A stretch of DNA of 58,077 nt, from the NCBI GenBank assembly GCA_018240325.1, contig JAFEFZ010000255.1, forward strand, positions 1 through 58,077, given 5' to 3'. The first letter of the stretch is position 1; the number at the start of each line of letters is the position of its first letter. This DNA is from Pseudomonadota bacterium. Lineage in GTDB: Bacteria; Pseudomonadota; Gammaproteobacteria; Burkholderiales; Burkholderiaceae_C. Positions 1 to 58,077 of the stretch are shown piece after piece. Both the position numbers and the translations under genes were made by a program. A model generated the notes under the pieces. It was not told where the DNA came from and made no database searches. It saw only the letters and a program-made list of their open reading frames with translations.

Positions 1-157
1 CTTCGGCATTCAACTCGGCGGCGGCTTCCTCGACCGCCGGATTCATGTCCACCAGCGCCACGGCGCCCACCCGCCGCCCGGCCATCGCGGCCGCCACGGC
101 GCGGCCGATACCGCTGGCGCCCCCCGTGATGACGGCTGTCTTACCCTCGATATGCAT
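1..157 (-). CDS. SDR-family oxidoreductase, N-terminal part (cut by window edge)
   Basis: The first 52 residues of a short-chain dehydrogenase/reductase are visible; the rest lies left of the window. A Rossmann nucleotide-binding motif TGGASGIG follows the first beta strand at about residues 11-18, and an acidic residue ending the second strand (LVDMN) hints at NAD rather than NADP preference. The ATG at 157 is preceded by GAGG about 8 nt upstream. The substrate cannot be told from this piece. The upstream neighbour on the same strand is a phosphate-operon DUF47 gene, with 130 bp between them, so an operon link is possible but not shown. Confidence 0.85.
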   Translation of the reverse strand, partial: MHIEGKTAVITGGASGIGRAVAAAMAGRRVGAVALVDMNPAVEEAAAELNAE

Positions 158-234
158 GGAACCTCGTTGTTTGATTGGATCAGCGCGAACGATATACCGG
201 GCAACTGGCGGCGCACTTACGCACCGCCTGCCGA

Positions 235-249
235 CCCGGGCCGCCCGGG
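235..249 (-). terminator. Short GC hairpin after the phosphate operon
   Basis: CCCGGG, a 3-nt loop CCG, then CCCGGG again form a 6-bp stem about 40 bp downstream of the DUF47 stop. There is no T-run, so it may be only a weak terminator or 3' stabiliser. Confidence 0.25.
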
Positions 250-287
250 GGCGAACGCTCGCGCGCAGCGCAATGCTTCACGAACAG

Positions 288-935
288 TCAGGCCGTCTCG
301 ATCAGGATCTCCTCGATCGTACGCGCGGCCCGACGGCAGTTGTCGACCACCGCCTCCTGCGCGAAATAGAAGCCGCGCAGCTTCATCGCATGCCAGGCGT
401 CGGCGTCGCTGCCCTCGACCGCGAACAGCCGCGTCACCGCCTCGCGCAGCACCTCGCTGCTGCGCAACTCGATCGCGTCGACCTCGCGGCACAGCGGCTC
501 CACCTCGGCCGCGCGCTTGCGCTCGGCCAGCGCCGCCACCGCGCGGCTGAGCTTCAGGCAGGCGTCGGCGCCCAGCGCCGCCATCGTGCGCGCTTCGGGC
601 GTGGCCCGCTCGATGTGGTACGTGCGGATGCCGTTGGCCACGCTTTGCAGCGTGTCGAGCACGCGGTCCAGGTCGAGGATCAGCGTGTGCAGCTTCTCGC
701 GGCTGATCGGCGTGGTGAACGATTCGAGCAGCATGCGGATGAACTCGTCGCGCAACGCGTCGCCGCTGGCTTCGTTGCGGTTGACCTCGTCGATCAGCGC
801 ATCGGGCCGCACATCGCCGTCGCCCAGGCCGGTGATCAGGCGCAGCGTGGCGTTCGCCCCGGCCACCACCCGGTCGGTGTGTGCCGCCAGCATCCGGAAG
901 AACAGCGCGCGGTTCGGGGCGACATCGACGGACAT
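288..935 (-). CDS. DUF47 family protein (PhoU-like), copy A
   Basis: A 215-residue, all-helical, charged protein of the DUF47/PhoU-like family (COG1392), which usually accompanies PiT phosphate permeases and is thought to regulate them; direct biochemistry is sparse. Family hallmarks are an SFTTPISREKLHTL segment around residues 90-105 and a C-terminal FAQEAVVDNCRRAARTIEEILIE helix. GAGG lies about 9 nt before the ATG. It is the last gene of a three-gene operon, with only 13 nt between the PiT stop and this start. A second DUF47 gene (1994-2632) begins the same operon and is clearly homologous, so this is a paralogous pair flanking one transporter. Confidence 0.92.
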   Translation of the reverse strand: MSVDVAPNRALFFRMLAAHTDRVVAGANATLRLITGLGDGDVRPDALIDEVNRNEASGDALRDEFIRMLLESFTTPISREKLHTLILDLDRVLDTLQSVANGIRTYHIERATPEARTMAALGADACLKLSRAVAALAERKRAAEVEPLCREVDAIELRSSEVLREAVTRLFAVEGSDADAWHAMKLRGFYFAQEAVVDNCRRAARTIEEILIETA

Positions 936-948
936 GGCGGCCTCGCTG

Positions 949-1959
949 CTACAGGAAGCTGCGGCCGACCGCCCAGAACAGCGCGGCGATCAGGCCGGCG
1001 GCGGGGATGGTCAGCACCCAGGCGACCACCAGGTTGAGCGTCACCGCCCAGCGCACCGCCTTCACGTCCTGGGCGGTGCCGACGCCGACGATCGCGCCGG
1101 TGATCGTGTGCGTGGTCGACACCGGCACGCCGCCCAGCGTCGCCAGCGCCAGGCTGATCGCGCCGCCCATCGACGCGCACGATCCGCTGACCGAGTTCAG
1201 CCGGGTGATCTTGCTGCCCATCGTCTTGACGATGCGCCAGCCGCCGAGGTAGGTGCCCCAGGCGATCGCACCGTAGCAGGCGTACACCACCCACATCGGC
1301 AGCGTGTGCGCGTCGGTGGTGGCCGCGCCGGCGGTGATCATCAGCAGCCAGATGATGCCGATCGTCTTTTGCGCGTCGTTGCCGCCGTGGCCCAGGCTGT
1401 AGGCGCCGGCGGCGAACAGCTGCCCGTAGCGGAAGTAGCTGCTCGCCTGGTACGGCGTCTTGTTGCGGAACAGCCACGCGACCGCCACCATCAGCAGGCC
1501 GCCGGCGAAGAAGCCCAGCAGCGGCGAGATCACGATGAACGCCAGGATCTTGCCGAAGCCCGACCACAGGATCGGCTCGAGCCCGCCGGCCTTGGCGACT
1601 GCGGCACCCACCAGCCCGCCGACCAGCGCGTGCGACGACGACGACGGGATGCCCCAGTACCAGGTGATGATGTTCCACGCGAGCGCCCCCATCAGCGCGC
1701 CGAAGATCACCACGTGGTCGACGAAGTGCGGATCGACGGTGCCCTTGCCGATGGTCGCGGCCACCCGCAGCTCGAACACCCACAGCGCCAGGAAGTTGAA
1801 GGCCGCCGCGAACAGCACCGCCTGGCGCGGCGTCAGCGCGCCGGTGGCCACGATCGTCGAGATCGCGTTGGCGCCGTCGTGGAAGCCGTTCATGAAGTCG
1901 AAGGCCAGCGCCACCGCGATCAGCAGCGCCAGCGACCACAGGCTGATGGTGAGCGTCAT
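949..1959 (-). CDS. pit: Inorganic phosphate transporter, PiT family
   Basis: A 336-residue integral membrane permease for low-affinity, cation-coupled phosphate uptake. Both halves of the inverted PiT signature are present: FMNGFHDGANAISTIVATGA near residues 22-41, and GGVPVSTTHTITGAIVG in the C-terminal third. About ten hydrophobic segments are seen. It lies between two DUF47 genes (34 nt after one, 13 nt before the other), an arrangement implying co-transcription. No strong Shine-Dalgarno precedes the ATG. No Pho-box-like sequence is obvious upstream, so phosphate control is not shown. Confidence 0.96.
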   Translation of the reverse strand: MTLTISLWSLALLIAVALAFDFMNGFHDGANAISTIVATGALTPRQAVLFAAAFNFLALWVFELRVAATIGKGTVDPHFVDHVVIFGALMGALAWNIITWYWGIPSSSSHALVGGLVGAAVAKAGGLEPILWSGFGKILAFIVISPLLGFFAGGLLMVAVAWLFRNKTPYQASSYFRYGQLFAAGAYSLGHGGNDAQKTIGIIWLLMITAGAATTDAHTLPMWVVYACYGAIAWGTYLGGWRIVKTMGSKITRLNSVSGSCASMGGAISLALATLGGVPVSTTHTITGAIVGVGTAQDVKAVRWAVTLNLVVAWVLTIPAAGLIAALFWAVGRSFL

Positions 1960-1993
1960 CGCCGGTCGCGCTCGGTTTGCCGGGACGGGGCCA

Positions 1994-2632
1994 TCAGGAG
2001 TTCTCGATCAGGATCTCTTCGATCGTCTTGGCCGCGTCCTCGCAGCGGTCGACCACCTCTTCCTGCAGCGCGTAGAACTCGCGCATCTTCAGCGCGTTCC
2101 ACAGCGTGCCGCTGCCGTTGAACAGCGCGGTGATCGCCTTGCGCTGCACCCGGTCGGCCTGCGACTCGATCGCGTCGATCTCCTGGCACAGATCCATCGC
2201 CACCTTGCGGCGGCTCTTGTCGGGCAGCGCCAGCACCGCGCGGTTGAGCTTCAGGCAGGCATCGGCCGCCAGCGATGCCATCTCGCGCGCTTCCACCGTC
2301 GACGCCTCGATGCTGTACATGCCCACCGCGTTGGCCACGTCCTGCAGCGCGTTGAGCACCAGGTCCAGCTCGATCGTCAGCGCATGGATCTGGTCGCGGT
2401 TGATCGGCGTGGTGAACGAGCGGTGCAGCAGCGCGATCAGCCGGGCCTTGATCTTGTCGGCGCGCTGCTCGTTCAGGTTGACCTCGGCCACCAGCACCGG
2501 GATGTCTTCGGTGCCCGCGCCCAGCCCGTTGAGCAGCCGCAGCGCCGCGTTGGCACCGGCGACCACGTGCTCGGAGTGCTCGCTCAGCAATTCGAAGAAC
2601 TCCTTGCGCTGCGGCATCAGGCTGCTGAACAT
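1994..2632 (-). CDS. DUF47 family protein (PhoU-like), copy B
   Basis: A 212-residue DUF47 protein, first gene of the phosphate operon. The start at 2632 is chosen because AGGAG lies 8 nt upstream; a frame extension of 11 residues further upstream would put that ribosome site inside the gene. It shares SFTTPINRDQIHAL and the terminal VVDRCEDAAKTIEEILIE helix with copy A, so the two arose by duplication, although many positions differ. Copy B starts with MFSSLMPQRKEFFELL, the more typical N-terminus of the family. It probably interacts with the PiT permease. The split of work between the two copies is unknown. Confidence 0.92.
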   Translation of the reverse strand: MFSSLMPQRKEFFELLSEHSEHVVAGANAALRLLNGLGAGTEDIPVLVAEVNLNEQRADKIKARLIALLHRSFTTPINRDQIHALTIELDLVLNALQDVANAVGMYSIEASTVEAREMASLAADACLKLNRAVLALPDKSRRKVAMDLCQEIDAIESQADRVQRKAITALFNGSGTLWNALKMREFYALQEEVVDRCEDAAKTIEEILIENS

Positions 2633-2667
2633 CGAACGGGCTCCTGCGCGTCGGTTGCGGCTCAAAG

Positions 2668-2680
2668 GCGCGGCAGTCTA
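2668..2680 (-). promoter_or_regulatory. Putative -10 element (TAGACT) for the DUF47-PiT-DUF47 operon
   Basis: TAGACT occupies 2680-2675 on the minus strand, placing a start site near 2668 and a leader of about 36 nt before the ATG at 2632. No convincing -35 is seen in the GC-rich divergent spacer. Confidence 0.4.
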
Positions 2681-2828
2681 GCCGCACCGGCCGGCCGGCG
2701 CGCACGCCGGGCCGGGCGAGGCCTGCGGCGGCGCGTTCAGCCGGGGTTCATCCGCGATCGCCAAGAATCCGCCGCGAGTGCGCCGCAGCAGGTGCCCGAG
2801 GCAGCCCGACCATCATCCGAGGTACGAC

Positions 2829-3983
2829 GTGACGCGAGCGATTCCATGCGGCAGACGCGGGCCACGGGCCGCCGCCTTCGGGTTGTTGATCCTGGCGGCG
2901 GGCACGGCGGCCGCGCAGGCGCCGGCCGATCAGCGGCGCACGCTCACGGCGCAGCAGATCGCCGCGCTGGGCATCCGCGTCGAGCCTGCCGGTGCCGATC
3001 GGGCCGCACCGCGGCTGCGCTATCCGGCCCAGGTGGTGATCCCGGTGATGCAGCAGCGGCTGGTGGCCGCGCCGCTGCCGGCGCTGGTCGAGACGCTGCA
3101 GGCCGCGGTGGGCGACCCGGTCCGGGCCGGGCAGACGCTGGCGGTGCTGCGCAGCACGTCGGCCGACGAGTGGCAGCGCGACGCCGCCCAGGCGGACAGC
3201 CAGGCCGAACTGGCGCGCCGCAGCCTGGCGCGCGACGAGGAACTGTTCGCGCAAGGGCTGATCGCGCAGTCGCGGCTGGACGCCGCACGTGCGCAGGCCC
3301 GCCAGGCCCAGGCGCAGCAGTCGCAGCGGCACCGCGCGCTCGAGCAGGCCGGCGTGGCCGGCGGCAGCGGCCGGATCGTGCTGCGCGCGCCGATCGCGGG
3401 CGTGGTGCTCGAGCAGAGTGCGGTCGTCGGCCAGCGGCTGGAGCAGGCCGCGCCGCTGTACCGGATCGCGGCGCTGAACCCGCTGTGGGTCGAGATGCAG
3501 GTGCCGGCTGCCGATGCGCCGGCGCTCGCGCTCGGCCGCGGCGTGCGCGTGGAGCCGGGGCCGGGCCGCGCGGCGGCCGGCGTGAAGCCGGTCGAAGGCC
3601 ACCTGATCGCGATCGGCCGCAGCGTCGACGCGGTCACCCAGACCGTGCTCGCGCGCGCCGAGGTGCGCGCGCCCGGCGACACCCTGCGTGCCGGGCAGAC
3701 GGTGGTGGCGGCGGTGGAGATGCCGGCTGGCGCAGGCACCGTGCTGCTGCCGGCCGCAGCGGTGGCCGAGGACGGCGGCACGACCGTCGTGTTCGTGCAG
3801 GAGGCGCCCGGCACCTTCCGGCGCGTGCCGGTGGAAGTGGCACGCACCGCGCAGGGCATGGCCCAGGTCAGCGGCGTGGCCGCCGGCGCGCAGATCGTCG
3901 TGGCCGGCACCGCGTCGGTCAAGGCGGTGTTCGCGGCGCCCGCGGCATCCGCGGCATCCGCGGCATCCGCGGCAACCCGATAG
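2829..3983 (+). CDS. RND efflux periplasmic adaptor subunit (heavy-metal type)
   Basis: A 384-residue membrane-fusion protein that links an inner-membrane RND pump to an outer-membrane channel in the periplasm. The GTG start at 2829 is preceded by CGAGG with 6-7 nt spacing and gives a clean signal peptide (positive N-terminus, hydrophobic LLILAAGTAAAQA, likely cut after AQA). Next come a biotinyl/lipoyl-like hairpin half (VGDPVRAGQTLAVL), an alpha-helical coiled coil (ELARRSLARDEELFAQ, about residues 115-165), the second half (IVLRAPIAGVVLEQ) and a beta-barrel. It heads an efflux operon. No His- or Met-rich metal site is visible. The C-terminus ends in an Ala/Ser tail encoded by 9-bp repeats. 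Confidence 0.9.
   Translation: MTRAIPCGRRGPRAAAFGLLILAAGTAAAQAPADQRRTLTAQQIAALGIRVEPAGADRAAPRLRYPAQVVIPVMQQRLVAAPLPALVETLQAAVGDPVRAGQTLAVLRSTSADEWQRDAAQADSQAELARRSLARDEELFAQGLIAQSRLDAARAQARQAQAQQSQRHRALEQAGVAGGSGRIVLRAPIAGVVLEQSAVVGQRLEQAAPLYRIAALNPLWVEMQVPAADAPALALGRGVRVEPGPGRAAAGVKPVEGHLIAIGRSVDAVTQTVLARAEVRAPGDTLRAGQTVVAAVEMPAGAGTVLLPAAAVAEDGGTTVVFVQEAPGTFRRVPVEVARTAQGMAQVSGVAAGAQIVVAGTASVKAVFAAPAASAASAASAATR
3942..3977 (+). repeat. 9-bp tandem repeat, about four copies, at the end of the adaptor gene
   Basis: Three exact copies of GCGGCATCC (3942-3950, 3951-3959, 3960-3968) are followed by GCGGCAACC (3969-3977), just before the TAG stop. The unit is three codons long, so copy-number change would lengthen or shorten an SAA tail without frameshift. 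Confidence 0.9.
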
Positions 3984-4007
3984 CGGCGCCGACGCCGCCT
4001 GCCGGCC

Positions 4008-7000
4008 ATGTTGTCCCGCCTGATTTCGTTCGCACTGCGCCAGCGGCTGCTGATGCTGGTGCTCGCCGCCGGCCTGACCGCGGCCGGCGTGATCGCCTGG
4101 CGCGGCCTGCCGATCGACGCCTTCCCCGACGTGTCGTCGACCCAGGTCAAGATCATCCTCAAGGCGCCGGGCATGACGCCCGAGGAGGTCGAGACCCGGA
4201 TCACCACGCCGATCGAGCAGGAACTGCTCGGCATACCCCGCCAGGTGATGCTGCGCTCGATCTCCAAGTACGCGCTGGCCGACATCACGCTGGACTTCGA
4301 GGACGGCACCGACGTGTACTGGGCGCGCCAGCAGGTGGGCGAGCGCCTGGCGGGCGCGTTGAAGGCGCTGCCGCCCAACGCCGACGGCGGGCTCGCGCCG
4401 ATCACGACGCCGCTGGGCGAGATGTTCATGTTCACCCTGGAAGGCCCGCAGCCGCTCGACGAGAAGCGCTACGTGCTCGACTGGGTGCTGCGCCCCGCCC
4501 TGCGCACGCTGCCCGGCGTTGCCGACGTCAACAGCCTGGGCGGCAAGGTGCGCACCTTCGAGGTCGTGCCGGACCCGGTGGCGCTGCTGGCGCGCGGGGT
4601 CACGCTCGCCCAGCTGCAAGGGGCGATCGAGGCGGGCAACCGCAACGACGGCGCCGGGCGGCTGGCCAACGGCGAGGAGGCGCTGATCGTGCGCGCCGAG
4701 GGCGCGGTGCACGAGCTCGAGGACCTGCGCCAGACGGTGCTGCGTGCGTCCGACGGGCGCGTGGTGCGCGTCGGCGACGTCGCGCAGGCGCGCGCAGGCG
4801 CCCTCACCCGCTACGGCGCGGTCACCCGCGACGGCGAGGGCGAGGCGGTCCAGGGGCTCGTGCTCGGGCTGCGCGGGGCCAACGCGCGCCAGGTGGTCGC
4901 GGCGGTCAAGTCGCGGCTGGCGGAGCTGGCGCCGTCGCTGCCGCCGGGGATGACGGTGGTGCCGTTCTACGACCGCAGCGGGCTGGTCGATCGCGCGGTG
5001 GCCACGGTCGGCCGCGCGCTGCTCGAGGCGGTGGTGCTGGTGACGCTGCTGCTGCTGGCGTTCCTGGGCAACCTGCGCGCGGCGATCGTGGTCGCGATGA
5101 TGCTGCCGCTGTCGGCGCTCGGCACCTTCGTGCTGATGCGCCAGTTCGGGCTGTCGGCCAACCTGATGAGCCTCGGCGGCCTGGCGATCGCGATCGGCAT
5201 GCTGGTCGACGGTGCGGTCGTGGTGGTCGAGAACGTCGAGACCGCACTGGCCCGCGACCGCACGCGCCGCCAGCCGCTGCTGCATCTGGTCTACAGGGCC
5301 GGCCGCGAAGTCGCCGCGCCGGTGGCTTCGGGGATCGCGATCATCATCATCGTGTTCCTGCCGCTGCTCAGCCTGCAAGGGCTCGAGGGCAAGCTGTTCG
5401 CGCCGGTCGCGCTGACGATCGTGTTCGCGCTGGCGGTGTCGCTGCTGCTGTCGCTGACGCTGGTGCCGGTGCTGGCTTCGTGGCTGCTGCGCAGCGCGCC
5501 GGCGCACGAGCCATGGCTGGTGCGCCATCTGGCGCGCGGCTATGACCGCGTGCTCGCGTGGGCGCTGGCACACGAGCGCTGGGTCGCGGGCGTGGCGCTG
5601 GCCCTGTTCGTCGCCGCGGGCGCGGTCTTCACCCAGCTGGGCAATTCGTTCATGCCGCAGCTCGACGAGGGCGACATCATCATGCAGCTGGAGAAGCTGC
5701 CGTCGATCGGGCTGGAGGCGTCGGTGGCGCTGGACCTGCGGCTGCAGCGTGCGATCCGCGAGCGCGTGCCCGAGGTCAAGAACATCGTCGCGCGCACCGG
5801 CTCGGACGAGTTGGGGCTCGACCCGATGGGCCTGAACCAAAGCGACACCTTCCTGGTGCTGGCGCCGCGGGATCAGTGGCGCCGCCCGGACAAGGAATGG
5901 CTGATCGGCGAGCTGCGTGCGGTGGCCGCGGATTTCCCGGGCGTCGACGTCGGCTTCACGCAGCCGATCGACATGCGCATATCCGAGATGCTCACCGGCG
6001 TGCGCGGCGACCTTGCCGTCAAGATCTACGGCCCGGATCTGGCGGCGCTGAGCCGGCTGGCGGCGCAGGTCGAGGCAGTGATCGCAGCGCTGCCCGGCGC
6101 CACCGATACGCTGACGCAGCGCAACGAGGGCGTGCAGTACTTGCAGGTCGGCATCGACCGCCTGGCCGCCGGCCGCGCCGGGCTGGACGCCGAGCGCATC
6201 CAGGCCGACCTGCGGCGCTGGATCGAGGGCGAGCCGGTCGGCGTGGTGCACGCGGCGGGCCGGCGCACGCCGATCGTGATCCGCGGCAGCGAATCGCTGC
6301 GCGCCTCGCCGGCCGGATTCGAGGCGCTGCGCCTGACGACCGACGCCGGCATTTCGATTCCGCTGACGGCGGTGGCGAACCTGGAACGCGTCGACGGACC
6401 GGTGTACGTGGCGCGCGAGCAGGCGCAGCGCTTCGCCGTGGTGCAGGCCAACGTGCGCGGACGCGACCTGGTCGGCTTCGTCGACGAGGCGCGCGCCGCG
6501 GTGGCGCGCCAGGTCGAACTGCCCGCCGGCTATGCGCTCGCCTGGGGCGGGCAGTTCGAGAACCAGCAGCGCGCCGCGCGGCGGCTGGCGGTGGTGATCC
6601 CGGTGGCGCTGGCGCTGATCGCCTTCCTGCTGTTCTCCACCTTCGGCTCGCTGCGCCAGACGCTGCTGGTGCTGCTGAACATCCCGCTGGCGCTGGTCGG
6701 CGGCGTGTTCGGGCTGGCGATCGCGGGCGAGTACGTCTCGGTGCCCGCCTCGGTGGGCTTCATCGCGCTGCTCGGGATCGCGGTGCTCAACGGCGTGGTG
6801 CTGGTCAGCCACTTCAACCAGCTGCTCGCGCAGGGAATGCCGGTCGCGCAGGCGGCGGTCGCCGGCGCGAAGCGGCGGCTGCGGCCGGTGATGATGACCG
6901 CCGCCATCACCGCCGGCGGGCTGGTGCCGCTGCTGTTCGCCACCGACCCGGGTTCCGAGATCCAGCGCCCGCTGGCGATCGTGGTGATCGGCGGGTTGGT

Positions 7001-7097
7001 GTCGTCGACCGCGCTGACGCTGCTGCTGCTGCCGGCGATGTTCCGGCGCTTCGGTGCAGCGCCGGTGCCCCTTTCCGACGCGGAGGTCCGGACATGA
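4008..7097 (+). CDS. Heavy-metal efflux RND permease (CzcA/CusA family)
   Basis: A 1029-residue inner-membrane RND pump, the proton-driven engine of the tripartite system. It has the usual 12-helix layout with two large periplasmic loops. The fourth helix has the HME signature (MLVDGAVVVVENVE) with Asp401 and Glu408. The position of the second Asp that CzcA has six residues earlier is Ala395 here, as in CusA. The periplasmic QPIDMRISEMLTGVRGD segment looks more like the divalent-metal members. The metal is therefore not resolved. The TGA overlaps the start of the DUF3240 gene (ATGA), implying translational coupling. Confidence 0.93.
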   Translation: MLSRLISFALRQRLLMLVLAAGLTAAGVIAWRGLPIDAFPDVSSTQVKIILKAPGMTPEEVETRITTPIEQELLGIPRQVMLRSISKYALADITLDFEDGTDVYWARQQVGERLAGALKALPPNADGGLAPITTPLGEMFMFTLEGPQPLDEKRYVLDWVLRPALRTLPGVADVNSLGGKVRTFEVVPDPVALLARGVTLAQLQGAIEAGNRNDGAGRLANGEEALIVRAEGAVHELEDLRQTVLRASDGRVVRVGDVAQARAGALTRYGAVTRDGEGEAVQGLVLGLRGANARQVVAAVKSRLAELAPSLPPGMTVVPFYDRSGLVDRAVATVGRALLEAVVLVTLLLLAFLGNLRAAIVVAMMLPLSALGTFVLMRQFGLSANLMSLGGLAIAIGMLVDGAVVVVENVETALARDRTRRQPLLHLVYRAGREVAAPVASGIAIIIIVFLPLLSLQGLEGKLFAPVALTIVFALAVSLLLSLTLVPVLASWLLRSAPAHEPWLVRHLARGYDRVLAWALAHERWVAGVALALFVAAGAVFTQLGNSFMPQLDEGDIIMQLEKLPSIGLEASVALDLRLQRAIRERVPEVKNIVARTGSDELGLDPMGLNQSDTFLVLAPRDQWRRPDKEWLIGELRAVAADFPGVDVGFTQPIDMRISEMLTGVRGDLAVKIYGPDLAALSRLAAQVEAVIAALPGATDTLTQRNEGVQYLQVGIDRLAAGRAGLDAERIQADLRRWIEGEPVGVVHAAGRRTPIVIRGSESLRASPAGFEALRLTTDAGISIPLTAVANLERVDGPVYVAREQAQRFAVVQANVRGRDLVGFVDEARAAVARQVELPAGYALAWGGQFENQQRAARRLAVVIPVALALIAFLLFSTFGSLRQTLLVLLNIPLALVGGVFGLAIAGEYVSVPASVGFIALLGIAVLNGVVLVSHFNQLLAQGMPVAQAAVAGAKRRLRPVMMTAAITAGGLVPLLFATDPGSEIQRPLAIVVIGGLVSSTALTLLLLPAMFRRFGAAPVPLSDAEVRT

Positions 7098-7447
7098 CTG
7101 CCCCTTCGCCCCTGGTCTGCCTGACGCTGCTGCTCCCGGCGAGCGCCGAGGACCGGGTCATTGACTGGCTGCTCGAGCAGCCCGACCGGCCTATCGAGTT
7201 CAGCGTGCATCGGGTGGCGGCGCGCGGGCCGCTGGTGCGGCTTCGGGCCGACGACGAGCAGGTACAGGGCTTCGCCGAGCGCGCGGAGGTCAAGCTGATC
7301 CTGGAGCGCGACCTGTGCCGGTCCCTGGTCAGCTCGCTTCGCGCGCTGCTCGAGGAGGTGGAAGGCGGCTGGTGGACCCTGCCTGTCGAAGCCTTCGGCA
7401 CCTTCGGCCGGCTGTCGGCGCGCGAAGTGGCCGGGGAACGGTCATGA
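7094..7447 (+). CDS. DUF3240 family protein
   Basis: A 117-residue soluble protein of the DUF3240 family, small proteins typically encoded beside heavy-metal RND pumps in betaproteobacteria and of unknown function. Its size and alternating pattern suggest a ferredoxin-like fold, perhaps a PII-like cytoplasmic sensor (inference). A GGAGGT Shine-Dalgarno sits 6 nt before the ATG, and the ATG overlaps the permease stop. Its own stop codon TGA (7445-7447) is the first codon of a tandem 60-bp repeat that separates it from the TolC-like gene. Confidence 0.8.
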   Translation: MTAPSPLVCLTLLLPASAEDRVIDWLLEQPDRPIEFSVHRVAARGPLVRLRADDEQVQGFAERAEVKLILERDLCRSLVSSLRALLEEVEGGWWTLPVEAFGTFGRLSAREVAGERS

Positions 7448-7504
7448 GCCCGCTGGGCCGCCCCAAGGGCGAATACCGCAGGGCGCAGCCCGAAGGTTGC
7501 CCTA
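7445..7504 (+). repeat. 60-bp stop-to-start repeat, tandem unit 1
   Basis: The unit opens with the TGA stop of the DUF3240 gene, contains GGGCCGCCCCAAGGGCGAA and CCGCAGGGCGCAGCCC, and closes with GAAGGT, 6 nt, then A of an ATG. It matches unit 2 at 52 of 60 positions; only 2 of the first 47 differ. It has no internal stop in the TolC frame. Confidence 0.95.
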
Positions 7505-7564
7505 TGACCCCGCCGGGCCGCCCCAAGGGCGAATACCGCAGGGCGCAGCCCGGAGGTACTCCAG
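7505..7564 (+). repeat. 60-bp stop-to-start repeat, tandem unit 2
   Basis: The second copy directly abuts the first. It ends with GGAGGT, a 6-nt spacer and G of the GTG that starts the TolC-like gene, so the element supplies the ribosome binding site and first base of that gene. A third copy lies after aspS (27577-27636). Confidence 0.95.
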
Positions 7565-8841
7565 TGAGCCGCGCATCGCGGTTGCGCGCGGCCGCATGGG
7601 TGCTGGCTGCCCTGCTCGCGGCGCAGGCCCGGGGCGGCAGCCCTTCGGCCGACACCGAGCTGCTGCCGCCCGCGCATGAAGTGGCTGCGGCGCTGGCCGC
7701 CTCACCGCTGTGGCGCGCGGCCGACGAGGCGATCACCGCCGAGCAGGCGTCGCGCCGGCAGGTGCTGGCCGGGCCCTACGAGTGGCTCGGTACCGTGAAC
7801 GTCGGTCAGCGGCACTACCGCGATACCCTGCCGCGCAACGCCATCGAGTGGGAGGCGAGCCTGGAGCGGGCGCTGCGCCTGCCCGGCAAGCGCGACGCGG
7901 CCGACCGGCTGGGCGGCGCGCGCATCGAGCTGGCGCAGGCCCAGCGCAGCCTGACCTGGCGCGAGCAGGCGCGTGCCTTGCTCGAGCGCTACGGAACGTG
8001 GCTTCGGGAACGCGAGGCCGCACGGATCTGGGCCGAGCAGGCCGCCTTGTTGCAGGCGCAGGCTGCGGTGGTGGCCGAACGTCGGCGCCTGGGCGACGCC
8101 GCCCGCCTCGAGCAGGTGCAGGCGGAGGCTGCCGTCGCGCAGGCGCAGGGGCTGGCGGCGGGGGCAGACGCGCGCGCGCGCGCCGCCGGCGATGCGCTTG
8201 CGCGACAGTTCCCGACGCTGGCCTTCCCGCAACCCGCGCGGCTGCCCGATCCGCCGGCTGCGCCGGCCGAGGACGCCGACTGGATCGACGCGCAGCTGGC
8301 CGGGGCCCCGGAGCTGGCTTCGGCGCGGCAGGCCGTGCAGATCGCCGAGGAGCTGTTGCGCATCGAGGAGCTCGAACGGCGTCCCGATCCGACGGTCGGC
8401 TTGCGTGTGGGGCAGGCGCGCGACGCGAACGAGCAGTTCGTCGGCGTGGTGCTCAAGATCCCCTTCGCCGGCGAACACCGCGCGGCGGCCGTCAGCGTGG
8501 CCGCATCGCGCACCGCCGCGGCTGCGCTGCTCCACGACGCGGCCCAGCGGCGTGCGGCGATCGACGCCAGGCTGCGGCTGGACGAAGCCCGGATCGCCTA
8601 TGGCGGCTGGGAGCACGCGCAACTCGCGCTGGACAAGCTCGACCAGGCCGCGCAGGGGCTGGCACGCGGGTACCGGCTCGGCGAAGGCTCGCTGGCCGAG
8701 GTGCTGGCGGCCAGGCGGCTGGCCAATGAGCAGCGCGCCGCGGCCGCTGCTGCCGCCGCCGACGCCTGGGGCGCGCGTTGGCGGCTGATGCTCGAAGCGG
8801 GCCGGCTGTGGGCCTGCCCGGATCCGTGCCCGCGTCCTTGA
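7564..8841 (+). CDS. TolC-family outer membrane efflux protein
   Basis: A 425-residue outer-membrane channel component of the heavy-metal RND system. The GTG start at 7564 is preferred because GGAGGT is 6 nt upstream and a signal peptide follows at once (RLRAAAWVLAALLAAQARG). In-frame ATGs at 7504 and 7444 would add 20 or 40 residues of translated repeat before the signal peptide and probably spoil export. Two outer-membrane-efflux repeats are suggested by long Ala/Glu/Arg helices around residues 130-230 and 330-420. It is the last gene of the adaptor-permease-DUF3240-channel operon. The C-terminus (CPDPCPRP) is unusual in carrying two cysteines. Confidence 0.88.
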   Translation: MSRASRLRAAAWVLAALLAAQARGGSPSADTELLPPAHEVAAALAASPLWRAADEAITAEQASRRQVLAGPYEWLGTVNVGQRHYRDTLPRNAIEWEASLERALRLPGKRDAADRLGGARIELAQAQRSLTWREQARALLERYGTWLREREAARIWAEQAALLQAQAAVVAERRRLGDAARLEQVQAEAAVAQAQGLAAGADARARAAGDALARQFPTLAFPQPARLPDPPAAPAEDADWIDAQLAGAPELASARQAVQIAEELLRIEELERRPDPTVGLRVGQARDANEQFVGVVLKIPFAGEHRAAAVSVAASRTAAAALLHDAAQRRAAIDARLRLDEARIAYGGWEHAQLALDKLDQAAQGLARGYRLGEGSLAEVLAARRLANEQRAAAAAAAADAWGARWRLMLEAGRLWACPDPCPRP

Positions 8842-8919
8842 CGCATCGCCGGGCGCCGACGGCGCAAGGCACAGCGCCGATCGGCTTGCCGCACACCCGC
8901 CGCCCGGCTCCGGAAGCGT

Positions 8920-10959
8920 TCAGAAGCTGCGCGCGCCCCAGCCGAAATCGAGCACCTGCGCGATGTTGCTGTAGTCGTCGGTCCAGGTGCGCCCGCGCGG
9001 CGGCGGCAGCGGCCGTGCGGCCTCGGCGATCGGCGCCCGGTCGAGCACGCGGCGGTCGCGCGCCAGCAGGATCCAGTCCGACGCCGCACGGCTCGGGTCG
9101 TCCTCGCCGCCGCCGGGGTCGTCGATCCACGCGGCCTGCAGCGCGAGCTCGGCGGCGATGCCGGCGACCACGCCGCGCAGGTCGAGGTGGCTGTTGCTGA
9201 CGTGCAGCGCGATCACGCCGCCGGGCGCCAGCCGCGCCAGGTACAGCTGCACCGCCTCGCGGGTGAGCAGGTGCACCGGGATCGCATCGCCCGAGAAGGC
9301 ATCGACCGCGAGCACGTCGAAGCGCGCGCCGGCCTCGCGCTGCAGCAGCAGCCGGCCGTCGCCGACCGCGACCTCGACCGCCGCCGCCGAGTCGCCCAGG
9401 AAGCTGAACCAGCGGCGCGCCAGCGCGGGCACCGCCGGGTCGATCTCGTAGAAGCGCAGGCGGTCGCCCGGCTTGCCGTAGGCGGCGATCGTGCCCGCGC
9501 CCAGCCCGATCGCCCCGACCGCCACCGGCCGGTCGGCGAGCGCGCGCAGCAGCCGGCCGATGCCCGAGCCCTCGGCGTAGTAGCTGGTCGGCCGGCGGCG
9601 CCGGTCCTCGGCCAGGAACTGCTGGCCGTGCAGCACCCGGCCGTGCACCAGCACGCGCTCCAGCGCCTCGGGGTCGCCGGCGCCGTACTCGCGCACGCGC
9701 AGCACGCCGTAGAAGTTGCGCTCGATCGCCACCACCTCGCGCAGCGCGTCGTCCGCGCGCCAGGCGGCGGTCGCGGCGCAGCCCGCGAGCACCGCGGCCG
9801 CGGCCGTGCGCCAGCCCGGGCCCGCCGGCCAGCCGCGCCACAGCAGCGCGGCCGCGGCCAGCACCAGCCCGATCTCGAGCTCGAAATAGCCGCGCAGCAG
9901 CACCGGCGCCGCCAGCGCGACCACCGCGCCGCCGGCCGCGCCGCCGGCCGACACCGCGAGGTAGAAGCGCGTCAACCGCTGCGCCGCCGGCCGGCTGCGC
10001 GCCAGCTCGCCGTGGCAGAACATGCACAGCACGAACAGCGCCGCGAGGAACACGCCGATCGGCCAGGCGGTGGCCTTGATCCGGCGCTCGAGCAGCAGCA
10101 TCGCGCACAGCACCGCCAGCGCCGCCAGCGCCGCCGCACGCCAGGCGCGCGGCGCATACCAGCGGTCGGCGTCGAAGGCCAGCGTGAAGCTCAGCAGGTA
10201 GATCACCAGCGGCAGCACCCACATCATCGGGAACGACGGGATGTTCTGCGTCAGGTGGTTGGTGACGGCCAGCAGCAGCGCGCTGCCCAGCGCCGACAAC
10301 GCGAACCAGGCCGGCAGGCGCCGCCCGGCGCCGCTGCTGCCCCCTGCCGGGCCCGCCGCGCCCGGCGCGCGCACCGCGGCCGGCGGCGGCAGCCGCCGCC
10401 AGGCGACCTGCGCGAGCAGCAGCACGTACAGCGCGTAGCCCGCCGACCACAGCCAGGCCTGCAGCCGCGTGGGCACCCACGGCTCGATCAGCCACGGGTA
10501 GGCGAGCAGCGCCGCCAGCGACGCGGCGTTGGACAGCGCGAACAGCCGGTACGGGTTGCGCGCCGCCGGATCGCGCGCGATCCAGGCCTGCAGCAGCGGG
10601 CTGGTGGCGGCCAGCAGCGTGAACGGCAGGCCGACGGTGGCCACCAGCAGCAGCAGGATCTGCGCCGCCGGCGGCAGCGCCGAAGGCGCGGCCGCCGTGC
10701 GCGGCACGATCGGCAGCAGCGCCAGGCTGGCCAGCAGCAGCGCCGCGTGGCCCAGCCGCGCCGCGCGGCGGCCGTCGGCGCGCGCGAGCCCGTGTGCCAG
10801 CCCGTAGCCGAGCAGCAGCGCCGCCTGGAAGAACACCAGGCAGGTGGCCCAGACCGCGACGCTGCCGCCGAAGCCGGGCAGGATCAGCTTGGCGACGATC
10901 GGCTGGACCAGGAACAGCAGGAAGGCGCCGAGAAAGACGACCGCCGCGTTCAGCGCCAT
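8920..10959 (-). CDS. Membrane-fused spermidine-synthase-like protein
   Basis: A 679-residue protein with an N-terminal membrane half (about ten hydrophobic helices up to about residue 370) joined to a C-terminal Rossmann methyltransferase-like half of the spermidine synthase family. The latter has GLGAGT, YEIDP, GDGR and DAFSGDAIPVHL motifs from about residue 480. Such proteins are commonly labelled fused MFS/spermidine synthase; their substrate is generally unknown and polyamine synthesis should not be assumed. It converges on the efflux operon, with 78 bp between the stops and nothing obvious in them. The upstream neighbour on the same strand begins 46 bp away on the other side (universal stress protein). 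Confidence 0.88.
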   Translation of the reverse strand: MALNAAVVFLGAFLLFLVQPIVAKLILPGFGGSVAVWATCLVFFQAALLLGYGLAHGLARADGRRAARLGHAALLLASLALLPIVPRTAAAPSALPPAAQILLLLVATVGLPFTLLAATSPLLQAWIARDPAARNPYRLFALSNAASLAALLAYPWLIEPWVPTRLQAWLWSAGYALYVLLLAQVAWRRLPPPAAVRAPGAAGPAGGSSGAGRRLPAWFALSALGSALLLAVTNHLTQNIPSFPMMWVLPLVIYLLSFTLAFDADRWYAPRAWRAAALAALAVLCAMLLLERRIKATAWPIGVFLAALFVLCMFCHGELARSRPAAQRLTRFYLAVSAGGAAGGAVVALAAPVLLRGYFELEIGLVLAAAALLWRGWPAGPGWRTAAAAVLAGCAATAAWRADDALREVVAIERNFYGVLRVREYGAGDPEALERVLVHGRVLHGQQFLAEDRRRRPTSYYAEGSGIGRLLRALADRPVAVGAIGLGAGTIAAYGKPGDRLRFYEIDPAVPALARRWFSFLGDSAAAVEVAVGDGRLLLQREAGARFDVLAVDAFSGDAIPVHLLTREAVQLYLARLAPGGVIALHVSNSHLDLRGVVAGIAAELALQAAWIDDPGGGEDDPSRAASDWILLARDRRVLDRAPIAEAARPLPPPRGRTWTDDYSNIAQVLDFGWGARSF

Positions 10960-11005
10960 CCGGGCCCCACAGCAGGCATTGCCGCGGGCAGCGCGGCTGC
11001 GGCCG

Positions 11006-11467
11006 TCATGCGTCGGCCGTGTCGGCCTCCTCGGGCGGCGGCGGTGTGCGCACGACCATCACCGGCACCGGCGCGGCGTGCAGCACCTCGTGCGACACCG
11101 AGCCGAGCATCGCGCTGCGCAGCCGGCCCATGCCGCGCGCGCCCATCACCACCAGATCGCAGCCGAAGTTCTCGACGATGTCGATCAGCGTGTGCGCCGG
11201 GTCGCCGCGCGCGACCTCGATCTCGTGCTCGACGCCGGCGGCGCGCACCAGCGCACGCGCCGGCTCGAGCAGCTCCAGCCCGGCCTCGGCGGCGATCTGC
11301 TCGATCACCTCGGGGTCGTGCGCGAGCAGCAGCTCGTACAGCGTCGCCGGCTCCTGCACGTTGGCCAGCACCAGGCTGGCGCGCAGGCCTGCGCCGACCA
11401 GCCGCAGTGCCTCGCGCACCGCCTCCATCGCCGCCGCCGAGCCGTCCACCGCCACCAGGACCTTCAT
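11006..11467 (-). CDS. Universal stress protein (UspA family)
   Basis: A 153-residue cytoplasmic Usp-domain protein. The N-terminal VLVAVDGSAAA strand-loop and the ATP-binding motif G-x2-G-x9-G-S (GARGMGRLRSAMLGS, about residues 113-127) are intact, so it belongs to the ATP-binding subgroup. The start at 11467 is set by GGAGG 6 nt upstream; longer upstream frames are low-complexity shadows. It lies just upstream of the spermidine-synthase-like gene on the same strand (46 bp) and is divergent from the CoA-ligase/acetyltransferase gene. Usp/acyl-CoA-ligase neighbours are common in stress and acetylation loci, but a link here is only suggestive. Confidence 0.95.
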   Translation of the reverse strand: MKVLVAVDGSAAAMEAVREALRLVGAGLRASLVLANVQEPATLYELLLAHDPEVIEQIAAEAGLELLEPARALVRAAGVEHEIEVARGDPAHTLIDIVENFGCDLVVMGARGMGRLRSAMLGSVSHEVLHAAPVPVMVVRTPPPPEEADTADA

Positions 11468-11559
11468 CGTCCGCCTCCGATCTGCCGCACCGGCCGCGAG
11501 TGTGACACCCCGCGCGGCCGGCTTTGGCCTCATCATCGCATCCCGGCGCCGGCCTGTGG

Positions 11560-11628
11560 CGCCGCCCGACGCACGGTCCGGCACGCCGCCCTGCACACCA
11601 CCCCACGCGCCACCCTGCACGCCGCCCG
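11560..11628. repeat. C-rich low-complexity stretch before the CoA-ligase/GNAT gene
   Basis: The spacer consists of degenerate CACGCCGCCCTGCAC and CCACCCTGCACGCC units; GCACGCCGCCC occurs at 11580-11590 and again at the ATG. No Shine-Dalgarno is seen in it, so how the gene at 11629 starts translation is unclear. Confidence 0.6.
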
Positions 11629-14295
11629 ATGAGCACCCGCAACCTCGACCCGATGCTCGCCCCTGCCTCGGTCGCGGTCGTCGGCGCATCGCCGAACCCC
11701 GAGCGCCTGGGTGCGCTGGTCTGGCGCGCGCTGCGCGCCGCCGGCTTCGGCGGGCCGCTGTATCCGGTCAACCCGCACCACGGCCGGCTCGACGAGCACA
11801 GCGTGTACGCGTCGATCGACGCGCTGCCGCAGGCACCGGACCTGGCGCTGGTGTGCACGCCGCCCGAGACGGTGCCCGGCCTGGTCGCGCGGCTGGGCGC
11901 GCGCGGCACGCGCGCGGTGGTCGTGTTCGGCGGCGGCTTCTCGGCCGACCAGCGCCAGGCGATGCTCGACGCGGCGCGGCCGCACCTGTTGCGCGTGCTC
12001 GGGCCCGAATCGGCCGGGCTGCTCGCGCCGCACCTGGGGCTGAACGCGAGCCTGCTGCCGGGCGGGGTCGAAGCGGGCGAACTCGCCTTCGTGTCGCAGT
12101 CCAACGCGCTCGCCGGCGTGATGCTCGACTGGGCGCGCGCGCGCGGCATCGGCTTCTCGCAGGTGGTGACGCTGGGCGAGCACGCCGACGTCGATGCCGG
12201 CGACCTGCTCGACCTGCTCGCCAGCGATGCGCGCACGCGCTCGATCCTGCTGTACCTGGAGACGGTGGTGTCGCCGCGCAAGTTCCTGTCGGCCGCGCGG
12301 GCCGCGGCGCGCAACAAGCCGGTGATCGTGGTGCGCGCCGGCGCGGCGGCCGACCCTGCGGCCGACCGCGTCTACGGCGCCGCCTTCGCGCGCGCCGGCA
12401 TGCTGCGGGTCGACAGCCTGCAGCAGATGTTCATCGCCGCCGAGACGCTGGCGCGCTTCGGCGCGAACCGCAGCGACACGCTGGCCGTGCTGTGCAACAG
12501 CGCCGGCGGCGCCGCGCTGGCCGACGACGCGGCCGCGCGCGCCGGCGTGCCGCTGGCGGCGCTGGCCGACCCGACGCTGGCGGCGCTGCGGCCGCTGCTG
12601 GCGCTGGCGCCGCAGCCCGGCGCCGCGCTGGTGCTCGACGACCGCGCACCCGCCGATGTCCAGGTGCAGGCGCTGCGGCTGCTGGCGGACGACCCGGCGC
12701 GCGCGGCGCTGCTGCTGATCCACGGGCCGCATCCGGCGGTGTCGAGCGCGCAGCTGGCGCGCGCGCTGCTGCCGCTGGCCACGCAGCCGCAGCCGCGGCT
12801 GCTGAGCTGCTGGCTCGGCGACGCCACGGTCGGCGAAGCCCGGCGCGTGTGCCGCGAGGCGGGCGTCGCGCACTACGCCAGCCCCGAGGAGGCCGTCGGC
12901 GCCTTCGGCATGCTGCTGGACTACCGGCGCAACCAGGCCCAGCTGCTGCAGGTGCCGCCCAACCGCAGCCCCGATGTGCCGGCCGACGCGGCCGTGGCGC
13001 GCGCGCTGGTGCAACAGGTGCTCGGCAGCGGCCGCAGCGTGCTCGACCCGATCGAGGCGCGCACGCTGCTGGCACCCTACGGCATCAAGGTCGCGGCCCA
13101 CCTGCAGGTCGGGCTCGAGCCCTATGCCGCGGCCGCCGCCGCCGAGCGCGTCGGATTCCCGGTCGCGCTGCGGCTGCTGGTGCCCGACGGCGAAGCGGCA
13201 GGGCCCGACACGCTGCGCTTCGACCTGCGCAGCGCGGTGCAGGTGCGCGATGCGGCGCGGCAGATGCTGCTGCGCCGGCAGCGCCGGCATCCGCAGCAGG
13301 CGCCGCTGGACTTCGTGGTGCAGCACCTGCCGCCGCAGCTGCACACGCGCGCGCTGCTGGTGGGCACGCGCATCGACCCGGTGTTCGGGCCGGTGATCCT
13401 GCTGGGCCACGGCGGCAAGTCGCTGGAGGGCGCCACGTCGCTGGCAGCGGCGCTGCCGCCGCTGAACGTGCCGCTGGCGCGCGTGCTGCTGCGCCGCAGC
13501 GGCGCGGCCGCGCTGCTCGCCGCGCAGGGCGAGGTGCCGGCGGCCGACGAGGCCGCGCTGCTGCACGTGCTGGTGGCGGTGTCGCAGCTGCTGATCGACG
13601 TGTCGGCACTGGAGGCGCTCGATCTGCATCCGCTGCACGTCGGCCCGGGCGGCGCGGTAGTGTTGCAGGCGACGCTGCGGCTGAGCGTGAGCGCGCCGGC
13701 CGGCGCGCTGAACTTCGCGATCAAGCCCTATCCGGCGCACCTGGTCGAGACGCTGCAGTGGCAGGGCCACACCGTGACGGTGCGGCCGATCCGGCCCGAG
13801 GACGAGGAGCAGCACATGGCCTTCCTGGCCGCGCTGTCGCCCGAGGACATCCGCATGCGCGTGTTCTACACGCGCCGCGGCATCGAGCGCAGCGAGCTGG
13901 TGCGGCTGACGCAGATCGACTACGCGCGCGAGATCGCGCTGGTCGCGGTGGAAGGCGACGGCGCGGGCGGCGAGCGCACGCTCGGCGTGGTGCGCGCGAT
14001 CGCCGCGCCCGACCAGGCCAGCGCCGAGTTCGGCATCGTCGTGCGCTCCGACCTGAAGGGCCGGCGCCTAGGCGAACTGCTGATGCGCCACCTGATCGAC
14101 GCGCAGCGCCGGCAGGGCACGGCGATGCTGGTGGCCACCGTGCTGGCCGAGAACCGGCGCATGCTCGATCTGGCGCAGCGCCTGGGCTTCAGCGATCGCG
14201 CCCATCCCGACGGCGACGGCACGCGGCTGCTCGAGCTGCCGCTGCAGGAGCGCCGGGCGCCCGACAGCACCGCGCCGCCGCCGGCCGCCGGATGA
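11629..14295 (+). CDS. Acetate-CoA-ligase (ADP-forming)-like / GNAT acetyltransferase fusion
   Basis: An 888-residue multidomain protein like the Pat/PatZ protein-lysine acetyltransferases. In order: a CoA-binding Rossmann domain (VAVVGASPNPERLG, about residues 13-130), a succinyl-CoA-ligase-like domain (VSQSNALAGVMLDWARA, about 155-300), an ATP-grasp domain (about 480-710), and a C-terminal GNAT domain (VRPIRPEDE to about 880, with RSDLKGRRLGELLM as the acetyl-CoA loop). Family members acetylate acyl-CoA synthetases and so set acetate metabolism; ligase activity is often lost. The ATG at 11629 fits the domain start but lacks a ribosome site, so the start is uncertain. It converges on clsB with a 19-bp gap. 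Confidence 0.88.
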   Translation: MSTRNLDPMLAPASVAVVGASPNPERLGALVWRALRAAGFGGPLYPVNPHHGRLDEHSVYASIDALPQAPDLALVCTPPETVPGLVARLGARGTRAVVVFGGGFSADQRQAMLDAARPHLLRVLGPESAGLLAPHLGLNASLLPGGVEAGELAFVSQSNALAGVMLDWARARGIGFSQVVTLGEHADVDAGDLLDLLASDARTRSILLYLETVVSPRKFLSAARAAARNKPVIVVRAGAAADPAADRVYGAAFARAGMLRVDSLQQMFIAAETLARFGANRSDTLAVLCNSAGGAALADDAAARAGVPLAALADPTLAALRPLLALAPQPGAALVLDDRAPADVQVQALRLLADDPARAALLLIHGPHPAVSSAQLARALLPLATQPQPRLLSCWLGDATVGEARRVCREAGVAHYASPEEAVGAFGMLLDYRRNQAQLLQVPPNRSPDVPADAAVARALVQQVLGSGRSVLDPIEARTLLAPYGIKVAAHLQVGLEPYAAAAAAERVGFPVALRLLVPDGEAAGPDTLRFDLRSAVQVRDAARQMLLRRQRRHPQQAPLDFVVQHLPPQLHTRALLVGTRIDPVFGPVILLGHGGKSLEGATSLAAALPPLNVPLARVLLRRSGAAALLAAQGEVPAADEAALLHVLVAVSQLLIDVSALEALDLHPLHVGPGGAVVLQATLRLSVSAPAGALNFAIKPYPAHLVETLQWQGHTVTVRPIRPEDEEQHMAFLAALSPEDIRMRVFYTRRGIERSELVRLTQIDYAREIALVAVEGDGAGGERTLGVVRAIAAPDQASAEFGIVVRSDLKGRRLGELLMRHLIDAQRRQGTAMLVATVLAENRRMLDLAQRLGFSDRAHPDGDGTRLLELPLQERRAPDSTAPPPAAG

Positions 14296-14314
14296 GCCGG
14301 GCGGCTGCGGCCCG

Positions 14315-15595
14315 TCAATAGCGGCCGGTGATGCCGGCCACGCGCAGGTACAGGTTCGCGCACCAGGCGACGAAGCCGCGCGACAGCCAGCGGCGCCAGC
14401 CGCGCCGCAGCGGCGGCGCCTTGACTTCGTGCGACGCGGCCAGGGCCGCGTCGAAGCGCTGCGCCAGCTTGTCGGCAAAGGCGGCGTCGCGCACCACGGC
14501 GTTGGCCTCGAGGTTCAGCAGCAGCGACAGCGGGTCGATGTTCGAGCTGCCGACGGTCGCCCAGTCGGCATCGACCACCGCGACCTTGGCGTGCAGGAAG
14601 GCCGGCGTGTACTCGAAGATGCGCACGCCCCCGCCCAGCAGTTCGCCGTAGAGCACGCGCGCGGCCAGCGCCGCGACGCGGTAGTCCACCTTGCCTTGCA
14701 GCAGCAGCCGCACCGCCAGGCCGCGCCGTGCGGCGCCGAGCAGCGCGCGGCGGAAGTCGCGCCCCGGGTAGAAGTACGGGCAGGCGATGTCCACGCGCGC
14801 CTGCGCCGCGGCGATCGCCGCGATGTAGCTGCGCTCGATCGCGCGCCGCTGGCGCAGGTTGTCGCGCACCACGAAGGCCACCTGCACCGGCAGCAGCGGC
14901 GCCCCCGGCGCCGGCAAGCGCTCGGACAGCCGCAGCTCGCGCAGCAGCGCCTGGGCGCGCTGAAACGGCCGATCCTCCTGCGCCAGGCCGCGCAGCTCGA
15001 AGCGCCAGTCGTGCACCAGGTGCGCGCGCAGGCTGAGCGCGCGCGCCACGTGCTGCACGCGTGCGACCACCGGGCCGCGCAACTCGACCGCGAAATCCAG
15101 CCGCGGCTCGTCGGTGCGGCCGTGGTTCAGGTCGAGGCGGTCGTCGATGATGTTGATGCCGCCGACGTAGGCGACCTCGGCATCGACGACGCACAGCTTG
15201 TGGTGCAGCCGGCGCAGCTGGGCCGGCTGCAGCCAGGCGGTCCAGCGGTCCAGCGGCCGGAACACGTCGAACTCCAGGTTCGGCGCGTCGAGCCAGCGGC
15301 GCAGCGTGGACATCGCCGCCTTCGAGCCGAAGCCGTCGACCAGCACGTGCACGTGCACGCCGCGCGCCGCCGCATCGAGCAGCGCGTCGGCGACCGCACG
15401 GCCGGCATCGTCGTCGTGGAACAGGTAGGTGGCCAGCCACAGCTGCGCGTGCGCCTGCGCGATCGCGTCGCGCATCGCCGGGAACAGCTCGTCGCCGCCC
15501 TGCAGCAGCCGCACGCGGTTGCCGCCGCTGAACACGGGCGCCGGCGGCAGCGGGCCGGCACCGTTGGCGGCTCCCTCTGCGGGAAGCCCCACCAT
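14315..15595 (-). CDS. clsB: Cardiolipin synthase B (phospholipase D family)
   Basis: A 426-residue PLD-superfamily enzyme. Two HKD motifs are present: H131-x-K-x4-D138 followed by GGINI, and H335-AKVAVVD followed by GSSNID. The length and motif spacing match ClsB, which makes cardiolipin from phosphatidylglycerol (with phosphatidylethanolamine in some species) at the inner membrane. A C-terminal basic, aromatic stretch (RRWLSRGFVAWCANLYL) probably binds membrane. It is the last gene of nudB-EEP-clsB; the EEP stop lies 2 nt before this ATG, so translation is likely coupled. The EEP-clsB pairing parallels E. coli ybhP-clsB. Confidence 0.92.
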   Translation of the reverse strand: MVGLPAEGAANGAGPLPPAPVFSGGNRVRLLQGGDELFPAMRDAIAQAHAQLWLATYLFHDDDAGRAVADALLDAAARGVHVHVLVDGFGSKAAMSTLRRWLDAPNLEFDVFRPLDRWTAWLQPAQLRRLHHKLCVVDAEVAYVGGINIIDDRLDLNHGRTDEPRLDFAVELRGPVVARVQHVARALSLRAHLVHDWRFELRGLAQEDRPFQRAQALLRELRLSERLPAPGAPLLPVQVAFVVRDNLRQRRAIERSYIAAIAAAQARVDIACPYFYPGRDFRRALLGAARRGLAVRLLLQGKVDYRVAALAARVLYGELLGGGVRIFEYTPAFLHAKVAVVDADWATVGSSNIDPLSLLLNLEANAVVRDAAFADKLAQRFDAALAASHEVKAPPLRRGWRRWLSRGFVAWCANLYLRVAGITGRY

Positions 15596-15597
15596 CG

Positions 15598-16404
15598 TCA
15601 GGCGAGCGCCAGCTCTGCCATCAGCGGCAGATGATCCGACATGCGCGACCAGGCGCTGCCGCGCGGCACCGCGGTGGCGCGGCAGCTCAGGCCGCGCGTG
15701 TAGATGCGGTCGAGCGCGAACACCGGCACGCGCGACGGAAAGGTCAGCCGCTGCGACGGCCTGCCGGCCGGGGCATTGGCGCGGTGCAGGCCCAGCGCGT
15801 GCATCGGGCCGTCGAGGCGCTCGCTCCAGTCGTTGAAGTCGCCGGCGACGATCACCCGGTCGCCGGGCGGCACCTCGGCGGCGAGGAATTCGGCCAGCCG
15901 CTGCACCTGGCGCAACCGGCTGCGGTGCGCGAGCCCGAAGTGCACGACGATCGCGTGCACCGTGCTGCCGTTCCAGCGCACCGGCACGTGCAGCAGGCCG
16001 CGCTGCTCGAAGCGGTGGTCGCTGACGTCCTGATGGCCGACGTCGCCGATCGGCCAGCGCGACAGCAGCGCGTTGCCGTGCTCGCCGTGGCGCGTGACCG
16101 CATTGGTGCGGTAGGCGACGCCGTAGCCTTCGGGCGCGAGGAAGTCGGCCTGGCCGCCTTCGGGCCAGCCCAGCCAGGTCTGGTCGAAGTAGCGCGCTTC
16201 GCGCGTATGGCGCAGCCGCACCTCCTGCAGGAACACCAGGTCGGCGCCCAGCGTCTTGATGCCCAACCCGAGGTTGTGGATCTCGAGCCGCCGCGCCGGG
16301 CCGAGCCCGCGCACGCCCTTGTGGATGTTGTAGGTGGCCACCAGCAGCGTGTCGGCGCGGTGCTCGGGCGTCGTGCCGAAGCCCGGCGAGGCGCGGCGGT
16401 TCAC
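15598..16404 (-). CDS. Endonuclease/exonuclease/phosphatase (EEP) family protein, YbhP-like
   Basis: A 268-residue EEP-fold metal-dependent phosphoesterase. Visible motifs are ATYNIHKG (first Asn), FLQEVR (catalytic Glu), VAGDFNDW (Asp/Asn) and MSDHLPL (Asp-His). The GTG start at 16404 overlaps the nudB stop (GTGA), which fixes the start and implies coupling. The gene is between nudB and clsB. Its substrate is unknown; family members act on nucleic acid or phospho-lipid head groups, and the constant pairing with clsB favours a lipid-related role (inference). Confidence 0.88.
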   Translation of the reverse strand: MNRRASPGFGTTPEHRADTLLVATYNIHKGVRGLGPARRLEIHNLGLGIKTLGADLVFLQEVRLRHTREARYFDQTWLGWPEGGQADFLAPEGYGVAYRTNAVTRHGEHGNALLSRWPIGDVGHQDVSDHRFEQRGLLHVPVRWNGSTVHAIVVHFGLAHRSRLRQVQRLAEFLAAEVPPGDRVIVAGDFNDWSERLDGPMHALGLHRANAPAGRPSQRLTFPSRVPVFALDRIYTRGLSCRATAVPRGSAWSRMSDHLPLMAELALA

Positions 16405-16889
16405 GATGCGGCTCCTGCCTCGAAGCGCGGCAGCTGCAGGATCGCCTCGGCGTTGCTCGGCGAGAAGCAGCGGTCGGCCGCTTCGCGCCACGGCCACCAG
16501 CCGAAGCGCAGGTGCTCGCGCGGATTCAGCCGCACCGGCGTGCCCGCCGGCACGCTGAGCCCGTACACGTGCTCGGTGTTGTGCGTGACCCCGGGAGCGT
16601 AGCGGTGGCGCCAGACCGGATAGATCTCGTAGACGTTGCGCAGCCCCCAGTCCACGAGCGCCGTGCGCGGCACCGCGCCGCTGCCGATGACGATGCCGGT
16701 TTCCTCGGCGACTTCGCGCACGCAGGTGTCGGCCAGCGCCTCGCCGGCGCCGTTCTTCGATCCGGTGACGCTCTGCCAGAAGCCGGGGTGGTCGGCGCGC
16801 TCGATCAGCAGCACATCGAGCGCGGGCGTGTGCACGACCACGAGCACCGACTCGGGGATCTTCGGGGGGCGCGGCGGGGTCTGCGACAT
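16401..16889 (-). CDS. nudB: Dihydroneopterin triphosphate diphosphatase (Nudix)
   Basis: A 162-residue Nudix hydrolase matching NudB, which removes pyrophosphate from dihydroneopterin triphosphate in folate synthesis. The Nudix box core is E-x7-REVAEETGI, preceded by GSKNGAG; the first Gly is one residue further away than in the textbook spacing, as often seen in this group. Other family features are the early SVLVVVHTP strand and HLRFGWWPWREA near the end. It starts the nudB-EEP-clsB operon. The ATG has no Shine-Dalgarno, but TATGCT lies exactly 6 nt upstream, suggesting a leaderless message. In related Burkholderiales I recall nudB directly after aspS; here they are 9 kb apart and opposed. 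Confidence 0.92.
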   Translation of the reverse strand: MSQTPPRPPKIPESVLVVVHTPALDVLLIERADHPGFWQSVTGSKNGAGEALADTCVREVAEETGIVIGSGAVPRTALVDWGLRNVYEIYPVWRHRYAPGVTHNTEHVYGLSVPAGTPVRLNPREHLRFGWWPWREAADRCFSPSNAEAILQLPRFEAGAAS

Positions 16890-16901
16890 GGTGCCAGCAT
16901 A
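16890..16901 (-). promoter_or_regulatory. Putative leaderless promoter -10 (TATGCT) for nudB
   Basis: TATGCT (16901-16896, minus strand) then GGCACC then ATG. A start site 7 nt past the box would be the A of the start codon. No Shine-Dalgarno is present. No clear -35 is seen. Confidence 0.4.
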
Positions 16902-16911
16902 GCGCGGCGCC

Positions 16912-18258
16912 TCAGCCGCCGCCGGCGAGCACCGCGGTGCGCCGGCCGATCGCGTGGTACTCGATGCCCTCGGCCTCGGGGATGGCCGGCGCGAACAGGT
17001 TGCGCCCGTCGAACACCACCGGCTGGCGCAGCGCGCTGCGGATGCGGCCGAAATCGGGGCTGCGGAACTCCTTCCACTCGGTCACGATCACCAGCGCATC
17101 GGCGCCTTCGAGCGCGTCGGCCGCGCGCTCGACCAGCGTGATGCGCGGCTCGCCGGCATAGAGCCGCCGCGCCTCGGGCAGCGCCACCGGGTCGAAGGCG
17201 CGCACGCTCGCGCCGCGCCGCAGCAGGCCGTCGATGACGGCGCGGCTCGGCGCCTCGCGCATGTCGTCGGTGTTGGGCTTGAAGGCCAGCCCCCACAGCG
17301 CGAAGCTGCGGCCGGACAGGTCGGCGCCGAAGCGCGCGACGATCTTGTCGACCAGCAGCTCCTTCTGGCGCTCGTTGGCCGCCTCGACCGCGCGCAGCAC
17401 CTGCAGCTCGCTGCCCTTCTGCCCTGCGCTGTGGATCAGCGCCTTCACGTCCTTCGGGAAGCACGAGCCGCCGTAGCCGCAGCCGGCGTACAGGAAGCCG
17501 AAGCCGATGCGCGGGTCGCTGCCGATGCCCTGGCGCACCAGTTCGATGTCGGCGCCCAGCCGCTCGGCCAGCCGCGCCAGCTCGTTCATGAACGAGATCC
17601 GGGTGGCGAGCATCGCGTTGGCCGCGTACTTGCTGAGCTCGGCCGAGCGCACGTCCATCACCAGCAGCTTGTCGTGCTGGCGCTGGAACGGCGCATAGAG
17701 CCGGCGCATCAGCTCGATCGCGCGCGGGTCGTCGGCGCCGACGATGATCCGGTCGGGGCGCATGAAGTCCTCGACCGCGGCGCCCTCCTTCAGGAATTCG
17801 GGGTTCGACACCACCGCGAACTCGATCGCCGCGCCGCGCCGCGCCAGTTCCTCGGCCAGCACCGCGCGCACGCGGTCGGCGGTGCCCACCGGTACCGTGC
17901 TCTTGTCGACCACGACCTTCCAGCCGTCCATGCGCCGGCCGATCGCGCGCGCCGCGTCGAGCACGTGCTGCAGGTCGGCCGAGCCGTCCTCGTCGGGCGG
18001 CGTGCCCACCGCGATGAACTGCAGCTCCCCGTGCGCGACCGCCTCGTCCACGTCGGTGGTGAAGGCCAGCCGCCCGGCGGCGACGTTGCGCTGCACCACG
18101 GCGTCCAGCCCGGGCTCGTGGATCGGGATGCCGCCCGAACGCAGCGTGTCGATCTTGGCCTGGTCCACGTCCAGGCACAGCACCTCGTTGCCCATGTCGG
18201 CCAGGCAGGCGCCGGTGACCAGCCCCACGTAGCCGGTGCCGATGACCGTCACTTTCAT
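16912..18258 (-). CDS. ugd: UDP-glucose 6-dehydrogenase
   Basis: A 448-residue NAD-dependent nucleotide-sugar dehydrogenase that oxidises UDP-glucose to UDP-glucuronate in the cytoplasm. N-terminal Rossmann motif [10 protein letters not shown] (7-16), catalytic Cys266 in [10 protein letters not shown], Lys210-Tyr211 in [12 protein letters not shown], and a C-terminal UDP-binding domain ([20 protein letters not shown]). Length is typical for the single-chain UGD class. It is the last of three sugar-nucleotide genes (galE, manC, ugd, all minus); manC ends 91 bp upstream. The product could feed the UDP-glucuronate epimerase-like gene at 29003. Confidence 0.95.
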
Positions 18259-18349
18259 TGCGTGAACTCCTGTGGCTTGTTGCGGCCGCCCGGCGCCTGC
18301 ACCGGCCCGCCGCTGCGCTCATCGCAGCTGCGGCCTGCGGCAGCGGCCT

Positions 18350-19807
18350 TCAACTGCGGCCGTAGTGATCGTCGTAGCGCACGATGTCGTCCTCGCCCAG
18401 ATAGCTGCCGGACTGCACCTCGATGATCTCCAGCGGCACCTTGCCCGGGTTGGCCAGGCGGTGCACCTGGCCCAGCGGGATGTAGGTGCTCTGATTCTCG
18501 GTGAGCAGGATCACCTGCTCGCCGTTGGTCACCTCGGCGGTGCCCGACACCACGATCCAGTGCTCGGCGCGGTGGTGGTGCTTCTGCAGGCTCAGCGACG
18601 CGCCCGGCTTGACCAGGATGCGCTTGACCTGGAAGCGCGGCCCCTGGTCGATGCTGTCGTACCAGCCCCAGGGCCGGTGCACGCGCCGGTGCAGCGCGTG
18701 CTCGCTGCGGCCGCTCTTGTGCAGCGCCTCGACGATCTGCTTGACTTCCTGGCTGCGGCCGCGCTCGGCCACGAGCACGGCGTCGGGCGTCTCGACCACG
18801 ACCACGCCCTGCAGCCCGATCGCGCCGACCAGCCGGCTGGTCGCGTGCACCAGCGTGTCGCGGCTGCCGTGCAGCAGCACGTCGCCGACCGCGGCGTTGC
18901 CGTCGGCATCCTTCGGGCTGACCTGCCACACCGCATCCCAGGCGCCCAGGTCGGACCAGCCCGCGGCCAGCGGCACCATGCGCACGTCGAAGCGGCCCGA
19001 CTGCGGGCAGCGTTCGAGCACCGCATAGTCCACCGACTCGGCCGGCACCGCCTCGAAGCGCTCGCGCTCGGGCCGCACGAAGCAGCCGTCGGTGCTGCGC
19101 GCGTCCCAGGCCGGCTGCACCGCCGCGGCGATGTCGGGGCGGAACTGCGCCAGCGCCTGCAGCCACACCGACGCGCGCACCACGAACATGCCGCTGTTCC
19201 AGTAGTAGCCGCCCTCCTCGACGTAGCGGCGCGCGGTGGCCGCGTCGGGCTTCTCGACGAAGCGCTCGACCGGCAGCGCGTCGCCGGCCGCCGCGCGGCA
19301 GCGCACGTAGCCGTAGCCGGTCTCGGGCCGGTCGGGCAGCACGCCCAGGATCGCGAAGGCGCCGCCGGCCGCCGCCGCCGCCGCGCGGTGCAGCGCCGCG
19401 GTGAAGGCGGCCTCGTCGCCGATGCTCTGGTCGGCCGGCGTGACCACCAGCACCGGGTCGCGGCCGTCGCGCTGCGCGGCGAGCGCCGCCAGCGTCATCG
19501 CCGGCGCGGTGTTGCGGCCCGCAGGCTCGAGCAGCAGGCTCGCGTCGGGCATGGCGGCCGCGGCGAGCTGGTCGAGCATCAGGAAGCGGTGCTCCTCGTT
19601 GCCGACCACGCACACCGGCGCGACGTTGCACCCCGGGCCGGCGAGCGCCTGAAGCCGCAGCGCGGCCTGCTGGAACAGGCTGCGCGGCCCGTGCAGCGCC
19701 AGGAACTGCTTCGGGTACTGCGCGCGCGACAGCGGCCACAGGCGCGTGCCGCTGCCGCCGGCGATGATCACCGGCTGGATGTCGAGCGTGGGTTCGGATG
19801 CAGGCAT
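18350..19807 (-). CDS. manC: Mannose-1-phosphate guanylyltransferase / mannose-6-phosphate isomerase
   Basis: A 485-residue bifunctional type II GMP-PMI (ManC/AlgA/XanB family) making GDP-mannose. The nucleotidyltransferase signature GGSGTRLWPLSRAQYPKQF is at residues 17-35, and a GWSDLGAWDAVW motif sits in the middle. The C-terminal cupin isomerase domain (about 355-485) keeps its metal-site pattern KHHHRAEHW and the final GEDDIVRYDDHYGR. Full length for the family. It lies between galE (33 bp upstream) and ugd. GDP-mannose is a usual precursor of exopolysaccharide or O-antigen, in line with the neighbours. Confidence 0.95.
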   Translation of the reverse strand: MPASEPTLDIQPVIIAGGSGTRLWPLSRAQYPKQFLALHGPRSLFQQAALRLQALAGPGCNVAPVCVVGNEEHRFLMLDQLAAAAMPDASLLLEPAGRNTAPAMTLAALAAQRDGRDPVLVVTPADQSIGDEAAFTAALHRAAAAAAGGAFAILGVLPDRPETGYGYVRCRAAAGDALPVERFVEKPDAATARRYVEEGGYYWNSGMFVVRASVWLQALAQFRPDIAAAVQPAWDARSTDGCFVRPERERFEAVPAESVDYAVLERCPQSGRFDVRMVPLAAGWSDLGAWDAVWQVSPKDADGNAAVGDVLLHGSRDTLVHATSRLVGAIGLQGVVVVETPDAVLVAERGRSQEVKQIVEALHKSGRSEHALHRRVHRPWGWYDSIDQGPRFQVKRILVKPGASLSLQKHHHRAEHWIVVSGTAEVTNGEQVILLTENQSTYIPLGQVHRLANPGKVPLEIIEVQSGSYLGEDDIVRYDDHYGRS

Positions 19808-19840
19808 GTCGGATGGCGGGGATTCAGGGTTCGGCGGCGC

Positions 19841-20860
19841 TCAGGCGTAGCCGTCGGGGTTCAGGCGCTGCCAGCGCCAGCTGTCTTCGCACATGCGGTC
19901 CAGGCCGTGCTGCGCACGCCAGCCCAGCAGCGCTTGCGCGCGCGCCGGGTCGGCCCAGCAGGCGGCTACGTCGCCGTCGCGCCGCGGCGCGATGCGGTAC
20001 GCGATCGTACGGCCGCTGGCGCGCTCGTAGGCGCGCACCAGCTCGAGCACGCTGTGGCCGCGGCCGGTGCCGAGGTTGACGATGAACGAGCCGTCGCCGT
20101 CGAATAGCCGCCGCAGCGCCGCCACGTGGCCCTCGGCCAGGTCGCACACGTGGATGTAGTCGCGCACGCCGGTGCCGTCGGGCGTGGGGTAGTCGTTGCC
20201 GAAGACTTCGAGCCGGGGCCGGCGGCCGACGGCCACCTGCGCCACGTAGGGCATCAGGTTGTTGGGCGTGTCGCGCGGGTCTTCGCCGATCAGCCCGCTG
20301 GCGTGCGCGCCGACCGGGTTGAAGTAGCGCAGCACCGCGATGCGCCAGCGCGCGTCGCTGCGCGCCAGGTCGTCGAGGATCGTCTCGCCCATCAGCTTGG
20401 TGCGGCCGTAGGGGTTGACGGCCGACAGCGGCGCATCCTCCAGCAGCGGCAACTGGCGCGCGTCGCCGTAGACGGTGGCGCTCGAGCTGTAGACGACCCG
20501 CGGGCTCGCGGCCATCGCCGCGCACAGCGCGATCAGGCTGCCCAGGTTGTTGCGGTAGTACTCGAGCGGGCGGCGCACCGAATCGCCGACCGCCTTGTGC
20601 GCGGCGAAGTGCACCGCGGCCTGCGGCCGGTGGCGCTGCACCACCGCGGCGATCGCGGCCGGGTCGCTGACGTCGCAGCGTTCGAAGCACGGCGGCGCGC
20701 CGCTCAGGCGCTCGAGCCGCTCCAGCACCCGCGGCGAGCTGTTCGAGAAGTCGTCGACCCCGACCACGCGAAAGCCCGCCGCCAGCAGGGCCAGCCAGGT
20801 GTGCGAGCCGATGTAGCCGGCAGCGCCCGTCAGCAGGATGGTTCGCGCTTGATCTTGCAT
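19841..20860 (-). CDS. galE: UDP-glucose 4-epimerase
   Basis: A 339-residue extended SDR enzyme interconverting UDP-glucose and UDP-galactose. TGAAGYIGS is at residues 11-19; YSSSATVYG with the catalytic Ser and NPYGRTK with Tyr-x3-Lys follow; [38 protein letters not shown] is the classic GalE segment, of which the [15 protein letters not shown] part is diagnostic. The start at 20860 places the Rossmann motif at the usual distance; the Shine-Dalgarno is weak. First gene of galE-manC-ugd and divergent from ubiJ (132 bp between the starts). Confidence 0.96.
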
Positions 20861-20980
20861 GGGAGCCGGGGGTTCTGGGCAGACTGCCGCCGGCCAAGGG
20901 CCGGCAGCGCAGCCCGCGATTGTCGCGGGGCGCGGCTGCCGGCCCCGGCGGCGGCCGGGGGGCGCGCCGGAGTCGCTCCC

Positions 20981-20992
20981 TACAATCCGGCA
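20981..20992 (+). promoter_or_regulatory. Putative leaderless promoter -10 (TACAAT) for ubiJ-ubiB
   Basis: TACAAT (20981-20986) is followed by CCGGCA and then ATG. The expected start site falls on the A of ATG, and there is no Shine-Dalgarno. No -35 match is clear in the GC-rich region upstream. Confidence 0.5.
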
Positions 20993-21523
20993 ATGCTGCA
21001 CAGTCTGAACGCACTGCTGGCGCCGGCCGTCATGGAACGGCTGGTGCTGGTCATCAACCACGTGCTCGGCGCCGAGCCGGCGGCCACCGACCGCCTGCGG
21101 CCGCATGCGGGCCGGGTGCTGGCGCTGCAGCTGCAGGACTGGCCGCGGCTGCTGCCGGCGCCGCCGGCGCTGGCCTTTCGCGTCACGCCGGCCGGGCTGC
21201 TGGAGTGGTGCGGGCTCGAGCCGCCGACCGACCCGCAACTGCAGGTGCGCGTGGATGCGTCCAACCCGCTGCTGCTGACGGCGCGCGCGCTGGGCGGCGA
21301 GCCGCCGCCGGTGCACATCGACGGCGACGCGCAGCTGGCCGCCGAGGTCAACTGGCTGCTGCAGAACCTGCGCTGGGACGTGGCCGGCGACCTGGAGCGG
21401 CTGCTGGGCCCGGCGATCGCGATGCCGCTGCAGCGGCTCGGGTCGGCGCTGGCGCGCGCGCTGCGCGCCGGGCTGCAGCGCGCATCGTCCTTCGGACCGC
21501 GCGACGGCTCGCCCTGGCCATGA
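20993..21523 (+). CDS. ubiJ: Ubiquinone biosynthesis accessory factor UbiJ (SCP2 domain)
   Basis: A 176-residue protein with an SCP2 sterol-carrier-like fold (about residues 10-115: [30 protein letters not shown] and [15 protein letters not shown] blocks) and a helical C-terminus. UbiJ binds lipid intermediates and helps hold the soluble Ubi metabolon. Its identity is supported by direct coupling to ubiB: the ATGA overlap shares four bases. UbiE is also in the window, at 31185, but is not linked here. The ATG at 20993 lacks a ribosome site and follows a -10 box at leaderless spacing. Confidence 0.88.
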
Positions 21524-23073
21524 GGCGCGTGCTGCGGCTGGTGTACATCGGGTACACCGTGCTGCGCTTCGGCCTCGACGAGCTGGCGCTCGCGGGCTTT
21601 CGCCAGCCCTGGGTGCGCGCGCTGTCGTGGACGGTCACGCTCGGCCGCCGCTTCGACGAGCCGCCGGGGGTGCGGCTGCGGCTGGCGCTGGAAGAGCTCG
21701 GGCCGATCTTCGTCAAGTTCGGCCAGGTGCTGTCGACGCGGCGCGACCTGCTGCCGCTGGAGCTGGCCGACGAGCTGGCGAAGCTGCAGGACCGGGTGCC
21801 GCCGTTCCCCGCGGCGCAGGCGGCCGCGCTGGTGGAGCGCGCCTTCGGCAAGCCGGTGGACGAGTTGTTCGCCACCTTCGAGTCCGAGCCGGTGGCCAGC
21901 GCGTCGATCGCGCAGGTGCACTTCGCGACGCTGCAGAGCGGGCGCGAGGTCGCCGTCAAGGTGCTGCGCCCGGGGATGCTGGCGGTGATCGACAGCGACC
22001 TCGAGCTGCTGCACACGCTGGCGCGCTGGGTCGAGCGCCTGAGCAGCGACGGCAAGCGGCTGCGGCCGCGCGAGGTGGTCGCCGAGTTCGACACCTACCT
22101 GCACGACGAGCTCGACCTGGTGCGCGAAGCCGCCAACGCCGCGCAGCTGCGCCGCAACATGCAGGGGCTGAACCTGGTGATGGTGCCCGAGATGCTGTGG
22201 GAGCTGTGCACGCCCACGGTGCTGGTGATGGAGCGGATGTACGGCATCCCGATCAGCCAGACGCAGCGGCTGATCGATGCCGGCGTCGACCTGAAGAAGC
22301 TCGCCCGCGACGGCGTCACGATCTTCTTCACGCAGGTATTCCGCGACGGCTTCTTCCACGCCGACATGCACCCGGGCAACATCCAGGTCAGCACCGATGC
22401 GGCCACCTTCGGCCGCTACGTCGCGCTCGATTTCGGGATCATCGGCACGCTCACCGAGTGGGACAAGGAATACCTGGCGCAGAACTTCATCGCCTTCTTC
22501 CGGCGCGACTACAAGCGCGTGGCCGAGCTGCACGTCGAATCGGGCTGGGTGCCGGCGGCGACCCGCGTCGATGCGCTGGAGAACGCGATCCGCGCGGTCT
22601 GCGAGCCGCACTTCGACCGGCCGCTGAAGGACATCTCGCTCGGCCAGGTGCTGCTGCGGCTGTTCCAGACCTCGCGCCGCTTCAACGTGCAGATCCAGCC
22701 GCAGCTGGTGCTGCTGCAAAAGACGCTGCTCAACATCGAGGGCCTGGGCCGCCAGCTCGACCCCGAGCTGGACCTGTGGAGCACGGCCAAGCCCTTCCTC
22801 GAGCGCTGGATGAACCAGCAGGTCGGCTGGCAGGGGCTGGTCGAGCGGCTGCAGCGCGAGGCGCCGCGCTACGCGCAGCTGCTGCCCGAGCTGCCGCGGC
22901 TGCTGCACCAGGCGCTGCAAGGGCCGGGCCAGGCAGCGGCGCAGGCCGCGGCCCTGCAGGCGCTGGTGGCCGAACAGCGCCACACCAACCGGCTGCTGCA
23001 GTCGCTGCTGTTCGGCGCGATCGGCTTCGTCGGCGGCGTGCTGGCGGTGGTCTGGCTGGCCTGGCGGCACTGA
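21520..23073 (+). CDS. ubiB: Ubiquinone biosynthesis regulatory kinase-like protein UbiB
   Basis: A 517-residue atypical kinase/ATPase (ABC1/ADCK/UbiB) needed for ubiquinone synthesis, bound to the inner membrane. Visible features are the KxGQ motif ([16 protein letters not shown]), the Ala-rich loop region ([10 protein letters not shown]), the lysine strand (VAVKVLRPG), HADMHPGN and DFGIIG. The C-terminus has a membrane helix ([20 protein letters not shown]). The length agrees with UbiB. The start codon overlaps the ubiJ stop (ATGA). Confidence 0.97.
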
Positions 23074-23115
23074 AGCCGGCGCGGCCGATACGGATCGCGG
23101 CGCCGGCGGCGCCCC

Positions 23116-23121
23116 GATAAT
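23116..23121 (+). promoter_or_regulatory. Possible -10 (GATAAT) for the sodium/solute symporter gene
   Basis: GATAAT 30 nt before the ATG at 23151, in the 77-bp gap after ubiB. No -35 is recognised. Confidence 0.3.
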
Positions 23122-23150
23122 CCGCGCCGCCCACGCCCGCCCGCCCCATC

Positions 23151-24602
23151 ATGCTGCTGACCCTCGTCTTCTTCTACCTGCTGGTCACGATCGCCATCGG
23201 CCTGTGGGCGGCCAAGCGGGTGAAGAACACCGCCGACTTCGCGATCGCCGGGCGCCACCTGCCGCTGGTGATGATCGTGACGACCACCTTCGCCACCTGG
23301 TTCGGCTCCGAGACGGTGCTGGGCATCCCGGCCAAGTTCATCGGCGGCGGGCTGAACGGCATCGTCGAAGACCCCTTCGGCGCCGGCACCTGCCTGATCC
23401 TGGTCGGCCTGTTCTTCGCGGCCAAGCTGTACAAGATGACGCTGCTGACGATCAGCGACTACTACCGCGAGCGCTACGGCCGCACCGTGGAAGTGGTGTG
23501 CTCGCTGATCATCATCCTGAGCTACCTGGGCTGGGTGTCGGCGCAGGTGACCGCGCTCGGGCTGGTGTTCAACCTGCTGTCGGCCGGCGCGATCTCGATA
23601 CCCGCCGGCATGCTGCTGGGCACGGCGTCGATCCTGGCCTACACGCTGTTCGGCGGCATGTGGTCGGTGGCGGTGACCGACTTCGTGCAGATGATCATCC
23701 TGGTCATCGGGCTGCTGGTGCTGGCGGTGTTCGCCGGCGAGCAGGCCGGCGGCGCCGACAAGGTGATCGCGCTGGCGTCGAGCAAGGAGCTGTTCCGCTT
23801 CTGGCCCGAGCCCAGCTTCCAGGAGATCGTGTTCTTCATCGCCGCGGCGATCACGATGATGCTGGGCTCGATCCCGCAGCAGGACGTGTTCCAGCGCGTG
23901 ATGTCCGCCCGCGACGTGAAGGCCGCCACCCGCGGCCCGGTGATCGGCGGGGCCTGCTACATCCTGTTCGCCTTCGTGCCGATGTTCCTGGTGACCAGCG
24001 CGCTGATCATCATGCCGGAGAAGGCGGCCGCGCTGCTGCAGGACGACCCGCAGAAGGTGCTGCCCACGCTGGTGCTCGAGCGCATGCCCTTCGTGATGCA
24101 GGTGCTGTTCTTCGGCGCGCTGCTGTCGGCGATCAAGTCCACCGCGTCGGCCACGCTGCTCGCGCCGTCGGTCACCTTCGTCGAGAACATCTGGCGCCAG
24201 TTCTTCCCGCGGCGCAGCGACCGCCAGGAGCTGCGCACGATGCGCATCACGGTGCTGATCTTCAGCGCCTGCGTGTGCGTCTACGCGATCGGGCTGGAGG
24301 GCAAGCCGATCTACGAGATGGTCTCCGGCGCCTACCAGGTCACGCTGGTCGGCGCGATCGTGCCGCTGGCCGCCGGGCTGTACTGGCGCCGGGCCACGAC
24401 GCAGGGCGCCGTGTTCTCGATCGTGCTGGGCATCCTGGCGTGGCTGATCTTCCTCGCCACGCCCGCCGGCGACAGCTTCCCGGCGCAGCTCGCGGGCGTG
24501 CTGATGGCCGTGGTCGGCATGGTCATGGGTTCGCTCGGCCCGCAGGCGGTGCGCAACCGCCACGGCACGCACCACCACGTGGTCGGCGTAGGCCCGAACT
24601 AG
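23151..24602 (+). CDS. Sodium:solute symporter family protein
   Basis: A 483-residue SSS-family permease with about 13 hydrophobic segments. Family marks are KNTADFAIAGRHLP in the first loop, FGSETVLGIPAKF, the YTLFGGMWSVAVTDFVQMIILVIG block and LLSAIKSTASATLLAPS. The substrate cannot be told from sequence; the family carries sugars, amino acids, urea, acetate and others with sodium. The C-terminus is His-rich (HGTHHHVVG). It is between ubiB and the fmdB operon and appears to be its own unit. No regulator or enzyme beside it hints at the substrate. Confidence 0.92.
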   Translation: MLLTLVFFYLLVTIAIGLWAAKRVKNTADFAIAGRHLPLVMIVTTTFATWFGSETVLGIPAKFIGGGLNGIVEDPFGAGTCLILVGLFFAAKLYKMTLLTISDYYRERYGRTVEVVCSLIIILSYLGWVSAQVTALGLVFNLLSAGAISIPAGMLLGTASILAYTLFGGMWSVAVTDFVQMIILVIGLLVLAVFAGEQAGGADKVIALASSKELFRFWPEPSFQEIVFFIAAAITMMLGSIPQQDVFQRVMSARDVKAATRGPVIGGACYILFAFVPMFLVTSALIIMPEKAAALLQDDPQKVLPTLVLERMPFVMQVLFFGALLSAIKSTASATLLAPSVTFVENIWRQFFPRRSDRQELRTMRITVLIFSACVCVYAIGLEGKPIYEMVSGAYQVTLVGAIVPLAAGLYWRRATTQGAVFSIVLGILAWLIFLATPAGDSFPAQLAGVLMAVVGMVMGSLGPQAVRNRHGTHHHVVGVGPN

Positions 24603-24631
24603 CCCCCACCGGCGGCGCAGACGCCGAAAAC

Positions 24632-24637
24632 TATAAT
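24632..24637 (+). promoter_or_regulatory. Consensus -10 (TATAAT) for the fmdB-DUF502-aspS genes
   Basis: A perfect TATAAT within one of the few AT-rich spots of the region, giving a start near 24644 and a leader of about 29 nt. The -35 region is not recognisable. Confidence 0.6.
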
Positions 24638-24672
24638 TTCGGGTTTCGCCTCGCCCGCCCCGGGGGCTGCCC

Positions 24673-25020
24673 ATGCCGATCTACGCCTACAAGTGCGCTG
24701 CCTGCGGTCACCAGCAGGATGTGCTGCAAAAGCTCGCCGATCCCGCGCTGACCCGGTGTCCCGCCTGCGGCGCCGAGGCCTATGCCAAGCAGCTGACCGC
24801 CGCCGGCTTCCAGCTCAAGGGATCGGGCTGGTACGTCACCGACTTCCGCGACGGCGGCAAGGGCGCCGGGGCCGGCAAGCCCGCGGCGGCCGAAGGCGCC
24901 GGCACCGACGGCGCCGCCGCCGACGCGGCCAAGCCCGCGGCCGAACCGGCCGCCCCCGCTGCTGCGGCGGCGCCGTCCGCCCCCGCGGCCAAGCCGGGCC
25001 CCGCCACGGACCCGTCGTGA
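24673..25020 (+). CDS. FmdB-family zinc ribbon protein
   Basis: A 115-residue protein with an N-terminal zinc ribbon (C8-x2-C11 and C29-x2-C32 in MPIYAYKCAACG and CPACG), as in the FmdB/putative regulatory protein family. Residues 40-65 form a small conserved tail (FQLKGSGWYVTDF). The last 45 residues are an Ala/Pro/Lys-rich disordered tail that is variable in the family. Its function is not established. Its stop overlaps the DUF502 start (GTGA), and the fmdB-DUF502-aspS order is conserved in Burkholderiales, suggesting a shared transcript. Confidence 0.9.
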   Translation: MPIYAYKCAACGHQQDVLQKLADPALTRCPACGAEAYAKQLTAAGFQLKGSGWYVTDFRDGGKGAGAGKPAAAEGAGTDGAAADAAKPAAEPAAPAAAAAPSAPAAKPGPATDPS

Positions 25021-25685
25021 TCAAGAAGTACCTGCTCACCGGGCTGCTGGTGTGGATGCCGCTGGCGGTGACGGTGTGGGTGCTGGGCTGGCTGCTCGGC
25101 CTGATGGACGGCGTGTTCTCGTGGCTGCTGTCGGGGCCGCAGGCGGTGCTGCCGCAGTCGGCACACGCGACGATCGAGCGCCTGCGCCGCATCCCCGGAC
25201 TGGGCGTGCTCACGCTCGGAGTCTGGCTGTTCCTGACCGGCCTGTTCGTGACCAACATCTTCGGCCAGTGGTGGCTGCGCCAGTGGCACCGCGTGATGCA
25301 GAGGATCCCGATCGTGCGGTCGGTGTACAGCTCGGTCAAGCAGGTGTCGGACACGCTGTTCTCGAGCAGCGGCAACGCGTTCCGCGAGGCGGTGCTGGTG
25401 CAGTACCCGCGCCAAGGGTCGTGGACCATCGCCTTCGTCACCGGCAAGCCGAGCGGCGAAGTGGCGCAGCACCTGCCGGGCGCGTGGGTCAGCGTATACG
25501 TGCCGACCACGCCCAACCCGACCTCGGGCTTCTTCCTGATGATGCCGCGCGCCGACGTGGTGGCGCTGGCGATGAGCGTCGACGAGGCGCTGAAGTACAT
25601 CATCTCGATGGGCGTGGTCGCACCGGCGGCGCGCCCGCTGCCGGCCGGGGCGGCGGCGCCGCTGCCCGACGCCCCCGCCGGCTGA
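25017..25685 (+). CDS. DUF502 family membrane protein
   Basis: A 222-residue membrane protein of the DUF502 family, function unknown. Two hydrophobic helices ([20 protein letters not shown] near 6-25, [19 protein letters not shown] near 65-83) precede a conserved soluble part ([37 protein letters not shown], and [16 protein letters not shown]). The GTG start at 25017 overlaps the fmdB stop. The tail is Ala/Pro-rich. Likely co-transcribed with fmdB and perhaps aspS. Confidence 0.9.
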
Positions 25686-25699
25686 ACCCCATACGACCG

Positions 25700-25731
25700 G
25701 CCTGCGCGGCGGGCCGCCCACTCTCGCAGGC
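25700..25731 (+). terminator. Bulged GC hairpin between DUF502 and aspS
   Basis: GCCTGCG (25700-25706) pairs with CGCAGGC (25725-25731), and an inner GGCGGGCCGCC can fold on itself. It has no T-run. It may lower read-through or protect the upstream mRNA. Confidence 0.3.
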
Positions 25732-25773
25732 GCGCACGCGCGGCCACCCCGATCGATTCATGGAGTCCCAGGC

Positions 25774-27579
25774 ATGAGAACCAGCTACGGCGGCAGCGTC
25801 AGCGACGCGCTGCTCGGCCAGACCGTCACGCTGATGGGCTGGGCGCACCGCCGCCGCGACCACGGCGGCGTCATCTTCATCGACCTGCGCGACCGCGAGG
25901 GCCTGGTGCAGATCGTCTGCGACCCCGACCGGCCGCAGATGTTCGCCGCCGCCGAGCAGGTGCGCAACGAGTACTGCCTGAAGGTGACCGGCCTGGTGCG
26001 TGCGCGGCCCGCGGGCACCGACAACCCCAACCTGACCAGCGGCAAGGTCGAGGTGCTGTGCCACGAGATCGAGGTGCTGAACCCGAGCGTCGCGCCGCCG
26101 TTCCAGATGGACGACGAGAACCTGTCGGAGACCACGCGCCTGACGCACCGCGTGCTCGACCTGCGCCGCCCGAGCATGCAGCGCAACCTGATGCTGCGCT
26201 ACCGCGTCGCGATGGAGGTGCGCCGCTTCCTCGACCGCAACGGCTTCATCGACATCGAGACGCCGATGCTGACCAAGAGCACGCCCGAGGGCGCGCGCGA
26301 CTACCTGGTCCCGAGCCGCGTGCACGACGGCCAGTTCTTCGCGCTGCCGCAGTCGCCCCAGCTGTTCAAGCAGCTGCTGATGGTGGCCGGCTTCGACCGC
26401 TACTACCAGATCGTCAAGTGCTTCCGCGACGAGGACCTGCGCGCCGACCGCCAGCCCGAGTTCACCCAGATCGACATCGAGACCTCGTTCCTCGGCGAGA
26501 CCGAGATCCGCACGATGTTCGAGGGCATGATCCGCAGCGTGTTCCAGCACGCGATCGGCGTCGAGCTGCCGGCCTTCCCGGTGATGCCCTACGCCGAGGC
26601 GATGGCGCGCTACGGCTCCGACAAGCCCGACCTGCGCGTGCAGCTCGAGCTGACCGAGCTGACCGAGCTGATGCGCGACGTCGACTTCAAGGTCTTCGCC
26701 GCGCCGGCGGCGATGGCCGACGGCCGCGTGGCCGCGCTGCGCGTGCCCGGCGGCGCCGCGATCAGCCGCGGCGAGATCGACGCCTACACCGAGTTCGTCA
26801 AGATCTACGGCGCCAAGGGCCTGGCCTGGATCAAGGTCAACGAGATCGGCGACGGCACGAACCCGGCCGAGCTGCGCGCCGCTCTGCAGTCGCCGATCGT
26901 CAAGAACCTGCACGACCGCGCGCTGGCCGAGATCGTGCGCCGCACCGGCGCGGCCGCCGGCGACCTGCTGCTCTTCGGCGCCGACCGCGCCAAGATCGTC
27001 AACGATGCGATCGGCGCGCTGCGCGTGAAGATCGGCCACAGCGAATTCGGCAAGGCGCACGGCCTGGTCCAGGGCGAGTGGGCGCCGCTGTGGGTGGTCG
27101 ACTTCCCGATGTTCGAGCGCGACGGCGAGGCCGATCGCTGGAACGCGGTGCACCACCCGTTCACCAGCCCGAAGGACGGCCACGAGAACTGGCTCGAGAC
27201 CGACCCCGGCCGCTGCCTGGCCAAGGCCTACGACGTGGTGCTCAACGGCGTCGAGCTCGGCGGCGGCTCGGTGCGGATCCACCGCGCCGAGGTGCAGAGC
27301 AAGGTGTTCCGCGCGCTCAAGATCGGCGCCGAGGAAGCGCAGCTGAAGTTCGGCTTCCTGCTCGACGCGCTGCAGTACGGCGCGCCGCCGCACGGCGGCA
27401 TCGCGATCGGGCTGGACCGCTTCGTGATGCTGATGACCGGCGCCGACTCGCTGCGCGACGTGATCGCGTTCCCGAAGACGCAGCGCGCGCAGTGCCTGCT
27501 GACGGGCGCGCCCGGGCACGTGGACGAGGCGCAATTGCGCGAGCTGCACATCCGGCTGCGCAACGTGCAGCCGGCCTGA
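25774..27579 (+). CDS. aspS: Aspartyl-tRNA synthetase
   Basis: A 601-residue class IIb synthetase that charges tRNA with aspartate (bacterial type). An OB-fold anticodon domain (1-110, [29 protein letters not shown]), the catalytic core with motif 2 ([18 protein letters not shown]), the GAD insertion domain (about 285-420) and motif 3 (GLDRF) are all present. GGAG lies 9 nt before the ATG. Its TGA stop is the first codon of a 60-bp repeat. I cannot judge from sequence whether it also charges tRNA-Asn. Confidence 0.98.
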
Positions 27580-27636
27580 GCCCGCCGGGCCGCCCCAAGG
27601 GCGAACACCGCAGGGCGCAGCCCGAAGGTAGCCCAG
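27577..27636 (+). repeat. 60-bp stop-to-start repeat, third copy, after aspS
   Basis: It starts with the aspS TGA and ends GAAGGT, 6 nt, then G of a GTGA. It matches the tandem unit at 7505-7564 at 55 of 60 positions. No gene follows on this strand; the GTG opens a frame that runs into the 3' end of the opposite gene and does not look coding. Confidence 0.95.
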
Positions 27637-27649
27637 TGAACGCGCGCCG

Positions 27650-27679
27650 GGCTCGGCCCGGCCGCCGTCGGGCCGAGCC
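27650..27679. terminator. Perfect 11-bp hairpin between convergent genes
   Basis: GGCTCGGCCCG (27650-27660), loop GCCGCCGT, then CGGGCCGAGCC (27669-27679). It lies 8 bp before the stop of the minus-strand dehydrogenase and after aspS, so it could end both transcripts. There is no T-run on either side. Confidence 0.55.
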
Positions 27680-27687
27680 TGCGGCCG

Positions 27688-28968
<1,281 letters not shown>

Positions 28969-29002
28969 GCGGATGCTCTTGTCGTAACGGTAGTGCGGCG
29001 CC

Positions 29003-30010
29003 TCAGACGCCGTGATAGTCGCGATACCAGGCGACGAAGCGGGCGACGCCTTCGCGCACCGGCGTGCCCGGCTTGAAGCCGGTCCACGCGGCGAGTTCGG
29101 ACACGTCGGCGAAGGTGGCCGGCACGTCGCCGTCCTGCAGCGGCAGGAACTCCTTGTCCGCCTGGCGGCCGAGCGCGTGCTCGATCGCCTCGATGAAGGC
29201 CATCAGCTCCACCGGCTCGTTGTTGCCGATGTTGAACACGCGGTACGGCGCGTTGCTGCGCGCCGGGTCGGGCCGGGCCGGATCGAAACCCGCGTCGGCG
29301 CTCGCCGCGCGGTCGAGCACGTGCACCACGCCCGCGGCGATGTCGTCGATGTAGGTGAAGTCGCGCACCATCCGGCCGTGGTTGAACACCTGGATCGGCC
29401 GGCCCTCGAGCATCGCGCGCGTGAACAGGAACAGCGCCATGTCGGGGCGGCCCCAGGGCCCGTACACCGTGAAGAAGCGCAGGCCCGTGGTCGGCAGCCG
29501 GTACAGGTGGCTGTAGGTATGGGCCATCAACTCGTTGGCCTTCTTGGTCGCCGCGTACAGGCTGACCGGATGGTCGATGTTGTGGTGCTCGGAAAAGGGC
29601 ATCGCGGTGTTGCCGCCGTACACGCTCGAGCTCGACGCATAGGCCAGGTGCTGCACCCGGTTGTGGCGGCAGCCTTCGAGCACGTTCATGAAGCCCACGA
29701 CGTTGCTGTCGATGTAGGCATGCGGGTTCTGCAGCGAATAGCGCACGCCGGCCTGCGCGGCCAGGTGGACGACGCGGTCGAAGCCCGACTCGGCGAACAG
29801 CCGCTCCATCGCCGGCCGGTCGGCGACGTCGAGCTTCTCGAACGCGAAACCGGCGTGCCCGCGCAGCCGCTCGAGCCGCGCCTGCTTCAGCCGCGGGTCG
29901 TAGTAGTCGTTCAGGTTGTCGATGCCGACCACCTGGTCGCCGCGCGCGAGCAGCAGTTGCGAGACGTGCATGCCGATGAAGCCGGCGGCACCCGTGACCA
30001 AGACCTTCAC
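29003..30010 (-). CDS. NAD-dependent epimerase, UDP-glucuronate 4-epimerase type
   Basis: A 335-residue extended [13 protein letters not shown] (7-16), [20 protein letters not shown] with the catalytic Ser, YAATKKANE with Tyr-x3-Lys, and [16 protein letters not shown] are the marks of the GAE/capsular-epimerase subgroup that converts UDP-glucuronate to UDP-galacturonate. GAAGG sits about 10 nt before the ATG. It precedes the WbpO-type dehydrogenase and follows the EpsD-type gene on the same strand. Its likely substrate would be made by the ugd gene in this window. Confidence 0.9.
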
Positions 30011-30100
30011 GTCAATGAACCCTTCTGTCGAAAATGCGCGGCAGGCACCGCGCCACGCGCCGCCCCCCGGCCCGCGGCCGCCCGTCTGGCCGGCCGACGG

Positions 30101-30997
30101 TCACTTGGAACCCGACGCCGCCGCACTGGCGGGCGCCGCGGCTGCGCCGGCGAACGCACCGAGGTACTCGATCTTCGCCGCGTCGCGCAGCCCCTTCAGG
30201 TCCTTGGCGACGAGTTCGCGCCGGCGCTCGTTCAGCAGGAACTGCTCGATCGCCGGCGTGGCCTGCTCCAGCGTCACCGGCTGCATCCGCGATCCGGCCA
30301 GCACCACGACCAGCGCGCCGTTCGCGGTCGGGCTGAGCACCGCCTGGCCGTCCTTCATCGCCGCCAGCGCGCCCAGGCTGGCCAGCGGCAACTGCTCGGC
30401 CGCGCGCACCGCCTGGTTGCCGCTGAAGCGGAAGTCGCCGGCCTTCAGGTGCTCGACGAAATCGGCGACGCTCTTCGAAGCCTGCAGCTGCGCGCGCAGC
30501 GCGTCGAGCTGCTCGGGCCGGGCCTCGATCGCGATCTCCTGCAGGCTGTAGATGCGCCGCTCCTTGAACAGCGCCGGATGGGCGTCGAAATACTGCGCCA
30601 CGTCGTCGGCGCTCGGCTTGGCGGCGGCCTCGCCGGCCTTGTCGGCATAGGCGCGGGCGATGATCTCGCGCCGCGCGGCGTCGATCTGCTGCTGCACCTT
30701 CGGCTCGGCGTCGAGCTTCAGCTGCACCGCCTTCTGCACCGCCAGCTCCTGGTCGATCAGCCGCTCCAGCACCTGCTTCGACGCCGCCTGCATCTGCTCG
30801 GGCTTCAGGCCCTTTTGCTGCTGCAGCACGAAGTCCAGCTCCTGCACCGTGACCTCGCCCTGGTTGACCTTGGCGGCCGCCTGCTGCGCCGGCCGGTCCT
30901 TCTTCGGCTCGCAGGCGGCGAGCAGCGCGGTCAGCGCCAGCGCAACCGCCAGTGCCGCGCTGCCGCGCGCGAGGCGGGATTCGGGAGTGATCGGCAT
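30101..30997 (-). CDS. EpsD-family peptidyl-prolyl cis-trans isomerase lipoprotein
   Basis: A 298-residue exported protein. The start at 30997 (GAAGG 9 nt upstream) gives a lipoprotein signal with lipobox LAAC, Cys29. A SurA/PpiC-like helical N-domain (VTVQELDFVLQQQKG, QVLERLIDQELAVQKA) is followed by a parvulin-type domain (about 165-265). The layout matches the EpsD family found in exopolysaccharide clusters, often with exosortase; it may help fold secretion components. It is first in a likely operon with the epimerase and dehydrogenase. A longer frame opening at 31102 is rejected: it would translate the leader repeats. Confidence 0.85.
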   Translation of the reverse strand: MPITPESRLARGSAALAVALALTALLAACEPKKDRPAQQAAAKVNQGEVTVQELDFVLQQQKGLKPEQMQAASKQVLERLIDQELAVQKAVQLKLDAEPKVQQQIDAARREIIARAYADKAGEAAAKPSADDVAQYFDAHPALFKERRIYSLQEIAIEARPEQLDALRAQLQASKSVADFVEHLKAGDFRFSGNQAVRAAEQLPLASLGALAAMKDGQAVLSPTANGALVVVLAGSRMQPVTLEQATPAIEQFLLNERRRELVAKDLKGLRDAAKIEYLGAFAGAAAAPASAAASGSK

Positions 30998-31079
30998 GAT
31001 CGTCGGGCCTTCGGGGATGGATGCTGCGCCGCCGCCCACAGGCTCGGGCCAAAGCCGGCCGCGCTCGCGCAACGGGTGG

Positions 31080-31134
31080 AAAGGGCACCAAATGGGCACC
31101 AAACGGGCGCTGAAAGGGCGCTTGAAGGGCGCGC
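31080..31134 (-). repeat. Phased 10-12-bp degenerate repeats in the epsD-type leader
   Basis: On the plus strand: AAAGGGCACC, AAATGGGCACC, AAACGGGCGCTG, AAAGGGCGCTTG, AAGGGCGCGC. Five units with about one helical turn spacing lie between a possible -10 (31135-31140) and the gene start at 30997. Confidence 0.7.
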
Positions 31135-31140
31135 AGTGTA
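31135..31140 (-). promoter_or_regulatory. Putative -10 (TACACT) for the EpsD-type gene
   Basis: TACACT on the minus strand places a start near 31128 and a leader of about 131 nt that begins with the phased repeats. No -35 is clear. Confidence 0.35.
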
Positions 31141-31184
31141 AGCGCCGTCCGGCCGCGCGGCGGCAGCTCAGCGCAGGCCGGCGC

Positions 31185-31916
31185 TCAGCACTTCACGCCC
31201 ACGTGCAGCGCGACCACGCCGGCCGTGAGGTTGTGCACATCGACATGGCCGAAACCGGCGCGCTGCATCATCGCCTTCAGCTCGGCCTGCGACGGATGCA
31301 CGCGGATCGACTCGGCCAGGTAGCGGTAGCTCGCGGCGTCGCCGGCGACCAGCTGCCCCAGGCGCGGCAGCACCTTGAACGAGTACCAGTCGTAGGGCTT
31401 GGCCAGCGGCTCGGCCACCTTGGAGAACTCCAGCACCAGCAGCCGGCCGCCGGGGCGCAGCACTCGGCACATCTCGGCCAGCGCGCGCTCCTTGTCGGTC
31501 ATGTTGCGCAGGCCGAAGGCCACGCTCACCAGGTCGAAGCCGCCGTCGGCGAAGGGCAGCCGCTCGGCGTCGCAGGCGATGGTGGGCAGCACCAGGCCCT
31601 CGTCGAGCAGCCGGTCGCGGCCGGTGCGCAGCATCGCCTCGTTGATGTCGGTGTGCACCACCAGGCCGGTGGCGCCGACCTTGCGCGCGAAGGCGCGCGT
31701 CAGGTCGCCGGTGCCGGCGGCCAGGTCGAGCACGCGGTCGCCCGCGCGCACGCCGGCGACGCCGATCGCGTAGGCCTTCCACACGCGGTGCAGGCCCAGC
31801 GACATCAGGTCGTTCATCAGGTCGTACTTGGGCGCGACCGAATCGAACACGCCGCGCACCTGCCGCGCCTTGTCGGCAGCGTCGACCGTGCTGAAGCCGA
31901 AATGCGTCTTGGCCAT
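31185..31916 (-). CDS. ubiE: Demethylmenaquinone/ubiquinone C-methyltransferase
   Basis: A 243-residue SAM-dependent methyltransferase that adds the C2 methyl of ubiquinone and the menaquinone methyl. [28 protein letters not shown] motif [10 protein letters not shown], and the post-motif [23 protein letters not shown] are signature UbiE blocks. A GGGGAG Shine-Dalgarno is present. Follows the DUF971 gene with 15 bp between. Full length. Confidence 0.98.
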
Positions 31917-31931
31917 CGCCGCGCTCCCCGG

Positions 31932-32351
31932 TCAGGGCTTGACCTTGTGGACGTGGGTACCGGCCTTCTTCGCGGACGGCGCATCGCGGTCCATTCCGGC
32001 CGCGGCCAGGCGGCTTTCGTAACGGCGCCACAGCTCGTCCTGCTCGGCCCCGAGCCGGTACAGGTACTCCCAGGTGAAGATGCCGCTGTCGTGGCCGTCG
32101 CTGAAGCGCGGCTGCACCGCGTAGTGCCCCACCGGCTCGATCGACTCGATCACCACATGGCGCTTGCCGGTCTGCAGCACTTCCTGGCCCGGGCCGTGGC
32201 CCATCACCTCGGCCGACGGCGAATACACGCGCATCAGCTCGAAGGGCAGGCGCCAGACGCGGCCGTCGTCGAAGCCGATCTCGAGCACGCGCGAGCTCTG
32301 GTGCACGGTCAGGTGGGTCGGCTTCGGGCCGCCGGGCGGGGAGCTGTCCAT
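31932..32351 (-). CDS. DUF971 domain protein
   Basis: A 139-residue protein with the DUF971 / gamma-butyrobetaine-hydroxylase N-terminal-like domain (LTVHQSSRVLEIGFDDGRVWRLPFELMRVYSPS, and YAVQPRFSDGHDSGIFTWEYLYRLG). This stand-alone form sits next to ubiE in many betaproteobacteria. Its role is unproved; a part in Fe-S or quinone metabolism has been proposed for relatives. It starts the DUF971-ubiE pair. The C-terminus is short, basic and probably disordered. Confidence 0.9.
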   Translation of the reverse strand: MDSSPPGGPKPTHLTVHQSSRVLEIGFDDGRVWRLPFELMRVYSPSAEVMGHGPGQEVLQTGKRHVVIESIEPVGHYAVQPRFSDGHDSGIFTWEYLYRLGAEQDELWRRYESRLAAAGMDRDAPSAKKAGTHVHKVKP

Positions 32352-32386
32352 CGGTTCGGTTCGAGGTAGGCGGCAGATCGGGAGCC

Positions 32387-32392
32387 AGTGTA
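32387..32392 (-). promoter_or_regulatory. Putative -10 (TACACT) for DUF971-ubiE
   Basis: TACACT in the 45-bp gap after the oxidoreductase gene gives a start near 32380 and a leader of about 29 nt. It implies that DUF971-ubiE is not only read from upstream. Confidence 0.35.
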
Positions 32393-32396
32393 GACC

Positions 32397-35300
32397 CTAG
32401 ACCAGCACCCGCTCGATGCCGCCGGCGTTGGCCCGCGCGACGTAGGCCTGCAGCCAGTCCTCGCCGAGGATGTGCCGGGCCATCTCGATCACGATGTAGT
32501 CGGCCTGCAGCAGGCCGTGGTCCAGGTCTTCGCCGTAGCGGCTCAGGCCCTGCAGGCAGCTCGGGCAGGAAGTCAGGATCTTCACGTCGTCGCGAGCGCC
32601 CACCGCACCGGCGTCGCGCAGCGCCTGCACGTCGCGCTTCAGCTCCTCGGTCTTGCGGAAGCGCACCTGGGTCGAGATGTCGGGGCGGCTGACGCCGAGC
32701 GTGCCGCTCTCGCCGCAGCAGCGCTTGTTCTCGCGCACGCCCGGGCCGAGCAGCGCGCCGACCGTCTCCATCGGCGCGCGCTGCTTCAGCGGGCTGTGGC
32801 AGGGGTCGTGGTACAGGTAGGTGCCGGCGCCTTCCAGCCGGATGCCCTTCTCCAGCAGGTATTCGTGGATGTCGATCATCCGGCTGCCCGGGAAGATGTC
32901 CTCGAAGCGGTAGCCCTGCAGCTGGTCGTAGCAGGTGCCGCAGGACACGACCACCGTCTTGATGTCCAGGTAGTTCAGCGTGGTGGCCACGCGGTGGAAC
33001 AGCACGCGGTTGTCGGTGATCATCTGCTCGGCGCGGTCGAACTGGCCGGCGCCGCGCTGCGGGTAGCCGCAGCACAGGTAGCCGGGCGGCAGCACCGTCT
33101 GCACGCCGGCGTGCCACAGCATCGCCTGCGTGGCCAGCCCCACCTGGCTGAACAGCCGCTCCGAGCCGCAGCCGGGAAAGTAGAACACCGCCTCGGTCTC
33201 GGCGGTGGTGCGCGCCGGGTCGCGGATGATCGGCACGAAGGCCTTGTCCTCGATGTCGAGCAGCGCGCGCGCCGTCTTGGTGGGCAGGCCGCCGGGCAGC
33301 TTCTTGTTGACGAAGTGGATCAGCTGCTCGCGGATCGGCGCGGTGCCCACCGTCGCCGGCGGCGCGGCCGTCTGGCGGCGCGCCGGCAGCTTCAGCAGCT
33401 CGCTGGCCAGGCGCTGCGCCTTGAAGCCGGCGCCGACCATGGCCGCGCGCGCCAGCTTGATCGTGCCCGGATTGGTGGCGTTGAGCATCCACATCGCCGC
33501 CGCGCTGCCGGGGCGAAAGCTCTTCTGCCCCATCTTGCGCAGCAGGTTGCGCATGTTCATCGACACGTCGCCGAAGTCGATGTTGACCGGGCAGGGCTGA
33601 AGGCACTTGTGGCACACGGTGCAGTGCTCGGCCACGTCCTCGAATTCCTGCCAGTGGCGGATGCTGACGCCGCGGCGCGTCTGCTGCTCGTACAGGAAGG
33701 CCTCGATCAGCAGGCTGGTGGCGAGGATCTTGTTGCGCGGGCTGTACAGCAGGTTGGCGCGCGGCACGTGGGTCGCGCACACCGGCTTGCACTTGCCGCA
33801 ACGCAGGCAGTCCTTGATGCTGTCGCTGATCGCGCCGATGTCGCTGCGCTGCATGATCAGCGATTCGTGCCCCATCAGCCCGAAGCTGGGGGTGTAGGCG
33901 TGGCGCAGGTCGGCTGCGCGCACGTCGTCGGCCGTGCCGCGCCGCTGGGCGCCGGGCCGCCCCGAGGCCGGCGAGCCCCCTTGGGGGGCAGGCATCGCCT
34001 GCGATGCCGCGGGGGCCCGAAGCAGCTTGCCCTTGTTGAAGCGGCCCTCGGGGTCGATGCGCGCCTTGTAGTCCTTGAACCCGCGCAGCTCGTCGTCGCT
34101 CAGGTACTCGAGCTTGGTGATGCCGATGCCGTGCTCGCCCGAGATCACGCCGCCCAGGCTGCGCGCCAGCGCCATGATCCGGTCGACCGCCGCGTGCGCG
34201 GTCTGCAGCATCGCGTAGTCGTCGCTGTTGACCGGGATGTTGGTGTGCACGTTGCCGTCGCCGGCGTGCATGTGCAGCGCCACCCACACGCGGCCGTGCA
34301 GCACCTCGCCGTGGATGCGCCGGCACTCGTCGACGATCGGCGCGAAGGCGGCGCCGGCGAACAGCACGCGCAGCGGCTCGAGCACCTGCGCCTTCCACGA
34401 CGCGCGCAGGCTGGCGTCCTGGATGCGCGCGAACAGCGTGCGCGCGCCGTCCGTCGGCACCGCGTCGAGCCCGGCGAGCCAGCCCTGCCACAGCGCGCGC
34501 ACCTCGCGCAGCAGCGCCAGTGCCTGCTGCACGCGGTCTTCGAGCAGCTCGGCGCTGGGGATCGCCGCGGCATCGTCGGCCTTGCCCAGCGGCAGCCGGC
34601 CGGCGCTGAAGAAGGCTTCGAGCCGGTCGAGCAGCTCGAGCTTGTTGCGCAGGCTCAGCTCGATGTTCAGGTGCTCGACGCCGTCGGTGTAGGCCGCCAT
34701 GCGCTCGAGCGGGATCACCACGTCCTCGTTGATCTTGAAGGCGTTGGTGTGGCGGCTGATCGCCGCGGTGCGCTTGCGGTCGAGCCAGAACTTGCGGCGC
34801 GCATCGGCGCCGACGGCGACGAAACCCTCGCCCGAGCGGCTGTTGGCGATGCGCACCACTTCGCTGGCCGCGCGCGCCACCGCGTCGGCGTCGTCGCCGA
34901 CGATGTCGCCGAACAGCGCCATCTTCGGCAGGCCGCCGCGCTTGCTCTTGGTGGCGTAGCCCACCGCCTTCAGGTAGCGGTCGTCCAGGTGCTCGAGCCC
35001 GGCCAGCACGGCGCCGCCGCGGCGGCTCTCGGCGAACATGAAGTCGCGGATCTCGACGATCGACGGCACCGCGTCGCGCGCCGCGCCGAAGAACTCCAGG
35101 CACACGGTGCGGGTGTGCGCCGGCATGCGGTGCACCACCCAGCGCGCCGAGGTGATCAGGCCGTCGCAGCCCTCTTTCTGCACCCCCGGCAGGCCGGCGA
35201 GGAACTTGTCGGTCACGTCCTTGCCCAGGCCTTCGCGGCGGAAGGTGCTGCCCGGGATCTCGAGGATCTCGGTCTTCTCCAGCTTCGCGCCGCCCGCGTC

Positions 35301-36389
35301 GAACCAGCGCAGCTCGAAGCGCGCCGCCGGCACGTCGTGGATCTTGCCGAGGTTGTGGTCCAGCCGGTGCACCTCGAGCCACCGGGCATCGGGCGTGACC
35401 ATGCGCCAGCTCGCCAGGTTGTCCAGCGCCGTGCCCCACAGCACCGCCTTTTTGCCGCCGGCGTTCATCGCGATGTTGCCGCCGACGCAGCTGGCTTCGG
35501 CGCTGGTCGGGTCGACCGCGAACACGTGGCCGGCGCGCTCGGCGGCGTCGGCCACGCGCTGGGTGACGACGCCGGCCTCGGTCCACACCGTCGGCACCGG
35601 CTGCCCGACGCCGGGCAGCGCCACGAACTCGACTTCGCCCATCGCCTCGAGCTTCTCGGTGTTGATCACCGCGCTGCGCCAGGTCAGCGGGATCGCGCCG
35701 CCGGTGTAGCCGGTGCCGCCGCCGCGCGGCACGATCGTCAACCCCAGCTCGATGCAGCCGCGCACCAGGCCGGCCATCTCGGCCTCGGTGTCGGGCGTGA
35801 GCACGACGAACGGGAACTCGACCCGCCAGTCGGTCGCGTCGGTCACGTGCGACACCCGCGACAGGCCGTCGAACTTCAGGTTGTCCTTGGCGGTCAGGCG
35901 CCCGAGCACGCGGCGCGCGCGCTGGCGCAGATCCCACACCTCGCCGAACTGCGCGGCAAAGCGCTGCACCGCCGCGTCGGCCAGCGCCAGCAGCTCGCCC
36001 ACCAGCGCGTCGCGCGCGGCCGCGTCGGCGTCGCCCGGCGGCCGCTCGCGCCGGCGCCCGACTTCGCGCAGCCGGTGCTGCAGCGCCTCGACCAGCAGCG
36101 CGCGCCGCTTCGGGTTGTGCAGCAGGTCGTCTTCGAGGTAGGGGTTGCGCTGCACGACCCAGATGTCGCCCAGCACCTCGTACAGCATGCGCGCCGAGCG
36201 GCCGGTGCGGCGCTCGCTGCGCAGCGCGTCCAGCAGCTGCCAGGCGCGCTCGCCCAGCAGGCGGATCACGATCTCGCGGTCGGAGAACGAGGTGTAGTTG
36301 TAGGGGATCTCGCGCAGGCGCCGCGCCGCGCCTTCGTCGGCAGCGGCATCCGGCGCTGCCAGGGGTGCGAGCGGCAGCGGTGCATTCAT
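32397..36389 (-). CDS. FAD/Fe-S oxidoreductase with N-terminal DUF3683
   Basis: A 1330-residue D-lactate/glycolate-dehydrogenase-like protein in one chain. Order: DUF3683 (about 20-200), FAD-binding type 4 domain ([18 protein letters not shown], about 240), FAD oxidase C-terminal domain ([16 protein letters not shown] near 710; [12 protein letters not shown] near 755), two 4Fe-4S motifs ([23 protein letters not shown]), and two CCG domains (LCCGYP...SCGTC; DPCH...CCGESG...SCPSC). It probably passes electrons from a 2-hydroxyacid to quinone. Residues about 792-826, between the FAD part and the Fe-S part, are encoded by an inserted hairpin repeat. The substrate is not certain. Confidence 0.9.
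33951..34016. repeat. Hairpin-rich REP-like element inside the oxidoreductase gene
   Basis: GGGCCGCCCCGAGGCCGGCG is followed by GCCCCC-TT-GGGGGGC (33975-33989) and GGCATCGC-CT-GCGATGCC (33991-34008), two strong perfect hairpins. Coding frame is kept, giving a Pro/Ala/Gly/Arg-rich linker. The GGGCCGCCCC start resembles part of the 60-bp repeat. Confidence 0.8.
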
Positions 36390-36573
36390 CGGGGCGATGG
36401 GCCCGGCGGCGCCTCGGGCAGGCTCGCGGCGGCCCGTGGGGCGCTTGGGCGCTCATCCTACCGCAGCGCAGCATGGCGGGCGCCGCGCTGCGCGGCCCGG
36501 CCTGGCGGCGGCGGCGGGTATTCCCCGCTTGCCGGTCACGCCGCTATCGGGGAAAACCGCCGCTGTTCCCGGC
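36390..36573. other. Gap holding a deletion junction
   Basis: This stretch separates the oxidoreductase start from the ugpE relic. Apart from the -10 candidate at 36455 and an imperfect GC hairpin near 36476-36500 I see no gene. The missing ugpB, ugpA and most of ugpE would have been here. Confidence 0.5.
36455..36460 (-). promoter_or_regulatory. Putative -10 (TAGGAT) for the FAD/Fe-S oxidoreductase
   Basis: TAGGAT on the minus strand gives a start near 36448, about 59 nt before the ATG at 36389. No -35 is obvious. Confidence 0.3.
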
Positions 36574-36703
36574 TGCGGGCGGCGCCGCCACCGAATGGAA
36601 CGCGGTGATGGCCACCGCGATGCTGGCGATGATCCCGCCGGCGCTGGTGGTGATCCTGATGCAGCGCTGGTTCGTCAAGGGCCTGGTGGACAGCGAGAAA
36701 TAG
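36574..36703 (+). pseudogene. ugpE: C-terminal relic of ugpE (glycerol-3-phosphate ABC permease)
   Basis: The frame ending at the TAG 36701-36703 reads [16 protein letters not shown] and then [26 protein letters not shown]. This is the last helix and conserved tail of UgpE, the sn-glycerol-3-phosphate permease. Nothing upstream of about 36574 resembles the other 240 residues. ugpC begins on the next base after the stop, exactly as expected for an intact operon, so a deletion removed the 5' part. An ATG at 36608 could still give a 31-residue membrane peptide, which might only serve to load ribosomes for ugpC. Confidence 0.85.
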
Positions 36704-37768
<1,065 letters not shown>

Positions 37769-37770
37769 AC

Positions 37771-38535
37771 ATGGCGCCCTGGCCGTACCCGCTGTGGATC
37801 GCGCACCGCGGCGCCGGCCGGCTGGCGCCGGAGAACACGCTCGCGGCGTTCCGCCGGGGTGCGCGGCACGGCTACCGCGCCTTCGAATGCGACGTCAAAC
37901 TCAGCGCCGACGGCGTGCCCTTCCTGTTGCACGACGCCACGCTGGAGCGCACCACCGACGGCCAGGGAATCGCCGGCGAGCACCGCTGGGCCGAGCTGTC
38001 GCGACGCGATGCCGGCAGCTGGCACAGCCCGCGCTACGCCGGCGAGCCGCTGCCCACGCTGCAAGCCGTGGCCCGATGGCTGCTGGCCAACGGATTCGCG
38101 CTCGACCTGGAGATCAAGCCGACGCCGGGCACCGAGGCGCACACGGGCGCCGTGGTCGCCGCCGAAGTGCTGAAGCTGTGGCAGGGCCGGGCTACGCCGC
38201 CGCTGCTCAGTTCATTCCAGCCGGAGGCGCTGCGCGCTGCGGGCGCAGCGGCGCCGCAGCTGCCGCGCGCGCTGCTGCTCGACCGGCTGCCCGACGATCC
38301 GCTGGCACAGGCGCTCGAGCTGCAATGCGCGGCGCTGATCACCGACCACCGGCTGATGGATGCGGCGCTGGCGGCGGCGCTGCACGCGGCGGGCCTGCGC
38401 GCGCTGGTCTACACCGTCAACGACGCGGCGCGCGCGCAGGAACTGCTCGCATTCGGCGTGGACGGCATCGTGACCGACGCCGTCGACCGCCTTGGCCCGG
38501 GGGCACGCGTCTCGCCCGACGGCGGCGCCGGCTAG
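37771..38535 (+). CDS. ugpQ: Glycerophosphodiester phosphodiesterase
   Basis: A 254-residue GDPD TIM-barrel enzyme, cytoplasmic (no signal peptide), cutting glycerophosphodiesters to glycerol-3-phosphate and an alcohol. AHRGAGRLAPENTLAAF (11-27) carries the catalytic His-Arg and Glu-Asn; ECDVKLSADGVPFLLHDATLERTTDG holds the metal Glu/Asp and second His; LEIKP and VYTVND follow. The pairing with ugpC (2 nt gap) is typical. Without its permease, its substrate would have to come from turnover inside the cell or from another transporter. Confidence 0.94.
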   Translation: MAPWPYPLWIAHRGAGRLAPENTLAAFRRGARHGYRAFECDVKLSADGVPFLLHDATLERTTDGQGIAGEHRWAELSRRDAGSWHSPRYAGEPLPTLQAVARWLLANGFALDLEIKPTPGTEAHTGAVVAAEVLKLWQGRATPPLLSSFQPEALRAAGAAAPQLPRALLLDRLPDDPLAQALELQCAALITDHRLMDAALAAALHAAGLRALVYTVNDAARAQELLAFGVDGIVTDAVDRLGPGARVSPDGGAG

Positions 38536-38592
38536 CGCCGTCCGCGCGACAAGAGCGCCCGCCGAATGCCGGAGTTCGCCCGGGCTGCGGCA

Positions 38593-39570
38593 TCAAGGAG
38601 CAGACCGAACAGCGATCGGCGCCGCGCCTCGCCCTTCGTAGGCCATGTGTATCAGCGGCTTCGCTGCGTCCAGGTCTGTCTGTGAGACCAAGGCCAGTTC
38701 CAGGTCACCGGTGCCCCAATGCCCCTGCCCGCTGACATCCCGGCCGTTGGCCGGCAGCGGCACCACCTGGGCGGGGTCGATGTGCAGATACAGCAGCAGG
38801 CGGTTCTTCTGCGGCACGACCGTGGCGAAGTTCTTCAGCCGCTTGAAGGCGGCATACAGCTTCAGCTCCTTGCGCTGCACATCGTCGCCCAGCGACAGCA
38901 CGTGCCCGTCGAGCGACGCGAGCAGTTCGCCCAGATGCGGCGGCAGCAGCGGCAACCAATCCGCGAACGATCGATCGCCCTTGCCCGGTTTGGCGACGAC
39001 AGCTTCGGTACGCTGCGCTTTCGGTGTCTTGGCCGCCTTCGCGGTCGGCGAGCGCCCGGCGTTGGCGCTGGTCGCGTTGGCCAGCTCCAACAACAGCAGG
39101 TCTTCGCCGAAGCGGCGGTAGCGGATCAGCTCGATGTTGCGATTGATCTGCTGCACCGCATGGCCGTCGTACTTGGTGAAGTCCGCCGCGATGCACACCA
39201 GCCGCGGTGCGCCCCAGTCGATGGCATCGGCCGCCGGCTTGCCCAGTTGGTCCATCACCAGCAGCTTGAACTCGGCCTGGTGGTCCATCAGCCAGTCCAG
39301 ATAGAACAAGCCCTGGTTGATGACGTTCTCGCCGACCGACCGCTTGTATTCCAGGATCACCGGGCAGTTGTTCTCGTCCATGCCCAGCGAGTCGATGCGG
39401 CCGGCGTGCGTCTTGCCCGTGGAGTACTCGGTGGCCAGGAAGCGGATGCCGAGCAGCGCCTCGAGGTTGGCTTCGATCAGCGTCTGCAGCGGCCTCTCCA
39501 GGTCGGAGGCGTCGCCCTGCATCTCGGTGGCCTTGCCTGCAGTCAGGCGGAAGAGTTTGATGTCGCTCAT
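38593..39570 (-). CDS. PD-(D/E)XK nuclease-like / DUF5655 protein
   Basis: A 325-residue protein. The N-terminal half (about 25-165) has a nuclease core: RIDSLG with Asp60 and VILEYKR with Glu74-x-Lys76, the D...ExK pattern of NucS-like restriction folds. A variable linker (about 170-205) leads to a C-terminal DUF5655 domain (COG3586, often labelled predicted transport protein without evidence). No signal peptide or membrane helix. No Shine-Dalgarno precedes the ATG; it overlaps by four bases (ATGA) the stop of an hsdM relic. A defence-related role is plausible but is an inference. Confidence 0.85.
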   Translation of the reverse strand: MSDIKLFRLTAGKATEMQGDASDLERPLQTLIEANLEALLGIRFLATEYSTGKTHAGRIDSLGMDENNCPVILEYKRSVGENVINQGLFYLDWLMDHQAEFKLLVMDQLGKPAADAIDWGAPRLVCIAADFTKYDGHAVQQINRNIELIRYRRFGEDLLLLELANATSANAGRSPTAKAAKTPKAQRTEAVVAKPGKGDRSFADWLPLLPPHLGELLASLDGHVLSLGDDVQRKELKLYAAFKRLKNFATVVPQKNRLLLYLHIDPAQVVPLPANGRDVSGQGHWGTGDLELALVSQTDLDAAKPLIHMAYEGRGAAPIAVRSAP

Positions 39571-39728
39571 GGCCGGTCCGGGTCAGCTGCGCGTTGCATC
39601 GGGGCGCTTCGCAACACCGTCAGCGGCAGGATCACCTTGCGGTGTTCGTGGCGCTTGCAGGGCCCGCGCAGCAGACCGCAGATGCTCCAGATGTCGTTGG
39701 CGATCTGGCGGTGGGTGTCGGTGCTCAT
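39567..39728 (-). pseudogene. hsdM: N-terminal relic of a type I methyltransferase subunit (hsdM)
   Basis: A 53-codon frame begins MSTDTHRQIANDIWSICGLL and continues with RGPCKRHEHRKVILPLTVLR. This is the start of the HsdM N-terminal domain (relatives read IWxxADLLRGxYKxxEYxKVILPxTVLRR). After this the match stops and the frame ends in 12 unrelated residues (SAPMQRAADPDRP). The catalytic NPPY-bearing part is gone. Its TGA overlaps the start of the DUF5655 gene, so the stub may be kept as a translated leader for that gene. Confidence 0.75.
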
Positions 39729-39799
39729 CGCGCTCTATCGACTTCCGCGAAGGTCTGCTTCGGGGTGGACGCGCTGCTCGGCGTGGCCCTGTGGGCCGG

Positions 39800-40219
39800 T
39801 CATGGGCCATCTGCAAAGGCTTGCGGCGACAGCACGCGCGACCGCATCGCGGCGTCGCGCTGAAGCGCCTTGTCACCGGTGACGAGCAACAAGTCCGGCT
39901 TGGCGGCGAGCAGGTCCCACAGAAGTTGATCGCCAGCGTCCGGCGCCGGCGATCCAGCGCCCGGCGCCGGAACGATCGCGTGCTGCGCGATGTCGGTCAG
40001 CAGCGTCTCGACCTCCGTCACCGTCAGCCCATGCAGCTTGCGCAGGCCGGGGCGCACCAGCACCGTCCGGTACTCGGCCAGCAGCACTTCGGATACGACG
40101 AACGGGAAGGCGGCTGCCAGCATGCCGTCGAGGATGCGCGCGACAGGGGACGCGGCGTTGCCGGTCAGCAGCCCGGCAACCACCACGTTGGTGTCGACGA
40201 TGACGGCCTGACGGCTCAC
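39800..40219 (-). CDS. PIN-domain toxin, putative TA system
   Basis: A 139-residue PIN-fold ribonuclease of the PIN_3/putative-toxin group. Acidic residues fit: Asp9 (VIVDTN), Glu49 (LLAEYR), Asp94 and Asp97 (PDAGDQLLWDL), and Asp116 (VTGDKAL). It starts with GTG at 40219, overlapping the antitoxin stop (GTGA), the normal arrangement for such pairs. RNA target is unknown. It sits in a short accessory patch with the hsdM relic and the nuclease-like gene. Confidence 0.88.
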   Translation of the reverse strand: MSRQAVIVDTNVVVAGLLTGNAASPVARILDGMLAAAFPFVVSEVLLAEYRTVLVRPGLRKLHGLTVTEVETLLTDIAQHAIVPAPGAGSPAPDAGDQLLWDLLAAKPDLLLVTGDKALQRDAAMRSRVLSPQAFADGP

Positions 40220-40455
40220 GACTTGCGCCGCACCGCCTGCACATGCTCCTGCGCCACTGCAAGCGCCTGGTCGTCGGGGAGCTTGCCGTGGGCACGCGCG
40301 CGACGCACCAGATCACGCGCGTCGGCGCGCGACTTGATGCCGTAGAAGTCCAGGCTTTCGTCGATCAGTTGCCCGATCGTCTTGTCGCGCTGCACGGCGG
40401 CTTCCTTCAGCGCCTTGTAGCGAGCCTCGGACAGGGTGATGGTCAGGCGGCTCAT
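40216..40455 (-). CDS. Ribbon-helix-helix antitoxin
   Basis: A 79-residue protein. The N-terminal SRLTITLSEARYKALKEAAVQRDKTIGQLIDESLDFYG is a ribbon-helix-helix DNA-binding unit with beta strand LTITLS and two helices; the basic tail (about 45-79) would wrap the toxin. GAGG lies 10 nt before the ATG. It overlaps the PIN toxin by four bases. It probably represses its own promoter: an inverted repeat lies just upstream. Confidence 0.88.
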   Translation of the reverse strand: MSRLTITLSEARYKALKEAAVQRDKTIGQLIDESLDFYGIKSRADARDLVRRARAHGKLPDDQALAVAQEHVQAVRRKS

Positions 40456-40754
40456 CAGGGCCTCGCATTGATGCTTTGACACCAATATGCTAACCCGCCA
40501 ACTCGTGCAGGCCGAATCGGGCCCGGCCCCGTCTGCAGGGGCGGCTTGGGCCGCTTCAGGAGATCCGGCAAGGCTGACCCGCGCCTTGGCATCTGACCCA
40601 CGGCCATCACGTGTCCGACCGGGCCGGGGTTGAGCCGACGCAACCGCATCGGCCGAACAGCGGGCCGCGGAGAAGGTCTGGACAACGACCGCAGCCGCTG
40701 CACTGCGGCCGACCGCCGCGGAGAATTGGCGACAGCAACGGCCGCGACGACCGC
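40456..40754. other. Non-coding gap between the TA pair and argJ
   Basis: No convincing gene in these 299 bases. The TA end is locally AT-rich: TTGATG (40468-40473), 6 nt, CACCAA (40480-40485) form an imperfect inverted repeat that could be the antitoxin operator. The remainder is GC-rich, with a CCGCAG/CTGCGG pair near 40690-40710. An 82-codon open frame here has no family resemblance. Confidence 0.5.
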
Positions 40755-41984
40755 TCAGCTGCGGTAGTCGGCGTTGATGCGCACGTAGTCGTACGACAGG
40801 TCGCAGGTCCAGACCGACGCGCTCGCCGCGCCGCGGTGCAGATCGACGCGCACCGTGATCTCGGGCTGCTTCATCACGCGCTGGCCCTGCTCTTCGGCAT
40901 AGGCCGGGTGGCGGCCGCCGCGCGTGGCCACGTGCACGTCGTCGAGGAACAGGTCGATCAGCGTTTGGTCCAGATCGGCGATGCCGGCGTAGCCGACCGC
41001 CGCCAGGATGCGGCCGAGGTTCGGGTCGCTGGCGAAGAAGGCCGTCTTGACCAGCGGCGAGTGCGCGATCGCGTAGGCGACCTGGCGGCATTCGGCGGCG
41101 TCGCGGCCGCCGTCGACCTGCACCGTGATGAACTTGGTGGCGCCCTCGCCGTCGCGCACGATCGCCTGCGCCAGTTGCTGCGCGACTTCGGTCAGCGCGG
41201 CGCGCAGCGCAGCGCCTTCGCCGCCGGCCAGTTGCGTGACCGGCGCGTTGCCCGCCTGGTGGGTGGCGATCAGCACGAAGGAGTCGTTGGTCGAGGTGTC
41301 GCCGTCGATCGTGATGCGGTTGAACGACGCGTCGGCCAACTCGCGCACCAGCGGCTGCAGCAGTTCCGGCGCGATCGCCGCGTCGGTGGCGACGAAGCCC
41401 AGCATCGTCGCCATGTTCGGCCGGATCATGCCGGCGCCCTTGGCGACGCCGGTGACGGTGACGGTGCGCCCGCCGATCGCGAGCCGCCGCGACGCCGCCT
41501 TGGGCACCGTGTCGGTGGTCATGATCGCTTCGGCGGCCAGCGCCCAGCCGTCGGCGCGCGCGTCGGCCAGCGCTGCCGGCAGCGCCGCCTCGATGCGCTC
41601 GTGCGGCAGCGTCTCCATGATCACGCCGGTGGAAAAGGGCAGCACCTGCCACGGCGCGATGCCCAGCCGCGCAGCCAGCGCCACGCAGGTCGCGCGCGCA
41701 CGCGCGAGGCCGTCCTCGCCGGTGCCGGCGTTGGCGTTGCCGGTGTTGACCAGCAGCGCGCGGATGCCCTGGCCCGCGCCCAGGTGCTCGCGGCACAGCA
41801 GCACCGGCGCCGCGCAGAAGCGGTTGGCGGTGAACACGCCGGCGACGCTCGCGCCTTCGGCCAGCCGCAGCACCGCCAGGTCGCGGCGGCCGGCCTTGCG
41901 GATGCCGGCCATCGCGGTGCCGATCTCGACGCCGGCCACCGGGTGCAGCGCGGCCGGGTCCGGCGCAGTCAGGTTCACAGGCAT
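40755..41984 (-). CDS. argJ: Bifunctional glutamate N-acetyltransferase/ornithine acetyltransferase
   Basis: A 409-residue ArgJ that recycles the acetyl group in arginine synthesis and, when bifunctional, also makes N-acetylglutamate. The self-cleavage site NMATMLGF (cut Ala-Thr, the Thr becoming the nucleophile) is near residue 190; upstream GVAKGAGMI and downstream [11 protein letters not shown] and the end [12 protein letters not shown] are family hallmarks. Full length. It follows secA on the same strand with a 13-bp gap and has no clear ribosome site, so it may be read with secA. Confidence 0.97.
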
Positions 41985-41997
41985 GGGGGCTCCCGCT

Positions 41998-44754
<2,757 letters not shown>

Positions 44755-44902
44755 GGGTCGTCCGGGTCGGTGGGGCGGCGGCGCTCGTCAGGTGTGCCCG
44801 GGAAGGGCAGCTTCGGCTTGTGTGCCGACGCGCAGTGCCGCCGCAGGCCAGCCGCAGCCCGGCTGGGGGCTGCCGCGCCCCGTCGATTCGCGAGGATCGG
44901 CG

Positions 44903-44910
44903 AGTTTAGC
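44903..44910 (-). promoter_or_regulatory. Extended -10 (TGC-TAAACT type) for secA
   Basis: TGCTAAACT on the minus strand (44911-44903) is an extended -10. The start would be near 44896, giving a leader of about 143 nt before the ATG at 44754. Confidence 0.45.
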
Positions 44911-44962
44911 ATCCGCCCCCGGCCCGCCCGGGGCGCGGGCAGGCACCGGTACGGCGCCGCGC

Positions 44963-44974
44963 TAGACTGCGCCG
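44963..44974 (+). promoter_or_regulatory. Putative leaderless promoter -10 (TAGACT) for the DciA-like gene
   Basis: TAGACT (44963-44968), GCGCCG, then ATG at 44975; the expected start site is the A of ATG. No Shine-Dalgarno is present. Confidence 0.45.
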
Positions 44975-45313
44975 ATGGCCGAAACCCGAGGCGTGACTCC
45001 CGGCGGCGTGCTGCGCATGGACGGCGCGCTCGGCAGCAGCGCGCCCCTGGCGCGGCTGCTGCAGCGGCTGGAAGAATCCCGCGCGCGGCTGGCGGCGATC
45101 CGCGATCAACTGCCGCAGCCGCTGCGCGCGCAGGTGCGCGCGGGCCCTCTGGACGACGACGGCTGGACGCTGCTCGTGCCCAGCGGCGCCGCGGCGGCCA
45201 AGCTGCGCCAGTTGCAGCCGCTGCTGCTGCAGGCGCTGCGCACGCAGGGAATGCTCACGACAGCGTTGCGGGTGCGGGTGCAGCAGCCGCCGCTGGGCCC
45301 GAAGAGTCCGTAG
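44975..45313 (+). CDS. DUF721 family protein, DciA-like
   Basis: A 112-residue protein of the DUF721 group, whose member DciA helps load the replicative helicase. A helical lead-in (PLARLLQRLEESRARLAAIRDQLPQPLRAQVRAGPLDD) is followed by a KH-like beta pattern (GWTLLVPSGAAAAKLRQLQPLLLQAL) typical of the family. Placement opposite secA is common in proteobacteria. It has no disordered N-terminal arm, so whether it acts as DciA is uncertain. Ends 4 bp from the tRNA gene, convergent. Confidence 0.8.
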   Translation: MAETRGVTPGGVLRMDGALGSSAPLARLLQRLEESRARLAAIRDQLPQPLRAQVRAGPLDDDGWTLLVPSGAAAAKLRQLQPLLLQALRTQGMLTTALRVRVQQPPLGPKSP

Positions 45314-45317
45314 CCGA

Positions 45318-45393
45318 TGGTGCCGGCTGTCAGAGTCGAACTGACGACCTTCCGCTTACAAGGCGGGTGCTCTACCAACTGAGCTAAGCCGGC
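45318..45393 (-). tRNA. tRNA-Thr (anticodon UGU)
   Basis: 76 nt including encoded CCA. Acceptor GCCGGCT pairs with AGCCGGC; the D arm has AGCTCAGTTGGTAGAGC; the anticodon loop is CTTGTAA with TGT as anticodon; the T arm has GGTTCGA-like AGTTCGACT. It decodes ACA and ACG/ACU by wobble. Located between the DciA-like gene and sspB. No integrase or duplicated 3' end is seen near it. Confidence 0.97.
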
Positions 45394-45418
45394 TCTGAGG
45401 CGGGAATTCTAGGCGGCG

Positions 45419-45946
45419 CTACTTGACGCGCTTGAGCGCCGGCCGCGCACCGGCCGCGCCTGCAGCCCCGGGCGGCGGATCTTCCGGCTCCGGCGGCTCC
45501 TGCGGTTCGCCGCCCCGGTCGTCAGCCGGCGCCTCCGAACTCGCCAGGCGCAGGCCCGCCGGCGCAGCGGCGGATTCGTCGCCGTCGTCGGGGGCGGACG
45601 CGGCCTCGGGCATCGGCACCGGAAAGGCCATGCCCTGGCCGTTCTCGCGTGCGTAGATCGCGACTACGTGGTCCACCGGCACGACGATGTCGCGCGCGAC
45701 CCCGCCGAAGCGCGCCTTGAACTCGATGAACTCGTTGCCCAGCTTCAGCGCGGTGGTCGCCTCGAAGCCGACGTTGAGCACGATCTCGTGGTTCTTCACG
45801 TAGGCGAGCGGCACCTGCACGCTCGCGTCCACGTACACCGCGATGTACGGCGTGAAGCCGTTGTCGGTGCACCAGTCGTGCAGCGCGCGGATCAGGTACG
45901 GGCGCGTCGAACTGCCCTGTCCGTCGGGGGCGGCGGGCTTGGTCAT
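45419..45946 (-). CDS. sspB: ClpXP protease specificity-enhancing factor SspB
   Basis: A 175-residue adaptor that brings ssrA-tagged proteins to ClpXP. The folded domain (about 14-118: RPYLIRALHDWCTDNGFTPYIAVYVD, HEIVLNVGFEATTALKLGNEFIEFKARFGG) is followed by an acidic, Pro-rich flexible linker and the ClpX-binding tail RPALKRVK at the very end, close to the E. coli RPALRVVK. So both functional ends are kept. Follows sspA with a 30-bp gap, typical operon. Confidence 0.96.
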   Translation of the reverse strand: MTKPAAPDGQGSSTRPYLIRALHDWCTDNGFTPYIAVYVDASVQVPLAYVKNHEIVLNVGFEATTALKLGNEFIEFKARFGGVARDIVVPVDHVVAIYARENGQGMAFPVPMPEAASAPDDGDESAAAPAGLRLASSEAPADDRGGEPQEPPEPEDPPPGAAGAAGARPALKRVK

Positions 45947-45976
45947 CGGATGCGGCCGGCAGCAGCGGGCGACGCC

Positions 45977-46588
45977 CTATTTGCGCATCACCTTTTCGGA
46001 GGGCGTCAGCGCTTCGATGTAGGCGGGGCGCGAGAAGATGCGCTCGGCGTACTTCAGCAGCGGCAGCGCGTTCTTCGACAGGTCGATGCCGTAGTAGTCG
46101 AGCCGCCACAGCAGCGGTGCGATCGCCACGTCGAGCATGCTGAAGTCGTCGCCGAGCATGTACTTGTTCTTCGTGAAGATCGGCGCGAGCATCGTCAGCC
46201 GGTCGCGGATCTGCTCGCGCGCCTTCTCGATCTGGCGCTCGGTGGCCTTCACGCCGCGGCCCTCGAGCAGGTTGACCTGCGAGAACAGCTCCTTCTCGAA
46301 GTTGTGCAGGAACAGCCGCACCCGTGCGCGCGCCACCGGGTCGCCGGGCATCAGCTGCGGGTGGGGGAAGCGCTCGTCGATGTACTCGTTGATGATGTGC
46401 GACTCGTACAGGATCAGGTCGCGCTCGACCAGGATCGGCACCTCGTTGTACGGGTTCATCACCGCGATGTCCTCGGGCTTCGCGAACAGGTCGACGTCGC
46501 GGATCTCGAAGTCCATGCCCTTCTCGAACAGGACGAAGCGGCAGCGGTGCGAGTACGGGTCGGTGGTTCCGGAATACAGCACCATCAT
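45977..46588 (-). CDS. sspA: Stringent starvation protein A
   Basis: A 203-residue GST-fold protein that binds RNA polymerase and affects stress transcription; it has lost GST chemistry. MVLYSGTTDPYSHRCRFVLFEKGMDFE and YNEVPILVERDLILYESHIINEYIDERFPHPQLMPGDP are signature blocks. AGGAG is 9 nt before the ATG. Located after petC with 127 bp between and before sspB. Confidence 0.96.
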   Translation of the reverse strand: MMVLYSGTTDPYSHRCRFVLFEKGMDFEIRDVDLFAKPEDIAVMNPYNEVPILVERDLILYESHIINEYIDERFPHPQLMPGDPVARARVRLFLHNFEKELFSQVNLLEGRGVKATERQIEKAREQIRDRLTMLAPIFTKNKYMLGDDFSMLDVAIAPLLWRLDYYGIDLSKNALPLLKYAERIFSRPAYIEALTPSEKVMRK

Positions 46589-46676
46589 CGGCGGGGCTCC
46601 TGGGCAGCGGCGCAGGCCGCCGCCGTGCTGGGGGTCGGGAAGCGGCGGGCCGGGGCGCCGAAGAACGGGCCCGGCT

Positions 46677-46699
46677 GCGCGGCGCGGCGGGCGCCGCGC
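46677..46699 (-). terminator. Perfect 9-bp hairpin between petC and sspA
   Basis: GCGCGGCGC, loop GGCGG, GCGCCGCGC. It lies 17 bp after the petC stop. There is no T-run, so it may be an mRNA-stabilising or partial terminator element between pet and ssp genes. Confidence 0.4.
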
Positions 46700-46715
46700 A
46701 CCGTGGGGAAGACGA

Positions 46716-47486
46716 CTACTTGATGACCTTCCAGTACGCCTTGTTCAGGCGCCAGGCGATCACCGTGAACACGGCCAGGAACAGCATCACGAACACGCCG
46801 ATGCGCACGCGCGTGGCGCGGTTCGGCTCGGCCATCCACTGCATGAAGGCGACCAGATCGGCCGTCGCCTCGTTGTACTGCGCCGGCGTCATCGTGCCCG
46901 GAGTCTGCAGCTCCAACCCCTTGAACACGCGCACCGTCTTCGCCGGGTCGTGCGGATCCTTCTCCTCGGCGAACACGGCCCGCTGCTGGCCCTGCAGCTC
47001 CCACATCGCGTGCGGCATCGCCACGCTCGGGAACACGGTGTTGTTCCAGCCGGTACCGGTCGAGTCGTCGCGGTAGAACCCGCGCATGTAGGTGTAGAGG
47101 TAGTCGGCACCGCTGCCGGCGCCGCTGGCGCGCGAGCGGGCGACCACGGTCAGGTCGGGCGGCACCACGCCGAACCAGGCCTTGGCCTGCACCGGGTTCA
47201 TCGTCACCGTCATCAGGTCGCCGACCTTCTTGTTCCCGAAAATCAGGTTGTCGCGGATCTGGTCGTCGCTCAGGCCGATGTCGCGCATGCGGTTGAAGCG
47301 CATGTAGCCGGCCGCATGGCAGTTCAGGCAGTAGTTGACGAACAGCTTGGCGCCGTTCTGCAGCGCGGGCAGGCTCTTCGCACGGTCGGCCGGGAAGCGG
47401 TCGAGCACCAGTTCCCCACCGGAGGCGAACGACGAGGTGGCGGCACCGACGGCCAGCAGCAGCGCGAGCAGGATCTTCTTCGTCAT
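46716..47486 (-). CDS. petC: Cytochrome c1 of the bc1 complex
   Basis: A 256-residue membrane-anchored c-type cytochrome. Signal peptide MTKKILLALLLAVGAATSSFA, haem motif CLNCH near residue 53, PPDLTVVARSR, the axial-Met region (FPSVAMPHAMWELQG), and a C-terminal anchor (IGVFVMLFLAVFTVIAWRLNKAYWKVIK). It passes electrons from the Rieske protein to soluble cytochromes. GGAG 9 nt before the ATG. Third gene of petABC. Confidence 0.97.
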   Translation of the reverse strand: MTKKILLALLLAVGAATSSFASGGELVLDRFPADRAKSLPALQNGAKLFVNYCLNCHAAGYMRFNRMRDIGLSDDQIRDNLIFGNKKVGDLMTVTMNPVQAKAWFGVVPPDLTVVARSRASGAGSGADYLYTYMRGFYRDDSTGTGWNNTVFPSVAMPHAMWELQGQQRAVFAEEKDPHDPAKTVRVFKGLELQTPGTMTPAQYNEATADLVAFMQWMAEPNRATRVRIGVFVMLFLAVFTVIAWRLNKAYWKVIK

Positions 47487-47508
47487 GAGGGGTCTCCGTC
47501 GCCTGCGT

Positions 47509-48915
47509 TCAGTGGGGGCGGAAAGTCACGCGGTCGGGCACCGGCTTGAAGCTGCCGATCCGGCTCCACCACGGCATCAACAGGAAGAAGCCGAAGTAGA
47601 ACAGCGTGCCGATCTGCGACACCAGCGTGCCCACCGGCGACGGCGGGTTGATGCCCAGGTAGCCCAGCACCAGGAAATTGACGATGAACAAGCCGTACAG
47701 CCACTTGTTCCAGCCCGGCCGGTAGCGGATCGACTTGACGGGGCTGCGGTCGAGCCAGGGCAGCGGGAACAGGATCATCACCGCCAGGCCCATCACCACC
47801 ACGCCCCAGAACTTGGCGTCGAAGACCTTCAGCAGCGCCGCCGCGACCAGCGCCGCCACGAGCGGCGCCCATTTCCAGATGCCCTTGAAGCCGCCGAACA
47901 GCGTACCGACCACGCCGCCGATCGCGACGATCGCCACCAGCACCGTGACCATGTCGTCGGTGACGGCCCGCAGCATCGAGTAGTACGGCGTGAAGTACCA
48001 CACCGGTGCGATGTGCGCCGGCGTCTGCAGCGGATCGGCCGGGATGAAGTTGTTGTATTCGAGGAAGTAGCCGCCCATCTCCGGCGCGAAGAACACGACG
48101 GCGAAGAACAGGATCAGGAACACGGCCACACCGACGATGTCGTGCACCGTGTAGTACGGGTGGAACGGGATGCCGTCGAGCGGGATGCCGGTGGCCGGAT
48201 CCTTCTTGGCCTTGATTTCGACGCCGTCGGGGTTGTTGGAGCCGACGTCGTGCAGCGCCAGCAGGTGCGCGACCACCAGCCCGATCAGCACCAGCGGCAC
48301 CGCGATCACGTGGAACGCGAAGAAGCGGTTCAGCGTCGCGTCGCCGACCACGTAGTCGCCGCGGATCAGGATCGACAGGTCCGGCCCGATGAAGGGGATC
48401 GCCGAGAACAGGTTGATGATCACCTGCGCGCCCCAGAACGACATCTGGCCCCAGGGCAGCAGGTAGCCCATGAAGGCTTCGCCCATCAGCGCCAGGAAGA
48501 TCGCGCAGCCGAAGATCCAGACCAGTTCGCGCGGCGCGCGGTAGCTGCCGTAGATCAGACCGCGCCACATGTGCAGGTAGACGACGATGAAGAACGCGCT
48601 CGCCCCGGTGGAGTGCATGTAGCGGATCAGCCAGCCGTAGGGCACGTCGCGCATGATGTACTCGACCGATGCGAACGCCAGGTTCGCGTCGGGCTTGTAG
48701 TGCATCGTCAGGAAGATGCCGGTGATGATCTGGATCGCCAGCACCAGGATCGCCAGCGAGCCGAAGAAGTACCAGGCGTTGAAGTTCTTCGGAGCGTAGT
48801 ACTCCGACATGTGCTTCTTGTACTCTTCGAACAGCGTCGGGAACCGGTTCTCGAGCCAGACGGTCGAGCGCGTCAGTGCCGATGCGCCCTCGGGCGCCTC
48901 CTTGAGTTCAGCCAT
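47509..48915 (-). CDS. petB: Cytochrome b of the bc1 complex
   Basis: A 468-residue quinol-oxidising membrane subunit. Eight helices, with haem-ligand histidines in MHYKPD-flanked helix II (YMHSTGASAFFIVVYLHMWRG) and helix IV (FHVIAVPLVLIGLVVAHLLALH), Qo-site PEW variant region near YFTPYYSMLRA, and long C-terminal extension usual for betaproteobacteria. AGGAA lies 11 nt before the ATG. Between petA and petC with short gaps (35 and 22 bp). Confidence 0.97.
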   Translation of the reverse strand: MAELKEAPEGASALTRSTVWLENRFPTLFEEYKKHMSEYYAPKNFNAWYFFGSLAILVLAIQIITGIFLTMHYKPDANLAFASVEYIMRDVPYGWLIRYMHSTGASAFFIVVYLHMWRGLIYGSYRAPRELVWIFGCAIFLALMGEAFMGYLLPWGQMSFWGAQVIINLFSAIPFIGPDLSILIRGDYVVGDATLNRFFAFHVIAVPLVLIGLVVAHLLALHDVGSNNPDGVEIKAKKDPATGIPLDGIPFHPYYTVHDIVGVAVFLILFFAVVFFAPEMGGYFLEYNNFIPADPLQTPAHIAPVWYFTPYYSMLRAVTDDMVTVLVAIVAIGGVVGTLFGGFKGIWKWAPLVAALVAAALLKVFDAKFWGVVVMGLAVMILFPLPWLDRSPVKSIRYRPGWNKWLYGLFIVNFLVLGYLGINPPSPVGTLVSQIGTLFYFGFFLLMPWWSRIGSFKPVPDRVTFRPH

Positions 48916-48950
48916 GGCTCATTGTTCCTGGATGACGAGTCGCGCCGGAC

Positions 48951-49550
48951 TCAGGCCTTCTTGTCTTCGCCGATCAGCACCACGGTGTCCGACAAGTACA
49001 TGTACGGCGGCACCTCGAGGTTGTCGGGCGCGGGCTTGTTCTTGAACACCCGCCCGGCCATGTCGAAGGTCGAGCCGTGGCACGGGCACAGGAAGCCGCC
49101 CGGCCAGTCGTCGGGCAGCGACGGCTGCGGGCCCGGCGTGAAGCGGTCCACCGGCGAGCAGCCCAGGTGCGAGCAGATGCCCACGCAGACCAGGTACTCC
49201 GGCTTGATCGACCGCCACTCGTTGCGCGCGTACTCGGGCGTCAGCTCCGACGGGTTGCGCTTGGAGAAGGGATCGGCCAGCTGCGAGTCGAGCTTGGGCA
49301 GCGTCGCCAGCTCGGCCTCGGTGCGCCGCACCACCCACACCGGCTTGCCGCGCCACTCGACGGTCATCTTCTCGCCGGGTTTCAGGCCGCTGATGTCGAC
49401 CTGCACCGGGGCACCCGCCGCCCTGGCGCGCTCCGACGGGGCGAAGCTGGCCACGAAGGGCACCGCGAGGGCTGCGCCGCCGACGGCCCCCGCTCCACAC
49501 GTAATGGCGATCCAGGTACGGCGTTCCTGGTCGATGCTGGCGTCACTCAT
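48951..49550 (-). CDS. petA: Rieske Fe-S subunit of the bc1 complex
   Basis: A 199-residue 2Fe-2S protein. A Tat-like N-terminal anchor with twin Arg ([23 protein letters not shown]) and the two cluster-binding boxes CSHLGCSP and CPCHGSTFD. The start at 49550 is favoured: GAGGA is 6 nt upstream, and this ribosome site would lie inside the five codons added by the next in-frame ATG (49565). First of petABC. The TatABC genes at the other end of the window would insert it. Confidence 0.97.
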
Positions 49551-49677
49551 GCTTTCCTCGGGCAAACGGCAGGGCTCATCGCGCGACCGGCTCCGGTTCG
49601 GCCGGGGCCGCCCGGACCCGCGGCCCGCAGGCTGCTGGCAGCCCGCCGGCCATCGGAACGTGCAATTTCAGCGGTCG

Positions 49678-49705
49678 ATTCTAGCCGAGCCCGCCGCCGC
49701 TCCAA
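49678..49705 (-). promoter_or_regulatory. Sigma-70-like promoter for petABC-sspAB
   Basis: On the minus strand TTGGAG (49705-49700), 16 nt, TAGAAT (49683-49678). The start would be near 49671, giving a leader of about 120 nt before the petA ATG at 49550. The best-matched promoter I see in the window. Confidence 0.55.
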
Positions 49706-49787
49706 GCCGCGCGGGCCGGTGCGCACGGTGCGCGATACTGGCGTTGCGATTCGGCAACCCCATTTTCGTGATCAAGGGATCCCACAC

Positions 49788-50213
49788 ATGAGCTTCGCGT
49801 CGGAATTCAAGGAGTTTGCCCTCAAGGGCAACGTCGTCGACCTGGCGGTCGGCGTGATCATCGGCGGCGCATTCGGCAAGATCGTCGATTCGCTGGTCGG
49901 CGACGTGATCATGCCGGTGATCGGCCGGATCCTCGGCGGGCTGGACTTCAGCAACCACTTCATCCCGCTGGCCGGCCAGAAGGCGGCGACTCTGGCCGAA
50001 GCCCGCCAGGGCGGCGCCGTGCTCGCCTACGGCAGCTTCATCACCGTGGCGCTGAACTTCGTGATCCTGGCCTTCGTGATCTTCGTGATGGTCAAGCAGA
50101 TCAACCGGCTGCGCCGCGCCGATACGGCGGCGGCGCAGCCCCCAGCCGAGCCGCCGCCCGCGCCCGAGGATGTGTTGCTGCTGCGCGAGATTCGTGACGC
50201 ATTGAAGAAATAG
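49788..50213 (+). CDS. mscL: Large-conductance mechanosensitive channel
   Basis: A 141-residue homopentameric channel that releases solutes on hypo-osmotic shock. [43 protein letters not shown] is the N-terminal amphipathic helix plus TM1 gate; a periplasmic loop, TM2 ([26 protein letters not shown]) and a cytoplasmic helix follow. AAGGG is 9 nt before the ATG. Stand-alone gene, divergent from petA (237 bp between). Confidence 0.97.
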
Positions 50214-50285
50214 CCGCCGGCGGCGGACCGGCGGGCTCCATTCGGCTGCGGCGCGGCCGATGAGAGCCGCATCCCGGTCCGCCTC

Positions 50286-52715
50286 ATGAATCCCGCACCC
50301 GTCCAGACTCTTCCCGCAGCGCTGCGCAACGCCGTGCAGCGGCTGAAGACGGCCGCGCGCGAAGCGGCGGAACGCACCGTCGCCAGCCTGGGCGTGTCGG
50401 CGCTGGCTTCGGCCAACGTGTTCCAGCGCGACGCGCTGCTCGGGGCCCAGTTCGAGCTGAACCGCAAGCTCGCGCTGTTCTGCGACATCTTCGACGAGGA
50501 CCTGGACCAGCGGCTGCGGCGCGAGCTGCAGCCGCGCGGCGGGCCGAACGCCGCGTCCAGCTGGGACGACCTGAGCCTGGTGGACAACCACGAAGTCGAA
50601 CAGCAGGTCTCGGCCGACCGGTTCGGCGCGCAGCTCGCACAGGACTGCGAAGCCGAGCAGCGCGAATTCGACGCGCTGGTCGGCGCGCTGCTGCAGCCGC
50701 TGGGCAGCGACGTGCCGCGCAACCCGCTGCGGACCGAAGTGATCGGCAATGCGGTGCTGCGCGGCGTCGACGAAGTCACCGACCGCCCCGAACAGCGCAA
50801 GGCGCTGGCTGCCGAGCTGGCGCGCTCGCTCGCTGCGGCGATGCCGCAGACCTACGCGCGCATCGTCGGCGAGTTGCGCGCGGCGGGCATCCGGCCGGCG
50901 GCGCCGAGCTTCCGCATCTCGGAGCGCGGCGCCCTGACCCGCTCGGGCACGGCGGGCAGCAGCCGCCCGGGTGCCCTGGATGCCCCGCCGGCCTCGGGGC
51001 CCGGGGGCCTGCCCGGCGCGGCCCAGGCCGGCCCGCCGGCGGGCAGCGCGGCCGGCTGGGCCGGCAGCGGCCACGGGCGCCTCGGCGGGCCCGGCCCGGC
51101 CCGCGGCCGCACGGACGCCTGGCAGGGCGCGGGCGCCCGCGCGGGCGGCACGCCCTTCGGCCAGGTCGACGCCGGGCTGATGACCTTGATCCGCCAGCTC
51201 GCGTTCACCGACCTCGGCCCGGAGCTGTCGGCTGCGGGCGCCTCGCAGGCCGGCGCCTTCGACGACGACGCCAGCCCGGGGCCGCAGGCCGGCCAGCCGG
51301 TTGCACCGAACCTGATCCGCACCCATCGCGACGCACTGCGCCAGGCTTCGACCGGCGCGCTCGATCACATGGTGATCGACGTGATCGGCAGCCTGTTCGA
51401 CCAGATCCTGTCGGATCCGAAGGTGCCGCCGCAGATGGCGCGCCAGATCGCGCGGCTGCAGCTGCCGGTGCTGCGCGCCGCGCTCGGCGACCCGAGCTTC
51501 TTCTCGTCGCGCAAGCACCCGGTGCGCCGGCTGGTCAACCGGATCGCGTCGCTCGGCAGCGCCTTCGAGAACCTGGACTCCGGAGCCGGCCGGCGCTTCG
51601 TCGCGCTGGTGCGCGAGCTGGTGCAGGAGATCGTCGAGGGCGACTTCGACCAGATCGAGGTCTACGAGCACAAGCTCGGCAGGCTCGAGGCCTTCATCGT
51701 CGAGCAGGCACGCACCGAACTGCAGGCCCAGGACGGCGCGGCCGCGATGCTCGAGGAGCGCGAGACCGACCTGCGGCTGCAGCAGCGCTACGCGCAGCAG
51801 CTGCTGGCGCTGCTCAAGCCGGTCCCGGTGCCGGACTTCGTGCGCGACTTCGTCGCCCAGGTCTGGAGCCAGGCGATGATGCGCGCCGACCGGCTCGACG
51901 GGCCCGACAGCGCGCGTGCCCAGCGGCTGCGCCACGCCGCGCGCGAACTGGTGATGAGCGTGCAGCCCAAGGGCTCGCCGGAGCAGCGCAAGGCCTTCCT
52001 GATGACCTTGCCCGTGCTGATGAAGGAGCTCAACGAGGGCATGGACCTGATCGGCTGGGACGACGCCGCGCGCAAGGCGTTCTTCGGCCGGCTGCTGCCG
52101 GCGCACGCCGAATCGCTGAAGGGCCAGGCGTTGCGCACCCTCGACTACAACCTGCTGGTGCGCCAGGTTGACGCGGCGATCGGCGAGGCCAAGCCCGCGG
52201 TCCACGAATTGCCGCCGCCGCCCCCCGATGCGCCCGCGGTGCGCGACGACATCGCGGCGCCGGCATTCTCGGCCGAGGAAAGGCAGCGCATCGGCCTGGT
52301 CGACGAGGCCGCCGTCGACTGGGACGGCAAGGTCGACATCGACCTGGGCGAACCCGAGGTGCGCGAGGTCGACCTCGACCTGGCCGGCCTCGGCCTGCCC
52401 AAGGCCGAGGCGCCCGAGCCGGCCAGCGGCCGGTCGCTGGCCGACCACGTGCAGATCGGCTTCGCCTACCGCATGCACCTCGACGGCCAGTGGCACAAGG
52501 TCAGGCTCGCGCACGTCAGCCCGGGGCGCAGCTTCTTCGTGTTCAACCGCGGCAGCCGCCACCAGCAGACGATCTCGCTGACCCACCGCATGCTGGTGCG
52601 GCTGTGCGAGGCGGGCCGGCTGCGCGCCTTCGAGAACGGCTACCTGATCGAGCGCGCGACCGCACGCGTGCGCCGCCAGCTCGCCGCGCTCGGCGGCAGC
52701 GGCGCGCGCGCCTGA
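50286..52715 (+). CDS. DUF1631 family protein
   Basis: An 809-residue cytoplasmic protein of the DUF1631 family, common in beta- and gammaproteobacteria and of unknown function. Conserved helical blocks are at the N-terminus (ALFCDIFDEDLDQRL, LSLVDNHEVEQQV near 60-110), the centre (VIDVIGSLFDQIL, PVRRLVNRIASLG) and C-terminus (a PilZ-like segment around 715-795: HVQIGFAYRMHLDGQWHKVRLAHVSPGRSFFVF). Residues about 220-295 are a Gly/Ala/Pro/Arg-rich linker. The PilZ-like end hints at cyclic-di-GMP signalling (inference); no RxxxR motif is obvious. Confidence 0.85.
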   Translation: MNPAPVQTLPAALRNAVQRLKTAAREAAERTVASLGVSALASANVFQRDALLGAQFELNRKLALFCDIFDEDLDQRLRRELQPRGGPNAASSWDDLSLVDNHEVEQQVSADRFGAQLAQDCEAEQREFDALVGALLQPLGSDVPRNPLRTEVIGNAVLRGVDEVTDRPEQRKALAAELARSLAAAMPQTYARIVGELRAAGIRPAAPSFRISERGALTRSGTAGSSRPGALDAPPASGPGGLPGAAQAGPPAGSAAGWAGSGHGRLGGPGPARGRTDAWQGAGARAGGTPFGQVDAGLMTLIRQLAFTDLGPELSAAGASQAGAFDDDASPGPQAGQPVAPNLIRTHRDALRQASTGALDHMVIDVIGSLFDQILSDPKVPPQMARQIARLQLPVLRAALGDPSFFSSRKHPVRRLVNRIASLGSAFENLDSGAGRRFVALVRELVQEIVEGDFDQIEVYEHKLGRLEAFIVEQARTELQAQDGAAAMLEERETDLRLQQRYAQQLLALLKPVPVPDFVRDFVAQVWSQAMMRADRLDGPDSARAQRLRHAARELVMSVQPKGSPEQRKAFLMTLPVLMKELNEGMDLIGWDDAARKAFFGRLLPAHAESLKGQALRTLDYNLLVRQVDAAIGEAKPAVHELPPPPPDAPAVRDDIAAPAFSAEERQRIGLVDEAAVDWDGKVDIDLGEPEVREVDLDLAGLGLPKAEAPEPASGRSLADHVQIGFAYRMHLDGQWHKVRLAHVSPGRSFFVFNRGSRHQQTISLTHRMLVRLCEAGRLRAFENGYLIERATARVRRQLAALGGSGARA

Positions 52716-52731
52716 GAGGCTCAGCCGCTGC

Positions 52732-53751
52732 TCAGCCGCTGCACAGCCGCCGCGCCCAGGCGATCGCCGCGCGCAGGCTGGACGCATCGGCGCAGCCGCG
52801 GCCGGCGATGTCGAAGGCGGTGCCGTGGTCGGGGCTGGTGCGCACGAAGGGCAGGCCCAGCGTCACGTTGACGCCCTGCTCGACGCCCAGGTACTTGACC
52901 GGAATCAGCCCGTGGTCGTGCGTCATCGCCACCACCAGGTCGAATTCGCCCGGGTGGCCGGGCGCGTTGCGCGCGCGCATGAACACCGTGTCGGGCGCGA
53001 ACGGGCCCTGCGCGTCGATGCCCGCGGCGCGCGCCGCGGCGACGGCCGGCGCGATCTGCAGCCGCTCTTCGTCGCCGAACAGCCCGCCTTCGCCGGCATG
53101 CGGGTTCAGCCCGGCCACCGCGATGCGCGGCCGCGCCAGCCCCCAGCGCCGCGCCGCCGCGTGCGCGATGTGCAGCGTCTCGAGCACCGCGGCGGTCGTG
53201 ACCTGCTCGATCGCGCGCCGCAGCGCGACGTGGATCGTCACCAGCACCACGCGCAGCTCGTCGTTGGCCAGCATCATGCGCACCGGCGGCGGCGCGCCGT
53301 CAGGCGCCGCGGCCAGCGCCTGCAGCATCTCGGTATGGCCGGGCCAGCCGATGCCGGCCGCGGCCAGCGCCTCCTTGTGCAGCGGCGCGGTCACCAGCGC
53401 GCTGCCTTCGCCGCGCTGCAGCCGGCGCACCGCGGCTTCGATGCAGGCGGCGGCCGCCGCGCCGCAGCGTGCATCGATCCGGCCCCAGGGCAGCGCATCG
53501 AGCCCGCCGGGCAGCCCCGGCGGCACCCACACCGCCAGGCAGCCGGGCGGCAGTTGCGCAATCGCCGCCGGCGTCTCCAGCTCGGCCACCGGCAGGCCCG
53601 CGCCGAGCAGCGCCGCCGCGCGCCGCATCACGCCCACGTCGCCGACGACCACGCAGCCGGCGGCCGCCCCCTCGAGGTGGGCACGCACGATGATCTCCGG
53701 GCCGATGCCAGCGGCATCGCCCATCGTCAGCAGCAGCGGTGCGGCGGGCAT
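52732..53751 (-). CDS. pdxA: 4-Hydroxythreonine-4-phosphate dehydrogenase
   Basis: A 339-residue NAD-dependent enzyme of pyridoxal-phosphate synthesis. LLLTMGDAAGIGPEIIVRA at the N-terminus, VTAPLHKEAL with a metal His, GHTEML, VTIHVALR with another His, GLNPHAGEGGLFG, and MTHDHGLIPVKYLG with the third are family signatures. The ATG at 53751 gives the normal length. PdxA2-like catabolic paralogues exist, but the sequence fits the biosynthetic form. It is divergent from the protease gene, 153 bp away. Confidence 0.95.
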   Translation of the reverse strand: MPAAPLLLTMGDAAGIGPEIIVRAHLEGAAAGCVVVGDVGVMRRAAALLGAGLPVAELETPAAIAQLPPGCLAVWVPPGLPGGLDALPWGRIDARCGAAAAACIEAAVRRLQRGEGSALVTAPLHKEALAAAGIGWPGHTEMLQALAAAPDGAPPPVRMMLANDELRVVLVTIHVALRRAIEQVTTAAVLETLHIAHAAARRWGLARPRIAVAGLNPHAGEGGLFGDEERLQIAPAVAAARAAGIDAQGPFAPDTVFMRARNAPGHPGEFDLVVAMTHDHGLIPVKYLGVEQGVNVTLGLPFVRTSPDHGTAFDIAGRGCADASSLRAAIAWARRLCSG

Positions 53752-53845
53752 CGCCCATTTTGACGCCTTGCCGCGTTGGCGCCGGGCGGTCTTGCCGTCC
53801 GGCCGCCCCGGCACCGGCGCGGCCTCGCGATCCGTGCTGCCGGCC

Positions 53846-53851
53846 GATAAT
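53846..53851 (+). promoter_or_regulatory. Possible -10 (GATAAT) for the DegS-like protease
   Basis: GATAAT inside CCGATAATCGG gives a start near 53858 and a leader of about 47 nt. No -35 is recognised. Confidence 0.3.
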
Positions 53852-53904
53852 CGGGGCCGCCCGCGTGGTCCGTGCCCGGCACGCGCAACGCAACGACACC
53901 CCTG

Positions 53905-55068
53905 ATGCTGCGCAGACTGTGGCTGCTGTTCGCCCAGGCGACGACGGTCGCACTGGCGGTCTGGTTCGTCGTCGCCGCAATGAGGCCCCGGCAGGCGCCC
54001 GTCCCGCCCGCCGTGCTGCCGGCGGCGCCGGCGGCACCTGCCGCAGCGGCGGCCGCCGCGCCGGCAGCACCCGCCGCGGCGGCGCCCGGCAGCTATGCGC
54101 ACGCAGCGCAGCGGGCCGCGCCGGCAGTGGTCAGCGTCGTCGCCAGCAAGGCGGCACGGGCGCGCGGCGGCAGCGACGACCCGTGGCAGCGCTACTTCTT
54201 CGGCGGCCGCAGCCGCCAGCCGCAGGTCGGCCTGGGGTCGGGCGTGATCGTGTCGCCCGACGGCTATCTGCTGACCAACTTCCACGTGATCGACGGCGCC
54301 GACGAGATCGAGGTGCAGCTCGCCGACGGCCGCCAGGCGCGCGCGCGCCTGGTCGGCACCGACGCCGAAACCGATCTGGCGCTGCTGCAGGTGCGGCTCG
54401 AACGGCTGCCGGTGGTCGAGCTCGGCGACTTGCGTGCGTTGCAGGTCGGCGACGTGGTGCTGGCGATCGGCAATCCTTTCAACGTCGGCCAGACGGTGAC
54501 CTCGGGGATCGTCAGCGCGCTCGGCCGCAACCGGCTCGGGCTGTCGACCTTCGAGAACTACATCCAGACCGACGCCGCGATCAACCCGGGCAACTCGGGC
54601 GGCGCGCTCGTCGATGCCGAGGGCCGGCTCGTGGGCATCAACACCGCGATCTACAGCCGCAGCGGCGGCAGCTTGGGCATCGGCTTCGCGATCCCGGCGG
54701 ACGCCGCGCGCGCGGTGATGGAGGCGCTGGTGCGCGACGGCCACGTCACGCGCGGCTGGATCGGCGTGGAGCCGCGCGACCTGACGCCCGAGATCGCCGC
54801 CGAGCTGCGCCTGCCGTCGGCCAGCGGCGTGCTGATCGCCGGCGTGCTGCAGGACGGGCCGGCCGCCCGGGCCGGCATCCAGCCGGGCGACGTGCTCACC
54901 CGCATCGGCGGGCACGAAGTCGCCAGCACCGCGCAGCTGCTGGCCGCGGTGGCGGCGCTGAAGCCGCACAGCCGCACGCAGATCGCGGTGCAGCGCGGCG
55001 CGCAGGCGCTGCAACTGACGCTCACCGTCGCCCAGCGGCCGCCGCCGCGGCGGCGCGAAGGCGACTGA
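53905..55068 (+). CDS. S1C-family periplasmic serine protease (DegS/DegP-like)
   Basis: A 387-residue trypsin-like protease with an N-terminal membrane anchor (LWLLFAQATTVALAVWFVVAAM, 5-26) and an Ala/Pro-rich linker (30-62). The triad is His127 (TNFHVIDGA), Asp157 (TDLALL) and Ser231 (NPGNSGGAL). One PDZ domain follows (about 295-380, GVLIAGVLQDGPAARAGIQPGDVLTRIGG). One PDZ and an uncleaved anchor point to a DegS-type regulator of envelope stress rather than two-PDZ DegP. It converges on tatC (22 bp). No sigma-E genes are in view. Confidence 0.92.
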   Translation: MLRRLWLLFAQATTVALAVWFVVAAMRPRQAPVPPAVLPAAPAAPAAAAAAAPAAPAAAAPGSYAHAAQRAAPAVVSVVASKAARARGGSDDPWQRYFFGGRSRQPQVGLGSGVIVSPDGYLLTNFHVIDGADEIEVQLADGRQARARLVGTDAETDLALLQVRLERLPVVELGDLRALQVGDVVLAIGNPFNVGQTVTSGIVSALGRNRLGLSTFENYIQTDAAINPGNSGGALVDAEGRLVGINTAIYSRSGGSLGIGFAIPADAARAVMEALVRDGHVTRGWIGVEPRDLTPEIAAELRLPSASGVLIAGVLQDGPAARAGIQPGDVLTRIGGHEVASTAQLLAAVAALKPHSRTQIAVQRGAQALQLTLTVAQRPPPRRREGD

Positions 55069-55090
55069 GCGCAGCGCGGCGCCGCGCACC

Positions 55091-55903
55091 TCAGGCGGGG
55101 CGGTCGGGTTTGGTGTCGACGCCGGCGCCGGCATCGGCGTCGGGCGTCTGGGTGTGCTTGATGAACAGCTTCGCGCTCCAGATGCCGAACTCGTACAGCA
55201 GGCACATCGGGATCGCCAGCGCCAGCTGCGACACGACGTCGGGCGGCGTGATGATCGCCGCGACGATGAAGGCACCGACCACGAAGTAGCCGCGCCACGC
55301 CTTCAGCTGCTCGATGCTGACCACGCCCAGCCGCGCCAGCAGCACCACCGCCACCGGCACCTCGAAGGCCGCACCGAAGGCGATGAACATCGTCATCACG
55401 AAGCTCAGGTAGGCCTCGATGTCGGGCGCGGCGGTGATGCTCTTCGGCGCGAAGCTCTGGATGAAGCGGAACACCTTGCCGAACACGAAGAAGTAGCTGA
55501 AGGCCACGCCCAGGAAGAACAGCACCGTGCTCGACACCACCAGCGGCAGCACCATGCGCTTCTCGTGGCGATACAGGCCCGGCGCGACGAAGGCCCAGAC
55601 CTGGTACAGCACCACCGGCAGCGCGAGCAGGAAGGCCGCCAGCAGCGTGATCTTCAGCGGCACCAGGAAGGGCGAGATCACGTTGGTCGCGATCAGCGTG
55701 GCGCCCTGCGGCAGGTTGGCCACCAGCGGCGCCGCCAGCCAGTCGTACAAGGCACCCGGGCCCGGCCACAACATCAGCACGCCGAAGGCGATGCCGACCC
55801 CGATCAGCGCGCGCAGCAGGCGGTCGCGCAGCTCGACCAGGTGCGAGACGAACGGCGCCTCGGTGCCGGCGAGTTCGTCTTCGGGGTCCGGCGGGGCGGC
55901 CAT
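55091..55903 (-). CDS. tatC: Twin-arginine translocase subunit TatC
   Basis: A 270-residue six-helix membrane protein that reads twin-arginine signals. APFVSHLVELRDRLLRALIGVG, AFVAPGLYRHEKR, FGAAFEVPVAVVLLARLGVV and PPDVVSQLALAIPMCLLYEFGIW are classic TatC blocks. The last 25 residues are a short acidic tail. Last gene of hinT-tatA-tatB-tatC; tatB ends 18 bp upstream. Confidence 0.97.
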   Translation of the reverse strand: MAAPPDPEDELAGTEAPFVSHLVELRDRLLRALIGVGIAFGVLMLWPGPGALYDWLAAPLVANLPQGATLIATNVISPFLVPLKITLLAAFLLALPVVLYQVWAFVAPGLYRHEKRMVLPLVVSSTVLFFLGVAFSYFFVFGKVFRFIQSFAPKSITAAPDIEAYLSFVMTMFIAFGAAFEVPVAVVLLARLGVVSIEQLKAWRGYFVVGAFIVAAIITPPDVVSQLALAIPMCLLYEFGIWSAKLFIKHTQTPDADAGAGVDTKPDRPA

Positions 55904-55921
55904 CGGTGCGCCGGGCCGCCT

Positions 55922-56392
55922 TCAGCGCAGGCCCGGCGGGCGGTAGCGCGCCACCCGCGCCGCGCCCGACTGCGCGTGCGTGCGCACGCCGTGGCGCCGC
56001 TTGTACCACTGCGGCGTCGCGCCGCGCTTCAGGCGCCAGTTCTTCTTCGGGTGACGGTACTGCGGCGGCGCGGCCGGCGGCGGCGCCACCGGCGAGCCGT
56101 CCGATTCGAAGGTGGCGGCCGCGCTGTCCCATTCGTGCTGCAGATCGGTGCCGGCCTGCCGGACCTGGTCGCCCACGTCGCGCGCCGCCTCCTCGATCTG
56201 CGACTTCATCTTCTTCAGCTCGTCGAGCTCGATCGAGCGATTGACCTCCGCCTTGACGTCGGCCACGTAGCGCTGCGCCTTGCCCAGCAGGTGGCCGACC
56301 GTGCGCGCCACGCGCGGCAGCTTCTCGGGGCCGATGACGATCAGGGCCACCGCCCCGATCAGCGCGATCTTGTCGAATCCGAAATCGATCAT
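55922..56392 (-). CDS. tatB: Twin-arginine translocase subunit TatB
   Basis: A 156-residue protein: an N-terminal membrane helix ([33 protein letters not shown] with the Glu and Pro of TatB), an amphipathic helix (about 25-80) and a basic, Pro-rich tail. It forms the substrate receptor with TatC. Located between tatA (52 bp) and tatC. Confidence 0.95.
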
Positions 56393-56444
56393 GCGGTCTG
56401 CGCGGCCGCCGCCTGGCGCCGGGCGCTGCTGCGGCCGTGGCCGG

Positions 56445-56690
56445 TCAGGACTTGGTGCGCGCCTCGACGTCCACCGTGTCGTTCTTGGCAGACTTGTTGG
56501 CCGCGCCCACCTGCGGCGGCGGCGAAGCCGGCGCCTCGTCGGTGCCTTCGCTGCCGCTCTTCATGCCTTCCTTGAAGCCCTTGACGGCGCCGCCCAGGTC
56601 GGTGCCGATGTTCTTCAGCTTCTTGGTGCCGAAGATCAGCACGACGACCAGCAGCACGATCAGCCAGTGCCAGATGCTGAACGAACCCAT
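56445..56690 (-). CDS. tatA: Twin-arginine translocase subunit TatA
   Basis: An 81-residue pore-forming subunit. [44 protein letters not shown] contains the short membrane helix, FGTKKL hinge and amphipathic helix of TatA. The tail is short and polar. The size and the FG hinge separate it from TatB. Confidence 0.97.
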
Positions 56691-56736
56691 GACATTTCTC
56701 CCGCGCGAGGCAATCGCCGATTCTAGGCGCCGCCCT

Positions 56737-57084
56737 TCAGCCCCGCGCCCAGGGCCGCGGCCCGCCCATCACGTGCAGGTGCAGATGCGGCACTTCCTGG
56801 CCGCCGTCGCGCCCGACGTTGACCACGGTGCGATAGCCGTTGACCACGCCCAGCTCGCGCATCAGCCTCGGTGCCAGCGCCATCATCCGGCCGAGCAGCG
56901 CATGGTGCTCGGGCCCGACGGCGTCGAGCGATTCGATGTGCTGCTTCGGGATCACCAGCACGTGCACCGGCGCCCACGGGTGGATGTCGTGGAACACCAG
57001 CAACTCCTCGTCCTCGTACGCCTTCTTCGCCGGGATCCGGCCGGCGGCGATCTTGCAGAAGATGCAGTCCGGGTCAGCGCTCAT
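56737..57084 (-). CDS. hinT: Histidine triad nucleotide-binding protein (HinT family)
   Basis: A 115-residue HIT hydrolase acting on AMP-conjugates. [14 protein letters not shown] near the start (Cys pair), [20 protein letters not shown] and the triad [11 protein letters not shown] near the end. ATG at 57084 is chosen over an upstream TTG because AGGA is 9 nt before the ATG but only 3 nt before the TTG. Sits between the small membrane protein and tatA, as in other Burkholderiales. Confidence 0.95.
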
Positions 57085-57096
57085 CGCCAAGCTTCC

Positions 57097-57474
57097 TCAC
57101 GCCGGCATCGGCCGGCCGTCGTTGAGGCTCATCCAGCCGCGCACGATGCGGTAGAGGAACCAGATCGAGATCACGCACCAGGCGATCCAGCCGGGCACGA
57201 TCAACGCCAGCCACAGCGGCGCGGTCACCAGGTACAGCCCCGCCGCCCACAGCACGCTGCGGATGCGCCAGGTGAAATGACTCTGCTGCCAGGTTCCGGC
57301 AGCGTCGGGCCGCTTGGCCAGGTCGATCACGAAGGCCGCGATCAGCAGCGCGACGCTCGCCTGCGCGCCCGGCGTGACCGCGCCGATCGCGACGATCAGG
57401 TGCAGCAGGTAGCTGATGTGCCCGATGTTGCGCAGCGACTGCTCGCGCGGATCCCTCACCACGATTGCGTTCAT
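57097..57474 (-). CDS. Small membrane protein (DUF4870-like)
   Basis: A 125-residue protein with about three hydrophobic segments ([73 protein letters not shown]). [15 protein letters not shown] at the C-terminus is the usual end in this family. Its function is unknown. The ATG overlaps the hisE stop (ATGA), so it is translated with the his genes. Confidence 0.88.
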
Positions 57475-57818
57475 GTGCCCTCGCCCTCCCTGCGGCGCAT
57501 CCGGCGCGCCGCGAATTCTTCCAGCCCCGACTGCCCTTCGCGCCGGCGCAACTCGGCCAGCACGTCGGCCGGCGTGCGCCCGTGCTGCGCGAGCACCAGC
57601 AAGGTGTGGAACCACAGATCGGCCACTTCGTTCACCACCTTGGCCGCGTCGCCGTCCTTCGCGGCCATCACGACTTCGGTCGCCTCTTCGCCGACCTTCT
57701 TCAAGATGGCGTCGGGGCCCTTGGAAAACAAGCGGGCGACGTAACTCCGGTCGGGGTCGCCGCCGCGGCGCGCCTCGATCACCTGCGCCAGGCGCGCGAG
57801 CGTGTCGTTGCCGCTCAC
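57471..57818 (-). CDS. hisE: Phosphoribosyl-ATP diphosphatase
   Basis: A 115-residue MazG-fold enzyme, step 2 of histidine synthesis (PR-ATP to PR-AMP). [33 protein letters not shown] and [20 protein letters not shown] carry the Glu/Asp metal residues. The GTG at 57818 overlaps the hisI stop. HisE is separate from HisI here, unlike the fused HisIE of enterics. Confidence 0.96.
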
Positions 57819-58077
57819 GGCTGCGTTCCCTTGTAGATCAGCGCCGGGTCCGCCAGCACCGGCTCCACCGTGCGCCAGGCGCCGCCTTCGAAGCGGCGGA
57901 AGAAGCAGCTGTGGCGGCCGGTGTGGCAGGCGATCGACGGCGCCGCGGGCTCGTGCCCGAGCTGGGTCACGCTCAGCAGCAGCACGTCGCCGTCGCAGTC
58001 CAGCCGCAGCTCGTGCACCTGCTGGAAGTGGCCCGATTCCTCGCCCTTGTGCCACAGCCGCCGTCGCGAGCGGCTCC
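57815..58077 (-). CDS. hisI: Phosphoribosyl-AMP cyclohydrolase, C-terminal part (cut by window edge)
   Basis: The last 87 codons are in view; the start lies beyond the right edge. [34 protein letters not shown] and [12 protein letters not shown] contain the zinc-binding Cys and the metal-binding Asp residues of HisI, step 3 of histidine synthesis. It precedes hisE with a GTGA overlap. Confidence 0.95.

Follow-up and report, generated by a model that had tools for sequence, protein, structure and literature searches.

Gene arrangement and repeat units at the DUF3240-efflux junction

Within the window, by which is meant the whole 58,077-nucleotide stretch of DNA analysed here, an RND pump gene (PF00873) overlaps a DUF3240 gene by the four bases ATGA (7094-7097), with GGAGGT and a 6-nt spacer in front, and the following junction, between the DUF3240 gene and a gene for an outer-membrane efflux protein, is occupied by two head-to-tail 60-nt units that are identical at 52 of 60 positions. 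The features concerned, all on the + strand, with their basis in brackets, are:

7094..7447, +, DUF3240 gene, upstream neighbour, with its stop at 7445-7447 (domain match, PF11582, E 2e-16)
7444..7447, +, ATGA at the 5' boundary, the stop TGA overlapping an ATG (sequence)
7444..7451, +, 5' arm ATGAGCCC of a possible long stem (partner GGGCGAAT at 7467-7474; 6 of 8 pairs here)
7445..7504, +, repeat unit 1, 60 nt, its first three bases being the TGA stop of the DUF3240 gene (sequence, Tandem Repeats Finder, profile)
7481..7491, +, hairpin 2 of unit 1, GGGC-GCA-GCCC (family covariation)
7492..7497, +, Shine-Dalgarno-like GAAGGT of unit 1 (sequence, profile)
7505..7564, +, repeat unit 2, 60 nt, its last base being the first base of the efflux protein GTG (sequence, Tandem Repeats Finder, profile)
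7541..7551, +, hairpin 2 of unit 2 (family covariation)
7552..7557, +, Shine-Dalgarno GGAGGT of unit 2, 6 nt 5' of the GTG at 7564 (sequence, profile)
7564..8841, +, outer-membrane efflux protein gene, possible GTG start at 7564 (domain match, PF02321)
27577..27636, +, third window copy, a single unit on a CTGA stop (core search, profile)

Each unit of the pair opens with TGA; unit 1 closes with GAAGGT, six nucleotides and A, unit 2 with GGAGGT, six nucleotides and G, and TGA follows in both cases. The first-pass annotation of this DNA had placed two 60-bp units exactly between the DUF3240 stop and the efflux (TolC) start, with the layout TGA...GRAGGT-6 nt-RTGA, had stated that their removal would restore an overlap like that at 7094-7097 with the same GGAGGT and 6-nt spacing, and had described the unit as 20 codons without a stop in the downstream frame. 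All of these details are borne out: deletion of 7445-7564 would leave a bare ATGA, and from the ATG at 7444 forty codons run in frame to the GTG at 7564 and continue beyond it. With a score of 207 the pair heads the 27 Tandem Repeats Finder rows for the window, and the family profile, whose training included the window units, scores the two units 85.0 and 87.9 and the copy at 27577-27636 88.5, against a best score of -33 in 10 first-order Markov simulations of the window. The folding energy of the window units is unremarkable (z -0.5 to -1.8). We think that 7564 is the main start at this junction, because the residues directly after it resemble, by eye, a signal peptide.

The third copy was overlooked in the first-pass annotation, as were 40 further core copies elsewhere in the genome; the next called gene after it is on the opposite strand. 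By eye, this copy sits on the stop of an apparent aspartyl-tRNA synthetase gene, and a terminator-like hairpin is visible 3' of it (window 27577-27700).

Size and distribution of the family

A 30-base core allowing up to 3 mismatches identifies 43 copies in this genome, with none for the reversed-pattern control. The core is present in 5 of 300 genomes of the order, this genome counted, in 10 of 200 genomes from the family of G237 (with a slightly different core pattern) and in 10 of 41 near relatives, all ten of this genus, with 42 copies here, 14 in G502, 10 in G504, 6 in G496 and 1-4 in six others; copy counts within the genus range from 0 to 42. Several genomes carry their own sequence variant of the repeat, as if a separate burst had taken place in each. 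A scan of species genomes returned at least 113 stretches; among the matches listed, 103 come from Burkholderiales or betaproteobacteria, with genera such as Rhizobacter, Piscinibacter, Rubrivivax, Achromobacter and Bordetella, which we take to belong there, and the remaining listed matches are 8 from one bacterial bin, 1 'Proteobacteria bacterium' and 1 Pseudoxanthomonas bin. Four plasmid records, from Variovorax and Diaphorobacter, also match. Viral contigs held no exact match to a 26-base pattern, phages and E. coli gave no match to the repeat, and neither 1 kb of the window nor 47 kb from 18 loci with the 60-nt type or the 62-nt type described below gave a relevant match to an Rfam covariance model. 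As with other interspersed repeats, the same sequence stands at unrelated sites and orthologous sites are found empty. The repeat is thus a genuine and widespread family, apparently undescribed as far as the searches reach: the open-access literature, most subscription papers being outside its scope, yielded no description of the repeat or its peptide, while short non-autonomous repeats as such are already known.

Anatomy of the unit and a 62-nt sister family

The profile of the unit, built from 165 distinct units, gives a constant order in which the stop comes first, then the body, and last the Shine-Dalgarno and spacer, giving way to RTGA. The stretch TGAGCCCGCCGGGCCGCCCCAAGGGCGAATACCGGAGTGCGCAGCACGAAGG is strongly conserved save at a few positions, chiefly a covarying hairpin pair and one G/C position, and the last eight bases of the unit (about TACTCCAR), with TGA next, are loosely conserved. 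Directly 5' of the Shine-Dalgarno lies a hairpin of 4 bp with a 3-base loop, hairpin 2 of the list above, whose second pair is T-A in 93, G-C in 46 and C-G in 5 of 154 units and carries by far the highest mutual information within the unit (corrected value 0.70, with 0.11 for the second-ranking pair; computed on all 154 units above the score cut). In an alignment of 76 units of all forms, drawn partly at random and partly by hand from 151 collected units after those of odd length had been set aside, 94% of the hairpin cells are paired, and three of the four pairs show double changes. In the profile the Shine-Dalgarno is conserved about as well as this hairpin.

Hairpin 1 (CGCCC-CAA-GGGCG), considered as a family-wide feature of the 60-nt type, was dropped because 83% of cells are paired and there are no double changes. 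The long stem ATGAGCSC/GSGCTCAT is complete (8/8) in the 62-nt consensus and has two mismatches in most 60-nt units; it is offered as possible only, since its one strongly covarying pair (CG in 38 and GC in 25 of 76 units) may represent a single event.

The 62-nt consensus belongs to a related unit, TGAGCGCGCCGGGCCGCTCCCAAGCGCTCATCCCGGAGCGCGCAGCGCGGAGGGTAGTCCAR followed by TGA, which is found directly behind some 60-nt units and alone elsewhere. This sister family occurs in 20 of 41 genomes, that is in 20 of the 25 of this genus searched, with up to 21 copies (reversed control 0). Its ATGAGCGC is able to pair with an internal GCGCTCAT and its ends are the same as those of the 60-nt type, with the difference that the frame is not kept and a mini-ORF is closed instead. 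The first-pass description of a unit that keeps the downstream frame open is too narrow in this respect.

Position of the arrays at stop and start codons

The 141 distinct arrays comprise 106 single, 26 double, 6 triple and 3 quadruple ones. Their 5' start is TGA in 131 cases (121 ATGA, 6 GTGA, 4 CTGA) and otherwise in 10, and at the expected 3' place, in exact register, GTGA stands in 51, ATGA in 31 and TTGA in 5 (RTGA 82, NTGA 87), the rest being other. A coding-like frame ends on the first TGA of the array in 108 of the 141 arrays, compared with 4.9% of 3435 control ATGA sites drawn from the named loci.

The arrays were excised in silico (loci of this genome and named loci) and genes were then called with a self-trained codon model. 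The caller was tuned over three tries and the third version, which places 88 of 106 sites at a stop or start, was used; the first was rejected as it chose shadow ORFs on the antisense strand (35 of 111 sites at stops or starts) and the second as it joined frames on the mutated 3' TGA (66 of 108). Short flanks, duplicates and seven more Bordetella loci were left out before counting, and the 62-nt counts refer to genomes of this genus. The classes below are given in the order 60-nt sites; the same without five Bordetella loci; ATGA controls; 62-nt sites; 62-nt controls.

Number of sites: 106; 101; 2980; 27; 251
Stop and start: 44; 41; 57; 14; 4
Stop only: 32; 31; 29; 7; 4
Start only: 12; 12; 151; 3; 14
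Intergenic: 14; 13; 276; 3; 21
In a gene, same strand: 4; 4; 1069; 0; 90
In a gene, antisense: 0; 0; 1398; 0; 118

Stop and/or start codons on the same strand accordingly account for 84 of 101 60-nt arrays against 237 of 2980 control ATGA sites, and for 24 of 27 62-nt sites against 22 of 251. The spread of copies without regard to gene junctions that the first-pass annotation named as telling against its proposal is not what is seen, with no copy antisense in a gene. Its picture of an element entering stop-start overlaps, leaving the genes usable and bringing its own Shine-Dalgarno is supported, but was too narrow in one respect: the sites are stops and starts generally, with 41 at both, 31 at a stop only and 12 at a start only, and the copy at 27577 itself lies on a stop. 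At the 31 stop-only sites there is no start to save; in 12 of them the next start lies 56-61 nt further on, as if a decayed unit stood in between, and in 4 there is none within reach. The bases around the target are also selective, with C 5' of ATGA in 106 of 116 array sites against 69 of 112 ordinary ATGA stops, G 3' of it in 84 of 116 against 52 of 112, and a weaker preference for C at the next position after ATGA-G (95 against 71, p 0.002).

Such a distribution might arise with no design for translation, if an ATGA-cutting enzyme inserted the repeat at random at any ATGA and purifying selection cleared the copies from genes. ATGA within genes makes up 83% of controls (2467 of 2980), and insertions there would be mostly harmful and hence removed by selection alone. 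However, intergenic ATGA is as common in the control as ATGA at a stop or start (276 and 237 of 2980), yet arrays divide 13 to 84 of 101 between these classes; the Shine-Dalgarno, moreover, is about as conserved as the hairpin, and the phase of the units is biased (see below). We regard random insertion as unlikely.

Of the four sites within a gene, one is an in-frame copy that adds about 20 extra residues (L051:5230-5300, minus strand), the sole clear intragenic case seen.

Orthologous junctions

A search of 60 genomes of the genus found the DUF3240 gene, besides this genome, in G545, G542 and G547 (a weak match in G541 was left unread). In all three a bare ATGA joins the two frames: its TGA closes the DUF3240 frame and its ATG begins the following one, an efflux gene by position. 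At the phnJ-phnK junction, Variovorax SRS16 carries the repeat at ATGA and V. paradoxus 2u118, with 85% DNA identity over the region, has the bare ATGA; of the 30 relatives listed for this region 8 were read, and six more distant annotated records show a 4-nt overlap in five cases and a 1-nt overlap in one. In Acidovorax T1 phnJ and phnK are separated by a GNAT acetyltransferase gene that overlaps each of them by 4 nt (L338:825-1310), an entire gene set into a stop/start overlap. The third site, at a branched-chain permease gene (L221), has a 4-nt overlap in 0 of 3 distant relatives, which show gaps of 10 and 5 nt and a TGATG (by eye). It thus appears that the repeat entered pre-existing overlaps at two of the three sites, as the first-pass annotation had supposed. 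Orthologous junctions lacking the overlap, the second outcome that it had named as telling against its proposal, are not what is seen at the window site (3/3 with the overlap) or mostly at phnJ-phnK; at the third site the overlap is missing, but in relatives too distant for a judgement.

Two other junctions were compared. In 28 relatives the pheA junction shows no repeat and no uniform ATGA, and at tpiA the motif aligned in only 3 of 25 stretches, one of them this genome, so that it carries little weight. Presence and absence between near-identical genomes was not seen, the nearest empty site being 85% identical.

Reading frame and translation

Where RTGA stands at either end of a unit and a gene starts at its 3' end (138 units, one row per 3' end), length modulo 3 is 0 in 55, 2 in 79 and 1 in 4; unit lengths being inherited, these are not 138 independent tests. 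In phase 0 the frame of the 5' ATG matches that of the gene, in phase 2 the mini-ORF opened by this ATG closes precisely at the RTGA where the new start lies, and in phase 1 a ribosome from the 5' ATG would enter the gene out of frame. Phase 0 or 2 is thus found in 134 of 138 units, and none of those 134 has a premature stop in the start frame. Because of this inheritance, net length changes were compared: the 60-nt type has 13 units one base shorter and 3 one base longer, the 62-nt type 0 and 4 (Fisher p 0.007). This comparison covers 20 units, among which L048, L115 and L139 have a sub-form in common, and L324 and L359, two of the four longer ones, differ by more than one base. The shorter 60-nt units differ in the position of the lost base, apart from three of one sub-form.

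A 5' ATG is present in 122 arrays, 36 of which lack a start codon at the expected 3' place (in some it is merely displaced by one or two bases). From the 5' ATG of 18 of these 36, reading continues in frame through 1-4 units into a coding frame, so that the protein seems to have taken up the peptide GRPKGEYR... there, which bears out the peptide GRPKGEYRSAQ that the first-pass annotation named at protein starts in Comamonadaceae. The annotated PhnK of Variovorax SRS16 begins at the 5' ATG and thereby includes repeat-encoded residues.

Mobility and relation to known repeats

The elements share several properties with REP-like or IS200/IS605-like sequences that a Y1 (RAYT) transposase moves, namely the absence of inverted ends, a hairpin, a fixed strand and a tetranucleotide target, and the ATGAGC of the 62-nt type is complementary to its internal GCTCAT. 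The Y1 transposase family PF01797 does not track the repeat, however, and was rejected as the resident mobiliser. It was not found in this genome (43 copies), in G237, G138 and G240, or in G502 (20 contigs; 43 right-half matches, control 1), G498, G305 (one contig), G359, G467 and G414, each of the last six carrying one or both repeat types. The assembly of this genome is fragmented, and insertion sequences readily drop out of such assemblies, but those of G502 and G305 are not fragmented. It was found in copy-bearing G462, G432, G284, G499, G500, G506 and G512, and also in G503, which has neither type; overall it is present in 1 of 5 and 10 of 26 genomes, both with and without repeat copies. 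Neither a GTAG nor a CGTC tag is present at the ends of the family consensus or the 76-unit alignment. Movement by a Y1 transposase is accordingly quite improbable in our view.

Passages of PMC3733652 describe REP elements (GTAG and CGTC super-families, BIMEs) as short, hairpin-forming, dispersed and mostly outside genes, state that a TAG stop for the neighbouring gene is frequently provided by GTAG REP ends, a point in favour of the Y1 reading, and name the Rickettsia palindromic elements. The 60-nt repeat is likewise short, dispersed, hairpin-forming and mostly outside genes, but whereas a REP can provide a stop at one end, the 60-nt repeat has translation signals at each end, including a Shine-Dalgarno and a start, and its length is constrained; there is neither a GTAG/CGTC tag nor a RAYT linked with the repeat. 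MITEs are short, non-autonomous, multi-copy elements with terminal inverted repeats and target-site duplication. The 60-nt repeat resembles them in the first three properties and differs in its consensus ends, TGAGCCCGCC and TACTCCAR, which are not inverted copies of each other. As to target duplication, TGA stands at the 5' end in 131 and NTGA in register at the 3' end in 87 of 141 arrays; beyond TGA the match between the ends is not significant across the family as a whole (p 0.14), with one position at p 0.001 and 11 nt in L220 and L221. Rickettsia palindromic elements are short mobile repeats that lie inside genes and can be translated as part of the protein. The 60-nt repeat can be translated in the same way, but lies on stop and start codons, an N-terminal extension being one outcome. 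The ends of IS200/IS605 elements and their derivatives form hairpins, use a strand-specific tetranucleotide target and have no inverted ends, all of which the 60-nt repeat shares; in contrast, no transposase gene was seen with these repeat ends, and to our knowledge 60 nt is shorter than any known element of the IS200/IS605 family.

A probable mobile repeat adapted to translation

The family, its boundaries, its site preference, the empty orthologous sites, the hairpin covariation and the phase bias are evident from the sequences, and the family is most likely mobile and adapted to translation. The explanation that we consider probable is that these are non-autonomous mobile repeats of Burkholderiales, about 60-62 nt long, which enter ATGA stop/start sites and are transparent to translation. 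The element would enter on the coding strand at an ATGA (best C-ATGA-G) containing a stop codon, a start codon or the two together. The upstream gene would then keep the same TGA end, the old start ATG would remain in its old surroundings, and a new RTG start at the 3' end would be preceded by the element's own Shine-Dalgarno and hairpin. Length would be held to a phase that spares the gene from out-of-frame ribosomes coming from the old ATG, with 60-nt units adding 20 codons in frame and 62- and 59-nt units producing a mini-ORF whose TGA overlaps the new start. Being transparent to translation, the element would be tolerated, and its copies would survive at junctions and rarely elsewhere. We infer that an enzyme moves the repeat in trans, that ribosomes actually travel in this manner and that selection lies behind the bias in site and phase. 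Points against this explanation are that no mobilising enzyme or terminal inverted repeats were found, that near-identical genomes showed no difference in presence, that some arrays are intergenic, inside a gene or at a stop only, and that the distant relatives read at the permease site lack the overlap.

The conserved Shine-Dalgarno and hairpin, the phase constraint and the arrays of 1-4 units would also suit a regulatory cassette kept for its benefit to the host, tuning the output of the downstream gene through relayed coupling and the hairpin and Shine-Dalgarno. Such a role is very improbable given the patchy presence of the repeat, its absence from the orthologous junctions read and the stop-only copies without a close same-strand gene behind them, such as that at window 27577.

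An insertion into a stop/start overlap is expected to harm at least one of the two genes, and a repeat harmless to both would show that mobile DNA is able to adapt to translation itself. On balance, though by a modest preference, we favour the view that a transparent repeat of this type represents a new class, in which target and body are both translation signals, the start is restored by the element's own Shine-Dalgarno and ribosomes are relayed in a phase-locked manner, through an N-terminal peptide in frame or through a mini-ORF that closes at an RTGA restart; if so, new N-terminal peptides and relayed translational coupling would arise from it across a bacterial order. In the annotation of Burkholderiales proteins, some N-terminal stretches may stem from the repeat, with the true start possibly at least 20 codons further on. 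A natural test bed for reinitiation is provided by junctions that hold from one to four units and cover every phase of unit length.

Related and variant forms

A third form, of 65 nt, occurs at L220:2491-2570 on a Diaphorobacter IncP plasmid and at L221:2491-2570 on a Variovorax replicon. These plasmid copies repeat 11 bases at both ends, TGAGCGACGCG in L220 and TGAGCGCCGCG in L221, which differ between the two loci; this looks like a target duplication or a templated end and may be a clue to the mode of entry. Another junction repeat, with CCCCCTCGGGGGG and GCGCGCAGCGCC..AAGGGGGC, is present in L285, L275, L065 and L104 (for example L285:950-1040), reaches up to ATGA in L285 and L275, and may share a superfamily with the 60-nt family. 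Several units of G502 (L261, L263, L265, L268) have a longer left half with an extra inner hairpin, for instance GGACCCGAAGGGTCCACGCGCGTGGACC in L268.
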